Position numbers and translations under genes: made by a program. This document shows positions 1 to 64,000 of a DNA stretch of 64,000 nucleotides, piece after piece. A model generated the notes under the pieces. The model was not told where the DNA came from. It searched no databases and saw only the letters and a program-made list of their open reading frames with translations. Source of the stretch: Candidatus Nitrosocosmicus oleophilus (lineage in GTDB: Archaea > Thermoproteota > Nitrososphaeria > Nitrososphaerales > Nitrososphaeraceae); assembly GCF_000802205.1 (NCBI RefSeq), contig NZ_CP012850.1, positions 558,001 through 622,000 on the forward strand, written 5' to 3'. Positions within the stretch are counted from its first letter, which is position 1, and each line of letters opens with the position of its first letter.

Positions 1-783
1 GGGAATCTCGAGATAATAAGCATTTTACTTACTACGACTATTGCCTTCATAATAGGAATTATTGACGATTTTAGAATAATGCCAGGATGGTTTAAACCTG
101 GGGCATTGATTTTAGCCTCAATACCTTTAATTATTTTTCACATATACGACAACGAATTAAACGTGATTTTTGGGAGTGTGTTTATCCCAATCCTATACAT
201 CCCATTAATATTAATATCAATACCACTAGCAGGAAATACAGTAAACTCGATAGACGTATTCAACGGAGTAGCAACAGGTTTCATGATTATAACGATGTTT
301 CCAATAATTATTAGTACCTTTTTGTTTGGAGATCTAGAAATTCTTATGATCGAGATACCATTTTTAGCGGCTTTATTAGGATTTTATATGTTTCATAAAT
401 ATCCCAGTAAAATATTTCCAGGAGATTCAGGTACGCTATTGATGGGAGCAATGTATGGGGCATTAGCAATTGCGTCAAAATCAGAAATAATTGCAATCAT
501 AGCATTATTACCAGCAATAATGAACTCATTTTTGTTCTTGAGTAGTGTAAGAAAGATTGTTGAACACAGAGAATTGAAATCTAGACCAACTATACTAAAT
601 GAAGATTTTACGCTACAGGCTTCAAAAGATAAGAATGCGCCTATCACTCTAGTTAGGTTAATTTTGTTAGATGGAAAACTTTCTGAAAGAGAAATAGTTA
701 TGAAAATTTATAAATTAGCTACCTTTTCGTCATCACTTGCACTAATAACAATATTATTGCAATTTATTATATCCAGTGGATAG
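1..783 (+). CDS. Glycosyltransferase family 4 (MraY/WecA/AglH-like) GlcNAc-1-P transferase, 5' truncated
   Basis: The reading frame is already open at base 1, so the N-terminus lies outside the window; 260 residues are visible. The visible part is polytopic. It shows the family hallmarks in order: GIIDDF near residue 20 (the Asp pair that binds Mg and substrate), GNTVNSIDVFNG near residue 79, and FPGDSG near residue 139. Members transfer a sugar-1-phosphate from a UDP-sugar to a polyprenyl or dolichyl phosphate in the membrane, the first step of N-glycan or surface-glycan assembly. The archaeal context suggests an AglH-like enzyme for N-glycosylation, but the exact sugar cannot be read. A small membrane-protein gene follows closely on the same strand. 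Confidence 0.85.
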   Translation, partial: GNLEIISILLTTTIAFIIGIIDDFRIMPGWFKPGALILASIPLIIFHIYDNELNVIFGSVFIPILYIPLILISIPLAGNTVNSIDVFNGVATGFMIITMFPIIISTFLFGDLEILMIEIPFLAALLGFYMFHKYPSKIFPGDSGTLLMGAMYGALAIASKSEIIAIIALLPAIMNSFLFLSSVRKIVEHRELKSRPTILNEDFTLQASKDKNAPITLVRLILLDGKLSEREIVMKIYKLATFSSSLALITILLQFIISSG

Positions 784-802
784 AGTAGGAGTAGGAGAAG
801 AA

Positions 803-1057
803 ATGAATTTTCTAGATCTCAAATTCTTTATCTTGTTTATGTGGGTACTGGTCATGACAGCATGTATTTTTATTATTTTTGTTATAGCCCCAATCAGCAA
901 ATTTCAAATAGATCAAAATGATTCTCTATCTTTTCTAAAGACTTCATTTATTCAGGCAACATTAGCAGTTATTATAGTTGGAATTTTAATAATTGTACTG
1001 AATAAATTTAAGAAAGTATATTTGTTAAAAAAACTGTCGGGAAAAAAAAATGGTTAA
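803..1057 (+). CDS. Small two-TM membrane protein, unknown
   Basis: This 84-residue protein has two hydrophobic segments (about residues 5-27 and 48-70) and a lysine-rich C-terminal tail. I start it at the ATG at 803 because a purine-rich GGAG-containing ribosome-binding stretch lies just upstream. A GTG at 776 would add nine residues and overlap the end of the glycosyltransferase gene. It is probably co-transcribed with that gene. Its stop codon overlaps the stop codon of the opposite-strand gene that ends at 1054. I do not recognise a family. Confidence 0.55.
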   Translation: MNFLDLKFFILFMWVLVMTACIFIIFVIAPISKFQIDQNDSLSFLKTSFIQATLAVIIVGILIIVLNKFKKVYLLKKLSGKKNG

Positions 1058-1263
1058 TCTATTTCCGCAGTATAAACCTGGATTAAATTAGAAAATCCCT
1101 TTTTCTCTACAAAATTCCAAATCTTTCCACAAATTGAACATGTTATTATATTGTCTTTAGATGAATACTCTAAGCTATAATGGCTACAACGAATTTGATA
1201 TTCGTATTTGAGCGACTCCAATTCTTTAATCGTATCTATATGCCTGACAGAATTTTCTGTCAA
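1054..1263 (-). CDS. Small zinc-ribbon-like protein
   Basis: This 69-residue protein has a CxxC motif (CSIC, about residues 42-45) and an upstream Cys-Ser-His at about 26-28 that could complete a metal site. The start is a TTG at 1263. A TATA-like box at about 1281-1292 on the minus strand lies roughly 25 bp upstream, which fits a leaderless transcript. A near-perfect palindrome covers the start codon and could be an operator. The stop overlaps that of the convergent membrane-protein gene. The function is unknown; a small DNA- or RNA-binding or metal-binding role is only a guess. Confidence 0.5.
   Translation of the reverse strand: MTENSVRHIDTIKELESLKYEYQIRCSHYSLEYSSKDNIITCSICGKIWNFVEKKGFSNLIQVYTAEID
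1245..1262. promoter_or_regulatory. Palindrome at the start codon of the zinc-ribbon gene
   Basis: TGACAGAA-TT-TTCTGTCA has perfect 8-bp arms around a 2-bp centre. It sits directly on the inferred transcription and translation start of the minus-strand gene at 1263. A bound dimer there would block initiation, a common position for archaeal repressor sites. It also encodes the first residues of the protein, so a chance or coding origin is possible. Confidence 0.35.
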
Positions 1264-1410
1264 TATTATTCTTTAGAATCAACATAATATAATCTATTAA
1301 TCAAGAAAATTAATATAGTTTGGGAAAGAAGTATATGATGATGGTCTGATTCATATAGATATAACAATAGTATTGAATTATAATGTAATAACTATTATTA
1401 TTAAGAATCT

Positions 1411-1420
1411 ATATATATCA
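1411..1420 (+). promoter_or_regulatory. TATA box of the AbrB-PhoU gene
   Basis: The run ATATATATCA is centred about 26 bp before the TTG at 1440. This is the spacing expected between an archaeal TATA box and the transcription start of a leaderless mRNA. Confidence 0.5.
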
Positions 1421-1439
1421 ATAATAGATAGGTATATTA

Positions 1440-2516
1440 TTGAATAAATTGAATTCGGACATTAGAAAAATTCAATTTACAGGTAGATCCACATACATTT
1501 TATCATTACCAAAAAAATGGATTGAAGAAATGAATCTTAAAGCAGGTGACCATGTTTCTATCTCGAGAGGTTCAAACAATTCGCTATGTATTACTCCAGA
1601 GCAAGAGAAGAGATTACAGGACTCTACAAACGAAGTTAGTACTCAGGTATTGATTGATGAAGGTCCCAATACCCTAAAGAGAAAAATTGTTTCAATGTAT
1701 TTATCAGGATATAACCTAATAAATCTAAAAGCGAAATCGGCAAGAATTCAACCTATACAAAGAGAGGCCGTTAGAGAAGTAGTAAGAAGAAGTTTGATAG
1801 GAACTGAAATTATTGCGGATTCCTCCGATATAATTACCATTCAAGTTTTATTAACACTACCAGAATTATCAGTTAACACGGCTGTACGGAGGATGTTTTT
1901 GATTGCTTCATCAATGCATAGAGATGCCTTGGTGGCGTTAAAAGAAAAAAATTATGATATAGCGATGGGAGTGATCAGATCGGATGATGAGGTGGATAGA
2001 TTTAGTCTCTACATATTAAGAAATCTAGTCATGGGTACTAATAATGAAAGAGTATTACAGGAAATAGGGTTAAAAAATGCCTCTGATTGTCTTAGCTATA
2101 GAGTTACTGTCAAAAGTATCGAAAGAGTTGCCGACCATGCATCGAGAATTGCTTCAAAATCGATGGAAATTCAAAGCTTAATCCCTTCTTTGATAACTGA
2201 AAAATTGGAGAAATTGAGTAATTCTGCTTTGGAGGTTTTGACATCTGCAGTTGAGGCCTTCTTAAGAAGAGACTATAATTTGGCTGATAAAATTGCAGAT
2301 AAATCAGATAACGTTCTTGGTATTGAAAGAGAGATCATGGTGTTCCTAGATTCGTTAGAAAATAAGGATATCGATAGTCACAATATCAACGCGGGAGTAA
2401 AATTAATACTTGAAGATATACGCAGAACTGTAGAACATGCAAGTGATATTGCAGAATCAGCTATGAATCAAACTGTGGGAGAGATAATCAAAGTAGAAAA
2501 GAAGGGAGAGAATTGA
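1440..2516 (+). CDS. AbrB-PhoU phosphate-uptake regulator
   Basis: This 358-residue protein combines an N-terminal SpoVT/AbrB-type DNA-binding domain (about residues 8-52, with GRSTYILSLPKKWIE typical of the swapped-hairpin fold) and PhoU-like helical bundles filling the rest (about 90-345). In PhoU proteins these bundles bind metals and sense phosphate transport. Archaeal proteins of this build are thought to repress phosphate-uptake genes when phosphate is plentiful. The start is TTG with a TATA box 26 bp upstream and no clear Shine-Dalgarno, so the mRNA is probably leaderless. No phosphate transporter is adjacent, so it must act at other loci or on itself. Confidence 0.85.
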   Translation: MNKLNSDIRKIQFTGRSTYILSLPKKWIEEMNLKAGDHVSISRGSNNSLCITPEQEKRLQDSTNEVSTQVLIDEGPNTLKRKIVSMYLSGYNLINLKAKSARIQPIQREAVREVVRRSLIGTEIIADSSDIITIQVLLTLPELSVNTAVRRMFLIASSMHRDALVALKEKNYDIAMGVIRSDDEVDRFSLYILRNLVMGTNNERVLQEIGLKNASDCLSYRVTVKSIERVADHASRIASKSMEIQSLIPSLITEKLEKLSNSALEVLTSAVEAFLRRDYNLADKIADKSDNVLGIEREIMVFLDSLENKDIDSHNINAGVKLILEDIRRTVEHASDIAESAMNQTVGEIIKVEKKGEN

Positions 2517-2735
2517 AATTAGATATTGTTTTGTAGTAAAATTTGATTTATTTTAAAACAAAGGCTACAGTGTATATTGCAATTATCATGAATACATACG
2601 GATCTAAGCGAATTACATACAAAACACCAAACTTGTTTATCCACGAAGTTAAGAAAATAACAATTATTATAAATATTATGAATAAATAATAATATTAATA
2701 AGATAATAGGTTGGAATCAAAATGTTATTAAAATA

Positions 2736-3074
2736 TTAAATGGCAGACTCGCCTCTAGCCTTTGTTCTTATGTCTATTGCCTCTTGTGCTTCCGTTATGA
2801 AAATTTTGCCACCTATTTTATCACTAAGTGTATCCAATAAGTTATTGACTAGTTTATCTACCACATCGTCCTTCACAACTATTTCAATTTTTGTTCTAGG
2901 AACAAATTCCGGAGTGTATTGCATAGTACCTCTCCCAATTGAAACAGGTTCGGCTTTAGATATTCCTTTTCCTTGAACTCGATAGTGACTCATTCCTCCG
3001 ATGTTATTATCCTTTAAAACGGCACCAACAGTTTGTAGTTCCCTGTCTGGAATTATTATTTCAATCTTTTTCAC
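2736..3074 (-). CDS. P-II family nitrogen regulatory protein
   Basis: This 112-residue protein is the usual P-II length. It begins with the KKIEIIIPD strand, has a T-loop region around residues 37-58, and ends with GGKIFITEAQEAIDIRTKARGE, which covers the family's C-terminal signature and nucleotide contacts. P-II trimers bind ATP or ADP and 2-oxoglutarate and control ammonium transport and nitrogen assimilation. The T-loop (RGTMQYTPEF) differs from the YRGAEY bacterial type, although a Tyr is present. No amt gene is adjacent, so this is an orphan P-II protein. Confidence 0.9.
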   Translation of the reverse strand: MKKIEIIIPDRELQTVGAVLKDNNIGGMSHYRVQGKGISKAEPVSIGRGTMQYTPEFVPRTKIEIVVKDDVVDKLVNNLLDTLSDKIGGKIFITEAQEAIDIRTKARGESAI

Positions 3075-3263
3075 TATTATTGATCAACCATCATATTTTT
3101 TATATAACATATTTAAAACATCAATGTGTTCACTGCATTGCAGTGAAATAGTATCATAAAATAATTGAAAAAGATAATATTTATAAAATCTATTAACTAT
3201 ATTATGTGTGCATATTACTATATATAAATTTTAAAAGTATATCATGAAATAGTAAAGAAAAGT

Positions 3264-3600
3264 TGATCGAATGTTCTGATCGAAAGACATGATCGAATGG
3301 ACAGCTTTTAATAAATACTTGATCAACAATGTTCTATTTGATAATAATGAAATATAGAAGTAGAACAGAAATAACTGTCTTAATACTAGAAGCAGCAAAC
3401 GGTGGGGCTACAAAGACAAAAATCATGTACAAATCATTCCTTTCATATGCACAGTTAAAAGAATACTTTACAATGCTAATTGAGAATGGTTCGCTAGAAT
3501 ATGAAGCTGGATTGTTGAATATCTATAGAACAACAGAAAAAGGCTTACGACTATTAAAGATATATAATCAGATAGAAGAAATAATACCACAAGTTAATGT
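3264..3600 (+). repeat. Winged-helix cassette copy A (divergent member)
   Basis: The segment from the first GATCGAA box through the 3' end of the winged-helix gene is nearly the same as copies B (4261-4596) and C (5213-5548). It lies in the opposite orientation to both. It matches them from the promoter through about 3489, differs in a short stretch coding for the wing, matches again around the TTEKGLRLLKIYNQIEE segment, and then diverges at the C-terminus. This mosaic suggests gene conversion or an older duplication. Confidence 0.8.
3265..3297 (+). promoter_or_regulatory. Three GATCGAA boxes with 13-bp period (copy A)
   Basis: GATCGAA occurs at 3265-3271, 3278-3284 and 3291-3297, each separated by 6 bp. 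A TATA-like TTTAATAAATA follows at about 3306-3316, ahead of the winged-helix gene. The placement just upstream of the TATA element suggests a binding site for a regulator, possibly the encoded winged-helix protein itself. The same array precedes copies B and C. Confidence 0.55.
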
Positions 3601-3607
3601 AAATTAG
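3347..3607 (+). CDS. Small winged-helix DNA-binding protein, copy A
   Basis: This protein of about 86 residues is of the archaeal ArnR1/HTH_45-like winged-helix type. I choose the ATG at 3347 (MKYRSRTE) rather than 3329, because the diverged paralogue at 20052 begins at exactly this residue and the TATA-like box near 3311 places transcription just before it. The helices ITVLILEAANGG and KTKIMYKSFLSYAQLKEYF form the HTH, and the wing ends with YRTTEKGLRLL. It is likely a transcriptional regulator. It differs from copies B and C in the wing and at the C-terminus (IIPQVNVN). Confidence 0.8.
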   Translation: MKYRSRTEITVLILEAANGGATKTKIMYKSFLSYAQLKEYFTMLIENGSLEYEAGLLNIYRTTEKGLRLLKIYNQIEEIIPQVNVN

Positions 3608-3695
3608 TGACGTTCATTTATTATCATACAGGCAAAACTAAAACTACTAGATTTCTATAAATAATACTTCCTAATTCATTGTCATTATTTTATAT

Positions 3696-4124
3696 TTATT
3701 TAACTACTAGTACCGGAATTTTACTATGATGTAATACTCGGTGAGAAACACTGCCCAGTATGGCGTGTTTAAATTTCCCTCTACCTCTACTCCCTATAAC
3801 AATATAATCAAAATTGTTTTTCTCGATATAATCAATTATTATAGACCCGACATTTTGTCCCTCCAAAAATATGGTTTCAGGCTCTAAACCATAGTTTTTT
3901 ACTCTATTAACAGCATTTTCAAGAACAGTTTTGGCTTCTTTTTCTAGCTCTGCCATTATAGAGTTTACTAGTTTTTGTGATTGAATATAAACGAAAGGAG
4001 GGATTTCAAGTACATATAGGATTATCAATTTTGAGTCTAATTTAGAACTCAAGAAGGAAGCATGATCTAAGGATCTCATTGAATTTTCAGAACCATCCAC
4101 TGGAGCAAGTATTCTGGAATTCAT
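3696..4124 (-). CDS. Universal stress protein (UspA family)
   Basis: This 142-residue single-domain USP starts with ILAPVDGSENS, the nucleotide-contacting first strand and loop. It carries the ATP-binding motif GSRGRG plus GSVSH near the C-terminus (about residues 114-130) and ends in PVLVVK. It therefore belongs to the ATP-binding class. Such proteins form cytosolic dimers linked to stress survival, and the exact role cannot be inferred. It lies between inverted copies A and B of the winged-helix cassette, so recombination between these could flip it. Confidence 0.88.
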   Translation of the reverse strand: MNSRILAPVDGSENSMRSLDHASFLSSKLDSKLIILYVLEIPPFVYIQSQKLVNSIMAELEKEAKTVLENAVNRVKNYGLEPETIFLEGQNVGSIIIDYIEKNNFDYIVIGSRGRGKFKHAILGSVSHRVLHHSKIPVLVVK

Positions 4125-4235
4125 TAGATTATATGAGTGAATTCAATGATATAAATCTAATATTTTAGATATGTTCTTGTACAAAGTAAATGATTTAAAA
4201 AATTATATTTTAGATAGAAAAATTAGAAAAGTATA

Positions 4236-4511
4236 CTAAAAAATGTCTTTATTAGAGGTATTTATTGTGCTTGGGATTAATTCTTCTATCTGATTATATA
4301 TCTTTAATAGTCGTAAGCCTTTTTCTGTTGTTCTATACTTTTGAGTTCCATCTTCATATTCTAACAAAGCATTCTCAATTAGCATTGTAAAGTATTCTTT
4401 TAACTGTGCATATGAAAGGAATGATTTGTACATGATTTTTGTCTTTGTAGCCCCACCGTTTGCTGCTTCTAGTATTAAGACAGTTATTTCTGTTCTACTT
4501 CTATATTTCAT
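4236..4511 (-). CDS. Small winged-helix DNA-binding protein, copy B
   Basis: This is a near-duplicate of copy A, starting at MKYRSRTE (ATG at 4511). The body is the same as copy C. The C-terminal extension (NTSNKDIF) is encoded by flanking DNA, because the repeat boundary falls inside the last codons before a stop. It carries the same promoter and GATCGAA boxes. It is likely a DNA-binding regulator with overlapping or identical specificity to copies A and C. Confidence 0.78.
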   Translation of the reverse strand: MKYRSRTEITVLILEAANGGATKTKIMYKSFLSYAQLKEYFTMLIENALLEYEDGTQKYRTTEKGLRLLKIYNQIEELIPSTINTSNKDIF

Positions 4512-4596
4512 TATTATCAAATAGAACATTGTTGATCAAGTATTTATTAAAAGCTGTCCATTCGATCATGTCTTTCGATCAGAACATTCGATCACA
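4261..4596 (-). repeat. 336-bp winged-helix cassette, copy B
   Basis: By eye this 336-bp stretch is identical to 5213-5548 and in the same orientation. The unit runs from the three GATCGAA boxes through the promoter and nearly all of the winged-helix gene, ending just before its stop codon. The two direct copies flank 4597-5212, so that segment could be lost by recombination. Confidence 0.85.
4561..4593 (-). promoter_or_regulatory. Three GATCGAA boxes with 13-bp period (copy B)
   Basis: TTCGATC on the plus strand occurs at 4561-4567, 4574-4580 and 4587-4593. This is the same array as in copies A and C, positioned upstream of the copy B TATA-like box. Confidence 0.55.
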
Positions 4597-4853
4597 TGAT
4601 TAACATAATAATCTATTCCACAAAAAAATCTGACATTTACTAATATTGAGTCCTTTAAGAATGTAATTGAAAACCTCTATGAATTCTCATTGTTAGGTTA
4701 TTTAGTTATCTAATTACGAATTTTCGAAACCAAGTTTTACCTATTTTACCTGGATATAAGCAATTATTCAATTATATTGAAAACAAATATAGGATATGGT
4801 CTCTAGGGTTCAGGTTACGATAATTATTTAAAATACAATCAGACAATGATCTT

Positions 4854-5156
4854 ATGTCTTATGGGTCTGCTACTCCATCGGAACCTTCAACGAAGAAACT
4901 AGTATTAATTTTTGGTATTATTGCTATAGGTGCATTTATTGTCTTGAGTATTTTTGTATTCCCTGTTAAAAATTTAATCAGAGACGAAGTTACCGCCGAA
5001 GTTAAAATATTAAGCAAAAATGAAGGAATTTGTGTTGTTGATACTACTGATCATCCTAGAGGCATTAATCAATGTCCCTATGAGGTTGGAGATACGGTAA
5101 TAGTAAAATACAAAGAGGGAACTTCAGACATAATAAGTCATGAATTAAAACCCTGA
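4854..5156 (+). CDS. Membrane-anchored small protein, unknown
   Basis: This 100-residue protein has a short polar N-terminus, one transmembrane helix (about residues 14-36) and an outside domain of about 60 residues rich in beta-strand-like stretches. That domain has two cysteines (GICVV and NQCPY) that could pair, and a YEVGDTVIVKYKEG segment resembling a small beta-barrel. I do not recognise a family. It lies between direct copies B and C of the winged-helix cassette. Confidence 0.6.
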   Translation: MSYGSATPSEPSTKKLVLIFGIIAIGAFIVLSIFVFPVKNLIRDEVTAEVKILSKNEGICVVDTTDHPRGINQCPYEVGDTVIVKYKEGTSDIISHELKP

Positions 5157-5208
5157 AAATAAATAATTATGTTGTACAGGTTTAGTTATTTGGGTTGAAT
5201 TAAAGAAA

Positions 5209-5463
5209 TTATTTTATTGTGCTTGGGATTAATTCTTCTATCTGATTATATATCTTTAATAGTCGTAAGCCTTTTTCTGTTGTTCTATACTTTTGAGTTC
5301 CATCTTCATATTCTAACAAAGCATTCTCAATTAGCATTGTAAAGTATTCTTTTAACTGTGCATATGAAAGGAATGATTTGTACATGATTTTTGTCTTTGT
5401 AGCCCCACCGTTTGCTGCTTCTAGTATTAAGACAGTTATTTCTGTTCTACTTCTATATTTCAT
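5209..5463 (-). CDS. Small winged-helix DNA-binding protein, copy C
   Basis: This is the third copy of the winged-helix gene, starting at MKYRSRTE (ATG at 5463). It is identical to copy B up to the end of the repeat and terminates right after it (IPSTIK) using a stop codon from flanking DNA. Its upstream boxes extend to the last bases of cdc6. The proximity to cdc6 and the origin is suggestive but does not prove a role in replication. Confidence 0.78.
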   Translation of the reverse strand: MKYRSRTEITVLILEAANGGATKTKIMYKSFLSYAQLKEYFTMLIENALLEYEDGTQKYRTTEKGLRLLKIYNQIEELIPSTIK

Positions 5464-5548
5464 TATTATCAAATAGAACATTGTTGATCAAGTATTTATT
5501 AAAAGCTGTCCATTCGATCATGTCTTTCGATCAGAACATTCGATCACA
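5213..5548 (-). repeat. 336-bp winged-helix cassette, copy C
   Basis: This copy is identical by eye to 4261-4596. Its outer edge overlaps the stop codon of cdc6 (5544-5546), so the cassette abuts the 3' end of cdc6 exactly. Confidence 0.85.
5513..5545 (-). promoter_or_regulatory. Three GATCGAA boxes with 13-bp period (copy C)
   Basis: TTCGATC on the plus strand occurs at 5513-5519, 5526-5532 and 5539-5545. The outermost box overlaps the end of the cdc6 coding sequence. Confidence 0.55.
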
Positions 5549-6761
5549 ACAACATGGATAAAAAATTATCATCCTTTAGCGCTTTGGATACAGTATCAGA
5601 AGAAACAGCCATTTTGATTATTTGAGAACGGCCATACCTACCATGGCTAACGACGTTTGAGGTAATTAATCCAAGTTGGTCTAATTCACTAATTATTTGA
5701 GTAACTCTTCTTTGGGTCAGAGCATCATGTTCAATTTGTTTACATAATGAAGTATAGATATCATAAACATCTCCGGTCATACCAGTTTGAGATTTCATGA
5801 CAGATAGAACAATCAATTTTGTATGTGTTGTGGAATTTTTGATAACCTCATAATTGGTGTCTTTTTCAATCTTTTCTTGTGCTTCTCGTATATGATTTTC
5901 AGTAACCATATCTGCCCTTTCTCTTTCCGCTATTTCAGCAGCTACTCTTAATAAATCAATTGCCTTTCTAGCATCCCCATTTTCCTTCCCGGCCACTGCT
6001 GCACACAAATTAATCGCGGCCTGACCAATGGATCCCTCATTAAATGCTAGTTTTGATCGGTCATTTAGGATTTCTTTTAGTTGAATTATTGTGTATGGAT
6101 TAAATATTATTTCCTCCTCACTTAGACTACTTCTAACTCTCGGGTCTAGTTTGTCTTTAAACGTAAGACTATTAGATATTCCTATTAAAGATACAAATCC
6201 ATCTCCCAGCATACGTTCATTTGCTCTAGTAAAGTTATATAAAACATCATCTCCGTTCCTATCAACCAAAGAATCAATCTCATCAATAATCAATACTACA
6301 TGAAGATTATTTTTTTTCAAATATTCAAGGATCCTATCAGTGGCTTCGCCCATAGACAAACCAGTAAAATGGACTTTTAATTTCTTGTCGAAGCGATTAA
6401 TCCCTATATCCTCCGCAATATCATATAACACCTTGTAAGAAGTATTTGAAGTCTTTGCGTTAATAATAGTAACGGTAATTTCTATTCCATGTTCTATTGA
6501 TTTTTTTTTTAATCTAGTAATTACATTTTTTACAACGGCAGTTTTCCCTGTTCCAGGTTTTCCAAAAACTAAGAGATTAGAAGGTCTACCATTCTTTAAT
6601 ACGACTGATAGTACTTGTGCGATTGTTTTAGACTCTTCATCTCTAAATGGCAATTTTTCAGGAACGTAATCAATTGTTAATGTTTTTCTATTTTTAATTA
6701 AATTGGCTCCAATAACAGCCTTATCAAATATATTATCTAAATAATCTGAATCCATCATCAT
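5544..6761 (-). CDS. cdc6: Orc1/Cdc6 replication initiator
   Basis: This 405-residue AAA+ protein has Walker A GKPGTGKTAV (about 67-76), Walker B LIIDEID (about 157-163), a sensor-1 GISNS, and a C-terminal winged-helix region (about 310-405) that binds origin DNA. Archaeal Orc1/Cdc6 recognises ORB elements and loads MCM. ORB-like repeats lie immediately upstream, which is the usual layout. The gene begins with three Met codons (6761, 6758, 6755); I use the first. The 3' end is joined to copy C of the winged-helix cassette. Confidence 0.95.
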   Translation of the reverse strand: MMMDSDYLDNIFDKAVIGANLIKNRKTLTIDYVPEKLPFRDEESKTIAQVLSVVLKNGRPSNLLVFGKPGTGKTAVVKNVITRLKKKSIEHGIEITVTIINAKTSNTSYKVLYDIAEDIGINRFDKKLKVHFTGLSMGEATDRILEYLKKNNLHVVLIIDEIDSLVDRNGDDVLYNFTRANERMLGDGFVSLIGISNSLTFKDKLDPRVRSSLSEEEIIFNPYTIIQLKEILNDRSKLAFNEGSIGQAAINLCAAVAGKENGDARKAIDLLRVAAEIAERERADMVTENHIREAQEKIEKDTNYEVIKNSTTHTKLIVLSVMKSQTGMTGDVYDIYTSLCKQIEHDALTQRRVTQIISELDQLGLITSNVVSHGRYGRSQIIKMAVSSDTVSKALKDDNFLSMLL

Positions 6762-7021
6762 TTCCTTCCGTTAATGGTATTGATAAATCAACACAGACAC
6801 ACCCCTATTTTTCTATTCGAATGATAAAAAGATAATGTCATGTTAATATGCTAACTGTTATTAACATTTAATTTTAAACAGGTTAATCAATTATTTTATA
6901 CATTATAATTAAATAAATTAATACAATTCTACTATCAAAATCAATATTAATTACATAAGAAATAGAGGGGTCTGTGTCCATCAAACAAAATTAACATTAA
7001 CCTTAACAGTTAAAAATCATT

Positions 7022-7060
7022 TGATAATAAACGTGAATTAACCCCTTTATTTCCACTGGA
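7022..7060 (-). repeat. ORB-like origin element 1 (39-bp direct repeat)
   Basis: This is the first of two perfect 39-bp direct repeats. The ORB core and G-run lie at 7041-7060, read on the minus strand. Orc1/Cdc6 is expected to bind here. Confidence 0.8.
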
Positions 7061-7082
7061 GGAATTTTAAATTCATTAACAA

Positions 7083-7121
7083 TGATAATAAACGTGAATT
7101 AACCCCTTTATTTCCACTGGA
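7083..7121 (-). repeat. ORB-like origin element 2 (39-bp direct repeat)
   Basis: This is the second copy, offset by 61 bp from the first and in the same orientation. Exact conservation over 39 bp indicates recent duplication or strong constraint. Confidence 0.8.
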
Positions 7122-7282
7122 ACTAGAAAAACCTTTAAGATAGATGATCAAATTAACTTTAGAAATATATACATCAATAATTCTGTGCTTATTTTAGTTA
7201 ACAAAAACTAATCTTTTAGTTATCAATTTTTATTCCATATTGTTAAGTTAACATATGTTATCAAATTCACAGAGACGATAAA

Positions 7283-7864
7283 TTGTCCACTGGAAAAAAG
7301 AGAATAAAAATTGAATTAGAGGATGCAGAGGGTGGAAAATATAATTTATCTCTAGAAGGGAATCTATCAAAAGACAAAATTCAAAAAGTTCTTCAGTTAG
7401 TGGAATCCTTGAACGTCTCAAAGGATGATTTAGATAACAATATCCAAGTTCCTATAGAACAAAATAATAGTTTACAAAAGTATGACATAGGACACAATTT
7501 ATCTAATAACTCGATTGGATCAAAGATATGGACATTGATCGAAAACAATTTTGCCTTTAGTTCTTTTACATCTTCTAATGTTGCCGAATCCTATGAAGAA
7601 TCATACGGTGAGCAGTTACAACTTAGTCTCATATCTACTTATTTATCAAGGTATTTTGAAAAGCAAAAATTGGTAAGGAGCAAAAGAGGGAAAGAATGGA
7701 TCTATAAGTTAATTAAAATTCAAAAAGATATTATTTCGTCCGGCGGGACACCTACAACTTTTCGATCAAATCGTTTAATGGATTCACATTATTCGGAAGA
7801 TCAGGGTGAGAATGACTTTTTGAAACAGAATGCTTTGACAACAGTTTACGACCTTCGACTGTGA
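7283..7864 (+). CDS. Uncharacterised origin-adjacent protein with winged-helix-like middle
   Basis: This 193-residue protein begins at a TTG inside a partial ORB site. The N-terminal 40 residues (KRIKIELEDAEGGKYNLSL) look like a small beta-rich domain followed by a helix. Residues about 75-150 resemble a winged-helix unit with a YGEQLQLSLISTYLSRYFEK helix and a basic wing (LVRSKRGKEWIYKL). The last 40 residues are polar and probably disordered, and their coding region overlaps the convergent gene by 113 bp. Its place across the origin from cdc6 suggests a link to initiation, but that is inference. Confidence 0.7.
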   Translation: MSTGKKRIKIELEDAEGGKYNLSLEGNLSKDKIQKVLQLVESLNVSKDDLDNNIQVPIEQNNSLQKYDIGHNLSNNSIGSKIWTLIENNFAFSSFTSSNVAESYEESYGEQLQLSLISTYLSRYFEKQKLVRSKRGKEWIYKLIKIQKDIISSGGTPTTFRSNRLMDSHYSEDQGENDFLKQNALTTVYDLRL

Positions 7865-8480
7865 TAGTGTACCTAAAGGGCTTTGTGCTCATATCTCTAT
7901 CTACCAATTTCTCTTCAAACAATTTTTTCATTAATCTTGAAGTGTGTTCTCTAGTCCTACCGATTACCATTTGAATCTCTCTAGTAGTCAAAGATTTATC
8001 CTCTAATTTTTTTAGGATGTACTCTATTGTACTATTCTGACGGTCTTCTTCCTGATCTACTGACTTGATGGAATCTTGTGATGTTATGTCGTGACTAGGT
8101 AGTGATGTCTCAATTTTTGGATTGCTTAAGTAGTTTTGGAATGGTGATATTACAGAGTTCTGTGACCTGATCTTATTGTTGTTAGAGATTATGTTTTCAT
8201 CTAATAATTTAATTAAACCATGTATATCGGCTAATTTTTCGTTGGTCTTATTAGTTCTGTCGTATAAGACTCTAAATTGTTCAGAAATGAGATTAGTTTT
8301 ATTAATTTGATCTTTTATTTGACTTTCAAGCGAAGTAATTTTTGTTTCAATATTGTATTTGTTAAACTTTTTGTTTTTTAACAGGTTGTAAATCTTTAAA
8401 GCAAGAATTGATACTGCTATTGCTGAAATAAACGGAACTAAGGTATAATTTAATATCAGTGATGCAATATCTATGCTCAC
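7752..8480 (-). CDS. Membrane-anchored coiled-coil winged-helix protein
   Basis: With a GTG start at 8480 this protein has 242 residues: an N-terminal transmembrane helix (about 8-32), a coiled-coil stretch (about 45-95), a polar linker, and a winged helix (about 155-215) with TTREIQMVIGRTREHTSRL as the HTH. A TATA-like box at 8503-8510 lies 25-30 bp upstream, favouring this start over a GTG at 8564, which would overlap the upstream gene by GTGA but add an odd N-terminus. The architecture suggests a membrane-tethered transcription regulator. The 3' end overlaps the convergent gene by 113 bp. Confidence 0.7.
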   Translation of the reverse strand: MSIDIASLILNYTLVPFISAIAVSILALKIYNLLKNKKFNKYNIETKITSLESQIKDQINKTNLISEQFRVLYDRTNKTNEKLADIHGLIKLLDENIISNNNKIRSQNSVISPFQNYLSNPKIETSLPSHDITSQDSIKSVDQEEDRQNSTIEYILKKLEDKSLTTREIQMVIGRTREHTSRLMKKLFEEKLVDRDMSTKPFRYTITVEGRKLLSKHSVSKSHSHPDLPNNVNPLNDLIEKL

Positions 8481-8502
8481 ACATAATTTAGTAATACAGT
8501 GT

Positions 8503-8510
8503 GATATAAC
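8503..8510 (-). promoter_or_regulatory. TATA box for the gene starting at 8480
   Basis: On the minus strand this reads TTATATCA, centred about 27 bp before the GTG at 8480. It supports a leaderless start there. Confidence 0.45.
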
Positions 8511-8552
8511 TTTATTGTATGTGATAATTTGACATTTATTATTGTAAATTAT

Positions 8553-8566
8553 GTGATATATCACAT
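8553..8566. promoter_or_regulatory. 14-bp palindrome TGTGATATATCACA
   Basis: This perfect palindrome lies at the 3' end of the upstream HTH gene and about 45 bp before the TATA box serving 8480. Two further TGTGATA half-sites occur at 8500-8506 and 8520-8526. It could be an operator for a dimeric regulator controlling the membrane-anchored HTH gene. Confidence 0.4.
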
Positions 8567-8926
8567 ATCAATTATTCTATTGATTAAATCTTCTATCACA
8601 TTTATCACATTATTTATTTCCCTATCGTGATATTTGGCGTGACTATCTTCAAGCATGCTAAGTTTGTTTGTCATAGAGTTTAAGGCAGTAATTTGGTTGT
8701 CATTCATTACATTTATTAGATTTAGCAGTAGAATAGAGTAAAAAAATTTCCGCAGTTTTATCTTTGATTGCTTAACTTCTCTGTAGTAAGCTCCTGAACT
8801 TATTTCCTTTGGCCTTTTCTCTTTATTCTTGAAATTATAAATTATTTGTATTTGTCTATTGGTAAATAGAGATTTTTCAATTAATTTGGATATAAATAAA
8901 TTATTTATATCTTCTTTGTTTTCCAT
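8561..8926 (-). CDS. Small HTH-like regulatory protein
   Basis: This 121-residue protein has a basic N-terminal half with an HTH-like pattern (SLFTNRQIQIIYNFKNKE, then KRPKEISSGAYYREVKQSK) and a helical, coiled-coil-like C-terminal half (about 70-121). The ATG at 8926 follows a TATA-like box (about 8946-8953 on the minus strand) by about 25 bp, and a perfect palindrome lies between them. It probably forms an operon, or at least a regulatory pair, with the membrane-anchored HTH gene downstream. Its targets are unknown. Confidence 0.65.
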   Translation of the reverse strand: MENKEDINNLFISKLIEKSLFTNRQIQIIYNFKNKEKRPKEISSGAYYREVKQSKIKLRKFFYSILLLNLINVMNDNQITALNSMTNKLSMLEDSHAKYHDREINNVINVIEDLINRIIDM

Positions 8927-8929
8927 TAG

Positions 8930-8947
8930 CTATACAATATTGTATAG
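8930..8947. promoter_or_regulatory. 18-bp perfect palindrome between TATA box and ATG
   Basis: CTATACAAT-ATTGTATAG is fully self-complementary. It occupies the interval between the TATA-like box and the start codon of the HTH gene at 8926, where a repressor would occlude RNA polymerase. Autoregulation by the downstream HTH protein is the simplest reading. Confidence 0.5.
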
Positions 8948-9018
8948 TTTTATACTCTTTAAATAGATACCAGCACAATCATTAAATTAAATTCAACTAA
9001 TATACGTGTAGTATTATA

Positions 9019-9756
9019 TTGAGTCGGGTAGAGAACTATATTAATGATGAATTGAAAAGGCATAAAAAAATATGTTTTGCTTTATTAGATTCGGAGAATT
9101 TTGAAGACATTGCTGGTGTTGCGAAAAAAGTTGAATCACTTGGTGCTTCAGCTATTTTGGTGGGTGGTTCATCTGCCATAGATCAACTGGATTTAGACAA
9201 ATTAGTAATATCTATAAAATCTATAATATCTATTCCTGTTATTTTATTTCCCGGAAACGTTACAGGAGTATCTCCCAATGCCGACGCGATTTTATTTACC
9301 TCATTGCTAAATTCCGAGGATCCATATTTTATTTCTGGAGCTCAAGCATTAGGTGCATTGTTGGTGAAAAAGTATAATATTGAACCGTTGCCAACAGGAT
9401 ATATAATAATTGGAGATAATACTACCGCCTGGTTTATTGGAAGAGCAAAGGGTATACCCTTTGAAAAATCTAATATCGCCGTCATGTATTCGCTGGCCGC
9501 ACAGTATTTAGGGATGAGGTTTGTTTACCTGGAGGCTGGATCCGGTGCAAAAAAGAATGTATCTGCCGAAATGATTTCAAATGTTAGAAAGTATTATGAT
9601 GGCTTATTAATTGTTGGAGGGGGAATTAAGAATTCCTCAATAGCTAAAGAATTAGCGGAGGCAGGGGCAGATATCTTAGTTGTAGGAACATTATTAGAGC
9701 GTGATCCAGATTGGGAAAAAAAATTTAATGACATTATTCTGGCGATCCGTTCCTGA
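9019..9756 (+). CDS. Geranylgeranylglyceryl phosphate synthase
   Basis: This 245-residue TIM-barrel prenyltransferase of the GGGPS/PcrB family joins geranylgeranyl diphosphate to sn-glycerol-1-phosphate, the first ether bond of archaeal membrane lipids. The sequence shows LVGGSSAID, LFPGN, YLEAGSGA and VGGGIKN, the last forming the phosphate-binding end of the barrel, and ends with ADILVVGTLLE. The start is TTG. It lies 20 bp upstream of the polD large-subunit gene on the same strand, so the two are probably co-transcribed. Confidence 0.93.
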   Translation: MSRVENYINDELKRHKKICFALLDSENFEDIAGVAKKVESLGASAILVGGSSAIDQLDLDKLVISIKSIISIPVILFPGNVTGVSPNADAILFTSLLNSEDPYFISGAQALGALLVKKYNIEPLPTGYIIIGDNTTAWFIGRAKGIPFEKSNIAVMYSLAAQYLGMRFVYLEAGSGAKKNVSAEMISNVRKYYDGLLIVGGGIKNSSIAKELAEAGADILVVGTLLERDPDWEKKFNDIILAIRS

Positions 9757-9776
9757 ATTAGTGCGATTGAATAATT

Positions 9777-12700
9777 ATGAATTTGATTGATGAAGCCAAA
9801 GTAAGATTAAGAAATATTTCAATTCCAAGTTACTATTTAGAGTATCAGATTAGCTTACTGGAGCAGGTAAATAAGCTTCATTTGGTAGCCGAAAAGGCAA
9901 GAAAAAAGGGGTTGGATGTAACAACATATGTTGAACCAAAAATTGCCTACGACTTATCTGATAGAGTTGCAAAAATGCATAATATAGATATATCAGACAG
10001 ATTAAGGGCATTACTAAATTATACAACAAAAGAGAAAGCGGCTCTTAAGATAGCCGAGGAAATAGCAAAGGGGGAATATGGATCTGGAGATCTTAGGACT
10101 AGATTAGAAAATGCGGTTAGGGTTAGTTTGGCTGTTGTGACTGAGGGAGTCACTGTTGCTCCATTACAGGGTATATCTGACGTACAATTGAAAAATAATA
10201 AGGATGGTTCACAATACCTCTCAATCTCTTTTGCTGGCCCGATAAGATCTGCTGGAGGGACTGAAGCCGCACTAACTATGCTTATAGCAGATCATGTGAG
10301 AAGAGTGTCTGGACTTGCCAAGTATCAAACAAATTCCTTTGATGATGAAACTGGCAGGTTTATAGAAGAATTAAGATTGTATGAGAGGGAAGTAGGAAAC
10401 TTTCAATTTAAAGTCTTAGATAAAGATGTTGATTTTTGCATCTCTAATTTGCCTGTTGAGATTGATGGAGTAGATACAGATCCAGTCGAATTAGTAATTC
10501 ATCGGGAGATGAAGAGGATAAAAACGGATAGAGTTAGAGGAGGGGCACTCAGGGTTATGAACGATGGTTTGATAGGTAGATGTAGAAAACTCACAAAATT
10601 GGTCGAAACACTCGAGTTAGAAGGTTGGGATTGGCTTGCAAATATGAATGGTGCAATCCAAACGGGCGATGATGATACTGTGAGTCATAGGATGTCTGAA
10701 GTAATTACAGGAAGACCCGTGTTATCTATGAACAAGAAAATTGGTGGATTTAGGTTACGATACGGAAGGTGTTTTAATACCGGATTTGCAACGATAGGAA
10801 TTCACAACACGATTCCTGTATTATTGAATTCTGCTGTAGTAGTTGGAACGCAAATTAAAATGGATGTCCCTGGAAAAGCCTCTACAATTGCCCTTGTAGA
10901 CACCATTGAACCGCCAATAGTAAAATTAGATGACGGAACGGTCTTGCAGATCAATACCGTAGAACAAGCGCTAAATTTAAGATCACGGGTAGTCAAAATA
11001 TTATACTTAGGAGACATTCTAATCAGTTACGGCGATTTTCTTGAGAATAATGCCCAATTATTACCAGCAAGTTATGTTGAAGAAATATGGACCCAGGAAT
11101 TATTTGAAAAATTGAATCACATCAATGAAGTCAAAAATGACTTTGTTGTTGAATATGATAAGTTAGTTAAATTGAGTTCAAATCCCTCTATAATACCACA
11201 ATTTAGAGATGCATTGAAAATATCGATGCAATTCGACATACCACTACATCCTAAATATTCCTTCTACTGGGAAGCTATATCAATAAAAGATTTTTTAATA
11301 ATTAGAAATGTCTTGATATCTTTTATTTCTCTATTTAACAGAGATAAAGAGACTGAATCAACTGTCGAGGAAATGAGGCTATCATATGATCATAAACTAA
11401 AAAGTATTCTAGAAAAACTAGGCGTGTTCCATAGTTTAGATACACCTAGTAATACTATAGTATTGTTAGATGAATCTCAAATTTTTGCCTTAGTGTGCTT
11501 ATGTATTCCAGAATTCCAATCTATACTCTCTTTGTTATATGAAACTCACAATAAAATCCATTTTTCAACATTTTCTAATTATATGTCGCAGGATGGATTT
11601 ATAAGAGATATAGGCGAAATTGTTGAAAGCTTACAGTCGGAGAAGGGTGAAAGTAAAACAAATGTCATCAAATTAATAAATTCCATATCTTCCATTAAAA
11701 TACGTTCAAAATTTTCTTCTTCCATATCGGTGAGAGTTGGTAGACCTGAAAAAGCTTCAGAGCGAAAGATGAAACCCCCAATTCATGTTTTGTTTCCAGT
11801 AGGTAACAAGGGTGGTCCCATGAGAGACCTCCTAAAGGCTTCAAATGCAGATTCTTTTTATTCAGAAAAATCAAATCGATATTGTTCTAATTGTAATATT
11901 CCATCCTTAGGTACTAACTGCAACTATTGCAATCAGGCGACTCCTATCAAATTTATTTGCAATGTCTGTAAAGTTGAATCTCTAGATTTAACGTTTGATC
12001 CTATTGATAATATAAAAAAAAGGAACAAATGTTTAAAGTGTGGTAACGAATATAAAACATTTTCTCCAATAAAATTTCCTTTAAAGACCTTGATAGAAAA
12101 AGCCGAAACAAGGTTGAGCTTTAGGGTAACCTCTCCTTTAAAAGGAGTGAAAGCTTTAATGGGGAAAGACAAGGAAGCGGAACAAATTGAGAAGGGCATT
12201 CTCAGAAAAAAATGTGGTTTATCTGTATTTAAGGACGGCACCATAAGATTTGACGCTACGAACGAACCACTTACTCATTTCATACCATGTTTTATCGATA
12301 CATCCATTTCAAAATTAAGAGAATTAGGGTACAAATTTGATTATCTACAGAATAAACTTAATTCAGATAGACAAATCGTAGAATTGCTGATTCAAGATGT
12401 CATAATTCCATTAGATTCTGCAAAATATCTCTTAAAAACAGCTAAATTCATAGATGAAGAATTAGTTACCTTATATGATTTACCACCGATTTATAATGCC
12501 TATACTGAAAATGATCTGATTGGACATTTAATAGTGGGATTAGCTCCTCATACTTCAGTCGGTATTATTGGGCGTATAATAGGTTTTACAGAATCACAGG
12601 TTTGTTTGGGTTCTCCGATATGGCATTCCGCAAAAAGAAGAGATTGTGATGGTGATGCTGATTCAATTATACTACTATTTGATGCATTTTTGAACTTTTC

Positions 12701-13394
12701 ATATTCTTTCTTGCCGGATAAAATAGGTGGATTAATGGATGCTCCATTACTAATACAACCTATTGTACTACCTCATGAGGTTCAACGACAAGCTCATAAT
12801 GTTGACATTGCGGAAAAATATCCACTAGACTTTTATAAAAATACTTGGTTAGGGGTAAAAGCAGCTGATGTTTCTGATATGATTGAAATACTAAAAAATC
12901 GAATAGGGAGTGAAAAACAATTTTATGATTATGGGTTTACTCATACTAGTGGTACTTTAATATCCGACATAAATCGAAGTGCTTATTCTACATTAAATAC
13001 AATGAGTGAAAAACTAGAAATGCAAATATCCACAGCAAATCTTATCAATTCTGTAGACACAAACGAAGTAATCTCTATGGTCCTGACGACACATATTATT
13101 CCTGACATAATGGGTAATATGCGTTCTTATTGTTCGCAGTCGTTTAGATGCAATAAGTGCGGTGATAAGTATAGGCGAATTCCTTTGTATGGTAAATGTC
13201 TTACTTGTAATAATATCTTGCTACAGACGGTTACTCGAGGTTCGGTAGAAAAATATGTTCTTTTAGCAGAAAACTTGAGTAACAACTTTAAAGTCACTAA
13301 TTATCTACGGAGCAGAGTTGAATCACTTATTGTGGAGCGAAATTTTGTTTTTCAATCAAAGAAGGAACAACCTACATTACTTGATTATTTATAA
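9777..13394 (+). CDS. polC: DNA polymerase D large subunit (DP2)
   Basis: This 1205-residue protein is the catalytic subunit of the archaeal replicative polymerase PolD. The active-site motif RDCDGDAD lies around residues 954-961, carrying the catalytic aspartates. Zinc-binding cysteine clusters are seen near residues 703-717 (CSNCN, CNYC), 725-760 (CNVC, CLKCG) and 1125-1145 (CNKCG, CLTCN). I see no intein-sized insertion. It follows the GGGP synthase gene and converges on the small-subunit gene. Confidence 0.96.
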   Translation: MNLIDEAKVRLRNISIPSYYLEYQISLLEQVNKLHLVAEKARKKGLDVTTYVEPKIAYDLSDRVAKMHNIDISDRLRALLNYTTKEKAALKIAEEIAKGEYGSGDLRTRLENAVRVSLAVVTEGVTVAPLQGISDVQLKNNKDGSQYLSISFAGPIRSAGGTEAALTMLIADHVRRVSGLAKYQTNSFDDETGRFIEELRLYEREVGNFQFKVLDKDVDFCISNLPVEIDGVDTDPVELVIHREMKRIKTDRVRGGALRVMNDGLIGRCRKLTKLVETLELEGWDWLANMNGAIQTGDDDTVSHRMSEVITGRPVLSMNKKIGGFRLRYGRCFNTGFATIGIHNTIPVLLNSAVVVGTQIKMDVPGKASTIALVDTIEPPIVKLDDGTVLQINTVEQALNLRSRVVKILYLGDILISYGDFLENNAQLLPASYVEEIWTQELFEKLNHINEVKNDFVVEYDKLVKLSSNPSIIPQFRDALKISMQFDIPLHPKYSFYWEAISIKDFLIIRNVLISFISLFNRDKETESTVEEMRLSYDHKLKSILEKLGVFHSLDTPSNTIVLLDESQIFALVCLCIPEFQSILSLLYETHNKIHFSTFSNYMSQDGFIRDIGEIVESLQSEKGESKTNVIKLINSISSIKIRSKFSSSISVRVGRPEKASERKMKPPIHVLFPVGNKGGPMRDLLKASNADSFYSEKSNRYCSNCNIPSLGTNCNYCNQATPIKFICNVCKVESLDLTFDPIDNIKKRNKCLKCGNEYKTFSPIKFPLKTLIEKAETRLSFRVTSPLKGVKALMGKDKEAEQIEKGILRKKCGLSVFKDGTIRFDATNEPLTHFIPCFIDTSISKLRELGYKFDYLQNKLNSDRQIVELLIQDVIIPLDSAKYLLKTAKFIDEELVTLYDLPPIYNAYTENDLIGHLIVGLAPHTSVGIIGRIIGFTESQVCLGSPIWHSAKRRDCDGDADSIILLFDAFLNFSYSFLPDKIGGLMDAPLLIQPIVLPHEVQRQAHNVDIAEKYPLDFYKNTWLGVKAADVSDMIEILKNRIGSEKQFYDYGFTHTSGTLISDINRSAYSTLNTMSEKLEMQISTANLINSVDTNEVISMVLTTHIIPDIMGNMRSYCSQSFRCNKCGDKYRRIPLYGKCLTCNNILLQTVTRGSVEKYVLLAENLSNNFKVTNYLRSRVESLIVERNFVFQSKKEQPTLLDYL

Positions 13395-13416
13395 AATCAT
13401 TATGATTTTTGGTTTA

Positions 13417-15036
13417 TTAGTTTGCAAAATTTATTTGATATGGTCTTAAAGTGGCCAAATTAACTACAATTGCTATACCAGGGGTAGGAGTAATTCCCAT
13501 AGCGCGCTGAAAGGGTGTTTGGGTTTGCCATGCGCCAGAATTCACTACCAAGGTTCCCTTATAGCTATCCACATCAATTACATGTACGTGACCGGAATGG
13601 AAAATATCCGGAACGTCTTCAATAACCATCATATCTTCTAATTCTGGAGCAATAGGTGTTCTTTGACCGTATATAGGTGAGAGATGTCTTGATTTAAGTA
13701 AAATCTTCATCGCCTCTGCTGGTTTAGAATAACTTAAACCAGGAATTGTAGCAATCGTATCGTCCAAACTTTGACCATGAAACATTAATGTTTTTACTCC
13801 TTCCATATTGATCATGCAGGGATTTCCTAGCATGGTGATATTGTTTAAAGAGTAAATCTTATCAGCATATTTTCTTGGTATTGCTGGTTGAGGTAATGCT
13901 CGTCTTCCCAGGTCATGATTTCCTGGAATCATAAAAACCTTGATGTGTTTAGGAATTTTCGCCAACAAATTTGTAGCGTGCTCCATCTGGGAAAATGAAT
14001 CCTTTTCAAATAATTCTCTGTCTTGATGCGGAAATATCCCTATTCCATCAATTAGATCCCCACAAATACAAATATACTTTATTTTAGAAACAATATCTTT
14101 ATTCTCTTCGTTTCCATTTAACCAATTCAAAAACATTTGAAATTCATCTTCCATGAAGAATTTACTGCCTATGTGTAAATCAGATATTAACACACTATAT
14201 ACCTCAGAATGAGATCTATTTGGAATTCTGTCTGGCACGTCTAGTGAGAATATTTTTTTTATTATATGGTTCTTTCTTTTTGAATTATTCTCAAGTTCTA
14301 TCATTACCATTTGATCCAAAATTAATGATGAAATCTGTTTTTTTAAATCTTCATCGTATGCAAATGCCTCTAATAATCCACTCTGGTCATCAATAGTCAA
14401 ATTATAACTATTCTTTTTGATCTTCTTTTCCATAATTAATCCTGCTATGAATAAAGATTCTTCCAAATTCTCCTTAGACTGTGACTTTGGATTTATTCTT
14501 GATTGGTTAAGAAATTGTTTAATGAACGCTATTTTTTTTATTCTTTTACTGTCTGGTCTATTAGATAAAATTTTTAAGGATTTATCAAATCGGCTTCTAA
14601 AGAGTGAAGTATATCCTTCAACTCCTTCACCGCTATTAATACTATTATTGGAATCATAAATTATGTTGTTGACATAATAGTTATTCTCAAAATCATCGAA
14701 ATCACGAGTTACTAATTCTAAAATAGTCTCTTCATTATTTTTTTTAGTATCAATGATTTCAGAATGATCTAGCTTGTTAACAATAGTAGTACCATTACTA
14801 GCATTATCATTTACGATTAGTGAACTATTTGTTGAAAACTTTAAAATATTCTTTATATCGTCGGATAAAATAACCTTAGACCCGTCTCTCTCTCTTTTGA
14901 TCATGAGAATCTCTTCAACTATTTGATACACATCTACCTGTAGATTCTCAATCAACACTAAAGCATCGGGATGAATCTGAAATCCTTTACTAGTTATAAA
15001 GGAAATTATTTTTAAGAGATCGGAATTATCGGTCAA
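13417..15036 (-). CDS. polB: DNA polymerase D small subunit (DP1), 3'-5' exonuclease
   Basis: This 539-residue protein has a polar, variable N-terminal half (about 1-160), an OB-fold region (about 190-270) and a calcineurin-like phosphoesterase domain with the metal-binding motifs ISDLHIGS, CGDLIDG, IPGNHD, FHGQS and SGHVHV in order. In PolD this subunit supplies the proofreading exonuclease and contacts PCNA and DP2. The start is TTG at 15036. It converges with the large-subunit gene, leaving only 22 bp between stops, so the two subunits come from separate promoters. Confidence 0.95.
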   Translation of the reverse strand: MTDNSDLLKIISFITSKGFQIHPDALVLIENLQVDVYQIVEEILMIKRERDGSKVILSDDIKNILKFSTNSSLIVNDNASNGTTIVNKLDHSEIIDTKKNNEETILELVTRDFDDFENNYYVNNIIYDSNNSINSGEGVEGYTSLFRSRFDKSLKILSNRPDSKRIKKIAFIKQFLNQSRINPKSQSKENLEESLFIAGLIMEKKIKKNSYNLTIDDQSGLLEAFAYDEDLKKQISSLILDQMVMIELENNSKRKNHIIKKIFSLDVPDRIPNRSHSEVYSVLISDLHIGSKFFMEDEFQMFLNWLNGNEENKDIVSKIKYICICGDLIDGIGIFPHQDRELFEKDSFSQMEHATNLLAKIPKHIKVFMIPGNHDLGRRALPQPAIPRKYADKIYSLNNITMLGNPCMINMEGVKTLMFHGQSLDDTIATIPGLSYSKPAEAMKILLKSRHLSPIYGQRTPIAPELEDMMVIEDVPDIFHSGHVHVIDVDSYKGTLVVNSGAWQTQTPFQRAMGITPTPGIAIVVNLATLRPYQINFAN

Positions 15037-15121
15037 TAATCAAATTAACTAGTTGATGATATTCTTTAAATCTTTTTATATAAATAATAAAGTATTATAA
15101 TTGATAAAAAAAGTAATATAA

Positions 15122-15649
15122 TTGGTTATGCTTATTACATTTAAAAAGAGACTGGTGTTTTTCTTTATTGCCATGTTGTTTTTCTTGAGTATTTTTTATA
15201 TTGGATTTTCCTTTAGAATGGATGAATCATTTTCTAAGGAGTTATCAAAAAACTTTATTAATCAGATAAGTGACATAGACGAATTTGGTATATTCTTAAA
15301 TAACCTTAAAATAGCATTAGTGATGTTTATTCCAGTTATAGGCCTCGTAATGGGAACTATTTCTGGATTTTCTACCGGTTTAGTGTTTAATTCGATAATG
15401 AACCTATCAGATGTTGCACATTCTAATCCCTTGGTAATTTTCTTGACACCATTTGGAATCCTAGAGCTAGTCTCATATGGACTAGCAATTTCTCGAGGCT
15501 GTATTTTATTTTTTGAAATACTAAAAAAAAAATTTACAAAAAAATCTCTATTTTATTTGCTAATTGAAGTAGCATTAGTTTCTGGAATGCTTTTTGTTGG
15601 AGCAATAATAGAATGGATGATGATTGAAAATATTCCAAAAAGATTATGA
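15122..15649 (+). CDS. SpoIIM/DUF95-like membrane protein
   Basis: This protein of about 175 residues has four to five hydrophobic segments. The core GLVMGTISGFSTGL and TPFGILELVSYGLAISRG matches the stage II sporulation protein M family, a membrane family widespread in archaea outside sporulation. The listed start is TTG at 15122; an ATG at 15128 is equally possible. The function in archaea is unknown. It is divergent from polB and separated from it by 85 bp holding AT-rich promoter-like sequence. Confidence 0.75.
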   Translation: MVMLITFKKRLVFFFIAMLFFLSIFYIGFSFRMDESFSKELSKNFINQISDIDEFGIFLNNLKIALVMFIPVIGLVMGTISGFSTGLVFNSIMNLSDVAHSNPLVIFLTPFGILELVSYGLAISRGCILFFEILKKKFTKKSLFYLLIEVALVSGMLFVGAIIEWMMIENIPKRL

Positions 15650-15755
15650 TCATCTGTCATTCGTGCATAGCTTTCGGATTATTTTATATCAATGTTATAA
15701 AATGCCATAGTGTTTAAATAGTTTTAATGAAGATTTACGTACAGTGAATTATTAG

Positions 15756-16049
15756 ATGCCAGTAGCAATACTTCCAGATGTTAGTGAACAGCATTGTATT
15801 GGGTGTGCTTTATGTGTAGAAATTTGTACAGCTCTTGGTCCAGATGTATTAAGAGTAAAACCTGTGGAAGGTTGGAAAAGAGGTAAAGCATTTGTCTTTT
15901 ATCCAGAACGATGTATCTCTGATGGTGCTTGTATTGGCGTTTGTCCAACAAAAGCAATTTTCTGGATGAGACCAATGGATTATACACCAGGACAACCAAT
16001 TCCATTAAAGAAAAACGCCATATTTACGAAAGGCTGGGAAGAGGGCTAA
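15756..16049 (+). CDS. Two-cluster 4Fe-4S ferredoxin
   Basis: This 97-residue soluble protein has CIGCALCVEIC (about residues 14-24) and a second set with a wider first gap, CISDGACIGVCP (about 47-58). This is the layout of a 2x[4Fe-4S] or mixed-cluster ferredoxin. The C-terminal tail has MRPMDYTPGQPIP. It probably carries electrons between metabolic oxidoreductases. It stands alone with its own promoter region. Confidence 0.9.
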   Translation: MPVAILPDVSEQHCIGCALCVEICTALGPDVLRVKPVEGWKRGKAFVFYPERCISDGACIGVCPTKAIFWMRPMDYTPGQPIPLKKNAIFTKGWEEG

Positions 16050-16198
16050 CTCTCCACCAATTTTTATTTTTTCTCTAATTTTAGAATTCAATAACCATTA
16101 TAAAACTGATAAAATTTACATCCGTGCATTAATATTCTAATATAGTTTTCTCTAATAATTAGTACTTAAATATCCAATAGAATTACTAAAATGCGAAA

Positions 16199-16921
16199 TT
16201 GACAAAAAAATTGTATGTCATAGGTGTAGGTCCAGGATCAAAAAAATATCTTACGGATTTTTCAAAAGAAATTATCAAACAATCTCATTATATTATAGGA
16301 TATAAATATACTCTAAATACTATAGATCACCTGCTTGATAGATCGTTTAATCAAGTATTTGAAATAACCATGAAAAATCAAGAGGAGATTTATTTGAATG
16401 TATATAATAATCTAATGAAAGAAAATGATATATGCACTGTTCCCTTTACAGGAGATGTAAATTTCTCGGAATCAGAAGTTGTGGACCGGCTTTTATACCT
16501 ATTCGGTGATGAAAATGTCTGCATTATCCCTGGCATCAGTTCTATACAGGTAGCAGCTGCAAAATCTAGAGTTCCATTGGATAAATCTAACATCATGACT
16601 TTTCATGTCACTGGTGATATTGAAGAAAAAAAAATAGAACTGGTAAAGTCAATTGTGGATAAGAAAAGTGTAATATTAGTGCCAAGACCGTGGCCGTCTG
16701 AACCATCAAAAAACTTTATGCCCTCTGAAATTTCATTATTTATCAAAGAAAAAGGACTTGACACTTCAAAAATTGACGTTTGGGTATTTGAAAATTTGAC
16801 AAATGACGGAAAGGAAACCACTTTTACTGGAAAAATGAGTTCGCTAGAAAACAAAAACTTTAGCGATTTATCAGTGATGGTTATAGATCAAAACAAACGA
16901 CAAACTTACTTGGAGCTCTAA
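16199..16921 (+). CDS. cbiE: Precorrin/cobalt-precorrin C5-methyltransferase (CbiE-like)
   Basis: This 240-residue protein belongs to the tetrapyrrole methylase family. It has the N-terminal VIGVGPGS loop, FTGDVNFSES (about residue 83-92), and the SAM-binding PGISSIQVAAAKSRVP (about 106-121). It matches the CbiE/CobL-N type that methylates C5 of cobalt-precorrin-7 in cobalamin synthesis. The start is TTG at 16199. Other cob or cbi genes are not in this window, so the pathway is dispersed. Confidence 0.82.
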   Translation: MTKKLYVIGVGPGSKKYLTDFSKEIIKQSHYIIGYKYTLNTIDHLLDRSFNQVFEITMKNQEEIYLNVYNNLMKENDICTVPFTGDVNFSESEVVDRLLYLFGDENVCIIPGISSIQVAAAKSRVPLDKSNIMTFHVTGDIEEKKIELVKSIVDKKSVILVPRPWPSEPSKNFMPSEISLFIKEKGLDTSKIDVWVFENLTNDGKETTFTGKMSSLENKNFSDLSVMVIDQNKRQTYLEL

Positions 16922-17000
16922 ATTTATTCTTTCCCCATTTGTATTATTTCAGTTTTGAACGTAAATAAAATATATTACAATTAACTCTATATGATGTTGA

Positions 17001-17096
17001 ATGAGCAAGAACGAATTTAGATGTTGTATTGAATGTGGTTCAAAAATGTCTAAAAATATTAAATTATGCCCCGCCTGTGGAGAATCTCAGGGCTAG
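17001..17096 (+). CDS. 31-residue zinc-ribbon micro-protein
   Basis: This short frame from ATG at 17001 to TAG at 17094-17096 encodes MSKNEFRCCIECGSK and then CPACGESQG, a clean pair of CxxC knuckles spaced as in a zinc ribbon. The pattern makes a chance origin unlikely. AT-rich DNA precedes it. Such micro-proteins often bind RNA or DNA or serve as metal-binding adaptors; no specific role can be assigned. Confidence 0.65.
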   Translation: MSKNEFRCCIECGSKMSKNIKLCPACGESQG

Positions 17097-17215
17097 ATTT
17101 AAATATTTTTGTTAGACTCATTTTCCATTTTATTGATCTTATTTTTAGATAATCATGACAGTTATTTTCACTTATAGTCATTATTAAAATACCCCTATTT
17201 TTTAATAATTAGACG

Positions 17216-17707
17216 ATGGTAAAAAAAATAACTCTCCTTATTCCCGTGATTATTTCAGCCTTTGTAATAGGGATTTTAGGAATTATCTTTGCTCCATCAG
17301 ATATTAAGAACGCAAACATCAATTTTTCAAAAGGATCTATAAAAATAGACGAAAAACTTTTGACCGTCGAAATTGCTGATTCGGATTTTGATAGGCAACG
17401 ATGGTTAACATTTAGGAACGACAGACCAAATTTGGATTCTGGGTTACTATTGATATATGATAAGCCTGATTTATATTCAATGTGGTTGTTAAATATAAAA
17501 TATCCATTAGATTTAATGTGGTTTGATCAAAATGGCGATATAGTTTATCTTAAAAAAGATGCCCAACCCTGTGATAATATATTTGATTCATCCAAATGCA
17601 CCTTTAAGAATACAAAACCGGCAGAATTTGTACTGGCTAGTTCGGCGGGATTTATCCAACACAACAACATAACAGAAAGTTCAAAATTAGAAATAATTTC
17701 AGCTTGA
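17216..17707 (+). CDS. DUF192 family protein, membrane-anchored
   Basis: This 163-residue protein has an N-terminal hydrophobic anchor (about residues 4-26) and a DUF192 domain. The family pattern is visible: LTVEIADSDFDRQRWLTFR, then SMWLLNIKYPLDLMWFDQNG, then AEFVLASSAGFI. The domain is probably on the outer face of the membrane. The biochemical function of DUF192 is not known. It converges with the acetyl-CoA synthetase gene. Confidence 0.85.
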   Translation: MVKKITLLIPVIISAFVIGILGIIFAPSDIKNANINFSKGSIKIDEKLLTVEIADSDFDRQRWLTFRNDRPNLDSGLLLIYDKPDLYSMWLLNIKYPLDLMWFDQNGDIVYLKKDAQPCDNIFDSSKCTFKNTKPAEFVLASSAGFIQHNNITESSKLEIISA

Positions 17708-17885
17708 ATTCTATTTTTCTCTTTTACTACACATTACTTTTATCAGAGCAATATCACTAACTCAAGTTCACTAACTCTTAAGTCCGGCTACAAGAAAGTA
17801 AAGGACAGAATTGCTTTAAACCGGGAATAAATAGAGCAGGATGTGGCTTAATTAGAGAATCAAGAGTAGCCATATCGTATTATTT

Positions 17886-19820
17886 TTATAAATGCTTATT
17901 TATTTCTTGTAATTCGTGAGTTATCTCTTCAATGGATGCCTCATCCTCAAGGGTAGTGATATCTCCAATAGTCTCGTTATTTACAATAGATCTTAGAAGC
18001 CTTCTCATTATCTTGCCACTCCGTGTCTTTGGTAACTTATTTACAAAATAAATCTTTTCAGCGGATGCAATTGGCCCTACTGTATTTTTAATGTGTTCAT
18101 TTACCTCTATATCTAACTGCGAAGATAATTCAGCTCCTTTTCTTAGTACCAGAAATGCGATGATTGTTTCACCTTTGATTTCATCCTTTTTACTAGTGAC
18201 AGCTGCCTCGGCTACTGAAGGATGAGAGATAAAAGCACTTTCAAGTTCTATCGTTCCTAATCTATGGCCGGCAACCTTTAATATATCATCTGCTCTTCCT
18301 AGTATCCAATAATATCCATCATTATCTACATATGCAAAATCACCTGCGAAGTAACTATTGCGTGTCTTTTCCCAGTATGTTTTTTCGTATCTTTCTTTGT
18401 TATTCCACAATGAAAGCAGCATTCCGGGCCAGGGTTCTTTTACAGTTAAATACCCTTTTTTATTGGCTTCTACTTTTTTACCATGGTCATCTACTATTTC
18501 TAATTCAATGCCTGGTAATGAAAATGTTCCAGAACCAGGTTTCATTTGGATATTCTCAATTCCAGTACACATACTTATCATAATACCACCAGTTTCAGTT
18601 TGCCACCACGTATCTATGATAGGACAATTATTTTTACCAATTGTATTGAAATACCACATCCAAACCTCTGGATTTATTGGCTCTCCTACCGTGCCCAATA
18701 ATCGCAAACTTGATAAATCATATGAATTGGGTATATCATTTCCATATCTCATATAAGATCTCAACGCTGTGGGCGTAGTATACAGAATGGTTGCCCCGTG
18801 TTTTTCTATAATATTCCAATACTGACCTTGGTCAGGATAGTCTGGTGCACCCTCATAAATAATTTCAGTTACTCCATGCATCAATGGTGCATATACTACG
18901 TAGCTATGTCCAGTTACCCAGCCTATATCTGCTGTGCAGAAAAATACATCCGTTGGGACAAAATTGAAGACCCATTTTGCCGAGTTAAACAAATGAGTCA
19001 AGTATCCTCCGCTTCCATGGACAACACCTTTCGGTTTACCTGTGGTCCCAGATGTGTATAATATAAACAAAGGATCGTTACTTTCCATCCATTCTGACAC
19101 ACAATAGTTAGATTCTTTATTTACTAAATCTTCGAACCATATGTCCTTTTCATTTATATCTATATCTTCATGAGTTCTTTTAACGACTATTACTTTTTCA
19201 ACAGTAGAGGTTTGTTTTACAGCTTCGTCTACTATTTTCTTCAATTGTACTATTTTCCCTCTTCTATATCCTCCATCTGCTGTAATTATTATCCTAGATT
19301 CAGCATCATTGACTCTGTCAATGATTGATTGAGAACTAAACCCTGAAAAAATAACAGAATGAATGGCTCCTATTCTAGCACAAGCAAGCATTGAAATGAC
19401 TAATTCGGGTATCATTGGTAGGTAAATTGTGATCCGATCTCCTTTTTTTATACCCAGCCTTTTGAGTGCGTTGGCCAATTTGTTCACTCTATAAAACAAT
19501 TGATTATATGTAATAGTAACAGATTGTCCGTCTTCACCTTCCCAAATAATGGCTGCGTGATTCTTCTTTTCACTTATTAGATGTCTATCGAGACAATTAT
19601 AGGCGGCATTTAGTTTTCCTCCCAAGAACCATCTAGCAAAGGGAGGATTCCAGTCCAATACTTGCTCCCATTCTTTAAACCACGTCAAGTTTTTCGCACA
19701 ATTTGACCAAAAATGTTTTGGATCTATTTGGGATATACTTTTTATTCCTTTTATCTTATTTCCCTCTAGCGAAATGATTTCTTGATGTCCATCATCCTTG
19801 CGATATTGAGGATCAATCAT
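17886..19820 (-). CDS. acsA: Acetyl-CoA synthetase (AMP-forming)
   Basis: This 644-residue protein is full length for Acs. It has the adenylate-forming P-loop YTSGTTGKPKG (about 255-265), a DTWWQTETGG motif, the hinge and core GRADDILKVAGHRLGT, and the C-terminal PKTRSGKIMRR with the acetylatable catalytic lysine (about 603). It activates acetate to acetyl-CoA with ATP, feeding acetate or recycled acetyl groups into central metabolism. It is a single gene with divergent AT-rich DNA upstream. Confidence 0.95.
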   Translation of the reverse strand: MIDPQYRKDDGHQEIISLEGNKIKGIKSISQIDPKHFWSNCAKNLTWFKEWEQVLDWNPPFARWFLGGKLNAAYNCLDRHLISEKKNHAAIIWEGEDGQSVTITYNQLFYRVNKLANALKRLGIKKGDRITIYLPMIPELVISMLACARIGAIHSVIFSGFSSQSIIDRVNDAESRIIITADGGYRRGKIVQLKKIVDEAVKQTSTVEKVIVVKRTHEDIDINEKDIWFEDLVNKESNYCVSEWMESNDPLFILYTSGTTGKPKGVVHGSGGYLTHLFNSAKWVFNFVPTDVFFCTADIGWVTGHSYVVYAPLMHGVTEIIYEGAPDYPDQGQYWNIIEKHGATILYTTPTALRSYMRYGNDIPNSYDLSSLRLLGTVGEPINPEVWMWYFNTIGKNNCPIIDTWWQTETGGIMISMCTGIENIQMKPGSGTFSLPGIELEIVDDHGKKVEANKKGYLTVKEPWPGMLLSLWNNKERYEKTYWEKTRNSYFAGDFAYVDNDGYYWILGRADDILKVAGHRLGTIELESAFISHPSVAEAAVTSKKDEIKGETIIAFLVLRKGAELSSQLDIEVNEHIKNTVGPIASAEKIYFVNKLPKTRSGKIMRRLLRSIVNNETIGDITTLEDEASIEEITHELQEINKHL

Positions 19821-20051
19821 GAAAAAGGAAAGATTTTTCTTTACTTAAATGCTTTCGTTATTTATTATAGTGTATTATTTATATACGATTCCTCTATCAA
19901 AAACCATACACAATCAAACCAATTTACATATATTATTCATCCAAAATCTTTCTTTCAGTGGCAATCTAGAATTACATAATAAACTTATATAGGAATGTTA
20001 TATTTGATTGTTGCAATAAACTAAAATAAATAAAGAGAACGAAAATAAAGT

Positions 20052-20309
20052 GTGAAATATAGAAGTCGAACTGAAATAGTGGCCATGATCCTGGATGCAG
20101 CCAACGGCGGAGCAACCAAAACAAAAATCATGTATAAAGCATTTTTAAGTTATGCCCAGTTACGTGAATATTTATCAGTATTAATTGAAAATAATCTAAT
20201 CGAATATGTTGAGGGTTCACAAACCTACAAAACCACCGAAAAAGGCTTAAACTTTCTTAAAATGCACAATGAAATTGGAGAACTCTTAAGTTCAACTACA
20301 CAAAAGTAA
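20052..20309 (+). CDS. Small winged-helix DNA-binding protein, divergent paralogue
   Basis: This 85-residue relative of the three cassette proteins at 3.3-5.5 kb has a GTG start (MKYRSRTEIVAMILDAANGG). It keeps the same fold elements (GATKTKIMYKAFLSYAQLREY, YKTTEKGLNFL) with many substitutions. The GATCGAA boxes are absent upstream, so its control differs. It helps fix the true start of the cassette copies. Confidence 0.8.
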   Translation: MKYRSRTEIVAMILDAANGGATKTKIMYKAFLSYAQLREYLSVLIENNLIEYVEGSQTYKTTEKGLNFLKMHNEIGELLSSTTQK

Positions 20310-20373
20310 AACAACTTTTTAAATTTTTATAAATTCTTGTAATTTATGATTTTTTTAATAAATTTTACAAGTG

Positions 20374-20461
<88 letters not shown>

Positions 20462-20544
20462 TAAAGAGTGAAGGAAATCAAAAATAACTATGGTTTTCTA
20501 CCACCTACTGCATATTTCAGATCTTTTTTGTTATTTTGTACTCA

Positions 20545-21423
20545 TTAATTATTTGTAGCCATTATATGGCTGGATTCGTTGTTTTCTATATTATTTCCTA
20601 ACGACGCTTCCACATAGTTAGTTACTTCATTGGTAGAACTTTCAGCGCCTTCTGCATTTGATCCCACTTCTTGTTGTTCCTGGTCTTGTTGAATCCCTTG
20701 ATTATAATTCGTATCTTGTTCCGATTCTTGGGTTAGCTTTTGAATATTATAATCTAATACCTCTTCTTTATCTTCATTTTGGACGTTTAATTGATCATTC
20801 TTGATTTCGTTGTTGTTTGAGGTAGCTGTGTTGTCTACTGTTTGTTGTGTAAGCTTGTTAATTATGTTGTTTATTTCTGTTTTTTCTAAGTTGACATGTT
20901 CTATTAATTCATTAGTGTGTATAGTTATCTGCTGATAAATATCTTCTGTTATTTCGTTACTCTTATATTGTAACTTTGCATCAAATAAAACTGCTTTTAT
21001 TCTTTTCGATTCCATATCTATTTCAGATATTCTTTGATGAAGTCTCTCGATAATCTCTTTGGTGTTTTCGCCTAAATCATCCAACCTTTTTTCATACTTT
21101 AAGTATACCAATTCTGCATCGTCTTTCATATTGTCGTTATCAGCTACGATTTCTTGCAAAGCTTTAATCCTCTTCAATGTCAAAGATTTTTCTCGCAAGA
21201 GCTTTTGTGCATCCAATCGCCACCTCGGAATAAAAATGACATAGTCGCCTTGTACCAACAGTTGTTCATAAGGTAAATTTTTTATACCACTTGATCCACA
21301 GTCTACACTTACGGATTCTATAGATCCTTCTATATCTGTGATGATACCTACAACTTTTCCAATGAATGTTCCATACATGTCTTTAACTTTTTTACTGACA
21401 AATTCGAGCTTCAATTCGCTCAT
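20545..21423 (-). CDS. cdvA: CdvA-like cell division protein
   Basis: This protein of about 292 residues has an N-terminal PRC-barrel-like domain (about 1-75, MSELKLEFVSKKVKDMYGTF, VSVDCGS, YVIFIPRWRLD), a long coiled coil (about 80-200), and a polar acidic tail rich in Asn and Gln. This is the architecture of CdvA, the archaeal factor that marks the division site and recruits the ESCRT-III homologue CdvB. I start at the ATG at 21423 rather than 21432. cdvB and cdvC are not adjacent; from general knowledge, cdv genes are dispersed in this phylum. Confidence 0.88.
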   Translation of the reverse strand: MSELKLEFVSKKVKDMYGTFIGKVVGIITDIEGSIESVSVDCGSSGIKNLPYEQLLVQGDYVIFIPRWRLDAQKLLREKSLTLKRIKALQEIVADNDNMKDDAELVYLKYEKRLDDLGENTKEIIERLHQRISEIDMESKRIKAVLFDAKLQYKSNEITEDIYQQITIHTNELIEHVNLEKTEINNIINKLTQQTVDNTATSNNNEIKNDQLNVQNEDKEEVLDYNIQKLTQESEQDTNYNQGIQQDQEQQEVGSNAEGAESSTNEVTNYVEASLGNNIENNESSHIMATNN

Positions 21424-21527
21424 GCAATTCAATTTGTAGATGAGTATAATGCTCGCTGTGTGAAAAAGATTTTATAATATTGTAAGATTTAATCAACTTA
21501 AGTACAATTACATGTATACAATAAACT

Positions 21528-23222
21528 TTGAGTAAGAAATTGAATCAGGAAAATTTTAATAATGATGAAAGAAAAAAACTTGAATCTCATTTTTCCAATT
21601 CAGACAGTAATATATTTGTAATAATTACTCCACGTCAGGTCGATCGGGGAGCCTTGATGTCTAGATATTCTAGAACTGACAAGACGATGAGAAGGATATT
21701 TATTGATGAATTTCTACCAAATCCCAATAGAGGTCTGGAATTTTATAACAGAGTCCTTTTAGAATATGGCGATGAATCTGTAGCTGAACTCGGGACAGCT
21801 CAATGTGCTTTGGAATGGGTATCTAATATATCTGCACAAAAAATAGAAGATCATAGGATCGGATTATCATTTTTAGAAAAATCATCCCGCTACGTTGCAT
21901 TTGATAAGAAAATTAACGGAGTTTATAAATATTTTAGGGATAAAAAAATCATGTCTTCAATTTATGCCGACAAGTACATACAGTCATGTGATTTGGCATT
22001 TGAAACTTATTCAAAGAATATCTTACCTATGCAACAGTATCTAAAAGAAAAAATTCCAATAGATAATCTTATTTTTAATGATTCTGAAACAAAAACTGAT
22101 ACCCTCTTTAACAACCTTAAAAGCTCTATGGATATTGATAATGCAAAAAAAATATATAATTCATCCATTAAGGCCAAAGCTTTAGACATATTGAGAAATC
22201 TCCTTCCATCATCAACTCTCACTAATCTGGCAATTACAGGAAATGGAAGAGCGTTTGAATATCTTTTGTTTAATATGAACTCCTCCGAATTAGGAGAAAT
22301 GAAAAATTTAGGTGATTTATTATATAAAGAACTGGAAAAGTACATCGAACCATTTATCAAACGATCAAAAGATAGACACAGCATTTCATATTGCAAATAC
22401 CTTGATAATACCGAGAAATCAATTTCACGAATTCTGGATAAGGATCTTTATCAAAAACATGATGAGATTTCCGTTAATGACATTTCATTGGATACTTTCA
22501 TTAATATCAAAAGTTTCATAGGTGTCAAATTGCTTTATCATGTGCCCAATATCGAAGCAGAAATCAAATTGGTTGCTTCCATTTTGCATGAATATGGTAG
22601 AGGTCTATCCATGTCTTTTTTACTAGATCTTGTTACTACCTTCTCTGAAGAAAAGCGACATGAGATTATTCGTGCATATTCTCATTTTAGAGAAAATAGA
22701 AGACATAGACCTGGAAGAGCTTTTGAGGTAATTGATTATTCATTTGAATTAGTAACTAATTATGGAATGTTTAGGGATCTTCATAGGCATAGACTTTTGA
22801 CTATGAGTCGACAGTTGTTATCTACAAAATATGGGTTTGATATTCCAGAGGAGATTAGTGAATTAGGAATAGAAAAGGATTATAGTGATTGTATGTATTA
22901 TAGTGCTGATACTTACAAGTTAATCTCATCTACAATGCCTGCAGAAGCACAATATGCTGTAACTTTTGCTTATAGGTATCCATATTTTATAAAAATGAAT
23001 CTTCGTGAAGCATGTCATATGATTGAACTACGAACAACTCCGCAGGGCCATCCAGATTATCGAAATGCGTGTCAGAAGATGTATTCACTGATAAAACACG
23101 TCAATCCTGTTATTTCTGAGGGTATCAAATTTGTAGATATGAATAGTTATGATTTAGAAAGATTCAAATCAGAAAAGAATACCGTATTGAAAAAATCTAA
23201 AATAAATGTACCTGATTATTAA
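21528..23222 (+). CDS. Tandem ThyX-like (flavin-dependent thymidylate synthase-like) protein
   Basis: This 564-residue protein starts at TTG and contains two ThyX-like halves. The first has [19 protein letters not shown] and a degenerate signature ending SFLEKSSRY (about 115-123). The second has [18 protein letters not shown] followed by TKYGF (about 411-433), plus [13 protein letters not shown] near the end. Canonical ThyX is about half this length and carries RHRxxSxNExSxRY; neither half keeps it intact. It could be an active divergent dTMP synthase, an enzyme with changed substrate, or a non-catalytic relative. It is divergent from cdvA. Confidence 0.75.
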
Positions 23223-23309
23223 TCGATTATTAATCGATACATTATGATCTCTTCTTATAGTATCTTAATATACATGGCTGTTATTTGTATCAAAATTCTA
23301 CTTTTTTCA

Positions 23310-24338
23310 CTAAAACCATTTGTCAAGAGATTGACTTCTTTTAACAATACTTTTTTCAAGCCTTCCCAAGTGGTTGATAACTCTTTCATTGGAGAAATTT
23401 TTCTCATCACAAAGATATTTTATGGTTTTTTCCTTCTCTATCTCATTAAATTCAATATTTAAATCCTCTATGTCAGTAACTTGGGGATTCAGAAATATTT
23501 CCCTTATTTCATTGTATGGTGTGGTCAGTAGTTCTGCTTTTATTTTTTCTATGTCTTCAATCTTCTTGTACTTTTGTATCAATTTTAAGGCATTTTTAGG
23601 ACCAATGCCACTAAATCCATCAGGATTAAAGTCAGTACCAATCAAGATTCCAACATCCACAAGCTGTTGGTGAGTTAGATTATTAGTCTTTAGTACTTGA
23701 GAGTACTCTATTATTTCTGGTACGATATCCACATACACATTTCTATTGGGGATTTTTCTTTTCCCACTAACTGTCAAATTCCTTATCAACCTTTTAGCAC
23801 CAAATAGTATTGAATCATAATCTTGACTCACGGATGAATATGCTAAATCTTTCTTAGTTAGAAGTGCGGCGGTTGCTTCCCCTTCTGACTTTGCAGTAAT
23901 ATATGGAATACCCATCAATGACAATAAGTATTTTGATTCTTCAATCATTTTAGAGGTTAGAATTGAAGTTCCCTGACTAAATTTTTTTGCGTCGTCTATT
24001 CTTCCCTCTTCCAATGCTACATTATACTTTTCAGTCGCTTCTTCTTTGACTTTTCTTCTTCTTTGAATTTCTCCTGATTTCAATCTATGAGGTAGTCCGT
24101 CGAAAACATATACTAATTTGACTCTATCACTAAGTAAATTTATGTTTCTATAAAAAAGTCCACTAAGATGACTAGTGGGTTCTCCTTGGTTGTTTGCAAG
24201 TAATTCTCCAGTGGGGCCTCTAATTGTCGCTAAGAATTGATAAATTACATTGAAAGCATCTATTGCAACCACTTTTCCATCTAAATCGGGAATTCTGATA
24301 GGATTAGATGTAATCAATGGTTTTAGGTTTAGTCCCAT
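23310..24338 (-). CDS. fen: Flap endonuclease 1
   Basis: This 342-residue FEN1/XPG nuclease has an N-terminal domain with VAIDAFNVIYQF and VYVFDG and an internal domain with AKSEGEATAALL, SQDYDSILFG and GTDFNPDGFSGIGPKNAL (an H3TH DNA-binding motif). It ends with a PIP-box, QSLDKWF, that binds PCNA. It removes 5' flaps during Okazaki-fragment maturation and repair. The IS copy 1 lies 67 bp upstream of its start, and an AT-rich TATA-like element remains in between, so expression is probably preserved. Confidence 0.95.
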   Translation of the reverse strand: MGLNLKPLITSNPIRIPDLDGKVVAIDAFNVIYQFLATIRGPTGELLANNQGEPTSHLSGLFYRNINLLSDRVKLVYVFDGLPHRLKSGEIQRRRKVKEEATEKYNVALEEGRIDDAKKFSQGTSILTSKMIEESKYLLSLMGIPYITAKSEGEATAALLTKKDLAYSSVSQDYDSILFGAKRLIRNLTVSGKRKIPNRNVYVDIVPEIIEYSQVLKTNNLTHQQLVDVGILIGTDFNPDGFSGIGPKNALKLIQKYKKIEDIEKIKAELLTTPYNEIREIFLNPQVTDIEDLNIEFNEIEKEKTIKYLCDEKNFSNERVINHLGRLEKSIVKRSQSLDKWF

Positions 24339-24395
24339 ATTCTGATGTTCTACCCTTTATGATTTTTAAGTATTTGATATTTTACAGTCTTGTAA

Positions 24396-24404
24396 TAATG
24401 AGAC
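24396..24404 (+). repeat. 9-bp target-site duplication, partner at 34659-34667
   Basis: TAATGAGAC touches the left end of IS copy 1. Its reverse complement GTCTCATTA touches the left (plus-strand) end of IS copy 2. The pair shares an origin but now sits at different elements. Confidence 0.85.
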
Positions 24405-25401
24405 TGCTTTGTCGCCTAACTCAACATATTTAGCTGGAATGAACAGATTGATTATTTGTGATAGACTGGCCCTCTTACAATCGCTCATTAGTTCAACGCG
24501 GTGAGATCCTCTTCTCGTATGATTTCCTTGATGGTTGGGGTTCAGAGATAGAGAATATGAATATAAACAAAAAGGGTAAACCATTTGTATTTCCAGATTC
24601 TTTCATCTTGGCCATTGGTTACATTCGCTATTTATTTCACCTACCATACAGACAAACCCAAGGTATAATTAAGGCCACAGGAAAAAGGTTACCTGCTAAT
24701 CCACCAAGTTATGGTCACATCTGTAAACGAATCAACAAGCTAAACATCGATATTAAAAGAGACAAGATGGATGACGATGATGACCTAATAATATCAATAG
24801 ACAGTACAGGTATCAAGATTACTAACAGAGGTCAGTAGATGGATGAGAAATGGAATACACAAAATAGAAAAGGATATCTCAAGATCCACGTTGCTGTAGA
24901 CATAAAGACCAGGAAAATCATTGCTTTGGAAGTGACAGATGAGAAGGTACATGATGGGAAAATGCTAAAGAAACTAGTCAATCATGTTTTGGATTCGAGA
25001 GAACCAAACACTGTAAAGATAAAATCGGTACTAGCTGATGGAGCCTATGATTCAAATCCAAACTTTGTGTATCTTGAGGACAAAAAGATCAATCCAGGTA
25101 TAAAGGTAAGAAGGAACTCTATTGTTTCTCCTAAAAACAATAGGTTAAGGAACAACGAAGTAAAGTTACAAGCAAAGGATCTGTTGAAATGGAAGACAAA
25201 AAGAAAATACGGACAGAGATGGATATCTGAAACTGTGTTCTCATCTATAAAGAGAATGTTTGGTGAATACACATCAGCAAACAGGTTTCAAAACATGGTA
25301 AAGGAGATCATGATAAAAGTATCATTGTATAACATTTTTAGAAGAATATAACATGATGATCATGATGATAACCGGAGAATAAGGAATTATGCAACAAAGC
25401 A
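24405..25401 (+). mobile_element. IS5-family (IS903-like) insertion sequence, copy 1
   Basis: This 997-bp element has imperfect terminal inverted repeats: left TGCTTTGTCGCCTAACTC and right (reverse complement) TGCTTTGTTGCATAATTC. It carries one DDE transposase gene split by an in-frame stop. It is nearly identical to copy 2 at 34668-35664; one base difference was noticed, changing a Ser codon to Ala. Flanking 9-mers do not match each other (TAATGAGAC left, TAGATGATC right) but each matches a flank of copy 2. A 9-bp duplication is typical of the IS903 group of IS5. Confidence 0.93.
24458..25351 (+). pseudogene. IS5-family DDE transposase interrupted by in-frame TAG (copy 1)
   Basis: One reading frame from GTG at 24458 to 25351 would encode 297 residues but is broken by TAG at 24836-24838. 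The first part (126 residues) has DWPSYNRSLVQRGEILFSYD and the first catalytic Asp in IDSTGIKITNRG. The second part (170 residues) has the second Asp in VLADGAYDSN and the Glu in WISETVFSSIKRMFGE. Related IS903 transposases have Trp at the stop position (GEW), so TGG to TAG is the likely change. The same stop is in copy 2. Either the element is dead and moved in trans, or the stop is read through. Confidence 0.88.
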
Positions 25402-25410
25402 TAGATGATC
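25402..25410 (+). repeat. 9-bp target-site duplication, partner at 35665-35673
   Basis: TAGATGATC touches the right end of IS copy 1. Its reverse complement GATCATCTA touches the right end of IS copy 2. Confidence 0.85.
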
Positions 25411-25542
25411 CTAATTCTAGATATTTTGTACATTCTATTGTATCATGATTCAATGAATTGAGGTTTAGTCATTCAAATGTTAGAGCAAGTAAAAGATAGA
25501 AAAGGATTTAATAAAATATGAAAAAATTGTGAAAAAACTAAC

Positions 25543-25824
25543 TCAAGGAGATGTCTCTTTCTTTGTAGATGGCTTTGATTTAGTTTTGGTTATAGTCTTT
25601 TTGACCACTGGTATATCGTTTGTTCCACTTTTTACAGGTGTTGCTTTTGTTGCTTTTGTTGCTTTTGTTCCACTTTTTACAGGTGTTGCTTTTGTTGCTT
25701 TTGTTCCACTTTTTACAGGTGTTGCTTTTGTTGCTTTTGTTGCTTTTGTTGCTTTTGTTGCTTTTGTTGCTTTTGTTGCTTTTGTTGCTTTTGTTGCTTT
25801 TGTTGCTTTCTGTTTATTATCCAA
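25543..25824 (-). CDS. Lys-Ala-Thr repeat basic protein (histone H1-like composition)
   Basis: This 93-residue protein consists mostly of KAT repeats encoded by a 9-bp DNA repeat, interrupted by three PVKSGT units, with a C-terminal basic tail KKTITKTKSKPSTKKE. The TTG start at 25824 lies about 25 bp after an AT-rich TATA-like stretch (about 25845-25854 on the minus strand). Its composition resembles the disordered basic tails of H1-like chromatin proteins, so nonspecific DNA or RNA binding is plausible. Copy number of the 9-bp unit is likely to vary between strains. It may also be an unexpressed minisatellite. Confidence 0.5.
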   Translation of the reverse strand: MDNKQKATKATKATKATKATKATKATKATKATKATPVKSGTKATKATPVKSGTKATKATKATPVKSGTNDIPVVKKTITKTKSKPSTKKETSP

Positions 25825-25849
25825 TAATCAATCTATTATAGGGTATTAA

Positions 25850-26458
25850 ATAAATTTATTGGCTCTAATTTGAATTGAAATACAATAAAAACATAGTAAC
25901 GATCTCAAAATCTAATATTTGGTCATTAAAATATTGACTATGATGCCTAAATTCAAGATTTTTGATTATAACCAAACTTATGGAGATATAGTTCTTAACA
26001 AATCCAATTAATCATTCAGATGAGTAATATAATGATGATCTCCTGAGTTTTAGTTATTTCCAAAATTAACAAGTATGGTGTCAAAATACGTCTATCTAGG
26101 TTTATTCACGTATGTAAACAAAGATCATATTGTAAAAATCTAAAGTTTGCGGAGATAACATAATAATATTTGTCTAAAGATATCACTAGAAATATTCCAG
26201 CAGACCGAATTTGATAAAATGAATAGTCAAAATTGGTAAAAGATTATAGTAAATCATTATTTGTTAATTAAACAATTTCAAATACATCAAAAGATTTAAG
26301 GTTAACAAGCTCAGATTTGATTCTTACCTGTGTGATACCACGAATTATCATGACCTTAAATTTAGATTGGAATGTCTTTTTCTGACAATAATTATGTATA
26401 ACTCCATCTTGGTTAAAAAAACAGTAATTAGTCTTGCTAAAGTATTGTAATTATTACT
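25850..26458. other. Gene-free AT-rich stretch
   Basis: About 600 bp without a convincing gene, RNA or repeat. The promoter of the downstream DedA-like gene is expected near its right end. Confidence 0.5.
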
Positions 26459-27106
26459 ATGGAGATCTTCGACTTTATACACTTCATTGAGGGAATGGAT
26501 TACTTAGCGATATTTCTTTTGACATTCATTTCTGCGGTGCTAATTATTGTTCCAATTCCTTATTTTCCCATTCTAATGACAGCAGTTTTAGTCACTGATT
26601 TAGATCCAAATTTAATAGTTCTATTTGGCGCACTTGGAGCCGTAAGTGCTAAATCAATTATATATATGATTAGCTATTATGGAACAAACATTGGTAATTT
26701 AAAAAGAAACTTTAATTCAGAGGATTATCCAGAAACTTATAGGATCCTAAGAAAATATGGGGGTTTAACGATATTTCTGGCAGGTATTACACCTATTCCG
26801 GACAATATTATTTTTATTCCATTTGGAATGTATAGATATAATCCTCTAAAATTCATCTTGATCACATTTTCTTCCAAAATGCTATTGAACGTAATAGTAG
26901 TGTGGGGAACAATAATTATTGGCAAACCAATAATAGGAAATTTTTCTGAAATGTCTTTAGATATTAATACATTAATTGCTGCAGTAATAATATCATTAGT
27001 CTTATTTACTATTTTATTCATATTCTTCTTAAAGATTAAATGGGCTGTTTTTCTCGAAAGATTTTTTGTAAAAATAAGATCGTTGAGAAAAAATAGGAAT
27101 TCATAG
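26459..27106 (+). CDS. DedA/VTT-domain membrane protein
   Basis: This 215-residue polytopic protein has the VTT (SNARE-associated) domain pattern: an early re-entrant-like hydrophobic region with IVPIPYFPILMTAVL, then FLAGITPIPDNIIFIPFGM (about 102-120), and C-terminal transmembrane helices with a basic tail. DedA-family proteins are linked to lipid transport or scrambling and membrane homeostasis in bacteria. The role in archaea is not established. It lies inside the inverted segment. Confidence 0.78.
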   Translation: MEIFDFIHFIEGMDYLAIFLLTFISAVLIIVPIPYFPILMTAVLVTDLDPNLIVLFGALGAVSAKSIIYMISYYGTNIGNLKRNFNSEDYPETYRILRKYGGLTIFLAGITPIPDNIIFIPFGMYRYNPLKFILITFSSKMLLNVIVVWGTIIIGKPIIGNFSEMSLDINTLIAAVIISLVLFTILFIFFLKIKWAVFLERFFVKIRSLRKNRNS

Positions 27107-27204
27107 TGACACTTGCCGTTTACCTACTCCCCGTATTAAGCTTCATTGTCGGATGAATTAAGCTGGAGCAAGATTATTATGAAAAACTAATGAAATATTG
27201 ATAC

Positions 27205-28068
27205 ATGGTTACTTTTAATTATTCAAATGTAAATGAGGTCTCAAAAGCTGATATTGTCATAATTGGTGTACCTGATGAATCTAAATCCCATGCGAAGAGA
27301 AAGGGTACAATAATGGGTCCTGATATTCTTCGGAGATCATCTAACGAATCTAACTTTTTTGAGAGAGGAGGAAAAACTATTCCTATATGTCCAATGCGCG
27401 GAGCAATAGATGGGAAATGTATTTTTGATTATGGTAATATCAGGAGAGAAGACTTGTACCGACTAATATTTGAGCTAGTTTCCTCAAAAAAAATTCCCAT
27501 CGTCATAGGAGGAGATCACTCGATTACTACTGTTATATTGCGTGCAATAGGAGACTACATTGGTAAGACAGGACTTGTGTATTTTGATGCTCATCCCGAC
27601 TTTGTTTCAACGACAAATGACTATTATGGTTCCGTGTTGCATGACGCTTCAAGATGGATAGATTTTAACGAAAGTATTTTGATAGGAACGCGTTCGGCCG
27701 AGCCAGAAGAATTAGAAAATGCTATCAAAGTAGGATTAGACATTGTTACGCCTCTAGATATAAATGAATTTGGAATTGCTAAAATTATGGATAAGGTGAA
27801 AGAAAAAAGTAACAAAGGTAAGAAGTATATTTCCATTGATCTTGATTGTTTGGATCCAGCATTTGCTCCGGGAGTTTCAGTCCCCTCAGCAGGTGGTCTA
27901 TCAAGTATTGATTTGATAACTCTGATTAAGGTGGCAATTGGTTCAGGTATTCTCGGTCTTGATATAGTAGAACTCTTACCGGAATTTGACATCAATAACG
28001 CAACTTCAATTCTTGCTTCTAGAATCTTGCTTGAATCTATTGCTTCAATTGATCTCGCGCAAGGCTAA
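27205..28068 (+). CDS. Arginase/agmatinase family ureohydrolase
   Basis: This 287-residue protein has the binuclear-metal motifs GGDHSIT (about 106-112), FDAHPDF (about 129-135), and SIDLDCLDPAFAPG (about 210-223). These provide the His and Asp manganese ligands. Members hydrolyse agmatine, arginine or related guanidino compounds to urea; agmatinase for putrescine formation is the most common archaeal assignment. The substrate is not decided by these motifs. The urea released could matter in an ammonia oxidiser, but that is speculation. Confidence 0.88.
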   Translation: MVTFNYSNVNEVSKADIVIIGVPDESKSHAKRKGTIMGPDILRRSSNESNFFERGGKTIPICPMRGAIDGKCIFDYGNIRREDLYRLIFELVSSKKIPIVIGGDHSITTVILRAIGDYIGKTGLVYFDAHPDFVSTTNDYYGSVLHDASRWIDFNESILIGTRSAEPEELENAIKVGLDIVTPLDINEFGIAKIMDKVKEKSNKGKKYISIDLDCLDPAFAPGVSVPSAGGLSSIDLITLIKVAIGSGILGLDIVELLPEFDINNATSILASRILLESIASIDLAQG

Positions 28069-28251
28069 CTCTTATTGTTTCTAAAATTTAATACTAGATA
28101 TACGATTATTAATATCTATTTTTCTAACCAATTTAAGCTAGAGTTCTACGATAACATTTCAGATAAGATAATTTTTTATAAATATTTATGATCATTTGGA
28201 TAGAAAAGTTAACCAAATTATATAAGCAAGTTGTCCCTGTTTTGATCTAAA

Positions 28252-29727
28252 ATGTCAAAGACAATACTAGAATTTCCTCCAGGACCAAAATTTTCTCTAA
28301 GATTACTAAGTCAATTGTCAAAAGATCCAATCAAAACCTTAAGTAATTTTGCGCAAAGTTATGGAGAGATCACTCACTTTAAAATTGGTAATGGTCATGT
28401 ATATTTAATTAATAATCCAGATTACATTGAAAAGATTTTGATATATAATCATAAAAATTTTAGAAAAGGTAAAAGACTGCAAACAGCCAAAAGATTGTTG
28501 GGCGAAGGCTTAGTAACAAGTGAGGGTGAGAAACATGATGGTCAAAGAAAAATAATTCACCCGTTGTTTTTACCAAAGAGAATTGCTTCTTATGGTCAAA
28601 TCGTTGTAGACAAGACATCCTTGATGTGCAAAGAATGGGAAGATGGCCGCATCATGGATATTCATAAAGAAATGATGAATGTTACTCTAAGAATAATTTG
28701 TAAATCCATTATGAATTATGAAATTGATTCCGAAGAGGCATCTAAATTTTCGTCTGCATTAGAAGTTTCAAAGAAATACTTTAAACGCCTTCAACATCCA
28801 ATAGGACACATTTTGGATCATTTTGAAATTCTACCAGAAGTACATAAAAGTAGGGAATCAATAAAAACACTTGATTCCATAGTTTATCAATTAATCGAAG
28901 ATAGAAAAAGGACTACCAGTATGGATAGAGATGAAGGATCAGGTATAGAAGTGGAGAAAGAGGATGACTTGTTATCAAGGCTAATACAAGCACAATTACT
29001 ATCAATCATGAAATCAAATGTGAAGCAAAATAATGAATTCGACCAGCATCAGACAAACGCAATATCAGACCTTAACCCCATGACTGATCAGCAAATTAGA
29101 GACAATGTTATAACCATGCTCATAGCAGGACACGAAACCACATCAAATGCAGTTACTTGGACGTATTATCTCATATCCCAACATCCGGAGGTAGAACAAA
29201 AAATGTTTGAAGAAATAGATTCCGTACTTTTAAAAAATATGGATGGAAAGAAAAAGATCTATAGAAATCCAACAATCAAAGATCTTCCCAAATTCAGGTA
29301 TATTGAAAAAATATTTAGAGAATCAATGCGCATTTATCCACCTGTTTGGAGCATTGGCAGGTTGGCTGAAGAAGATTATTTAATTGATAAATATACGATT
29401 CCAAAAGGATCTTCAATCCTAATGAGTCAATATGTTATGCACCATGATAGTCGATATTATGCTAATCCGAGCGAATTCAATCCTGACAGATGGACTGATG
29501 AGTTTGAAAGACATTTACCAAGATTTAGTTATTTCCCATTTGGAGGAGGAATACGTGGTTGCATAGGGGAATCTTTCGCATGGCAAGAGGGCATACTATT
29601 AATTGCTACCGTTTCAAGCTATTGGAGATTGGAGCTTATCCCAAATCAAAAAATTAGAATGGATCCCGGAATCACACTTAATCCAAAAAATGGTATAAAG
29701 ATGAAGTCAAGGATTAGATCGATATGA
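28252..29727 (+). CDS. Cytochrome P450
   Basis: This 491-residue protein has the full set of P450 signatures: the oxygen-binding I-helix AGHETTSN (about 290-297), the K-helix ExxR (RESMRIYPP, about 354-362), and the heme loop FPFGGGIRGCIGE with the axial Cys near residue 436. There is no N-terminal membrane anchor, as in soluble prokaryotic forms. It is closest in style to bacterial CYP102/CYP4-like fatty-acid or terpene oxidisers, so acquisition from bacteria is likely. A redox partner is not encoded next to it. It lies inside the inverted segment. Confidence 0.94.
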   Translation: MSKTILEFPPGPKFSLRLLSQLSKDPIKTLSNFAQSYGEITHFKIGNGHVYLINNPDYIEKILIYNHKNFRKGKRLQTAKRLLGEGLVTSEGEKHDGQRKIIHPLFLPKRIASYGQIVVDKTSLMCKEWEDGRIMDIHKEMMNVTLRIICKSIMNYEIDSEEASKFSSALEVSKKYFKRLQHPIGHILDHFEILPEVHKSRESIKTLDSIVYQLIEDRKRTTSMDRDEGSGIEVEKEDDLLSRLIQAQLLSIMKSNVKQNNEFDQHQTNAISDLNPMTDQQIRDNVITMLIAGHETTSNAVTWTYYLISQHPEVEQKMFEEIDSVLLKNMDGKKKIYRNPTIKDLPKFRYIEKIFRESMRIYPPVWSIGRLAEEDYLIDKYTIPKGSSILMSQYVMHHDSRYYANPSEFNPDRWTDEFERHLPRFSYFPFGGGIRGCIGESFAWQEGILLIATVSSYWRLELIPNQKIRMDPGITLNPKNGIKMKSRIRSI

Positions 29728-29901
29728 AAACAGATATCATTAACCGTAACTTGCTCGAATACAAAATTACATAAATGACGAATCAAAAATGAGATGAAAT
29801 AGTGGCATAGACATGAGATTTAAATCGGTAAGAAAAGTTGAAAAATTAAATAAGAGAAAAGTTATCACCCATTCAATTATACAATTCACGCTTACATTAT
29901 T

Positions 29902-30327
29902 TTGCTCTATAGTTCATTTTTCATCATTGGGGTCCCAATTGAATTTGTAGTCCCCTATCTGATTGTTTTTGGTGTTTCCCTATATCTAGCCAATAAATAT
30001 TCTGGTAAGACATTAAGATTCTACAAAAATAGTAACGGTATAATTTTTGTTGATCTCGGATGGTTTTCCAACTTCTCCTATATATTGGCTACCATAACAC
30101 GTATCGTTATTACTTCTCTTGGCATAATTTTGAGACTTGGATTACTCGAAAAAACAGGAATGGATTATAAATTGACTTTCTTTTTCTTTGGGGAGGCTAT
30201 GACGATATTTTTACTGGTTACAATTATTTTTGATTTTTTATTAATTTACGGGAAAGCTGCTTTAGCTGGTATGCATAGAAGAATGTTAATTCATTATAAA
30301 TTAATACTGAGTGGAAAGAAGAAGTAA
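29902..30327 (+). CDS. Four-TM membrane protein, unknown
   Basis: This 141-residue protein from a TTG start has hydrophobic segments at about 3-26, 50-80 and 93-120 and ends with a basic tail (SGKKK). An overlapping shorter frame beginning at 29814 has a basic start and one hydrophobic run but is less convincing. I recognise no family. Confidence 0.5.
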   Translation: MLYSSFFIIGVPIEFVVPYLIVFGVSLYLANKYSGKTLRFYKNSNGIIFVDLGWFSNFSYILATITRIVITSLGIILRLGLLEKTGMDYKLTFFFFGEAMTIFLLVTIIFDFLLIYGKAALAGMHRRMLIHYKLILSGKKK

Positions 30328-30487
30328 AAGAGGAAACCAGATAGATTTTTCTGCTCATTAGAATTATTTCGAATTTAACTGCATATTTGGCTATTCGAGT
30401 TGATGTCGATATTATTAATGTCCCTATCCAAGTATATTTTTTGGATCAATGAACAATCTCGATTTCGAGCAACAACTATTCTAAATT

Positions 30488-30527
30488 CTCACTGCTGCTG
30501 GATATTTCTCACTGCTGCTGGATATTT
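30488..30527 (+). repeat. 20-bp tandem duplication
   Basis: The unit CTCACTGCTGCTGGATATTT occurs twice head to tail in the gap between convergent genes. It is probably a replication-slippage product with no visible function. Confidence 0.9.
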
Positions 30528-30582
30528 CTAACATATCAGAATCGATTATGCAATAATAATGCAACGGTATAATCATGTTGTT

Positions 30583-31563
30583 TTAATCATTCACGGGTAT
30601 ATTACAACCTGTCCCGAATATTTTTAATTTTTTTGCATACAGATAAAACCGATCCGAGTAATCAATTGATTTGAAACTAAGAAATTTTCTCAATCCTAGA
30701 AAAGTCGGTAAAAAAACCTGAATATTATCAAATCGATCGTCATTATGATATTTCTCTAGCAGTAGATATAGGACTTTTAAGTATAAAGACCTTTTAATAC
30801 AATTAAAGTAACTAATTTGTATCGTAGGTTTTTTGTCGAAGCTATCTTGACTAACAATTGTTTTTATCATTACAACTCCTACTATTCTATCTTCATTTAA
30901 AACAATCAATAATTCATTACTTTTTATTAGTAAAACTAAGTTTGAATAATCCATATTGAACTTGTAGAATCTCCAAGAATCAAAATATCTATCATCCATT
31001 ATCTTTATAATATTTAGATCAGATAAGTATCTACGAATCTTGGCGACGTCAGCTAACTGTGGTGTCTTAATAACTAATTTGATTGCTCGCATATTTGCAA
31101 ATGGGGATAATTTCTTGCCCGTAAGTCCTAATTTTTCTAACCGTATATTATAATAAGTGCATGTGAAGAGTTTCAAAAATCCTAATTTTTCTAGCATTTT
31201 TTGAGAGGCAAAATTACCTTGAGAAACCAAAGCACAGCATTCATTTAAGTTATTCTTGATTCCATAATCAATACTACGATTTAAGAGGGCGGTGGCAAAA
31301 CCATTGTTTCTATACGGCTTATTTATCCGTAGCCCTTCAATCCATAATGAATTATTTGAACAATGAAGAATATGGATGACTCCTACGAGATCTGATTTTG
31401 AAATGAAAGATGATAACTGAGTTTCACAGACAAATAGCAGACTCGATGGCTCACTTATCCAATTATCCCAAGCCCTATCAATATAATCCCCCCATTCAAA
31501 CGTATTCATGCAAAAATTCAAGACTTTATTTTTATCAGAGGATCTAGCCCTACGGATATTCAT
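30583..31563 (-). CDS. GNAT-family N-acetyltransferase
   Basis: This 326-residue protein carries an N-terminal GNAT domain (about 1-140). The acetyl-CoA loop appears as INKPYRNNGFATALL (about 79-93), followed by NFASQKMLEKLGF (about 115-127). The second half (about 155-320) may be a degenerate second GNAT-like unit, giving a double-domain build. The substrate is unknown. Confidence 0.82.
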   Translation of the reverse strand: MNIRRARSSDKNKVLNFCMNTFEWGDYIDRAWDNWISEPSSLLFVCETQLSSFISKSDLVGVIHILHCSNNSLWIEGLRINKPYRNNGFATALLNRSIDYGIKNNLNECCALVSQGNFASQKMLEKLGFLKLFTCTYYNIRLEKLGLTGKKLSPFANMRAIKLVIKTPQLADVAKIRRYLSDLNIIKIMDDRYFDSWRFYKFNMDYSNLVLLIKSNELLIVLNEDRIVGVVMIKTIVSQDSFDKKPTIQISYFNCIKRSLYLKVLYLLLEKYHNDDRFDNIQVFLPTFLGLRKFLSFKSIDYSDRFYLYAKKLKIFGTGCNIPVND

Positions 31564-31849
31564 GTCAAAGAATGATCAAACTCCCAAATATTATTATAAT
31601 ATACCGATTCAATCAAGGTAATCTCTGCATGCTACTAAATGCGATTTTTTCAAAATGATATAATCGATATTAAACCGTCAAGAATGATAATACGGATGAA
31701 AAACCAAGAATGGGGTAGTCAGTTTCCTTATGTATTATAGATTCATGAAATCTTTCGGGTTGTGCTTTGAGGTGATAAGAGATGTTTGACTAATTTTTTT
31801 TAGACCTTGATCTTTTAGTTTATTATAAAGTAAAATATATCCAAACTAT

Positions 31850-32059
31850 ATGCTGAAGAGTACGTATGACTATATTTTAACAATTTGCTACGTTTGGTTG
31901 ATTATTAATGGTTTTTTTATAGTCATTACATTAGAAATAATGATTATTTTAGGTTTCATATTCCCTCTTCTCATAATAATCATACTAAACAGAGAAAAGA
32001 AAATCAATATAAAAAATAGCAGCAAGAATCGAAATAAAGAGGGAAACCCTACATTATGA
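31850..32059 (+). CDS. Small membrane protein, hypothetical
   Basis: This 69-residue frame has two hydrophobic helices (about 7-27 and 29-47) and a strongly basic, Asn-rich tail. The composition is protein-like, but the AT-rich DNA makes hydrophobic frames easy to find by chance. No family is recognised. Confidence 0.35.
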   Translation: MLKSTYDYILTICYVWLIINGFFIVITLEIMIILGFIFPLLIIIILNREKKINIKNSSKNRNKEGNPTL

Positions 32060-32142
32060 TAAGTTCTGAATTCTTAATAATTTTAAATAAGATAGAATTG
32101 ATAAAATTTGAGTAGCTTAAAAAATATGATGTTTGTTACTTG

Positions 32143-32487
32143 TTAATCAAAATCAAAAAAATCGGTGAAAAATCCTCGTTTTTTCTTTTTGTAACCATAT
32201 TGATTAGATTCATATCGATGATGATCATAATCATCGTCGCTTCGGTATTTTCTTACTTCCCTTGAATAATCGTCATAATTTCCAGGACGTTCATTTGAAT
32301 ATGCAGGACGTTCATTTGAATATGCAGGGTCCTCATCATATTTTTTAGAAGCATTAGCGATTTTTTCTATTTCACCTCTATCTAGCCATATACCTTTGCA
32401 AGAAGGGCAGAAATCGATATCAACTCCATATCTTTGATTGGCGCGCATCATGGTTGAACAATTAGGACAAGTTAATTCGTTAACCAT
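32143..32487 (-). CDS. TFIIB-type zinc-ribbon protein (zf-TFIIB family)
   Basis: This 114-residue protein has two knuckles, CPNC (about 7-10) and CPSCKGIWLDRGEIEKI (about 27-43), the hallmark of the zf-TFIIB family found in many prokaryotes. A charged, Tyr- and Asp-rich low-complexity tail follows, with PAYSNER repeated twice from a 21-bp DNA duplication, and a C-terminal basic-aromatic end (KKKKRGFFTDFFDFD). The function is unknown; it is not a general transcription factor TFB. Confidence 0.82.
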   Translation of the reverse strand: MVNELTCPNCSTMMRANQRYGVDIDFCPSCKGIWLDRGEIEKIANASKKYDEDPAYSNERPAYSNERPGNYDDYSREVRKYRSDDDYDHHRYESNQYGYKKKKRGFFTDFFDFD

Positions 32488-32687
32488 AGAAAAAATAAGA
32501 TTTTTCCAATATTAATCTATTTTGTCATAATTCTTATCGTTAAATTGGATAATGTTGTCCGATATTAATTAAGCATGTTCATTACATTCTATCAATAACT
32601 ACATTTTTAATACCTTTTTTCATAAATATCGAGAATTGCACAAGCAAAATTGAAAAGCCTTTTAATTAATTGCATCGTAATTATTTC

Positions 32688-33446
32688 ATGAAACTGAATG
32701 GAAAGGTAACTATTATTACAGGTGCATCTGGTGGGATTGGAAAATCAGTAGCACAAAAAGTACTTGAAGAAGGTAGTAAAGTGGTTTTAGTTTCTAGAAA
32801 TAAAAATAAATTAAAAAAAACCGTAGAGGAGTTGGGCAAGAATGATAATTTGATACATATGGCGGCGGATGTATCTCATGAATCTGAGGTATTAAGTGTT
32901 ATTGAACAAACTTTGACTGCTTTTGATAAAATAGATAATCTCATAAATTGTGCAGCAATAATTAACGATCCTACACCATTCCATCTAATGACTGAAGATC
33001 AATGGACGAACTTGATGAATGTTAATCTAAAAGGAACGTTTCAGCCTATCAAAGCAGTGATTCCCTTGATGATCGAACAAAAATCAGGTAATATCATCAA
33101 TATATCATCATTATTGGGAATAAGAGCTATACCAAAGGTACCATTTTCAGTATATGGTGTCACAAAGGCAGGTATCATAATGTTAACAAAAAGTATAGCA
33201 GTAGAATACGGACAATACAATATAAGATGTAATTGTATAGCACCGTCTACCATTCGCAGTCCTATGATGGAACCATATTTACAGGACGAGAACGCAAAAA
33301 GGATGTTAGAGGGATCATTTCCATTAAAAAGGATTGGCGATCCAGAGGATGTTGCTAATGCCATTTTATTTTTAGCTTCAGATGATTCAAAGTGGATAAC
33401 CGGAACAGTGATGACGTTAGATGGGGGAATATCAGCTAAACTATAG
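32688..33446 (+). CDS. Short-chain dehydrogenase/reductase
   Basis: This 252-residue classical SDR starts at ATG 32688 (MKLNGKVTIITGASGGIGKS), with a TATA-like TTTTAATTAATT about 25 bp upstream. It has the TGxxxGxG cofactor loop, the NCAA motif, Ser in ISSLLG, catalytic YGVTK (about 153-157), and a C-terminal GTVMTLDGG typical of FabG-like proteins. The substrate is unknown. It is the last enzyme gene before the second IS copy. Confidence 0.9.
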   Translation: MKLNGKVTIITGASGGIGKSVAQKVLEEGSKVVLVSRNKNKLKKTVEELGKNDNLIHMAADVSHESEVLSVIEQTLTAFDKIDNLINCAAIINDPTPFHLMTEDQWTNLMNVNLKGTFQPIKAVIPLMIEQKSGNIINISSLLGIRAIPKVPFSVYGVTKAGIIMLTKSIAVEYGQYNIRCNCIAPSTIRSPMMEPYLQDENAKRMLEGSFPLKRIGDPEDVANAILFLASDDSKWITGTVMTLDGGISAKL

Positions 33447-34287
33447 TATTTTTTAACCAACTGGTATATGGTTCGTTTTAGACACTTGTGTTTGTACTAC
33501 TTAGTTAAGTTGACATAATGAATATCGAATAAGATTAGCTTCACAAAAGTTTTTGATCGAGGATAATAAATACATACAAACGAACGCAAAAAGATATCAG
33601 TCTAACAAATTATGTAAAAATAGTTTTCAATTCAAAAGAGGGCTCATTTACAATCAAATTATACTAAGTATTACGAGTAAAATAAAAGGTAACCAAGATG
33701 CAGTTGAAGTGTTATGTGTTTTAGGAATAGATGTTTCAAAACATTATGATAATTCATTCATAGACTCAAGCGTATTTACCACTTCATTGAGATAATCTCA
33801 TCTCTAGGTTACTCCCATAACAAATAGTCTGTTACCAATAGGAAAATCAATATGGTCATCAGGAAAAGTAAGAATCTATATATTGTGAAAGAATGCACAG
33901 ATCTGAATGTTCTAAACCAGATTTCATCTGTTTTGAAGAGCTCGCTATAGACCTAATATTTAAAGCAGCTGTTTTTCTTGTAAATGACACAGGGCTATAA
34001 TACTTGTATATATATAATATAATCGAACAAATTTCTGTTCGATTAAAACTTAATTCTAAATTAGTAGTGAAAATATTCAAGGTATTTCAAAAGTATCTCT
34101 TACCTGTGAGAAGTTAAACCTAAACCTCCTCATAGGTAATTATTAGACAATTATTAGAATTTCATGTACCAAGCTTAAACCTTTAATATAATCAACCTTT
34201 TACTGTTTTCAATACATCTATATTTTTTGTTGATAATTAATATGAATAAAAAGTTAATGCGATTTTGTTAATTTAAAATTTATTTTT
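33447..34287. other. Gene-poor stretch
   Basis: About 840 bp with no gene I can support. A frame at 33553-33795 (80 residues, TTG start) and one at 33859-34080 on the minus strand have no recognisable features and are treated as doubtful. Confidence 0.4.
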
Positions 34288-34515
34288 TTAGATAATCCAA
34301 TTGTATTTTGTATTTTGGGATATTGCTTGAGGAAATCTTTCAGCTTTGCCTAATGGGATAACCATTTCTTCTTTAGTTGGTGAGTGACTTCTCATTTCCA
34401 AATGAATGTTATTGGGCATAATCTGCTCGAGTAGTGCTTTTTCATCAGTTTTGAAGATAACTATCTTGAGGGAACCGACTTTCTTCACATATATAACTAA
34501 CGGGATAAGACTCAT
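34288..34515 (-). CDS. Hypothetical 75-residue protein
   Basis: The ATG at 34515 lies about 25 bp after a TATA-like TTATTTAATA on the minus strand, fitting a leaderless gene. The protein has a short beta-rich N-terminus (LVIYVKKVGSLKIVIFKTDE) and a polar remainder. I recognise no family. It is the last feature before IS copy 2. Confidence 0.45.
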   Translation of the reverse strand: MSLIPLVIYVKKVGSLKIVIFKTDEKALLEQIMPNNIHLEMRSHSPTKEEMVIPLGKAERFPQAISQNTKYNWII

Positions 34516-34658
34516 CTTTGTAATAGAGTATTAAATAAGTTTCTTCAAAATTCTTACGTTACTCCACTGACTACTTTTTACACCTTTGAAGTATACCAAC
34601 ATTAGACGAGAAGTGGACAGAGTCCTTGATCATTTTACAAAAATTCAATTAAAAAATA

Positions 34659-34667
34659 GTCTCATTA
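34659..34667 (-). repeat. 9-bp target-site duplication, partner at 24396-24404
   Basis: GTCTCATTA touches the left end of IS copy 2 and is the reverse complement of the 9-mer at the left end of IS copy 1. Confidence 0.85.
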
Positions 34668-35664
34668 TGCTTTGTTGCATAATTCCTTATTCTCCGGTTA
34701 TCATCATGATCATCATGTTATATTCTTCTAAAAATGTTATACAATGATACTTTTATCATGATCTCCTTTACCATGTTTTGAAACCTGTTTGCTGATGTGT
34801 ATTCACCAAACATTCTCTTTATAGCTGAGAACACAGTTTCAGATATCCATCTCTGTCCGTATTTTCTTTTTGTCTTCCATTTCAACAGATCCTTTGCTTG
34901 TAACTTTACTTCGTTGTTCCTTAACCTATTGTTTTTAGGAGAAACAATAGAGTTCCTTCTTACCTTTATACCTGGATTGATCTTTTTGTCCTCAAGATAC
35001 ACAAAGTTTGGATTTGAATCATAGGCTCCATCAGCTAGTACCGATTTTATCTTTACAGTGTTTGGTTCTCTCGAATCCAAAACATGATTGACTAGTTTCT
35101 TTAGCATTTTCCCATCATGTACCTTCTCATCTGTCACTTCCAAAGCAATGATTTTCCTGGTCTTTATGTCTACAGCAACGTGGATCTTGAGATATCCTTT
35201 TCTATTTTGTGTATTCCATTTCTCATCCATCTACTGACCTCTGTTAGTAATCTTGATACCTGTACTGTCTATTGATATTATTAGGTCATCATCGTCATCC
35301 ATCTTGTCTCTTTTAATATCGATGTTTAGCTTGTTGATTCGTTTACAGATGTGACCATAACTTGGTGGATTAGCAGGTAACCTTTTTCCTGTGGCCTTAA
35401 TTATACCTTGGGTTTGTCTGTATGGTAGGTGAAATAAATAGCGAATGTAACCAATGGCCAAGATGAAAGAATCTGGAAATACAAATGGTTTACCCTTTTT
35501 GTTTATATTCATATTCTCTATCTCTGAACCCCAACCATCAAGGAAATCATACGAGAAGAGGATCTCACCGCGTTGAACTAATGAGCGATTGTAAGAGGGC
35601 CAGTCTATCACAAATAATCAATCTGTTCATTCCAGCTAAATATGTTGAGTTAGGCGACAAAGCA
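34668..35664 (-). mobile_element. IS5-family (IS903-like) insertion sequence, copy 2
   Basis: This 997-bp element lies in inverted orientation relative to copy 1, with the same terminal repeats and the same interrupted transposase. It is nearly identical to copy 1 across its length. Its flanking 9-mers (GTCTCATTA left, GATCATCTA right) do not match each other but pair with the flanks of copy 1. Confidence 0.93.
34718..35611 (-). pseudogene. IS5-family DDE transposase interrupted by in-frame TAG (copy 2)
   Basis: This has the same 297-codon frame and the same TAG (at 35231-35233) as copy 1. The only protein difference I see is Ala for Ser in the TVFSAIKRMF segment. The catalytic D, D and E residues are all encoded, but on either side of the stop. 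Sharing the stop in both copies shows that the break predates their spread, or that one copy converted the other. Confidence 0.88.
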
Positions 35665-35673
35665 GATCATCTA
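35665..35673 (-). repeat. 9-bp target-site duplication, partner at 25402-25410
   Basis: GATCATCTA touches the right end of IS copy 2 and is the reverse complement of the 9-mer at the right end of IS copy 1. Confidence 0.85.
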
Positions 35674-36179
35674 CATTCATGAGTTCCCCAATAGCAAAAA
35701 ATCCTTTCCCTATAAGTGTAGTAATAAAAAAATCGATAAAAAACCTCGGTTAAGATGATTAACATATGTTTAGATAAGAACCATTATGAAGAAAAATCAA
35801 AGTCGTCCAAGTAGGACTGTTGAACATTATTCAGTTCGTTTGTTACACATTATGAAATAACATTACCCAAAATTAATATCATTGTACAGATAATTCTGTA
35901 AAGTCACAAAAATTAGAGTCATTCATTACTTTTATCTTTGATATGTCATACTATGAATGCAATACTTGGAATAGATTGTACTTTGTCTATGCAGATGTGA
36001 TTACAATAAACAAATAGTGTATTATCTGTGATGTTTGTACAATGTTTGAATCAATCATGGTGTCAAGATTAGTCATAGAATAATCTTGGGAACTGTTGCT
36101 TTCTACTTTGGCCATTATAAAATGACTATTAATCAAGTTGTAGTTTACATAGATAAAGGAGGACTTAAGTTAAGTAGAT
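35674..36179. other. Gene-free stretch downstream of IS copy 2
   Basis: About 500 bp without a supported gene. The right end holds a purine-rich AAAGGAGGAC about 20 bp before the next gene. Confidence 0.45.
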
Positions 36180-36482
36180 ATGGGAATTAATATAGTATAT
36201 ACTTCTGAGGACAATAAATTTAAGCCGTTCAATCTATACTTTGAACCCTATATTTCTGAAAGCAACGCCGCTAGTCATTCTACTCTGAAGCTAGTTAACA
36301 AGGATTTGGCATTAGAAATTTACTTGGAAAATAATGACAGTGAACTTATCATAAATAAAAAAATACAACGCGATCTTATGTTGTCATATGAAAAAATTGT
36401 GATCGAATATGATGATAGTAAACAAATATTCCGAACTTTGAAAAAAGTTAAAGCAAATTTAGAGAATTTAGTTAATCCATGA
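36180..36482 (+). CDS. Hypothetical 100-residue protein
   Basis: A soluble, mixed alpha/beta-looking protein with an acidic character and a C-terminal helix (IFRTLKKVKANLENLVNP). It starts at ATG 36180, and a GGAGG-like sequence lies upstream at about 36160-36167, somewhat far for a standard ribosome-binding site. No family is recognised. Confidence 0.5.
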   Translation: MGINIVYTSEDNKFKPFNLYFEPYISESNAASHSTLKLVNKDLALEIYLENNDSELIINKKIQRDLMLSYEKIVIEYDDSKQIFRTLKKVKANLENLVNP

Positions 36483-37320
36483 TTAGGATATTACAAATAT
36501 TGATAATCAAATAGAAGCGTACAGTCAAACATGTATACAACCGATAAATTAAATTAATATATTGATGATTAAAAACAAGCGCGATTTTTATTTTCAACAA
36601 TGACCTTGAATACAAATGCCTTTTTCAAATGTGCAAAACATGAAATTTACAATTATGCATATTGATATCGAATGCCTCCTTTATACAATTCCCATTATAC
36701 TTTGATACTTGTTAGATATTTGTTAGTGATGCTTTATGCCTACCCGAATCTAAACTTCTTCCCCTTCTCAAGCTCCCTATTTTTCTATAATCACTATTAA
36801 ATTGTCTTAACTGGGATTGCCAATACATGTTAAAGGATAAGGACATAATATTAGTTGACAATATAGTACAATATTACACTGCGTAATATATATAAATATA
36901 GTACATAATTAAATGTAATGAATAAAAAAAAGCAAATGATAAAACTGAAAATTATTAGTCGATCTCCATACCTAATGGGCATAAGAAAAAGGATAAAGAT
37001 ACATAGTGAAAAATAAAGAAGTGGTATATGACAAAAGAAAGATATTACTAAATCGAATATCCCAAATAACACATTGGTATAGCCCCATACATATTCTTCT
37101 ATTTACGACCATTTATGAATTCTGTCTACTTTCAAAGTAATAACTTGTCGAATTATTGTCTTGAATTTCTTAGCCTTAAAGTACTATAACTATATAATGG
37201 TATCATAATTATATTCGATCAATAGGTACAACTGACTGTTCTATATATTTCTATGAAAGATTACAAATAGTTTTTTAATACTTATTTTCTACAATTTTAT
37301 TATTGTATTCAAATGACTCA
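36483..37320. other. Gene-poor AT-rich stretch
   Basis: About 840 bp with no supported gene. A 73-residue hydrophobic frame on the minus strand (36851-37072) has the look of AT-rich noise. Confidence 0.45.
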
Positions 37321-37541
37321 TTGAAAAAAAGTGATTTTGTAACTCTAATAAATCTATTCACAATAGACCAATTAAGGTAAAAAATATTTGTGAATATGTT
37401 GATAGAATCTGCCGATCAAATTATGAAAAACAGGAGGGTTTCATATCAGCTAACATAAATAGTAACCTAGATGGAATTGTTGGAGTAAATTATGCATTGA
37501 TTAATATTAAAATTATTGATATAGATAAGTACAATGGCTAG
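37321..37541 (+). pseudogene. Antibiotic biosynthesis monooxygenase (ABM)-like gene, frameshifted and decayed
   Basis: The first part (TTG 37321 to TAA 37378-37380) reads KKSDFVTLINLFTID, typical of the first strand of ABM-fold proteins. A different frame from 37389 to TAG 37539-37541 continues with CEYVDRICRSNYEKQEGFIS and then ANINSNLDG and VGVNYA, which matches the following helix and strands of the same fold. A frameshift lies between about 37365 and 37389, and the usual C-terminal portion is missing. An indel error in the sequence could explain the shift but not the missing end. Confidence 0.55.
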
Positions 37542-37637
37542 TCTTCATTTACATAATAGTTGAAACAATTTATGACCTAAGATTTTATTTATTTTGCTGA
37601 TACTTACACCTCTAAGTATGAGGGGAATAATTATGGG

Positions 37638-37787
37638 ATGGATTTATTATATTGTAAGGATCTTAACCATAGAGATGATTTTGTAGCGAGATGTCTGAAA
37701 ATAGAAAATAAAGAATGTCAAGCAGGTTGTGAAGAGTTTACTGAAACTTATAACACCAAGATCAGATCATTAATGAGAGTTCTCTGA
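37638..37787 (+). pseudogene. Short cysteine-containing frame, possible gene remnant
   Basis: The 49-residue frame reads MDLLYCKDLNHRDDFVARCL and then a polar stretch with two more Cys. Open frame and protein-like codons extend upstream to 37577 without a start codon, as if the 5' end were lost. It lies between the decayed ABM-like gene and a VOC gene. I cannot name a family. Confidence 0.25.
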
Positions 37788-37830
37788 CATTAATGCTTAT
37801 TAGTATCGAAAAAGGATATAAGTAGATTAA

Positions 37831-38241
37831 ATGACAACAAAAATTTTCGTGAACTTGCCTGTGAAGGATCTAAACAGGGCAGTAGAGTTCTTTACTAAAC
37901 TTGGTTTTAAATTTAATCCTCAATTTACGGATAAAAATGCAACATGTATGATAATCAGTGAAGATATTTTTGTCATGCTACTAGTTGAAGAGTTTTTTAA
38001 AACCTTTACTAAAAAAGAAATTTGCAATACTTCAAAAAATATAGAAGCCATAATAGCATTATCGGCTGAGAGTAGAGAAAACGTTGATGAAATGATTAAT
38101 AAAGCGATAGAGGCTGGAGGAATTGAACCGAGAAAACCACAAGACCATGGATGGATGTATGACCGTGCTTTTGAGGATATTGATGGACATCTGTGGGAAA
38201 TAACATACATGAATAAAAGCAGCTTAAAATCAAATGACTAA
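37831..38241 (+). CDS. VOC-family (glyoxalase/bleomycin-resistance fold) protein
   Basis: This 136-residue protein begins KIFVNLPVKDLNRAVEFFTK and ends with the second beta-alpha unit, GGIEPRKPQDHGWMYDRAFED and DGHLWEITYM. This is the VOC arrangement, with a Glu near the C-terminus as possible metal ligand. Such proteins dimerise to form the active site. The substrate is unknown. Confidence 0.88.
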   Translation: MTTKIFVNLPVKDLNRAVEFFTKLGFKFNPQFTDKNATCMIISEDIFVMLLVEEFFKTFTKKEICNTSKNIEAIIALSAESRENVDEMINKAIEAGGIEPRKPQDHGWMYDRAFEDIDGHLWEITYMNKSSLKSND

Positions 38242-38528
38242 TAGTGATAAGATAATAAAAGATAGACTTGATTTTGTTGCCTTATCAAGTCACATCTAAC
38301 AAAAAACTAAAAAAAATCTAATCTAAAATAATGACTCTCTAATCTAATATACTTGCTGAGTCAGAGATCTCATTATTTCATATATTGTGTATGAATTTAC
38401 AAATGGCTTGTTTAACAAGATAGATAAGACAAATTATTCCTGCATATCAAAAGTGATGAATCATCTTTAAAAAAAATAACACCGTTTAGATTAAATAAAA
38501 TGGCATGTCTTCATCCATGATACAATAA

Positions 38529-39095
38529 ATGAATTCTAAAGTAATAAATGAAATTAAGATTAAAGATGGTAGAGTGTTGACACTAGTTGAGGGAGATATT
38601 ACTGAAAGAAATGTCGATGTAATAGTCAATCCTGCAAATTCTTACTTACAGCATGGCGGTGGAGTTGCTAGTACCATAGTAAGGAAAGAGGGAAACATTA
38701 TCCAGGAGGAAAGCGATAAGATAGGTTTTGTTCAAGTAGGATCATCCACAATAACATCTAGCGGAATTTTGCCATGTAAATCTATCATACATACCGTAGG
38801 TCCAAGAATGGGTGAGGGGAATGAGAACGAAAAATTGAGCAAAGCCATCAATAGTTGTCTTGGACTATGCTTGCGAAAAGGATTTGAAAGTATCTCAATC
38901 CCTGCAATAAGTTCAGGAATATTTGGTTTTCCAAACGATAAATGTGCCAAAATATTAGTAAATGAAACGATATCTTTTCTAAAAAACCTGGAGGACTCAT
39001 CTGCAGGTATTAAGCTAGTAGAATTCTGCATACTTGGGAAAGATACATTACAAGCTTTTCAATATGAATTCGAAAAGTCAAAACCAGAATTCTAA
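38529..39095 (+). CDS. Macrodomain (ADP-ribose-binding) protein
   Basis: This 188-residue single macrodomain shows GDITERNVDVIVNPANSYL (about 21-39), the glycine-rich HGGGVAST (about 41-48) and AISSGIFGFPNDKC (about 124-137), the loops that cradle ADP-ribose. Macrodomains remove or bind ADP-ribose on proteins or hydrolyse O-acetyl-ADP-ribose. No ADP-ribosyltransferase gene is visible nearby, so a partner toxin or modifier cannot be assigned. Confidence 0.92.
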   Translation: MNSKVINEIKIKDGRVLTLVEGDITERNVDVIVNPANSYLQHGGGVASTIVRKEGNIIQEESDKIGFVQVGSSTITSSGILPCKSIIHTVGPRMGEGNENEKLSKAINSCLGLCLRKGFESISIPAISSGIFGFPNDKCAKILVNETISFLKNLEDSSAGIKLVEFCILGKDTLQAFQYEFEKSKPEF

Positions 39096-39232
39096 AATTA
39101 GTACAATTGTTTCTAAATTACATATTTATTTGACTTTAGCAAAGAAAGGAATAAGAATTAATATTTATGAATTATTCCTGTCATTGATAAGAAAACCTAG
39201 ATCTTTCATCATCATCATCATCTTTTCTAAAG

Positions 39233-39466
39233 ATGCAACATCAGGGGGATGACACGCTATTTGAAGCTATTGACCTTCTGCCAACAGGACGAAGTAATAG
39301 TAACAATAACAGTTACGGTAGTAACTTATTGGTTGGAAATAATGATCTTTTCGATCATTTAAGGGCTTTAGATCACTTTTATGAGCGGAGTACTCTAAAG
39401 CGGATAACGAATCTGCTCATGCTTAATTCTTCATATATACTAAATAATCATTCTAGCGTATTTTAA
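39233..39466 (+). CDS. Doubtful 77-residue hypothetical
   Basis: The frame begins MQHQGDDTLFEAIDLLPTGR and continues with an Asn/Ser-rich stretch. It fills the gap between the macrodomain and SDR genes. No family, Shine-Dalgarno or clear promoter is seen. It may be a remnant or chance frame. Confidence 0.25.
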   Translation: MQHQGDDTLFEAIDLLPTGRSNSNNNSYGSNLLVGNNDLFDHLRALDHFYERSTLKRITNLLMLNSSYILNNHSSVF

Positions 39467-39490
39467 TATTAGATAAACTAGACTTGATAG

Positions 39491-40212
39491 GTGTTATATG
39501 TGGATGGAAAAATAACCAATAAAAAAATTGCATTGGTAACAGGTGCCAATAGGGGGATAGGATTTGAAACATGTAAGCAACTTTCGCAATTAGATATAAC
39601 TGTTCTATTAACCGCTCGTGATCCTACGAAAGGTGAAGCTGCAGCTAAACAACTAACAGACCAGGGACTGGATGTAATCTTTTTTCAATTGGATGTGTCA
39701 AATAGAAGTAATGTAGAGGATATCTTTACAAAGATAGAAAAACAATTTGGACGTCTTGATATTTTGATTAACAATGCTGCGATTCTATATGATAAAAATC
39801 AATCTACTATTAACGCAGATCTAGAATTGGTAAGTAAAGCATTGACAACAAATCTATACGGTCCATGGCTATTATGTCAAGCTTTCATTCCACTGATGGA
39901 AAAAAACGGCTATGGTCGTATCGTTAATATATCCAGTGGTGCAGCTTCCTTGCATTATATGGAAGGTGGAACACCCGCCTATGGTATATCAAAAGTTGCA
40001 CTTAATGCTTTGACTAGAAAATTAGCATCAGAATTAGGACAAAAGAATGTATTGGTAAACTCAATTGATCCTGGATGGGTAGCAACAGACATGGGCGGTC
40101 GTGGTGGACGCCCAGTAGAAAAAGGTTGTAGGGGATCATATGGGCTGCTACCTTGCCAAATAATGGCCCGAGTGGGGGATTCTTTTATGACGGGGAACCT
40201 GTACTTTGGTAA
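39491..40212 (+). pseudogene. Short-chain dehydrogenase/reductase with C-terminal frameshift
   Basis: From GTG at 39491 the frame encodes a good SDR: VTGANRGIGFE, NNAAIL, ISSGAAS, catalytic YGISK, and DPGWVATDMGG. After VEKGCRG near 40130 the frame goes off family. Shifting by one base at the GGGG run (40131-40134) restores IIWAATLPNNGPSGG and FFYDGEPVLW, ending at TAA 40210-40212, exactly the family's C-terminus. The unshifted frame instead runs to 40288. A one-base loss in a G-run may be a real mutation or a sequencing error, in which case the gene is intact. Confidence 0.85.
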
Positions 40213-40288
40213 TGATCCTAATGAAAAGATAGTTTCATCGTCTATCTTGTTTCCTATCTACTTGCGGGTACAACCATTCTGGATCTGA

Positions 40289-40623
40289 ACCTTGGCTCGT
40301 AAAATTTAGAATGATTCAATAATGAATTATTTGACTAAATTACCTTTTATGTTAATCAAATATTTTGTCTTTGATATGATACTTTTGTCCTTCACTATTA
40401 TACACAACGTAACACTTAACAAAAATCCTATAAGGTAAAATATGGGTCGTAGTATTCTATCAATCGGACAATTGATCGAAATTGAAAGATAATTGGTCTG
40501 AACCTAAAAAAATTATCATATAAAAGTGATATACAACCGTTTGACCTAATTTTTGAAAATGCTGAACTCTAAACATCATATCTATCTAATACTTGTAATC
40601 CTATTCCCTTTGATTCCATCATT
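40289..40623. other. Gene-free stretch
   Basis: About 335 bp without a supported gene. A 37-residue hydrophobic frame at 40322 is not convincing. Confidence 0.4.
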
Positions 40624-41059
40624 ATGAGCACGTTTTTTCATTACTATAAATTGCTATCTATATTAGATTACAAAGAAAGAAGAAAGGCGATTGACAGTAA
40701 TCTACATCCAGACTTAACTTTTCAAGATAATGGCAAAACGAAAGGAAAAGATATACTATTTGATAAGACTTTGTGAAAAATGGAGAGACTTGATACATGC
40801 CTTACATAGGGAGGACAGAGAATTATTGTTAAATATTTACTCATATAGGTACAGGTATGATAGTAATTATAGCTTTACAAACTGTAGCAAAGATTCAAAA
40901 TTAGATAATTTTCTATATTTTTATTCCATTACACTTCTGCATTACCAAAAAAATAATCAAAGAATTAAAAGGAGAGATGTGACTATTAAGATCACACAAA
41001 AACAAGATTATTTATTAATTGTGTCAACAATTGCATTTCCTGATTATATCAAAAATTAA
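40624..41059 (+). pseudogene. Possible frameshifted NTF2/SnoaL-like gene
   Basis: An ATG frame at 40624-40776 encodes a protein-like segment with HPDLTFQDNGKTKGKDILFD, reminiscent of the N-terminal half of SnoaL/NTF2-like proteins. It stops, and a different frame (from about 40730) carries on with EKWRDLIHALHREDRELLLN through to 41059, with strand-like segments VTIKITQKQDYLLIVSTIAF. A single gene broken by an indel near 40775 explains both. Alternatively the second frame alone (109 residues, ATG 40730) is a separate gene. The family assignment is weak. Confidence 0.4.
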
Positions 41060-41084
41060 TATGTTTGCATTATGGTAATGTAAT

Positions 41085-41549
41085 ATGTCATCTTCCTCCT
41101 TTCTAGATCAAATTCCAACATGGACTTCAAATACATACTATGTTGAAACATGTAACAATAATTCTGGATGTCCATGCAATTCTAATGGTTTTTGCAGAAC
41201 ACTGGTTTTATTTCATATTCATTCTGGAAAATATGACGGTGCAAACCTTCAGGGAATTAACATGACATGTGTATTTTCACGGCAAAAAACAATTCATGAA
41301 GATAACGAAAGTACTCAGTTATTTGTTACAAAAGATTCAGACGAAGAACATTATACACAATTAACTTCCTTAGGGTTTTATCTGGAAGCTTGCCGAGGCT
41401 GTAAAAAAGTGATGAGAATTGCTACACCATATCTCAATTTTGATCATCCTGTTAAAAATGCATTATGTTCAGTTATAAAATACCAGGATCCTCAATTTTT
41501 AATTGTTATAGTATCAACCAAGTTAATAAAACAAAATAGTGCAACCTAA
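41085..41549 (+). CDS. Divergent DUF1326-like cysteine-rich protein
   Basis: This 154-residue protein resembles a shortened DUF1326 domain: TYYVETCNNNSGCPCNSNGF with a further Cys, then LFHIHSGKYDGANLQGI, and a later CRGC motif. The Cys cluster near the N-terminus suggests metal binding. It is directly followed, with no gap, by the DUF2182 membrane-protein gene, so the two are almost certainly co-transcribed and functionally linked. The biochemical role of the pair is unknown; metal handling is inference. Confidence 0.7.
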   Translation: MSSSSFLDQIPTWTSNTYYVETCNNNSGCPCNSNGFCRTLVLFHIHSGKYDGANLQGINMTCVFSRQKTIHEDNESTQLFVTKDSDEEHYTQLTSLGFYLEACRGCKKVMRIATPYLNFDHPVKNALCSVIKYQDPQFLIVIVSTKLIKQNSAT

Positions 41550-42563
41550 TTGGATAAAGTTCAAAAGATAATTCTAGTTTCAATCATTTCTGTTTCTGCA
41601 ATTGCATGGATTTTTTCCTTAGGACAACCAGACATGATGGAAGCAATGATGACCTTAAATCCTATAGCAATCTCAATTTTTATATTAAGCTGGACTATTG
41701 GAATGGCTGCCATGATGTTTCCTGCAATTATTCCCATGATATTGCTATATAATAGGCTGATATCAAAGAGTTTTGACGATAGTCGTCATAATCATAAAAG
41801 TGATTATTACACAAGTTCTGTACTAGATAACTTTAAACCCGAGATTGATACTTCCAAACCACAAAAAAATGGACGATTTTCCTGTATGTCTTTGCCTTTC
41901 GGTTTACCAATCAAAACAGCTGCGTTCATAGGAACTTATCTTTTGGTGTGGACATTGACTGGTATTTTCCTTCTAGTAGTATGGTCTATTGTGATGAACA
42001 GTCTTCTTGTTAGCCACAGTTCAAGAGATATTGAAATTGTTGCAGGAATAATACTTTTGATTTCAGGTATTTATCAATTTAGTTCTCTAAAACGAAAATG
42101 CCTAGGATATTGTGAATCTCCTTTGGCTTTTTTTATGAAAAGATGGAAGGGCAACAGAGTAAGTAGCGGGCTAACAATGGGTTTCTATCATGGATTATAT
42201 TGTCTTGGATGCTGCTGGCCCTACTTCCTTCTTATGATAGCCTTAGGTTGGATGAATATTTTTTGGATGGGATTGTTTGCAGGCATAATTTTTGCAGAAA
42301 AAATATGGTCCAAGGGAATTTATGTATCTAAAGCGACTGGAATTGTTTTTATGATCATAGGTATACTTACAATGATAGGAACAGTATCGATTATGCCTGA
42401 AGATGAAAATATGGGATCCCTACATAAAATGGAGAGGATGGATATGAGCAATTCAAATCCTGATAAAGGGGATAGCGTAATTGACAATACTGTGAACATG
42501 AACATGAACATGAACATGAACATGAACATGAACATGAACATGAACATGAACATGTCAAAATAG
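41550..42563 (+). CDS. DUF2182 polytopic membrane protein with Asn-Met repeat tail
   Basis: This 337-residue protein starts at TTG right after the previous stop. It has six or seven hydrophobic helices with conserved Met, Cys and His in and near them (GMAAMMFPAIIPMILL, GFYHGLYCLGCCWPYFLLM), typical of DUF2182, described as a predicted metal-binding membrane family. The last 40 residues are Met-rich and end in ten Asn-Met units encoded by a perfect 6-bp repeat. Met-rich tails often bind Cu(I), so a copper link is possible. It is flanked on both sides by DUF1326 proteins. Confidence 0.85.
   Translation: MDKVQKIILVSIISVSAIAWIFSLGQPDMMEAMMTLNPIAISIFILSWTIGMAAMMFPAIIPMILLYNRLISKSFDDSRHNHKSDYYTSSVLDNFKPEIDTSKPQKNGRFSCMSLPFGLPIKTAAFIGTYLLVWTLTGIFLLVVWSIVMNSLLVSHSSRDIEIVAGIILLISGIYQFSSLKRKCLGYCESPLAFFMKRWKGNRVSSGLTMGFYHGLYCLGCCWPYFLLMIALGWMNIFWMGLFAGIIFAEKIWSKGIYVSKATGIVFMIIGILTMIGTVSIMPEDENMGSLHKMERMDMSNSNPDKGDSVIDNTVNMNMNMNMNMNMNMNMNMNMSK
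42495..42554 (+). repeat. (AACATG)10 hexanucleotide repeat in coding sequence
   Basis: Ten perfect copies encode ten Asn-Met pairs at the C-terminus of the DUF2182 protein. Being a multiple of three, unit gain or loss keeps the frame and changes tail length. Confidence 0.97.
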
Positions 42564-42682
42564 GTAGTAAGAAAAATTCATTTAACCAAAAATTCTTGAA
42601 ATATTTTTACATTAAAGGCTCTACCGACAAATACTTCAAACGAAATAATGTACTTTAAATTTTATTAGACTAATCAGTATGT

Positions 42683-43324
42683 ATGACCACAAATAGTATA
42701 CCTTCTTGGAAAGCTTCTGGAGATTGGTTTGACGTATGTAAATGTAGTATTCCTTGCCCCTGTGAATTTGCACAAGAACCAACCTATGGCGATTGTGAGG
42801 GTGTACTCGCATATCATATTAATAGCGGAAATTACGGTAAGATATCATTAGACGGATTGAATGCTATAGGTCTAGGTTCGTTTGAAGGTAATATATGGGC
42901 AGGCGCTACAAAAATAAACCTTGGTTTCTTTTTCGATGAACGTGCTGACAAAGAACAAAGAGAAGCTCTTCAAATGATATTTAGTGGAAAGGCTGGTGGA
43001 TTTATGGCCGAATTAGCCAAATTAATAGGCGAGGTTAAGGGGATAGATTTTGCGCCCATAAAATTTGAAATTTCAGATGATTTGAGCTACTGGAGTGCAG
43101 AAATCCCTGGAAAAGTACTTGCAAGAGCGGAAGCTCTTGGCGGTCCAATGACCCCAGTAGGTAAACGGGTTCAAACAATAAATCCACCAGGTAGTGAGGT
43201 AGGTCCAGGTGCAGTAGCTACGTGGGGAACAGCCTTAAAAGATGAAGTGGATGCAATGGGTTTTAAATGGAAAAGAGAGGGCAAATCTAGCAAACATATA
43301 CCGTTTTCTTGGGAAGGTCCATGA
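42683..43324 (+). CDS. DUF1326 family protein
   Basis: This 213-residue protein is full length for DUF1326. It opens with WKASGDWFDVCKCSIPCPCE, a cysteine-rich motif of the family, followed by GDCEGVLAYHINSGNYG and LDGLNAIGLG. It ends with FKWKREGKSSKHIPFSWEGP. DUF1326 and DUF2182 genes are commonly neighbours, as here. The 119-bp gap upstream contains AT-rich promoter-like sequence, so it may have its own transcript. Confidence 0.9.
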   Translation: MTTNSIPSWKASGDWFDVCKCSIPCPCEFAQEPTYGDCEGVLAYHINSGNYGKISLDGLNAIGLGSFEGNIWAGATKINLGFFFDERADKEQREALQMIFSGKAGGFMAELAKLIGEVKGIDFAPIKFEISDDLSYWSAEIPGKVLARAEALGGPMTPVGKRVQTINPPGSEVGPGAVATWGTALKDEVDAMGFKWKREGKSSKHIPFSWEGP

Positions 43325-43354
43325 ATAGTGTTACACAGCTAACTGTTGCAATTA

Positions 43355-43480
43355 TTATTTGCCAAGAACCATCTTGATTAATCCTCTAGCATATTCTCCA
43401 GAAAGTTGCTCAGGTGGATATCCATGATAGAGGAAATGAATCTGTGAGTCTAATACCAATCTTTCAATATTTTTCTGCAT
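43355..43480 (-). CDS. 41-residue small protein
   Basis: ATG at 43480 is preceded by GTGGAGG (a good ribosome-binding site) and a TATA-like GATATAAAT further upstream on the minus strand. The peptide reads MQKNIERLVLDSQIHFLYHG and then YPPEQLSGEYARGLIKMVLGK, an amphipathic, protein-like sequence without low complexity. I recognise no family. Its signals make it more credible than other frames of this size here. Confidence 0.5.
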   Translation of the reverse strand: MQKNIERLVLDSQIHFLYHGYPPEQLSGEYARGLIKMVLGK

Positions 43481-43842
43481 TTTTTTCCTCCACTGGTCTA
43501 ATTATTAGACTCATTTATATCAGGTATGTTATCTGAATAGATGTTATTATACATCTATTAACTAAATCGGTAACTTTTCATATTTCAAATTTTGTGAAAT
43601 CAACCTATGTTTCTTCATTGATTTTGTTACTATTCAGAGAAGGATGAGGCTGACAAAAAATTTATTCATCTATAATTGAGGAATTTTACCGAATGTTTGG
43701 ACAAATACAAACAACTATCCCAAATTAGTATTATAAGAACTTTATAGAAAACTATTACAAATTTTTTTAATAGAACTAAATTTGCAAAGTATATTCAAAA
43801 ATTATTATATCATATATTATTACTAAAGAAGGCAAGAATAGA
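43481..43842. other. Divergent intergenic region
   Basis: About 360 bp holding the promoter of the 41-residue gene on the minus strand and that of the secreted repeat protein on the plus strand. Nothing else is recognised. Confidence 0.4.
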
Positions 43843-44805
43843 ATGTTAAAGTCAAATAACACAAAATTAACTGCAGTATTAGCTGTAACAGTATTTGCTA
43901 CATTAATGACGTTTGGTCCTACAACATCCAATTTTCAAAACGCATTCGCACACTATGGAGTGGATATAGATCAATGTAAGGATGATGAAGATTACTACGA
44001 AGATAATGAAGAAGCATGTGACAAGAACCTAAGAGCACACTATGGTGACGATTATGATGGTGATTTTGGTTCTAAAACCATAGACGAAGATGATGACAAT
44101 GACGATAATGACAATGGCGGCAATGGCGGCAATGGAAACAGTGCTTCACAAGGTATAGGCCAATCTCAATCTTCTAGTCAAAACTCCCAATGTGTCTCTG
44201 GTGACGATACAAATGACTCTTGTAACAACGTAAGTGTCCAAAACCAAGATAATGATGGAAACAATGCAGCTGCTCAAGATGGCGGAAACGGTAAAAAAGG
44301 CAAGGGCGGTAATGATGCTGACCAAGGTATAGGCCAATCTCAATCGTCAAAACAGAATTCCCAATGTGTCTCTGGTGACGATACAAATGACTCTTGTAAC
44401 AACGTAAGTGTCCAAAACCAAGATAATGATGGAAACAATGCAGCTGCTCAAGATGGCGGAAACGGTAAAAAAGGCAATGGCGGTAATGATGCTGACCAAG
44501 GTATAGGCCAATCTCAATCGTCAAAACAGAATTCCCAATGTGTCTCTGGTGGCAGTCTGGGTAATTCTTGTAACAACGTAAGTGTCCAAAACCAAGATAA
44601 TGATGGAAACAATGCAGCTGCTCAAGATGGCGGAAACGGTAAAAAAGGCAATGGCGGTAATGATGCTGACCAAGGTATAGGCCAAGATCAAGATAGTGAA
44701 CAGAATTCCCAATGTGTTTCAGGCGAAGATGCAACTGTTTCTTGTAACAACGTTAGTTTCCAAAATCAAGTAAATAGTGGGAATAATGCGTTAGCACAAG
44801 ACTAA
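43843..44805 (+). CDS. Secreted 58-residue-repeat protein, curli-like pattern
   Basis: This 320-residue protein has a signal peptide ending near AFA (about residue 36), an acidic Asp-rich stretch (about 43-93), then four tandem 58-residue repeats. Each repeat has QGIGQSQSS, NSQCVSG, CNNVSVQNQ and GNNAAAQD, with two Cys 11 residues apart, and linkers GGNGKKGNGG. The spaced Gln-Asn pattern is reminiscent of curlin-like beta-solenoid repeats, so a fibrous surface or biofilm protein is plausible. The repeats are nearly identical in DNA, so expansion is recent. Confidence 0.8.
   Translation: MLKSNNTKLTAVLAVTVFATLMTFGPTTSNFQNAFAHYGVDIDQCKDDEDYYEDNEEACDKNLRAHYGDDYDGDFGSKTIDEDDDNDDNDNGGNGGNGNSASQGIGQSQSSSQNSQCVSGDDTNDSCNNVSVQNQDNDGNNAAAQDGGNGKKGKGGNDADQGIGQSQSSKQNSQCVSGDDTNDSCNNVSVQNQDNDGNNAAAQDGGNGKKGNGGNDADQGIGQSQSSKQNSQCVSGGSLGNSCNNVSVQNQDNDGNNAAAQDGGNGKKGNGGNDADQGIGQDQDSEQNSQCVSGEDATVSCNNVSFQNQVNSGNNALAQD
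44149..44802 (+). repeat. Four 174-bp tandem repeats within the secreted protein gene
   Basis: Units begin at 44149, 44323, 44497 and 44671 with exact 174-bp spacing (58 codons). Units 2 and 3 are nearly identical; unit 4 is the most diverged. Confidence 0.93.
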
Positions 44806-45099
44806 CATTCATTTTTTATGATTATTATTTTAAGACTATATTAATTTGAAAATATATTTAATATATCAAAATTCTCAGTCTTCTAACTAAGAAAACTTAT
44901 TAATTCATGCATGTAGTCGTCTCATTTAAAATCTTATCTGTTCTAATTTTTTTGATAACTAAACAAGCAATTTTTTGATTTGAATTTCTTGGTTATTCGT
45001 TATTTAAAATAACTTTTATTATCAAAATAAATGTCAATTTACCTGACCAAAACCATGTTACTAGATTGCCTATTTAACATATATTCTTTAATTTGAAAC

Positions 45100-45315
45100 A
45101 TGACACATGTAGCAAAAATAATAGAAATAGTAGGCTCATCGGACAAGAGCTGGGAGGATGCTGCTCAGATAGCATTAACTGAAGCGACAAAAACAATTCA
45201 TGGTATAACTGGAATTGAGTTAACCGACATGACAGCTAGAGTGGATCCAAATACGGGAAAAATAGCTGAATATCATTCTACGGTAAAGATAGCCTTCGGA
45301 GTGGAACATTCCTAA
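45100..45315 (+). CDS. Dodecin (flavin-binding)
   Basis: This 71-residue protein is the normal dodecin length. It shows VAKIIEIVGSSDKSWEDAAQ, with the conserved Trp that stacks on flavin, and ends with STVKIAFGVE. Dodecins form 12-mers that store or scavenge riboflavin or FMN in archaea. It is a stand-alone gene. Confidence 0.93.
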   Translation: MTHVAKIIEIVGSSDKSWEDAAQIALTEATKTIHGITGIELTDMTARVDPNTGKIAEYHSTVKIAFGVEHS

Positions 45316-45707
45316 GGATCGGCAGATAAGGGACTAGAATTTCATTTTTTCCATAAATTAGCTTTATTTCTTTTGTCGTTATACGCCTTGGGTATGAAAA
45401 ATTGTGATTGCGACTCTATAAAGATCCATTTTTGATTTGCTTATCGAAATAAAAAAGAACGGTTACCCAAACCGATCGAATGGTCTTTGTTTACATGAAT
45501 TTTATGTATGCTAGGTTTTGATAAGCCTGTAGTTATCTGGTCTACTGACTAGACATCTACAAATATAGCAATGATATTAGTCAAATTATACAGAAATTTC
45601 GTATGATTCGCTGTTCAGATCATATGATTTTCTACTATTAAAATAGAAAGAATTCTTTAGTAAGATATCTTGACATTTCTTTTAGCCCAAATGATTATTT
45701 TGTGTTT
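45316..45707. other. Gene-free stretch
   Basis: About 390 bp with no gene or repeat seen; it should contain the promoter of the downstream subtilase. Confidence 0.45.
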
Positions 45708-47390
45708 ATGAATAAAAAACATAATATTATTACAAAGTTGATTGTAACTTTTTTTATAGTGACAATGGGATTCTCGTCATCTATTTCTATGCCAATATCC
45801 TATGCACAAAGCGGTCGTATTGCTGATCTCCCTTTTCTTGATTTTAATAGTGATAATAACAACAAAGAGAATGACAATTTAGAAGAATTATACAACATGA
45901 TTCCCGGTTTAAATACAAAAGACAATAATGATGTAAGCGATTCAGATTCTAAAACTGGTAACAAAGGTGCTCATGAAAATACATTGGATGAAAAATCCGT
46001 AGATTCAAAAACCAATGATGAAAGCAAAATTAATGATTATGCATTCTATTCTGATGATGCAATAGATGGTATAGGCAGCTCGGGCTCTGGAAACGAAAAA
46101 GATGAAGGAGCAACAGCAACAACTCCCAGCATTCTTACTTCTATCCTTGATAAATTGCCTTATTCTGATGTTTTATCTAATTCTTTGTCACCATCCTCAT
46201 CCTCATCATCTACATCACCTTCTTACTCAGCATACAAAATGGGACAGGTAATACCGGGGCAATACATTGTGGTCCTAAATGATGATGTCTTGAATTTGCG
46301 TGACATTCTTTCAGAGGTTGCAAAAAAGGTAAATATTGAGGGGACTGAAATACTCTACATTTATGAAGATGTGTTGAATGGATTTGCAATTAGCGTTCCA
46401 AATGAAAGAATTATCGAGGTACTTGAACAAAGCCCATTTGTAGATCATATTGAAAAAGACAAGGTAGTTAAAGCATTTGCTCAAACACTGCCAAGTGGAG
46501 TCAATAGGGTTGATGGAGACCTAAGCTCTACCAAGTCAGGGAGCGGTGGCGGAGTCATCAATACCGACATAGCCATCCTGGATAGTGGAATACATACTAG
46601 TCATTCCGATCTAAACGTCTATCATCAGAAATCCTTTGTCTCAGGTACGTCGTCAGGAAATGATGATAACGGTCATGGGACTCATGTTGCAGGGATTGCA
46701 GCGGCTAAAGACAATTCTATAGGGGTAGTTGGAGTAGCACCTGGAGCAAAACTATGGGCAATCAAGGTCTTGGATAGAAACGGTTCAGGAGCCTTATCGA
46801 CAATAATAAAAGGTATTGACTATATTAGGCAATATGCAAATCAAATAGAAGTTGCTAATCTCAGCCTTGGATGCGAATGTAAATCTTCTGCGTTTGATAC
46901 TGCAATAAACAATGCTGTAAAGGCTGGAATCACGTTTGTAGTGGCTTCAGGAAATTCGGGAAAAGATGCTTCTACATTTTCCCCTGCCAATAATCCCAAT
47001 GTTATAGCTGTCTCAGCCATAGGTGATAGTGATGGTAAATGTGGGGGAACAGGTCCCAGCACAGGTTCTGGAAGGGATGACACACTAGCAAGTTTCAGCA
47101 ATTATGGTTCGGTTGTAGATATCGCAGCACCTGGAACCAAGATATTTTCTACTTACAAAGGGAACTCGTATGCGACAATGAGTGGAACAAGCATGGCCTC
47201 ACCACATGTTGCCGGAGCAGCTGTCTTATATGAGGCATCTCATCCTGGTGCTTCACCTTCGGAAGTACGTAATGCGTTATTAAGCGGTGGATCAACATCA
47301 TCAACAACATGTGATGGAAAAGGTCATGGTTACTTTACAAGTGATAGAGATAATTACAGGGAACCGTTGTTGTACGTAAGAAATTATTGA
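45708..47390 (+). CDS. Secreted subtilisin-like serine protease (S8) with I9 propeptide
   Basis: This protein of about 560 residues starts at ATG 45708 (a GTG at 45702 is possible). It has a signal peptide (cleavage near SYAQ), an acidic and Ser-rich linker of about 120 residues, an inhibitor-I9 propeptide (QYIVVLNDDV to HIEKDKVV), and a peptidase S8 domain. The catalytic residues appear in ILDSGIHTSH (Asp), GHGTHVAGIA (His) and GTSMASPHVAG (Ser), with the oxyanion region VASGNSG. It is an extracellular protease activated by propeptide removal. Confidence 0.95.
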   Translation: MNKKHNIITKLIVTFFIVTMGFSSSISMPISYAQSGRIADLPFLDFNSDNNNKENDNLEELYNMIPGLNTKDNNDVSDSDSKTGNKGAHENTLDEKSVDSKTNDESKINDYAFYSDDAIDGIGSSGSGNEKDEGATATTPSILTSILDKLPYSDVLSNSLSPSSSSSSTSPSYSAYKMGQVIPGQYIVVLNDDVLNLRDILSEVAKKVNIEGTEILYIYEDVLNGFAISVPNERIIEVLEQSPFVDHIEKDKVVKAFAQTLPSGVNRVDGDLSSTKSGSGGGVINTDIAILDSGIHTSHSDLNVYHQKSFVSGTSSGNDDNGHGTHVAGIAAAKDNSIGVVGVAPGAKLWAIKVLDRNGSGALSTIIKGIDYIRQYANQIEVANLSLGCECKSSAFDTAINNAVKAGITFVVASGNSGKDASTFSPANNPNVIAVSAIGDSDGKCGGTGPSTGSGRDDTLASFSNYGSVVDIAAPGTKIFSTYKGNSYATMSGTSMASPHVAGAAVLYEASHPGASPSEVRNALLSGGSTSSTTCDGKGHGYFTSDRDNYREPLLYVRNY

Positions 47391-47942
47391 TGATGTTGTT
47401 AATACTAGTGTTTAACGAACAAGTATACAAACACGCATAGATGCAGAAATGAGATAGTATTTTTATACTATTTCTATGATTCCTGTTAAGTATCGGGAGT
47501 GGGACTCAAATCCATCCCGTATTATCACGGATTTATCTATTAAAATTACCTCTAGATCCAATCTAACTTGATTTTTAAAGATTAGAAAGATTATGTTATA
47601 TGAATTTTAGCGCAGTTTCAACCGAAGTAATATAGAATAACATTGGTTATGGGTAAGCAGATTCAACCAAACCTGTTTTTTATTCTCAGCCTATTGAAAA
47701 ACAAGTCGTAATTTCCAATTTTATAATCATAGATTTAGCACAATATGTTTGACACAAGAGCATTTTAATGGATGTGGTACTCGATTGCAGGGAAAGTTAG
47801 ACAAATACACTGGGTTCAGGTAAGTTTGGGATCATTGATACAAAACAACCATCGGTTTTACTTCTATTGAATAAGAACGTAGTCGAGTCAGTACGTCGTG
47901 GCGAAGCCACTAAGCTATAAAAAAAGGATTTGGACAGTAAAG
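47391..47942. other. Intergenic region with a small hairpin
   Basis: About 550 bp between convergent genes. It contains a perfect 5-bp hairpin GTGGC-GAA-GCCAC at 47898-47910. No coding gene or tRNA is recognised. Confidence 0.4.
47919..47925 (-). terminator. T-run terminator after the gene ending at 47943
   Basis: Seven T residues on the minus strand begin about 18 nt after the stop codon of the secreted-protein gene, as expected of archaeal T-rich termination; a small hairpin lies just beyond. Confidence 0.45.
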
Positions 47943-48473
47943 CTAACCTATTGTGAATACAAAAGGTTGCGTAATGTTTGTGACCTGCCCGCTCTCAGTC
48001 TGGTAATGAAAAGTGGCGCTCGCTGTTGTTTGTCCAGCTGCTAATGCTTGATAGATTGTGTCAGAAGATGGTCCGGCTACAGAAACTTCTTTTCCAGGTT
48101 CTAATTCGAATGGAGGTGATGTTGCGGTACAGCCCTGAATATATCTTATTACTACATTGTTGAGAAATTGTGCAGATAAAGGTGAATCGCATACTCCTGC
48201 AGTAAATGTTATTTTACTTGGTGAATCATTAACAACTGTTGCAATAATTTGAAATTTGCTGCCAGATTTTAAATATAAAGGCGAAGGATGTATGTCTTTC
48301 AGCTCAACACCAGTACTTGTCGTATTGGTGGCCGAGTTGGTTTCGTTAGATTGGGAGTTTGCATATTGGTTCCCTAATCCTGGTAAACTTAGGAGGGTAA
48401 AAGTGATGATTGTGGCTAATACAGGTAGAATAATACATTGTTTTGCTTTACAGAATTGCATATGGAATCTCAT
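47943..48473 (-). CDS. Secreted hypothetical protein
   Basis: This 176-residue protein has a signal peptide (hydrophobic LPVLATIITFTLLSLPGL, cleavage near YANSQ), a short Asn/Thr-rich linker, and a beta-rich domain with VNDSPSKITFTAGVC and FELEPGKEVSVAGP suggesting an immunoglobulin-like fold. Two Cys about 20 residues apart may form a disulfide. An exported surface or cell-wall-associated role is likely; I cannot name a family. Confidence 0.72.
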   Translation of the reverse strand: MRFHMQFCKAKQCIILPVLATIITFTLLSLPGLGNQYANSQSNETNSATNTTSTGVELKDIHPSPLYLKSGSKFQIIATVVNDSPSKITFTAGVCDSPLSAQFLNNVVIRYIQGCTATSPPFELEPGKEVSVAGPSSDTIYQALAAGQTTASATFHYQTESGQVTNITQPFVFTIG

Positions 48474-48893
48474 ACATAATATCTGCCATACTATTTATAT
48501 TTATCCGTCGTTGTGAATCTGTCACTGCACAATTTCTGATTACCGTATTTAAGATAAAGAATTATGATCGAGTTCCAGTCCTCAATAAGGGATAGTTGGA
48601 ACTATACTAATTTCGCCGAAATTAAAGCAGTTTCAATAGATGCATTCAGTTAGTAGAAAGATAATGCTCGGAAAGTACAACATTTTCAAACAAGTGGTAG
48701 GATAGAAAGATTCTATGAGACATTCCAATTAAGGATAACGTACTTTGAATCCTTCGAGATATTCTTAACAAGGCATAAGATCTAGATCTCATATGTTTTT
48801 GAACTGAGATGAATTAGAAACACCACCAATTTCATGAAACTACAATCATAGCATACAAGTAAGCTTAAATATTGGGAGTGAAGATTGTGACTT
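48474..48893. other. Gene-free stretch
   Basis: About 420 bp between divergent genes with no supported gene. It contains promoter-like AT-rich patches only. Confidence 0.4.
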
Positions 48894-49283
48894 ATGACTA
48901 CTTCAAATGAAAATGTTAGCCATCATAAGGTTAAGGAACAGAGTGACGAGTTGAGAACAAAGTATCCCATTTTTACTGCTATTTTAGAAAGAATTCCGGA
49001 CATGGATTTGAAAGAAGTTCTTAGCGTACTAGTAATAGTTGATCCTGTAAGATCGCTATTGAAGACTCACGCTACGAGATTGACTTTCATAGGAGAGGAT
49101 AAGAATCTTGACCAAATAATTGAAGAAAGTATTAATCAGTTGAGGACAAAGCACGCCTTACTGGCCGGTATTCTAGAAAGAATTCATAAAATGGATCTAA
49201 AAGATACTGCAGTAGGATTATTAGGAATTGATGCAATGGAGTCACTGCTAAAGCTTAGGATGCTAGTCATTCTAACATCCTGA
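48894..49283 (+). CDS. Internally duplicated helical protein, unknown
   Basis: This 129-residue protein is built from two similar halves: ELRTKYPIFTAILERIPDMD and then LKEVLSVLVIVDPVRSLLK (about 19-57), and QLRTKHALLAGILERIHKMD and then LKDTAVGLLGIDAMESLLK (about 82-120). Both halves look helical and amphipathic. The halves differ at many positions, so the duplication is old and kept. I do not recognise a family. It stands alone between gene-free gaps. Confidence 0.6.
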   Translation: MTTSNENVSHHKVKEQSDELRTKYPIFTAILERIPDMDLKEVLSVLVIVDPVRSLLKTHATRLTFIGEDKNLDQIIEESINQLRTKHALLAGILERIHKMDLKDTAVGLLGIDAMESLLKLRMLVILTS

Positions 49284-49608
49284 TCCTCTTTACCAAGTTT
49301 AGAGAAGATGAATTTTTAAGAAATCTCTTATTTTCAATATTTATTCAACTATAATTCTTAGTAATTCTTTAATTTTCTCTGTAACTCGTATTTTCTTTTT
49401 CTTTGTTTATTTTAGCAAGATTTGATTTCTTTATCTTCTCTCATATTAAGATGGTTGTTATCAAGTGATCGCTTTTATGTCTAATTTTTGCAACATTCCA
49501 TGTGTTTTCTAATCGGCCCATGGATGTATTTGCAAAGAACAGTATTTTGTAATACGATAATAAGTATCTATTTTCTATAATGGTATCTTAAACATATTGT
49601 AAATCGAT
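49284..49608. other. Gene-free stretch
   Basis: About 325 bp with long T-rich tracts between convergent genes, probably containing terminators for both. No gene is seen. Confidence 0.4.
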
Positions 49609-50634
49609 TTAATCGAGTTTGTGTAGGGCCGGAGCTATTCGGGAACCTATCAATTCCGTAGCTCTCATAAGCTTCTCGTGAGGTAATGATGCGGGGTTCA
49701 TCATGAAAGTAAATCTAGATATACCACCAAGCACTTGACTATATCTAATAATTTTCTCTGTAACTTCTTCCGGATTGCCTATGAGGAGAGCACCGTTTGG
49801 GCCCAGCTGGGCTTCAAAATCCCTACGAGTTATAGGAGACCATCCACGCTCCTTTCCGATTTCGTTCATACTATGTACATAGCCCGGAAAAAAGTCATCA
49901 ACTGCCTCTGGAGTGCTCTCTGCCACATAACCCAGCGAATGTATACCCACGTTAAGATTATGCGGTAAATGGCCAGCTCTCTTTCCTGCCTCTCTGTAGA
50001 GATCAATTAATGGTTTGAAACTTGGTGTCTGGCCCCCGATGATTGCGACCATCAGAGGTAATCCAAGGATCCCAGCTCTAACAAAAGATTCAGGGGTTCC
50101 ACCAACACCTATCCATATTGGCAGAGGATTCTGCAACGGCCTTGGATAGATTCCCTGTCCAGTCAGAGCAGGTCGATATTTGCCAGACCAATTCACATGT
50201 TCATTTTCCCGAATCTTTAAGAGTAATTCAAGCTTCTCTGAAAAAAGTGAATCATAGTCATCCAACTTCAGGCCAAACAAGGGGAATGCCTCGATAAATG
50301 ACCCGCGACCCACTACCATCTCCGCCCTACCACCAGACAAAAGATCCAAGGTTGCGAATTCTTGGAATATCCTTACGGGATCGACTGCACTCAATACCGT
50401 TACTGCACTGGTAAGGCGTATATGTTTAGTTCGTGCTGCAGCCGCTCCTAAGATGACAGCTGGAGCAGAATCAAGGAATCCACGACGGTGATGTTCGCCT
50501 ACTCCAAATACGTCCAACCCAATTTGATCTGCATATTCAATTTGTTCAACCAATCTTTGCAAGCGTTCAGATGAACTTATTGATTTCTTGGTATCGACAT
50601 GAAAAGCTGCAAAACTGTCAATTCCTACCTGCAT
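49609..50634 (-). CDS. LLM-class flavin-dependent oxidoreductase
   Basis: This 341-residue luciferase-like monooxygenase has DVFGVGEHHRRGFLDSAPAV, LTSAVTVLSAVDPVRIFQEF, and GRAEMVVGRGSFIEAFPLFG. This pattern is common in bacterial alkanal-monooxygenase-like proteins. These enzymes use FMN or F420; the cofactor and substrate are not clear here. Base composition is visibly richer in G+C than the neighbours, which suggests acquisition from bacteria. Confidence 0.9.
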   Translation of the reverse strand: MQVGIDSFAAFHVDTKKSISSSERLQRLVEQIEYADQIGLDVFGVGEHHRRGFLDSAPAVILGAAAARTKHIRLTSAVTVLSAVDPVRIFQEFATLDLLSGGRAEMVVGRGSFIEAFPLFGLKLDDYDSLFSEKLELLLKIRENEHVNWSGKYRPALTGQGIYPRPLQNPLPIWIGVGGTPESFVRAGILGLPLMVAIIGGQTPSFKPLIDLYREAGKRAGHLPHNLNVGIHSLGYVAESTPEAVDDFFPGYVHSMNEIGKERGWSPITRRDFEAQLGPNGALLIGNPEEVTEKIIRYSQVLGGISRFTFMMNPASLPHEKLMRATELIGSRIAPALHKLD

Positions 50635-50865
50635 CTGATATACATCAAATATGAATATTATTTAAACAAAGTAGTAATAGTTCTTAACTTGGCAAGTATG
50701 AATTATTATACTTGTTTTGTAATAACCTTCTAATACTTTCAACAAGTAATGGAAATAATCATTAAATCAACTTATAATCGATATAAATAGTATCTAGCTT
50801 ATGTATGGAATACATTCTAAAGCTTTACTACTATCCGAATATTTTATAATCATAAAATATTGCCT

Positions 50866-51018
50866 ATGAAAGTTCTAAATGCAAGTCCTAGATTCGGAAA
50901 GCCCATGAAAGAGAGACAGTTAGAGGATTTTTTGGATAAAAATATATCTCAGATACACATCGGAACATTAAATTATAAAAAGGATCCAAACATCCATCCA
51001 ATTTGGTATCACTATTAA
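50866..51018 (+). pseudogene. Truncated pyridoxamine-5'-phosphate-oxidase-like remnant
   Basis: The 50-residue frame from ATG 50866 to TAA 51016-51018 ends with NISQIHIGTLNYKKDPNIHP and IWYHY. This matches the N-terminal strand region of PNPOx-fold flavin or F420-binding proteins, which are usually about 130 residues or longer. After the stop, a shifted frame still shows ISKNNKTHEDKVPCVSRVVV, resembling the next part of the same fold. The gene is thus broken and shortened, sitting at the edge of the histidine-kinase gene. Confidence 0.5.
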
Positions 51019-51117
51019 CACATCTCATAAGCAAAAATAACAAGACCCATGAGGACAAAGTTCCCTGTGTTAGTAGGGTTGTCGTTGTAGTCAAGATCCA
51101 ACTGAAGCACCTTTATG

Positions 51118-53553
51118 CTATGCATCACATGGTAATGTAAACGAAAAGGTGGCGCCTGTTCCATTCACATTATTCCTTGCCCAAATCCTTCCACTATGGG
51201 CTTCTATTATACTCTTTGCGATGTATAATCCAAGGCCAATTCCTTTTTCTGACATGGTAGTAAATTTGGTAAACAACTTGGGTAATATTTCCTTATCAAT
51301 GCCTTTCCCGCTGTCCCTTATGGATATAACCACATATTTTTGATCATTTATGAATTCTATATCTAGTATAATATATATAGCGTCACCATCATTTGTGAAC
51401 TTAAATGCATTATCTAACAAATTGTAAACAACTTGTGTGATTCTTGACTTGTCCAGTTCAACCAAAAGAGATTCGTGTATTCTGCTATTGTTTAGTTGTG
51501 AATAATTTATGCGAGTTTTGTATCTGTTACAATTTGTTACAGTATGTAAATCCATAGTTTCTATTTTACTGGTGTATTGATTTTCGTATTCCATCACCTG
51601 TTCTAGCAAAAACAGTCTTAGATCAACGGTCTCTTTCCTAAGAGTCAAGGAGTTTGTTTCTATTCGGGTAATATCTAGAATATCATCTGTTAATGATACC
51701 ATTTTTTTTGCATTTCTTATAATAGCATCAATATAGTCGTTTATCTCTTGTCTGTTCACCTGAATCTGTTGAGAGTTTCCTAATTCCTTTGAGTTTACAT
51801 TTGATTTGAGCATTTCAGAAATTGCCAGTATTGGTTGTATAGGGCTCCTTAATTCGTGAGCAGCGATACGAATAAAGTCTTGCTGCAACTCTTCACTTTT
51901 TTTTAGTTGCTGGTATATTTCAGTTTGATTCCACAAATTCTCAAATATTGAAACATAAGATAAAACACCCGCTTTGCTGTTAGAATATGTCGAAATCCCT
52001 ATGGCTTCATGAAACTTTTCTTTGGAATCATCCTTTAGTTCCATTACCAGTGATACCTTTTTGTCGATTATAAGAATGGTAGATCCTGTTTCAGTTAATG
52101 TTTGGATGGACCTTATCTGAATCTTCTTGCTACTATTGCCATCATTATTACTTGTGTGATATATCGACAAACTTTGTTTTTCCAACCTTTCAATAAATTT
52201 CTCTGTCTTTTCGTTGCTAGGGATCAACATCCGTATCTTTACGTTTCTATTCACTGCTGTTCGGGTTATCAATTCAAACACTCCTAGTTTCCATTGTCTT
52301 AGAAACGCGTTTACAGTTGGAAGTATTAGCATTATCTCCTTATTTGAGGATCTCAGCAGATCAAGATATGCGGTTTCAGCATTGTTTGACCTTGAGATAA
52401 TATCTACTCTTTCAGTATCAAGTCCCCTTTCTATGTCCTCTATAATGTCTACAGCATCTATGCCATTTTTCCATAGTTCCTCAAATGTTAATTTGTACTG
52501 GTTGATATATAGAACATCATTTGTTGTAAACATCTGCTTAATGGTTTTCCTATCTTGATTGTGATCAATTTTTTCAGAGTTTGAGAAAAAGACTCGGTCA
52601 GTCACTAAGAAGTTTGGTGGAGGCAAGTTTCTAATGCTTCTTATTTTAATGCCCATATCCATGAATAACTTGGCTACGTTGGCATCCTCTTTTCGACTCA
52701 AGTCTGTGATCCACCTTACACCCTTATGATAACCCTTATCATAATTTTCCATTATTTCCTGATATACTGAAAAAAAACCATCATGTACTATTTTTAGCAA
52801 GCCAGTATCTGAGCAAATTAGTATTTCTTCACCGTCTTTACTCAAAGATCTTATCTTATCGTTTATTTCATCTTGGTCGTCAAGGACCCTGGTTTCTATT
52901 CTCTCATGACCCTCCTCGATCTCCCTAATCCGTTGTGTTGCGGGTATGGCATTGGCCCAAAGACTCTTAAAAACATACTGTTGCTGCTCCACGATTTCCA
53001 TTACGTTACTATGGATGAGATGGGACACAGGTTTAGCTTCTTGCAATTTAGCTGTAGCAATATATTCACTTTCGCTTACTGCCATACCTCCTTTCGCATT
53101 GTCCACATGGCGCACCTCGGCTATTTTCATCAGCTCTTTACAATAATTAATATTGTGTTTTGTAATCTCAGAAATGTATTTGATTTTGACACCCCTTTCA
53201 TATGCATGTCTCATACCTTTCCTCAATTGTTCCACACCCATCGCTACTGTAGGCCCTTGGGAATTAGCGTAATTATCCCACCTATCTTTCGCATTATTAA
53301 GTGTCTGTACAATTAGTTCCGTGGTTTTATCCTCACCATAGACAACTACAGTTTTCTCCCCAATTGAGTTATTGTTATTTTTGTTCTTATCACTGTTAAT
53401 GGTTTTGAGATTTTTGTCGTAACAATAGCTATATTGATTATTTGAATTATAATTTTTATTTTCCTTGATTAATCGAATAGACAACTTTTTATTCTCCTTA
53501 TCTTCAAGCCTTTTTCCTGTTTTTTCCTTCTCGGTATTGTCTTTGATAGTCAA
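51118..53553 (-). CDS. Soluble sensor histidine kinase with triplicated sensor region
   Basis: This 811-residue protein has a charged N-terminus (1-65), three related sensor-like units (about 68-190, 190-380, 385-545), and a kinase core. The core has HisKA with phospho-acceptor His in AAHELRSPIQP (about 566), and HATPase_c with NLLDNAFKFTNDG (about 712), DSGKGID and GIGLGLYIAKS (about 776). The sensor units each have an alternating strand-helix pattern resembling TrmB C-terminal or PLD-like domains. I see no transmembrane helix, so the signal is probably cytoplasmic. No response regulator is adjacent. The start is TTG. Confidence 0.88.
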   Translation of the reverse strand: MTIKDNTEKEKTGKRLEDKENKKLSIRLIKENKNYNSNNQYSYCYDKNLKTINSDKNKNNNNSIGEKTVVVYGEDKTTELIVQTLNNAKDRWDNYANSQGPTVAMGVEQLRKGMRHAYERGVKIKYISEITKHNINYCKELMKIAEVRHVDNAKGGMAVSESEYIATAKLQEAKPVSHLIHSNVMEIVEQQQYVFKSLWANAIPATQRIREIEEGHERIETRVLDDQDEINDKIRSLSKDGEEILICSDTGLLKIVHDGFFSVYQEIMENYDKGYHKGVRWITDLSRKEDANVAKLFMDMGIKIRSIRNLPPPNFLVTDRVFFSNSEKIDHNQDRKTIKQMFTTNDVLYINQYKLTFEELWKNGIDAVDIIEDIERGLDTERVDIISRSNNAETAYLDLLRSSNKEIMLILPTVNAFLRQWKLGVFELITRTAVNRNVKIRMLIPSNEKTEKFIERLEKQSLSIYHTSNNDGNSSKKIQIRSIQTLTETGSTILIIDKKVSLVMELKDDSKEKFHEAIGISTYSNSKAGVLSYVSIFENLWNQTEIYQQLKKSEELQQDFIRIAAHELRSPIQPILAISEMLKSNVNSKELGNSQQIQVNRQEINDYIDAIIRNAKKMVSLTDDILDITRIETNSLTLRKETVDLRLFLLEQVMEYENQYTSKIETMDLHTVTNCNRYKTRINYSQLNNSRIHESLLVELDKSRITQVVYNLLDNAFKFTNDGDAIYIILDIEFINDQKYVVISIRDSGKGIDKEILPKLFTKFTTMSEKGIGLGLYIAKSIIEAHSGRIWARNNVNGTGATFSFTLPCDA

Positions 53554-53763
53554 TACTCAACAATATCAATATGATTTCGTAGAATTTAAGCATATCGCTT
53601 TCTTGTTGTGAATGTTAATATTTTGTTAACCCCATCCTTTGGTCAAAACACGTAGTTCTTGGAGGGGAGGAGATGGAATTGGAATCTGTGTCTCTAAAAC
53701 GTGAGTTCTATCGACATCCTGTACTATGAGTTAGATCATTAATTGAGAAGAGGATAGTATTGG

Positions 53764-53883
53764 ATGGGTTTTGATTTATTTGCATGTCAGGCAATCATGT
53801 ATAATCTAAAGCAACAACCTATTTCTGAACAAACATCCGACAATGATAAAGGACTATTGCGTATATGGAAAAATCGTTACTAG
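53764..53883 (+). CDS. Possible 39-residue small protein
   Basis: ATG at 53764 follows a GAGGAT-like sequence. The peptide begins MGFDLFACQAIMYNLKQQPI and is polar afterwards. It looks protein-like but has no recognised family and may be chance. Confidence 0.25.
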   Translation: MGFDLFACQAIMYNLKQQPISEQTSDNDKGLLRIWKNRY

Positions 53884-54039
53884 TATATCAATATTAAAAC
53901 GAAATTGTGTAAACAATATACTTGACATCAACCAGTTTCTATCCTAACAGTTACTATTGTTTTTAAATTATTATTTTGGCTTATTTTTATTCTTGTACAG
54001 TTAAATTACTTCGCAGTTGAGTTGGTTCTTTTGATGTAT

Positions 54040-54088
54040 TGTAATAATTTGGATTTATTGTAATAATTTGGATTTATTGTAATAATTT
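54040..54088 (+). repeat. 19-bp tandem repeat, 2.6 units
   Basis: The unit TGTAATAATTTGGATTTAT occurs at 54040-54058 and 54059-54077, then partly to 54088. It is AT-rich, intergenic, and of unknown meaning. Confidence 0.9.
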
Positions 54089-54225
54089 CCTACGACACTG
54101 ATGACTGTTTCATTAGTTTTATGTTTACAAGATTGTAACTTGGGGAAAAATTTGAATACCTCGAATTAAATATTTCCTTGTTTCGGGATATGAATAGTCC
54201 TGCTAGTTAGTATGAGGTCAACTAG

Positions 54226-54606
54226 TTAGTTGAGGCTAAAGAATTTTTTAGCTTCAACATAGGCGTTACCTAATACTTCTGAAGTTTCATTAAGGATAGC
54301 TCCTGCTGACTTTGATGTAGCAATTTTTTCCGTAACGTTACGTAGAAATGATCCAGACTCAGTTATTGCTCCTTTTATTGATTCAGATGCTTCTTCCTCT
54401 GCCGATGTTGTTATTGCTGGAGTAGTAGTAGTGGTAGTGGTGGTATTAGTGTTAGTAGTGGGCGGCGTGCTGGTTTGGTTCATTGTTGAATTAGTCTGAC
54501 CATACACTGAATCCAAAGTACCTTTTCCCACTATCAATACCATCCCAAAAACAAAAAAAATTCCAAAAACTACACGCATTTCTTTCTTACATTTCATTTT
54601 ATTCAT
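54226..54606 (-). CDS. Secreted Thr-rich hypothetical protein
   Basis: This 126-residue protein has a signal peptide (VVFGIFFVFGMVLIVGKG, cleavage near VYGQ), a Thr/Asn-rich low-complexity linker (about 38-65) and a C-terminal helix (about 70-124, ESIKGAITESGSFLRN). The Thr-rich part is a probable glycosylation-dense stalk. The function is unknown. Confidence 0.65.
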   Translation of the reverse strand: MNKMKCKKEMRVVFGIFFVFGMVLIVGKGTLDSVYGQTNSTMNQTSTPPTTNTNTTTTTTTTPAITTSAEEEASESIKGAITESGSFLRNVTEKIATSKSAGAILNETSEVLGNAYVEAKKFFSLN

Positions 54607-54934
54607 ACGTTAATGATATTACATTTATCCTTATATCCTTATATCATTTCGTTAGTTTTTGCAACCATAGCAAGTCTTGTTCTAAAACAGGGAATCTAGT
54701 TCTTTATGGATTCGATAAAAATGAAGAGAATGTAATCCGAAATCGTGAATGCGAGATTCGGGCTCATATTTGAATTAAAAGTCCATATAAAATTAACTCA
54801 TAGAAATGATCAGCACAATGCTCAATGATTACAAATCATAGAATATTTATCAATAATCGGGGGATATTTCAAAATCATTTTCAAAGTGTAGGATATCTAG
54901 ATAAAATAAATTCTACCATCTATCAATAGGCTCT

Positions 54935-55411
54935 ATGACTGAAGTCAAAAAAATTCCTGATGGATATCATTCCGTCACACCTGCTCTGATTGTAAACGAT
55001 GGGTTAAAGGCTATCGAATATTATAAAAAGGTATTTGGAGCTAAACAACGAGCATGTATGATGATGCCTGATGGAAAGAAAGTTGCTCATGCCGAACTCG
55101 AAATAGGGGATTCATTAATTATGCTAGGAGATGAGTTTTTAGAGATGAAGTTCCTTTCGCCGACTACAATTGGTGGAAGCCCCGTTTCTTTGGTTTTGTA
55201 TGTTGGGGACGTAGATAAAACGTTCAATCTTGCAGTATCTGAAGGAGCAAAGGTGTTAGATCTAGTAGCAGATCAATTTTGGGGCGATAGACTTGGAAGC
55301 ATTGAGGATCCTTTTGGACATCGATGGTCAATAATGACGCACATAAAAGATCTTACCCACGAAGAAATGAAAAAGGCAGCAGAGGAGGCTTTTGCAAAGA
55401 TGTCAAAGTAA
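54935..55411 (+). CDS. VOC-family PhnB-like protein
   Basis: This 158-residue protein has the PhnB/glyoxalase pattern: GYHSVTPALIVNDGLKAIEY, YKKVFGAKQ, HAELEIGDSLIMLGDE, then QFWGDRLGSIEDPFGHRWSI near the C-terminus. PhnB-like VOC proteins are common bacterial accessory genes of unknown substrate. A C-terminal helical tail (HEEMKKAAEEAFAKM) is also typical of the subgroup. Confidence 0.92.
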   Translation: MTEVKKIPDGYHSVTPALIVNDGLKAIEYYKKVFGAKQRACMMMPDGKKVAHAELEIGDSLIMLGDEFLEMKFLSPTTIGGSPVSLVLYVGDVDKTFNLAVSEGAKVLDLVADQFWGDRLGSIEDPFGHRWSIMTHIKDLTHEEMKKAAEEAFAKMSK

Positions 55412-55513
55412 CCTTACGGTAAGTAAAATGGACTAAAATATTGTTTTTTATTATTCTCGAATATTCGCGAAAGCTTTTTCAATCAGACGGTTATTTGCAA
55501 TATAGGGAAATAT

Positions 55514-56980
55514 TTGATTACCTATCGCAATTTGATTTGTTTTATGTCAATTACATCAATTCTATTGTTGATACCCTACCTTACTGATAATTATATACTG
55601 GGACAAAATCAAGGAAACGTAAGTGGTGTTCAGACCACACAAATGTATCATTATTTTAATTCCGATGACAATGTATCAATGAATTACCCATCAACTTGGT
55701 CAGTGAATGAAACAGACATAACGCCTGAAGACAGAGTCAACCTTATCGCAGAGTTTGTATCACCGTTTGAAACCTATAATGATACTTACATTGAATACGT
55801 GCAGATAAATAGGGACGATGGAATTTTCTATGAAGCTGACCTGAACGAGTATTTAGCAGAAGCGATCAACACTTACAAAGATATCGCCAATAACTTTACA
55901 TTAATTGAATCTTCAACTTCAGACTCTCTTTCGGGTCGACCTGCTTATTCTCTGACTTTTACCGAAGTCCTCAGTGGCGAAGATGGTCGAGAACCTATTA
56001 CACTTAAAAACTTTGAAACTGGAATTTTGTTAAACAATACTGCATATTTTGTTACTTATGTTGGACAAGAGAAAAAATTTGATAGATACTTTCCTATTGT
56101 AGAACAAATGATCCACTCATTCAAGTTGCTCTTACCTGCGTCCTATGATGAAGGCCTGACACCACCTTTAGTTACAAATCTCAATACATCTGCAATTGGA
56201 TTAGAGAAATCAATAACAGGCACTAACGAAACTTCTACTACTTCTACTGGGTCTAATTTGACTAGTTCTAACCAGATTTTGCCAAATAATTTAACTAATA
56301 GTCAAATTGTACTAAAAGACAACACAACCGAGTCTGCTTCAAAGGAGGGAGAGGCGAACTTATCAACAGAAGGTCAGCTTAATAAAAGTTCCCAAGTTAA
56401 CGATACTAGAGGTAGTGAAAATGCCCAGCTGAAAAAAGATAAAACAGTAGATATTCAAATAAAAGCGACTGAGAAGGACGGCTTCTTTGGAACGGTAAGC
56501 TTTGTACCAAATGAAATTGCTGTTGATATCGGCACTAACATCGTATGGACCAACAATCACTCATCTGTACATACTGTTACTGCTGTTAACAATAATACTT
56601 TAGGAAACAACGAAACCACGATGGGAAGAGATGGAATTCCACTTTTTGATTCTGACTATATGAATACCGGTGATAATTTTTCTTACAACTTTACTCAACC
56701 TGGACGTTTTGATTACTTTGATAAAAATAATGCTAGTTTGAAAGGAGTAGTGTTTGTCAAGCAGGCACCAAGTCTGATTAATAATACTTCATCCTTGCTA
56801 CATAATGAAAATACTAGCCCATCAAGTGTCAATCCAATTTCAAATGATTTTGGTAATTCAGATAATAATAAAAGTGGAATTCTAGACAAGTTTAAAGATA
56901 TTAATAATTCTAGTACAAAGTCTAATAATGGAACTCTCTCCCAACTGGTACAATCTCTCCATCAGATCATTAACCGTTAA
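55514..56980 (+). CDS. Secreted PsbP-like plus degenerate cupredoxin protein
   Basis: This 488-residue protein starts at TTG with a signal peptide. The N-terminal domain (about 42-213) has VSMNYPSTWSV and IVEQMIHSFKLL, a PsbP-like pattern. A long Asn/Ser/Thr-rich linker follows. A cupredoxin-like domain (about 315-418) has VDIGTNIVWTNNHSSVHTVT and FSYNFTQPGRFDYF. Where blue copper proteins have Cys, His and Met ligands, this one has Asp, Asn and Leu (DYFDKNNASLKG), so type-1 copper binding is probably lost. The tail is Asn-rich and exported, and the function is unknown. Confidence 0.72.
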   Translation: MITYRNLICFMSITSILLLIPYLTDNYILGQNQGNVSGVQTTQMYHYFNSDDNVSMNYPSTWSVNETDITPEDRVNLIAEFVSPFETYNDTYIEYVQINRDDGIFYEADLNEYLAEAINTYKDIANNFTLIESSTSDSLSGRPAYSLTFTEVLSGEDGREPITLKNFETGILLNNTAYFVTYVGQEKKFDRYFPIVEQMIHSFKLLLPASYDEGLTPPLVTNLNTSAIGLEKSITGTNETSTTSTGSNLTSSNQILPNNLTNSQIVLKDNTTESASKEGEANLSTEGQLNKSSQVNDTRGSENAQLKKDKTVDIQIKATEKDGFFGTVSFVPNEIAVDIGTNIVWTNNHSSVHTVTAVNNNTLGNNETTMGRDGIPLFDSDYMNTGDNFSYNFTQPGRFDYFDKNNASLKGVVFVKQAPSLINNTSSLLHNENTSPSSVNPISNDFGNSDNNKSGILDKFKDINNSSTKSNNGTLSQLVQSLHQIINR

Positions 56981-57079
56981 CTAATGTAGCGAAGATGAGA
57001 TTAAAACTCATTTCTTGTATTCACGGACTAGAACTACTTGACAATACCGGAAGAGTATAAATAAATAGGAATATGGATG

Positions 57080-57751
57080 CTATTTACCGTATTCATCATG
57101 ACGACGAACCCAATATTGCAGAAATTCATGACCTCCTTCATCTCGACCCTTGGGAACCAGGTCGAGATAGTTGTATGTCACATTCAACATGTCTATACCA
57201 CGCGCATAAGTAGAATAGGTGTGAAAAATATGACCTATAGGGTTCTTAAAAAATACACTGACTCCTTCCTTTTCTGAAACACCTGTGTCTTGTGCAACAT
57301 AATTATAAAACGCCTCCTTCTTTGCTAATTCTTCTTGTGTAAAGGATACGTGGAAGTCGAAATTAAAATCACTGTCATAAGAAGAAACCCAATTAAAATC
57401 CCAGCCCATCCGTTTTCGGTAGGCAGCTATCTTGTTGTATGGAGCACGTGATACAGCAATCATAGTCACATCTCTTTGATTCAGGTGTATAATTATTTTA
57501 TTGAAGTTGTCGGCCCAAAAGGAACAGCTTGGACATCCTGCATCCCAACTTGGACCAAACATAAAATGATAGATTATTAGTTGACTTCTTCCATCAAAAA
57601 GTTCTGACAAAGTTTGTTTTCCATCTGATCCATCAAAGACATACTCTTTATTAACTTGAACCCATGGCAGATCTCGTCTCTCTTGATTAAGTTGATCACG
57701 CAAAATGGTAAATTCTTTTTCTTTTGCTAGTAGATCTTTACGAGCCTCCAT
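57080..57751 (-). CDS. DUF899 thioredoxin-like protein
   Basis: This 223-residue protein has the DUF899 pattern: LLAKEKEFTILRDQLNQERR, DLPWVQV, YHFMFGPSW, GCPSCSFWAD (a CxxC-like site), and a C-terminal LDLVPKGRDE. The family is thioredoxin-fold but poorly characterised. Family-like sequence (HKIVSQSEW) continues upstream of the ATG at 57751 in the same frame, yet no ATG, GTG or TTG occurs before an in-frame stop. The natural start may therefore be a rare codon, or the protein may be slightly short. Confidence 0.88.
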   Translation of the reverse strand: MEARKDLLAKEKEFTILRDQLNQERRDLPWVQVNKEYVFDGSDGKQTLSELFDGRSQLIIYHFMFGPSWDAGCPSCSFWADNFNKIIIHLNQRDVTMIAVSRAPYNKIAAYRKRMGWDFNWVSSYDSDFNFDFHVSFTQEELAKKEAFYNYVAQDTGVSEKEGVSVFFKNPIGHIFHTYSTYARGIDMLNVTYNYLDLVPKGRDEGGHEFLQYWVRRHDEYGK

Positions 57752-57899
57752 CCATTCACTTTGTGAAACAATTTTATGATTTTCCGAGATATACTTCTCT
57801 TATCATTTTTCTGTTTTTGCTCTTTTAAGGACATTGGATATATGTATGATAGATAATATTTAAACATTTAAATAACTATATAACTATTTTATTATAGTA

Positions 57900-58220
57900 A
57901 TGACAGGGTCCCTTTGGAAAGCATTAGCGGAAGATAATAGAAGGCGTATTTTATTGCTATTAAGAGAACACGAAATGTATCCTACGGAGATAGCCAAGCA
58001 CTTTGATACAACATTGGCTGCTGTATCTACCAATTTAAGAATCTTAAAGGACGCAGATCTAATAAAGGAAACTAGGGAAGGACAGAAAAAAAGATATTCA
58101 ATTAATCCTAAAACAACTATGGAAATAAAAGATTTTTTTGATAAAATGTGGGGACAAAGTCTCGAAGATCTTAAAGTGTTTGTAGAGGAAAAAAGTAATA
58201 AGGAAAAGGAAAAGAAATGA
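57900..58220 (+). CDS. ArsR-family winged-helix regulator
   Basis: This 106-residue protein begins LWKALAEDNRRRILLLLREH with the HTH EIAKHFDTTLAAVSTNLRIL and the wing LIKETREGQKKRYSIN, as in ArsR-type repressors. Cys metal ligands of arsenite sensors are missing, so the inducer is probably not a thiophilic metal. It overlaps the following AHSA1-domain gene by 4 bp (ATGA), giving a two-gene operon. This pairing is common in bacteria and archaea. Confidence 0.92.
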   Translation: MTGSLWKALAEDNRRRILLLLREHEMYPTEIAKHFDTTLAAVSTNLRILKDADLIKETREGQKKRYSINPKTTMEIKDFFDKMWGQSLEDLKVFVEEKSNKEKEKK

Positions 58221-58681
58221 TCGATAAAGATTATGACATTATTAAAAAAGATATAGTAATAAATGCATCAGTGGATAAAGTATTTTCAGCTCTAATTGAT
58301 CCTGAGCAACTAACTCAGTGGTTTCCCAACGTTGCGACCATAGAACCACGAGTTGGGGGAAAAATATTTTTTAGATTTTCAAAGGAAGTTACTAAAGAAA
58401 AAAAAGCTCATGATGTTATTGGAACAATTATTAATATCATCCCAAATAAAGAGCTGTCTCATACTTGGAACTTTACAACAAAACCTGATTACAGTAAGGA
58501 AACCATTGTTACTTGGAGACTAGATCAGATAGACAAGGATAAAACGAAATTAACTTTAGTCCATAGCGGGTTTACAAATGCAGATAGATTGCAATATGAT
58601 GAACACAATGAAGGTTGGGATTGGTATGTCAAACGACTTGAGAATTTTGTTGAGACTGATGTAAATGGGAGTAATGAATAA
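58217..58681 (+). CDS. AHSA1/SRPBCC-domain protein
   Basis: This 154-residue protein has the AHSA1-like (Bet v 1 fold) pattern: VINASVDKVFSALIDPEQLT, QWFPN, GGKIFFRF, and GWDWYVKRLENF near the end. Translation is coupled to the upstream ArsR gene by ATGA. These proteins bind small hydrophobic ligands; a role in sensing or detoxification is likely but unproven. Confidence 0.92.
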   Translation: MIDKDYDIIKKDIVINASVDKVFSALIDPEQLTQWFPNVATIEPRVGGKIFFRFSKEVTKEKKAHDVIGTIINIIPNKELSHTWNFTTKPDYSKETIVTWRLDQIDKDKTKLTLVHSGFTNADRLQYDEHNEGWDWYVKRLENFVETDVNGSNE

Positions 58682-59025
58682 TGACAAATCTGCTTCAAAG
58701 ACCCAATAAATGAGAATTTTATGTTCAATAGGTAAAGATTGATTAGGATTGTTTGGGACCCTGGTCCATCCATCCACCTATTATTGTAGGGTTTATCTAA
58801 TGTGTCATGTGTTCAAGGAAATATTGCCTACTAAAAATTTTCTCAAATCTATTATTTCTTTATAGAAATATGTGATAATAAACTAAAAAATTATTTCAGT
58901 ATGTTATTGATTAATCACATTTTTTTGTAACGACAAAATAGATCAAAAAATAAGTTAATCTTTTTCTAACTCAGGTAACAAGCTTCATATTTTATATTTA
59001 TGTTTATATTTGTGTTTAATAGCTT
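58682..59025. other. Gene-free stretch
   Basis: About 340 bp between convergent genes, AT-rich on the right. No gene is supported. Confidence 0.4.
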
Positions 59026-59547
59026 TTATTCTAAAGTGCCTACCCATTTTTTTGTGGTTTTTCTTTGTGATATCTTTTCCATTATCTCTTTAGTTCTTTC
59101 ATTCATTATCTGATTAATTTTGGTAGTAGCGTCAAGCATAGATTCTAGTTCATTGTTAGAGTAATTTGAATAAACCTTTGTCATTATCTCGTGGAGAGAA
59201 TTAAAGACGGGGAAAACCTCCTTTTCAATCCTAGACATAATCGGCTTTACATATACCAGTCGCCGGTCCTTCAAATCTCTATCCCTAATAACATATCCAC
59301 GCTTCTCTAATCTATCGATCACCCCGGTTATAGCTCCGCTTGAGAGGCCCGTGATATTAGCTAGTTGTGCACCTGTAAGTGGGGAATCTGATTTGACTAT
59401 TATGTCTAAGCACTTGTGGTCTATTGTGTTAAGATCCAATAATTCACTAATCCAGTGGTGGAACAGGACGGTCCGGCTGCTAAGTTCACGAAATTGCTTG
59501 TGCAAAAGTTCTATCAGGTTTTGACGAGATTCGTCCATGTCCTTCAT
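59026..59547 (-). CDS. MarR-family transcriptional regulator
   Basis: This 173-residue protein has the MarR winged helix: TGAQLANITGLSSGAITGVI, DRLEKRGYVIRDRDLKDRRL and VYVKP for the wing, with flanking helices for dimerisation. It is divergent from the hypothetical gene at 59651 (103 bp apart), so it may control that pair. Ligand unknown. Confidence 0.93.
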   Translation of the reverse strand: MKDMDESRQNLIELLHKQFRELSSRTVLFHHWISELLDLNTIDHKCLDIIVKSDSPLTGAQLANITGLSSGAITGVIDRLEKRGYVIRDRDLKDRRLVYVKPIMSRIEKEVFPVFNSLHEIMTKVYSNYSNNELESMLDATTKINQIMNERTKEIMEKISQRKTTKKWVGTLE

Positions 59548-59650
59548 TATACTATTGTTATGTTGATATCTTTTATCATATATGTTTAACTTCTAAAATA
59601 CTCAGAAACTAAAACATTTATATTTTGAGTAATATTATATTAATATAGTT

Positions 59651-60007
59651 ATGGAAAATAAATCAAAAATACCAAAAAAAATCCAACTAGTTTTCCCAAG
59701 GCTTAAAGAACAAGATGTACACTTACCCATGGATCTTTCACAATACAAAGACAAAAAATTTTTCGACCTGTTTGAAATAGACGTTGACGAGCTTTCGACT
59801 TGGTTTGAAGGGTTTAGGGTTGAATCTATAGAACTGTTTGTCGATAGTGTAATCAATTCAAGTGATCAAACTAAGCTGATTGTTGGAGGCAGACAAGATC
59901 AAAAAGGTATCAAGTTTCTTCTAAAGCCAAAGGACAAGGACAAGACGGTCGTCGAATCCCAACTGCACAAAAGCCAAAATTTTGGAGGGATGTCAAAAGA
60001 TGACTGA
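59651..60007 (+). CDS. Hypothetical protein co-transcribed with SnoaL-like gene
   Basis: This 118-residue soluble protein begins with a short basic tail and shows LPMDLSQYKDKKFFDLFEID and VESIELFVDSVINSS followed by KLIVGGRQDQKGIKFLLKPK. I see strand-rich elements but no named family. It overlaps the downstream SnoaL-like gene by 8 bp, and the downstream ribosome-binding site (GGAGGGA, 59984-59990) lies within it. The neighbouring divergent MarR gene suggests regulation by that protein. Confidence 0.7.
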   Translation: MENKSKIPKKIQLVFPRLKEQDVHLPMDLSQYKDKKFFDLFEIDVDELSTWFEGFRVESIELFVDSVINSSDQTKLIVGGRQDQKGIKFLLKPKDKDKTVVESQLHKSQNFGGMSKDD

Positions 60008-60455
60008 GATTGACTCAAAAGAAATACAGCAACTTTACCAAAAAAAGATATGTGGTTGGAACATCGGTGATGCTGCCAAGTTTGCAGAACCTTATTCAGA
60101 AGATGCTGATTTTATTGGGTTTGATGGAATTCATTTGGAAGGAAAGCAGCAAATAATAACTTTCCATGCAATGCTATTTGACAAATTTGTAAGGGGCACC
60201 CGCTTAGTCGGAAAGGTTAAGCACATAAGGTTCCCCACATCCACTGTCGCTATAGTTATAGGAATAAGCGGAACGATTGAGAGTGGTCATGATAGTATTA
60301 ACCCTGAAAGAAATTCTATTCATACTATAGTTGCAGTTAAGACAGGCTATAAGTGGAAATTTTCCTCTTTTCAGAACACAAGAGCCCAGTATGTAGGAAG
60401 TCCTGAAAAAATAGATGTACTAACCAATGAATTGAAACAGTTGATTCAATCTTGA
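60000..60455 (+). CDS. SnoaL/DUF4440-like (SgcJ/EcaC-type) protein
   Basis: This protein of about 151 residues starts at ATG 60000, chosen because GGAGGGA lies at a good distance upstream and the start overlaps the previous stop region. It shows IQQLYQKKICGWNIGDAAKF, DADFIGFDGIHLEGKQQI, FTGT-like VIGISGTIESG, and WKFSSFQNTRA, as in NTF2-fold SgcJ/EcaC proteins. Such proteins bind small molecules or act as accessory catalytic domains. The substrate is unknown. Confidence 0.85.
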   Translation: MTEIDSKEIQQLYQKKICGWNIGDAAKFAEPYSEDADFIGFDGIHLEGKQQIITFHAMLFDKFVRGTRLVGKVKHIRFPTSTVAIVIGISGTIESGHDSINPERNSIHTIVAVKTGYKWKFSSFQNTRAQYVGSPEKIDVLTNELKQLIQS

Positions 60456-60466
60456 GGAGAAAAAGT

Positions 60467-60556
60467 ATGAAAATAGGTGATGGTAAAGAGTTCAACAAAA
60501 TTATGCACGATTGTGCTGAGACTGTGTTTCAAAACAACATGAACCTTCCAAGCTAA
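60467..60556 (+). CDS. 29-residue small frame after the SnoaL-like gene
   Basis: ATG at 60467 follows GAGGAGA within 10 bp, a good ribosome-binding site, only 11 bp after the upstream stop. The peptide reads MKIGDGKEFNKIMHDCAETV and ends QNNMNLPS. It could be a small operon partner or a truncated gene. Confidence 0.35.
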   Translation: MKIGDGKEFNKIMHDCAETVFQNNMNLPS

Positions 60557-60794
60557 TTGTAACTCTGTCTAGTGGATGGGTGATTAGAGATGCAATTTAT
60601 ATTTTGAGTTGACCACGCTGTGATCAAAGAGGAATTTAGACATTGTAGGTAGGAGGAGGAAAAGGATGGGGGAAATGAATCTGCGTCGCTTATATATGAG
60701 GTTCCATGTCTATATGTTTAATAAAACCTACTATGGAATGAGGAATCAGCACAAAATGAAGAAAAAAATGGTTTGATGTTTATTAAACAATCCT

Positions 60795-61574
60795 TTAAGA
60801 AATCAAATTTACTGAATCTATATGAGCCCGTACAAAGAAGGATTGAGTAGGATCGCGATCAGCTCCACCGGTTATTGTCAAGCCATATGGATCCTTCCAG
60901 TTTTGCAGAATGGGAGGAATTGGAGCTGACTTTAATGAGTCATTAGAAAGTGCATTTCCTGTTTCATCATCTAATTGCCAAGAGATGTGCTTAATTGGGA
61001 TTGTATCAGATAGTGGAAGATTATTGTAACTTCTTAACAAATAGTGATCTGTGTCTCGGTTCACAAGTTCAACTAAGAAATTGACATTCTTGGGATCGGT
61101 TTTAAAAACAAATCCCCCTACATTGACTGTTATTCCAAATGCCTTTCTGTCATGTGGATAATCTCCCACAGTCTGATCCGTATTTGTATCCTTAGTTGGA
61201 AGTCTGTAAGTGTATTCGCCAGTTAATGGAGTTCCAACCTTCACATTGCCATACAATAGATTTGATCTATCGTCCATCTGTGTTACCGTTCCTGTAAAAG
61301 ATATCATTATTTGATTGGACTTTGGTTCATTAGAAGCATCGTCCAATGTAGGTACATTGTTTGTACCCTGTCCTTCCTCTGTACCCTGTCCATTATCAGC
61401 TGTAGGTACATTATTGAATCCGGTTAAATTCTGTAATCCTGGAATTTTACTTAAATCGACTCCTCCTATCGTTTGTGCATATGCTAAATCCGAATACGAA
61501 CCTAATATCCAACTAGCTGTTAATACTAATGCAATTAATAAAATAAAATGTCCTTTACAAGTTTTAATTGTCAT
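60795..61574 (-). CDS. Secreted hypothetical protein
   Basis: This 259-residue protein has a signal peptide (GHFILLIALVLTASWILG, cleavage near AYAQ), a linker with repeated NNVPT motifs, and a beta-rich domain with SFTGTVTQMDD, GEYTYRLPT and FGITVNVGGFVFK. The strand-rich C-terminal part may be a jelly-roll or beta-sandwich. No family name is certain. Confidence 0.7.
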   Translation of the reverse strand: MTIKTCKGHFILLIALVLTASWILGSYSDLAYAQTIGGVDLSKIPGLQNLTGFNNVPTADNGQGTEEGQGTNNVPTLDDASNEPKSNQIMISFTGTVTQMDDRSNLLYGNVKVGTPLTGEYTYRLPTKDTNTDQTVGDYPHDRKAFGITVNVGGFVFKTDPKNVNFLVELVNRDTDHYLLRSYNNLPLSDTIPIKHISWQLDDETGNALSNDSLKSAPIPPILQNWKDPYGLTITGGADRDPTQSFFVRAHIDSVNLIS

Positions 61575-61672
61575 ACATTTCTTATCAACTCATATGGATA
61601 TATAAAATAATTTCTTCAACTGATCTTATGTTATAGAAAAAGCCTTTATAGCAATGGAAGTAGAATCAAAAT

Positions 61673-62317
61673 ATGACAACGGTCAATAAAAAATCTCTGA
61701 TTTTTCAGTTTCTTGTTTTTACTGCTTTATTGGCTACTCTTTCAACAACTTTAATTAATTTAGACTTGGACAATAAACTTCAGAAAATTTTCGCTCAAGG
61801 TGAGGAGGAAAATTCTTTTATAAAGGACAAATCGATATTAGAAAAGCCTAATGATGACATGGTGATAGTCAAAGAGCCAAACGAAGGGGAACAGAGTCCC
61901 TTCGTAAAGGACAAATCGATATTAGAAAAGCCTAATGATGACATGGTGATAGTCAAAGAACCGCTTCCTGATGAAGACTTTGTAGAAAGTGGAGATGCTT
62001 ACTTGACTATTTCTACCATCTTTAAAGGCATTAATGATGATAATTATCGATATATACAAAACGTTGGTGTTTGTGTAGGGTCTGAATTGATAGTAAGCAA
62101 TAAAGAAATATCTGCTGTTCCTGCTTGTGCAAAACACTCTGAAAATGGTGTAAAATATACCGTCCAGGCACCAGGTAAAATATATGTATATTTATCCTAC
62201 TTGCTTGAGAATTATGCCATGGATTTAGGCTCCTCATCATGTGAAAATAGGATATTTCCAGGAGAATCTCAGTCGTGTACTCTAACTGTCACACTCAAGC
62301 CATTACCCTTTAAATAA
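61673..62317 (+). CDS. Secreted protein with a 28-residue tandem duplication
   Basis: This 214-residue protein has a signal peptide (FQFLVFTALLATLSTTLINL) and then KDKSILEKPNDDMVIVKEP twice, from a 58-bp DNA match at 61821-61878 and 61905-61962 (period 84 bp). A C-terminal domain has four Cys (VGVCVG, VPACAK, SSCENR, QSCTLT) that may form disulfides. Exported; the function is unknown. Confidence 0.68.
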   Translation: MTTVNKKSLIFQFLVFTALLATLSTTLINLDLDNKLQKIFAQGEEENSFIKDKSILEKPNDDMVIVKEPNEGEQSPFVKDKSILEKPNDDMVIVKEPLPDEDFVESGDAYLTISTIFKGINDDNYRYIQNVGVCVGSELIVSNKEISAVPACAKHSENGVKYTVQAPGKIYVYLSYLLENYAMDLGSSSCENRIFPGESQSCTLTVTLKPLPFK

Positions 62318-62594
62318 TCTCTCTTTTTTGGAGCCTAGAATCACTTCTATAAATAGTTCAGCGGACCAATGACAGAGTAAATGGAATGAGTGTTTCTTGA
62401 TATGGACAATCATCATAAGGTTTGTGGGCCAACATATGGTACATGATTTTATGAAAAAATTACAGCAATATCAACATAGATGCACTAGTCATTAATAAAT
62501 AAAAATTAAGAGATTTAGAAAATCGAATACGAGTCATAACATTTTTCAGGCTATCGTTAGCTATTGCACATAATCATTCACAGTTGGTGTACTA

Positions 62595-63251
62595 TTATCC
62601 TTCGCAACCAACACCATCGCCATCAGCATCAAGGTTATTCGGGTCATTACCTCCAACCGGGATGTTTTTCTCACCAAAGTCTTTACAATCTAAATCCTTA
62701 CCATTATTATCCAATTGATTATTATTGATACCACTAGACTCTACCTTGTCCTCATTATCTTTATTACTATTGTTTGATGAACAGCCATGCTCTTGTGCCC
62801 AATTTGAATCTGCAAATTCAGATACATCACAGAAATCTTGATAAACATCAGCAAAACCATTATCAAGTATCGCTTCATTAACGTTAACACCGTCACAATA
62901 TACAACTGCAACTGTTCGACCATAGGTAAGTCCTTGATTATTATCTGGATCTACCTCTGAATTCTTATCCAAACATTGTTCTGTCATGAAATTTTTTGCT
63001 TCATCAAATCCAGATTCATCTGTTTCTGGTGCATCTATTAATGCTAGTCTTACTGTTATTGTTTCTCCCTCTATTGTCGTTACATCAAGAGTGTCTCCAT
63101 CTATGACTTTTGTTACTGTTCCACTAAAGTTTGATGAAGTGGTAACTAAATCAGAATTTAAGGAAGTCGCCCAGACTTGATTTGAAAAGATAGTTGTTCC
63201 CAAAAAAACTAGAAATATAAATATTGTCTCATAAAATAAAAAATGACGCAA
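62595..63251 (-). CDS. Secreted thermonuclease-like (SNase) protein with excalibur domain
   Basis: This 218-residue protein has a signal peptide (IFIFLVFLGTTIFSNQVWA), an SNase domain (about 42-150) with VTKVIDGDTLDVT, VRLALIDAPETDE and YGRTVAVVYCDGVNVNEAIL, an Asn-rich linker, and a C-terminal excalibur calcium-binding motif DADGDGVGCE preceded by DCKDF. The nuclease core keeps the Asp, Arg and Glu pattern of the active family. The layout is common in secreted bacterial nucleases. Confidence 0.9.
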   Translation of the reverse strand: MRHFLFYETIFIFLVFLGTTIFSNQVWATSLNSDLVTTSSNFSGTVTKVIDGDTLDVTTIEGETITVRLALIDAPETDESGFDEAKNFMTEQCLDKNSEVDPDNNQGLTYGRTVAVVYCDGVNVNEAILDNGFADVYQDFCDVSEFADSNWAQEHGCSSNNSNKDNEDKVESSGINNNQLDNNGKDLDCKDFGEKNIPVGGNDPNNLDADGDGVGCEG

Positions 63252-63462
63252 TACTGATTATTATTATATTCGATATATAAATATACAAAAAATAGGTAGG
63301 ATTATTATACAACATCTACTTGTATAGTTTAGTTTACTTTTATATCGATGGTTTTTGTCACGGAGAATTATTGATAAATAATCATAAATCATTAAACTAT
63401 TCGTTATAAGTCTCCTATAATGAAAATGTGGTAGCCCGGATTAAGTAATCTCTAAAGAATTA

Positions 63463-63942
63463 ATGAAATATAAAAAGGATGATTTTTCATTCTTAGTGAT
63501 GTATTTAGAACAAATTTCTGCGTTCGCTCCTTTGCCTGTAAGAATAATAGCTGGAATTGCTTTTATACTCCATGGATTACCAAAATTTGAAAATTTACAA
63601 GGCACACAAGGCTTCTTTGCTTCCGTTGGCATTCCTGCAGATTTAGCTCTCTTAATAGGACTACTAGAAGTAATAGGAGGAGTATTATTGATTGTCGGAT
63701 TACTTACAAGAATAACCTCGATTCTTTTTACTATAGAAATGATTTGTGCTGTCCTTATAGTGAAAGCAGACAATAGTTTTATGGGACAAGGTGGTTTCGA
63801 AGTCGATTTGTTATTGATGTTTATTTCAATTAGTTTGTTATTATCGGGACCTGGCAGAGTATCTATCGAAAGAGATTTACTAAAACGAGAGATTTTCCCA
63901 AAAATTTCGTACAAAAAAAATGACAGTTCAGACAAAAGGTGA
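63463..63942 (+). CDS. DoxX family membrane protein
   Basis: This 159-residue protein has four hydrophobic segments and the DoxX pattern: PLPVRIIAGIAFILHGLPKF, GIPADLALLIGLLEVIGGVL and LIVGLLTRITSILF, with GQGGFEVDLLLM later. DoxX relatives are membrane proteins linked to oxidoreductases or stress. The role here is unknown. ATG at 63463 is used. Confidence 0.92.
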   Translation: MKYKKDDFSFLVMYLEQISAFAPLPVRIIAGIAFILHGLPKFENLQGTQGFFASVGIPADLALLIGLLEVIGGVLLIVGLLTRITSILFTIEMICAVLIVKADNSFMGQGGFEVDLLLMFISISLLLSGPGRVSIERDLLKREIFPKISYKKNDSSDKR

Positions 63943-64000
63943 AGTAGTTACTTTGGATAATACTCTGATTTCCTAAAGAGTAGGTGGCATATATGAGAAA
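63943..64000. other. Window end, no complete feature
   Basis: 58 bp after the DoxX stop with no recognisable gene start. Confidence 0.5.

Follow-up and report, generated by a model that had tools for sequence, protein, structure and literature searches.

Introduction

Concertedly evolving genes of prokaryotes include tuf and the rRNA genes. Copy-dependent repair has been proposed for the inverted and direct repeats of plastids (PMC6590440). The Sso10a proteins characterised so far act as architectural chromatin proteins that bend, bridge or coat DNA and form filaments (PMC4941522). Archaeal activators bind upstream of BRE/TATA, and repressors downstream (PMC4158304). The Sulfolobus protein UBP binds a motif different from the one described here and is not called an Sso10a protein in its description, where the term is absent (PMC12141716).

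Here, we analysed a stretch of 64,000 nucleotides (hereafter the window; G000:C1:558001-622000) from the single-contig, 3.43-Mb genome of Candidatus Nitrosocosmicus oleophilus (G000). A sequence-only reading of this DNA had described what looked like a winged-helix regulator gene copied together with its own operator. Our literature search, which was of incomplete coverage, found no paper describing this cassette locus.

Results and discussion

Positions 3264–5548 hold three copies of a unit of ~336 bp, with a P-II gene on one side and orc1/cdc6 on the other (Table 1). Copies B (4261–4596, minus strand) and C (5213–5548, minus strand) are 100% identical across 336 bp, and copy A (3264–3589, plus strand) is inverted and 96% identical to them. 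In each unit, three TGATCGAA boxes repeat every 13 bp ahead of a TATA box and an ORF of 84–91 aa; the left edge of the unit is sharp and coincides exactly with the box array. Copy A is a mosaic whose ORF is identical to that of C over roughly its initial 140 nt and then has a different wing and tail, and the C-terminus differs in each of the three copies. Alignment, Pfam and the box positions thus bear out what had been read from the letters, namely three units of about 336 bp with boxes, TATA box and winged-helix gene, two of them identical and direct and one an inverted mosaic, each ending differently, together with a diverged paralogue at 20052 that lacks the boxes. The cassette ORF probably starts at the second ATG (MKYRSRTE...) rather than at the listed MFYLII... 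start, because outgroup copies are without the upstream ATG.

Table 1. Positions of the cassette copies and associated features in the window
Feature	Position	Strand	Description
Copy A	3264..3607	+	boxes 3264-3271, 3277-3284, 3290-3297; TATA about 3307-3317
Copy A ORF	3347-3607	+	Sso10a-family, 86 aa; A-specific wing (GLLNIYR type) and tail
Universal stress protein (usp) gene	3696..4124	-	separates inverted copies A and B
Copy B	4236..4594	-	boxes 4587-4594, 4574-4581, 4561-4568; TATA about 4541-4551
Copy B ORF	4511-4236	-	91 aa, tail STINTSNKDIF
Small conserved ORF	4854..5156	+	100 aa, between B and C
Copy C	5209..5546	-	boxes 5539-5546, 5526-5533, 5513-5520; TATA about 5493-5503
Copy C ORF	5463-5209	-	84 aa, tail STIK
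orc1/cdc6	5544..6761	-	TGA stop = TGA of outermost copy C box
ORB pair	7042-7059 and 7103-7120	-	exact CCAGTGGAAATAAAGGGG; probable replication origin
wH4 (fourth paralogue)	20052..20309	+	single copy, adjoins acetyl-CoA synthetase and cdvA genes

The cdc6 stop codon (5544–5546) coincides with the TGA of the outermost copy C box. Other species have some 20–40 bp between the end of cdc6 and the array, which suggests that a small deletion may have joined stop codon and box here. The small ORF between B and C had no Pfam match, and an Rfam scan of window positions 1–24000 gave no match.

The cassette ORF matched Pfam HTH_45 with 73.4 bits (gathering cut-off, 25.5), and phmmer aligned its product with 1r7j (E = 1.2e-8). 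The predicted structure, modelled as a monomer (pLDDT 86.7), had Sso10a 1r7j as its best PDB match (E = 2.1e-6, TM 0.84), and the top five Foldseek matches were all Sso10a. The modelled secondary structure (H6-17, H23-30, H34-46, two strands, H63-78) corresponds to a winged helix with a C-terminal helix. By sequence and predicted fold, therefore, the cassette protein belongs to the Sso10a family. The genome contains 15 HTH_45 matches, 11 of which exceed the Pfam cut-off, and no box array was found upstream of wH4 or the other paralogues. In the region 20052–21432, wH4 has the acetyl-CoA synthetase and cdvA genes on its two sides, and linkage to the former recurred in several of the family members checked. 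In another genome (G022), five dispersed HTH_45 paralogues (L133, L149, L276–L278) share a different, conserved stretch upstream, about AATGATnACTTCTAAGATCA, and are likewise without the box array.

We investigated the distribution of the boxes by genome-wide tests, which consisted of pattern searches and family searches. Box starts are 13 bp apart in all three copies, and no perfect 13-bp-spaced box pair was found elsewhere in the 3.43-Mb genome. Across 25 genomes, 56 of the 57 tandem pairs (TGATCGAN6TGATCGA) fell either in cassettes or in a homologous array on the outgroup-like contig G009:C53, and a reversed-pattern control gave 0 matches. In two further genera, members of this gene subfamily are preceded by arrays of 3–7 units whose spacers differ in sequence. 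The position of the array is also regular: in Nitrosocosmicus it ends about 10 bp upstream of TATA, and 56 bp separate its last GATC from the start codon (except in the indel-bearing copy B of G005), and in the two other genera the last GATC lies 49–52 bp before the ATG. Triple-box matches in bacteria look like chance or unrelated coding repeats and were set aside. Contig G009:C53 (L089) carries a second cdc6, 72% identical, with a 7-unit array like that of genus g10, and is probably MAG contamination. A tRNA-like sequence that ARAGORN did not call, possibly an intron-containing tRNA, lies beside the array in L089 and in L091 (8245–8350).

Because the boxes are nearly confined to these promoters and lie just upstream of TATA, self-regulation is the best reading: the cassette protein likely regulates its own genes through the boxes, with activation probable. 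The earlier idea of a regulator copied with its operator fits these observations; the words "amplified" and "moves" are misleading. It is possible, but in our judgement unlikely, that a different regulator binds the boxes and coordinates the three genes while the cassette protein serves as a general chromatin protein. The 15 HTH_45 matches could supply such a regulator, and bending, bridging or coating of DNA is what has been reported for characterised Sso10a proteins. However, the array is restricted to the promoters of the cassette gene across genera, and a separate regulator devoted to one gene would be less economical than self-regulation.

The nearness to a replication origin that the sequence-only reading had named is supported by cdc6 and, upstream of this gene, two exact ORBs, CCAGTGGAAATAAAGGGG. 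These are the only matches in the genome with fewer than three mismatches, and most relatives examined have ORB-core motifs near cdc6. From the position of the ORB pair, the origin is therefore probably 1.5–4 kb from the cassettes. GC skew, sampled coarsely in 20 blocks of 20 kb, gave no clear pattern. The boxes themselves do not qualify as ORBs: the TGATCGAA arrays fail to match the ORB core CCAGTGGAAATNAAGGGG, and the ORBs sit at 7042–7120. The cassette is also linked with cdc6 in G023, at 2.2 kb, and in G015, at about 6 kb.

Such linkage, together with the fixed association with cdc6 and the ORBs in the genus, would suit an origin-proximal nucleoprotein organiser or centromere-like site formed by arrays and protein, with a logic comparable to that of archaeal AspA/ParB or origin-bound chromatin proteins. 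The tandem sites and an Sso10a fold able to bridge DNA point the same way, as does a weak fold match to the pNOB8 centromere-binding protein 4rs8, but many winged-helix proteins match at the level of 4rs8. Moreover, the arrays keep a constant promoter position, as an operator would, and no ParA/SegA-type ATPase is near. A partition (parABS/segAB) site was rejected, as ParA/SegA matches lie at 0.84, 1.34, 1.62, 2.59 and 2.99 Mb (the nearest being 0.84 Mb) and none near 0.56 Mb. We thus regard the organiser as rather improbable, and slightly more so a version in which an origin-bound complex would bridge the arrays and help to organise, time or segregate the origin while gene conversion keeps the sites matched. 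Self-regulation remains our preferred reading of the arrays.

We compared the locus across Nitrosocosmicus. The order cdc6–C–ORF–B–usp–A (inverted), with the same orientation, was found in all six genomes with an intact locus (G000, G003, G005, G007, G008 and G010, of which G000, G005 and G007 are single-contig); contigs of the remaining assemblies break at the repeats. Searching relatives for the unit, the array and the copy number, as the sequence-only reading had proposed, thus gave three copies in the same places in 6/6 intact loci. The small ORF was not detected in G005, and G008 differs in the placement of the segment from P-II to GlcT. Each position retains its own tail: A has ..IIPQ.. 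or a similar sequence, B is extended by 7 aa with a final F, and C has ..TIK. The A-specific wing is present in five of the six species. This conserved arrangement indicates that the triplication is immobile and no younger than the sampled genus: it predates the sampled Nitrosocosmicus radiation and is fixed beside orc1/cdc6.

Several assemblies depart from this picture in detail. In G012, a MAG in which a misjoin is possible at the A/B junction, the A flank is joined to the B tail and usp (apparently inverted), as an A/B inversion would give. A contig of G013 (L086:4800-10100) is scrambled, with repeated cdc6 pieces and junctions mostly in cassettes; it is probably an assembly artefact, and its evidence was set aside. 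Pseudogenisation of G005 copy B was considered and rejected, since its ORF differs from that of C by small indels, some of which (several) fall in homopolymers, and for which sequencing error is equally likely. This copy (L082:5857-6125) and L086:9382-9483 apparently carry the same 2-bp deletion in ATCATGTACAAATC, which may be a shared sequencing error in the motif context or real decay. The Cdc6 proteins of G014:C96 and of the window share 98% identity.

Within a genome, the ~330-bp cores of the copies average 95.3% identity (B/C, 98.6%), compared with 89.7% for the same position between species. Flanks reverse the pattern (35–36% within and 47–60% between genomes). In likelihood trees most copies cluster by genome, the exception being the A copies of the sisters G000 and G010, which pair together. 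AU tests rejected position clades for A, B and C (p-AU = 8.8e-5, 6.7e-4 and 4e-92) and also when only B/C copies were included (p = 2.6e-8). In each of the five genomes for which B and C were compared, the 80 codons examined were free of synonymous differences. Additionally, copy A of G010 contains 24 bp (at most 35) with 11 wH4-diagnostic bases, bounded by C-type bases on both sides; from its diagnostic bases, this tract is an ectopic conversion whose donor type is the wH4 orthologue ~17 kb away. In these comparisons, the near-identity of the copies is a product of recurrent gene conversion, that is, of concerted evolution.

The unit also changes slowly at synonymous sites. Among the six species, its mean synonymous codon difference was 0.204, compared with 0.394 for wH4, 0.467 for cdc6 and 0.36–0.52 in six neighbouring genes (permutation p <= 4e-4). 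By this measure, synonymous change in the unit runs at about half the rate seen in the neighbouring genes and in the single-copy wH4. The effect is most marked in the 5' half (0.117 vs 0.288). In the single-copy control, which is one pair of incomplete MAG contigs from outgroups (L089/L091) with one box-bearing copy found in each, the unit differed by 0.205 and cdc6 by 0.202, without an overall slowing; the 5' half was still low, a hint of the same gradient in small numbers (4/38 vs 12/40 in the 3' half). Given the 5' bias and this hint in the single-copy pair, DNA-level constraint rather than copy correction may account for part of the slowing.

The 5'-biased conservation could also be taken to mean that a DNA-level function within the ORF, or strong codon selection linked to expression, lowers synonymous divergence, and that selection rather than conversion maintains homogeneity. 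We find this improbable, because codon usage of the unit is ordinary (score 0.672 vs 0.63–0.72 in neighbours), and because identity within genomes alongside differences between species, as well as the wH4 tract in G010, would be left unexplained. Gene conversion remains the better account, and the slow synonymous change fits copy-dependent correction, the mechanism here being one that we infer.

The earlier suggestion of amplification and movement was misleading, as the copies keep fixed genus-wide positions and owe their near-identity to recurrent conversion rather than to transposition or a recent amplification. A mobile or recently amplified selfish unit might be seen in the sharp left edge at the array, the several near-identical copies and the contig ends of G017, several of which fall at the cassette gene and suggest copies elsewhere; it is nevertheless very improbable, as positions and orientation are constant in the genus and flanks and C-termini are position-specific. 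A transposable element was rejected for the same fixity and, in agreement with the sequence-only reading, no terminal repeats were seen at the cassettes and no transposase among the locus proteins scanned. An assembly duplication, which that reading had raised against itself, is excluded for practical purposes: some MAG contigs (G013, perhaps also G012) show rearrangements at the repeats, but three copies, with flanks unrelated to one another, recur in the single-contig G000, G005 and G007 and in several independent assemblies, which share the layout with species-specific sequences.

Taken as a whole, the locus is probably best explained as an old, fixed triplication, subject to gene conversion and copy correction, whose genes share self-regulation through the arrays. 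Homologous recombination would use the other copies as templates, resulting in copy-dependent correction, and the inverted pair could also cross over. The ~10-kDa product, presumably dimeric, would recognise the TGATCGAA array immediately upstream of BRE/TATA and regulate its three genes jointly, an activator or level-setting autoregulator being its most likely role. Identical promoters and boxes read by one protein would hold the three genes under one control, so that they act as one. Origin-linked triple dosage may raise the supply of the cassette protein, and gene conversion would keep the protein matched to its array within a species.

On this archaeal chromosome, concerted evolution extends over the genes of a candidate regulator as well as its putative operators, in a compact natural case where a conversion tract can be read and the slowing of synonymous change can be measured. 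This opens a way to test in archaea the copy-dependent correction that has been considered for plastids. The locus also directs attention to an unstudied candidate regulator of Sso10a type in soil ammonia oxidisers, encoded close to their probable replication origin.

Relation to known systems

The cassette protein shares its size and fold (TM 0.84 to 1r7j) with Sso10a (HTH_45, PF14947; PDB 1r7j, 1xsx, 4hw0). Both have a winged helix and a C-terminal helix, which in Sso10a bears the coiled coil of an antiparallel dimer, whereas the cassette protein and its C-terminal helix are shorter in the model. Unlike those of Sso10a, the cassette genes are triplicated, kept identical and equipped with tandem boxes at the promoter; we know of no comparable box array for Sulfolobus Sso10a. 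WhiP/oriC3 and UBP/ucm of Sulfolobus likewise link a small DNA-binding protein with an origin (PMC12141716), but the cassette boxes lie in promoters beyond cdc6, outside the ORB region. At the activator promoters of Ptr2, TFB-RF1 and TrmBL1, sites are also directly upstream of BRE/TATA (PMC4158304); the cassettes differ in having 3–7 tandem direct 13-bp units, and their regulator is putative.

As in plastid copy-dependent repair (PMC6590440), duplicated segments appear to be homogenised by recombination with a lowered synonymous rate, and inverted and direct copies are common to both, as may be inversions between the inverted ones. In contrast to plastid repeats, the cassettes belong to an archaeal chromosome, are only ~336 bp long, exist in three copies and show a ~2-fold effect. 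Their paralogues are closer within than between species, as in tuf and rRNA genes, but here the gene encodes a small DNA-binding protein and the regulatory array is inside the homogenised tract. The locus combines features that are each familiar, namely a gene of Sso10a type, tandem sites close to the promoter, and concerted evolution accompanied by a lowered synonymous rate.
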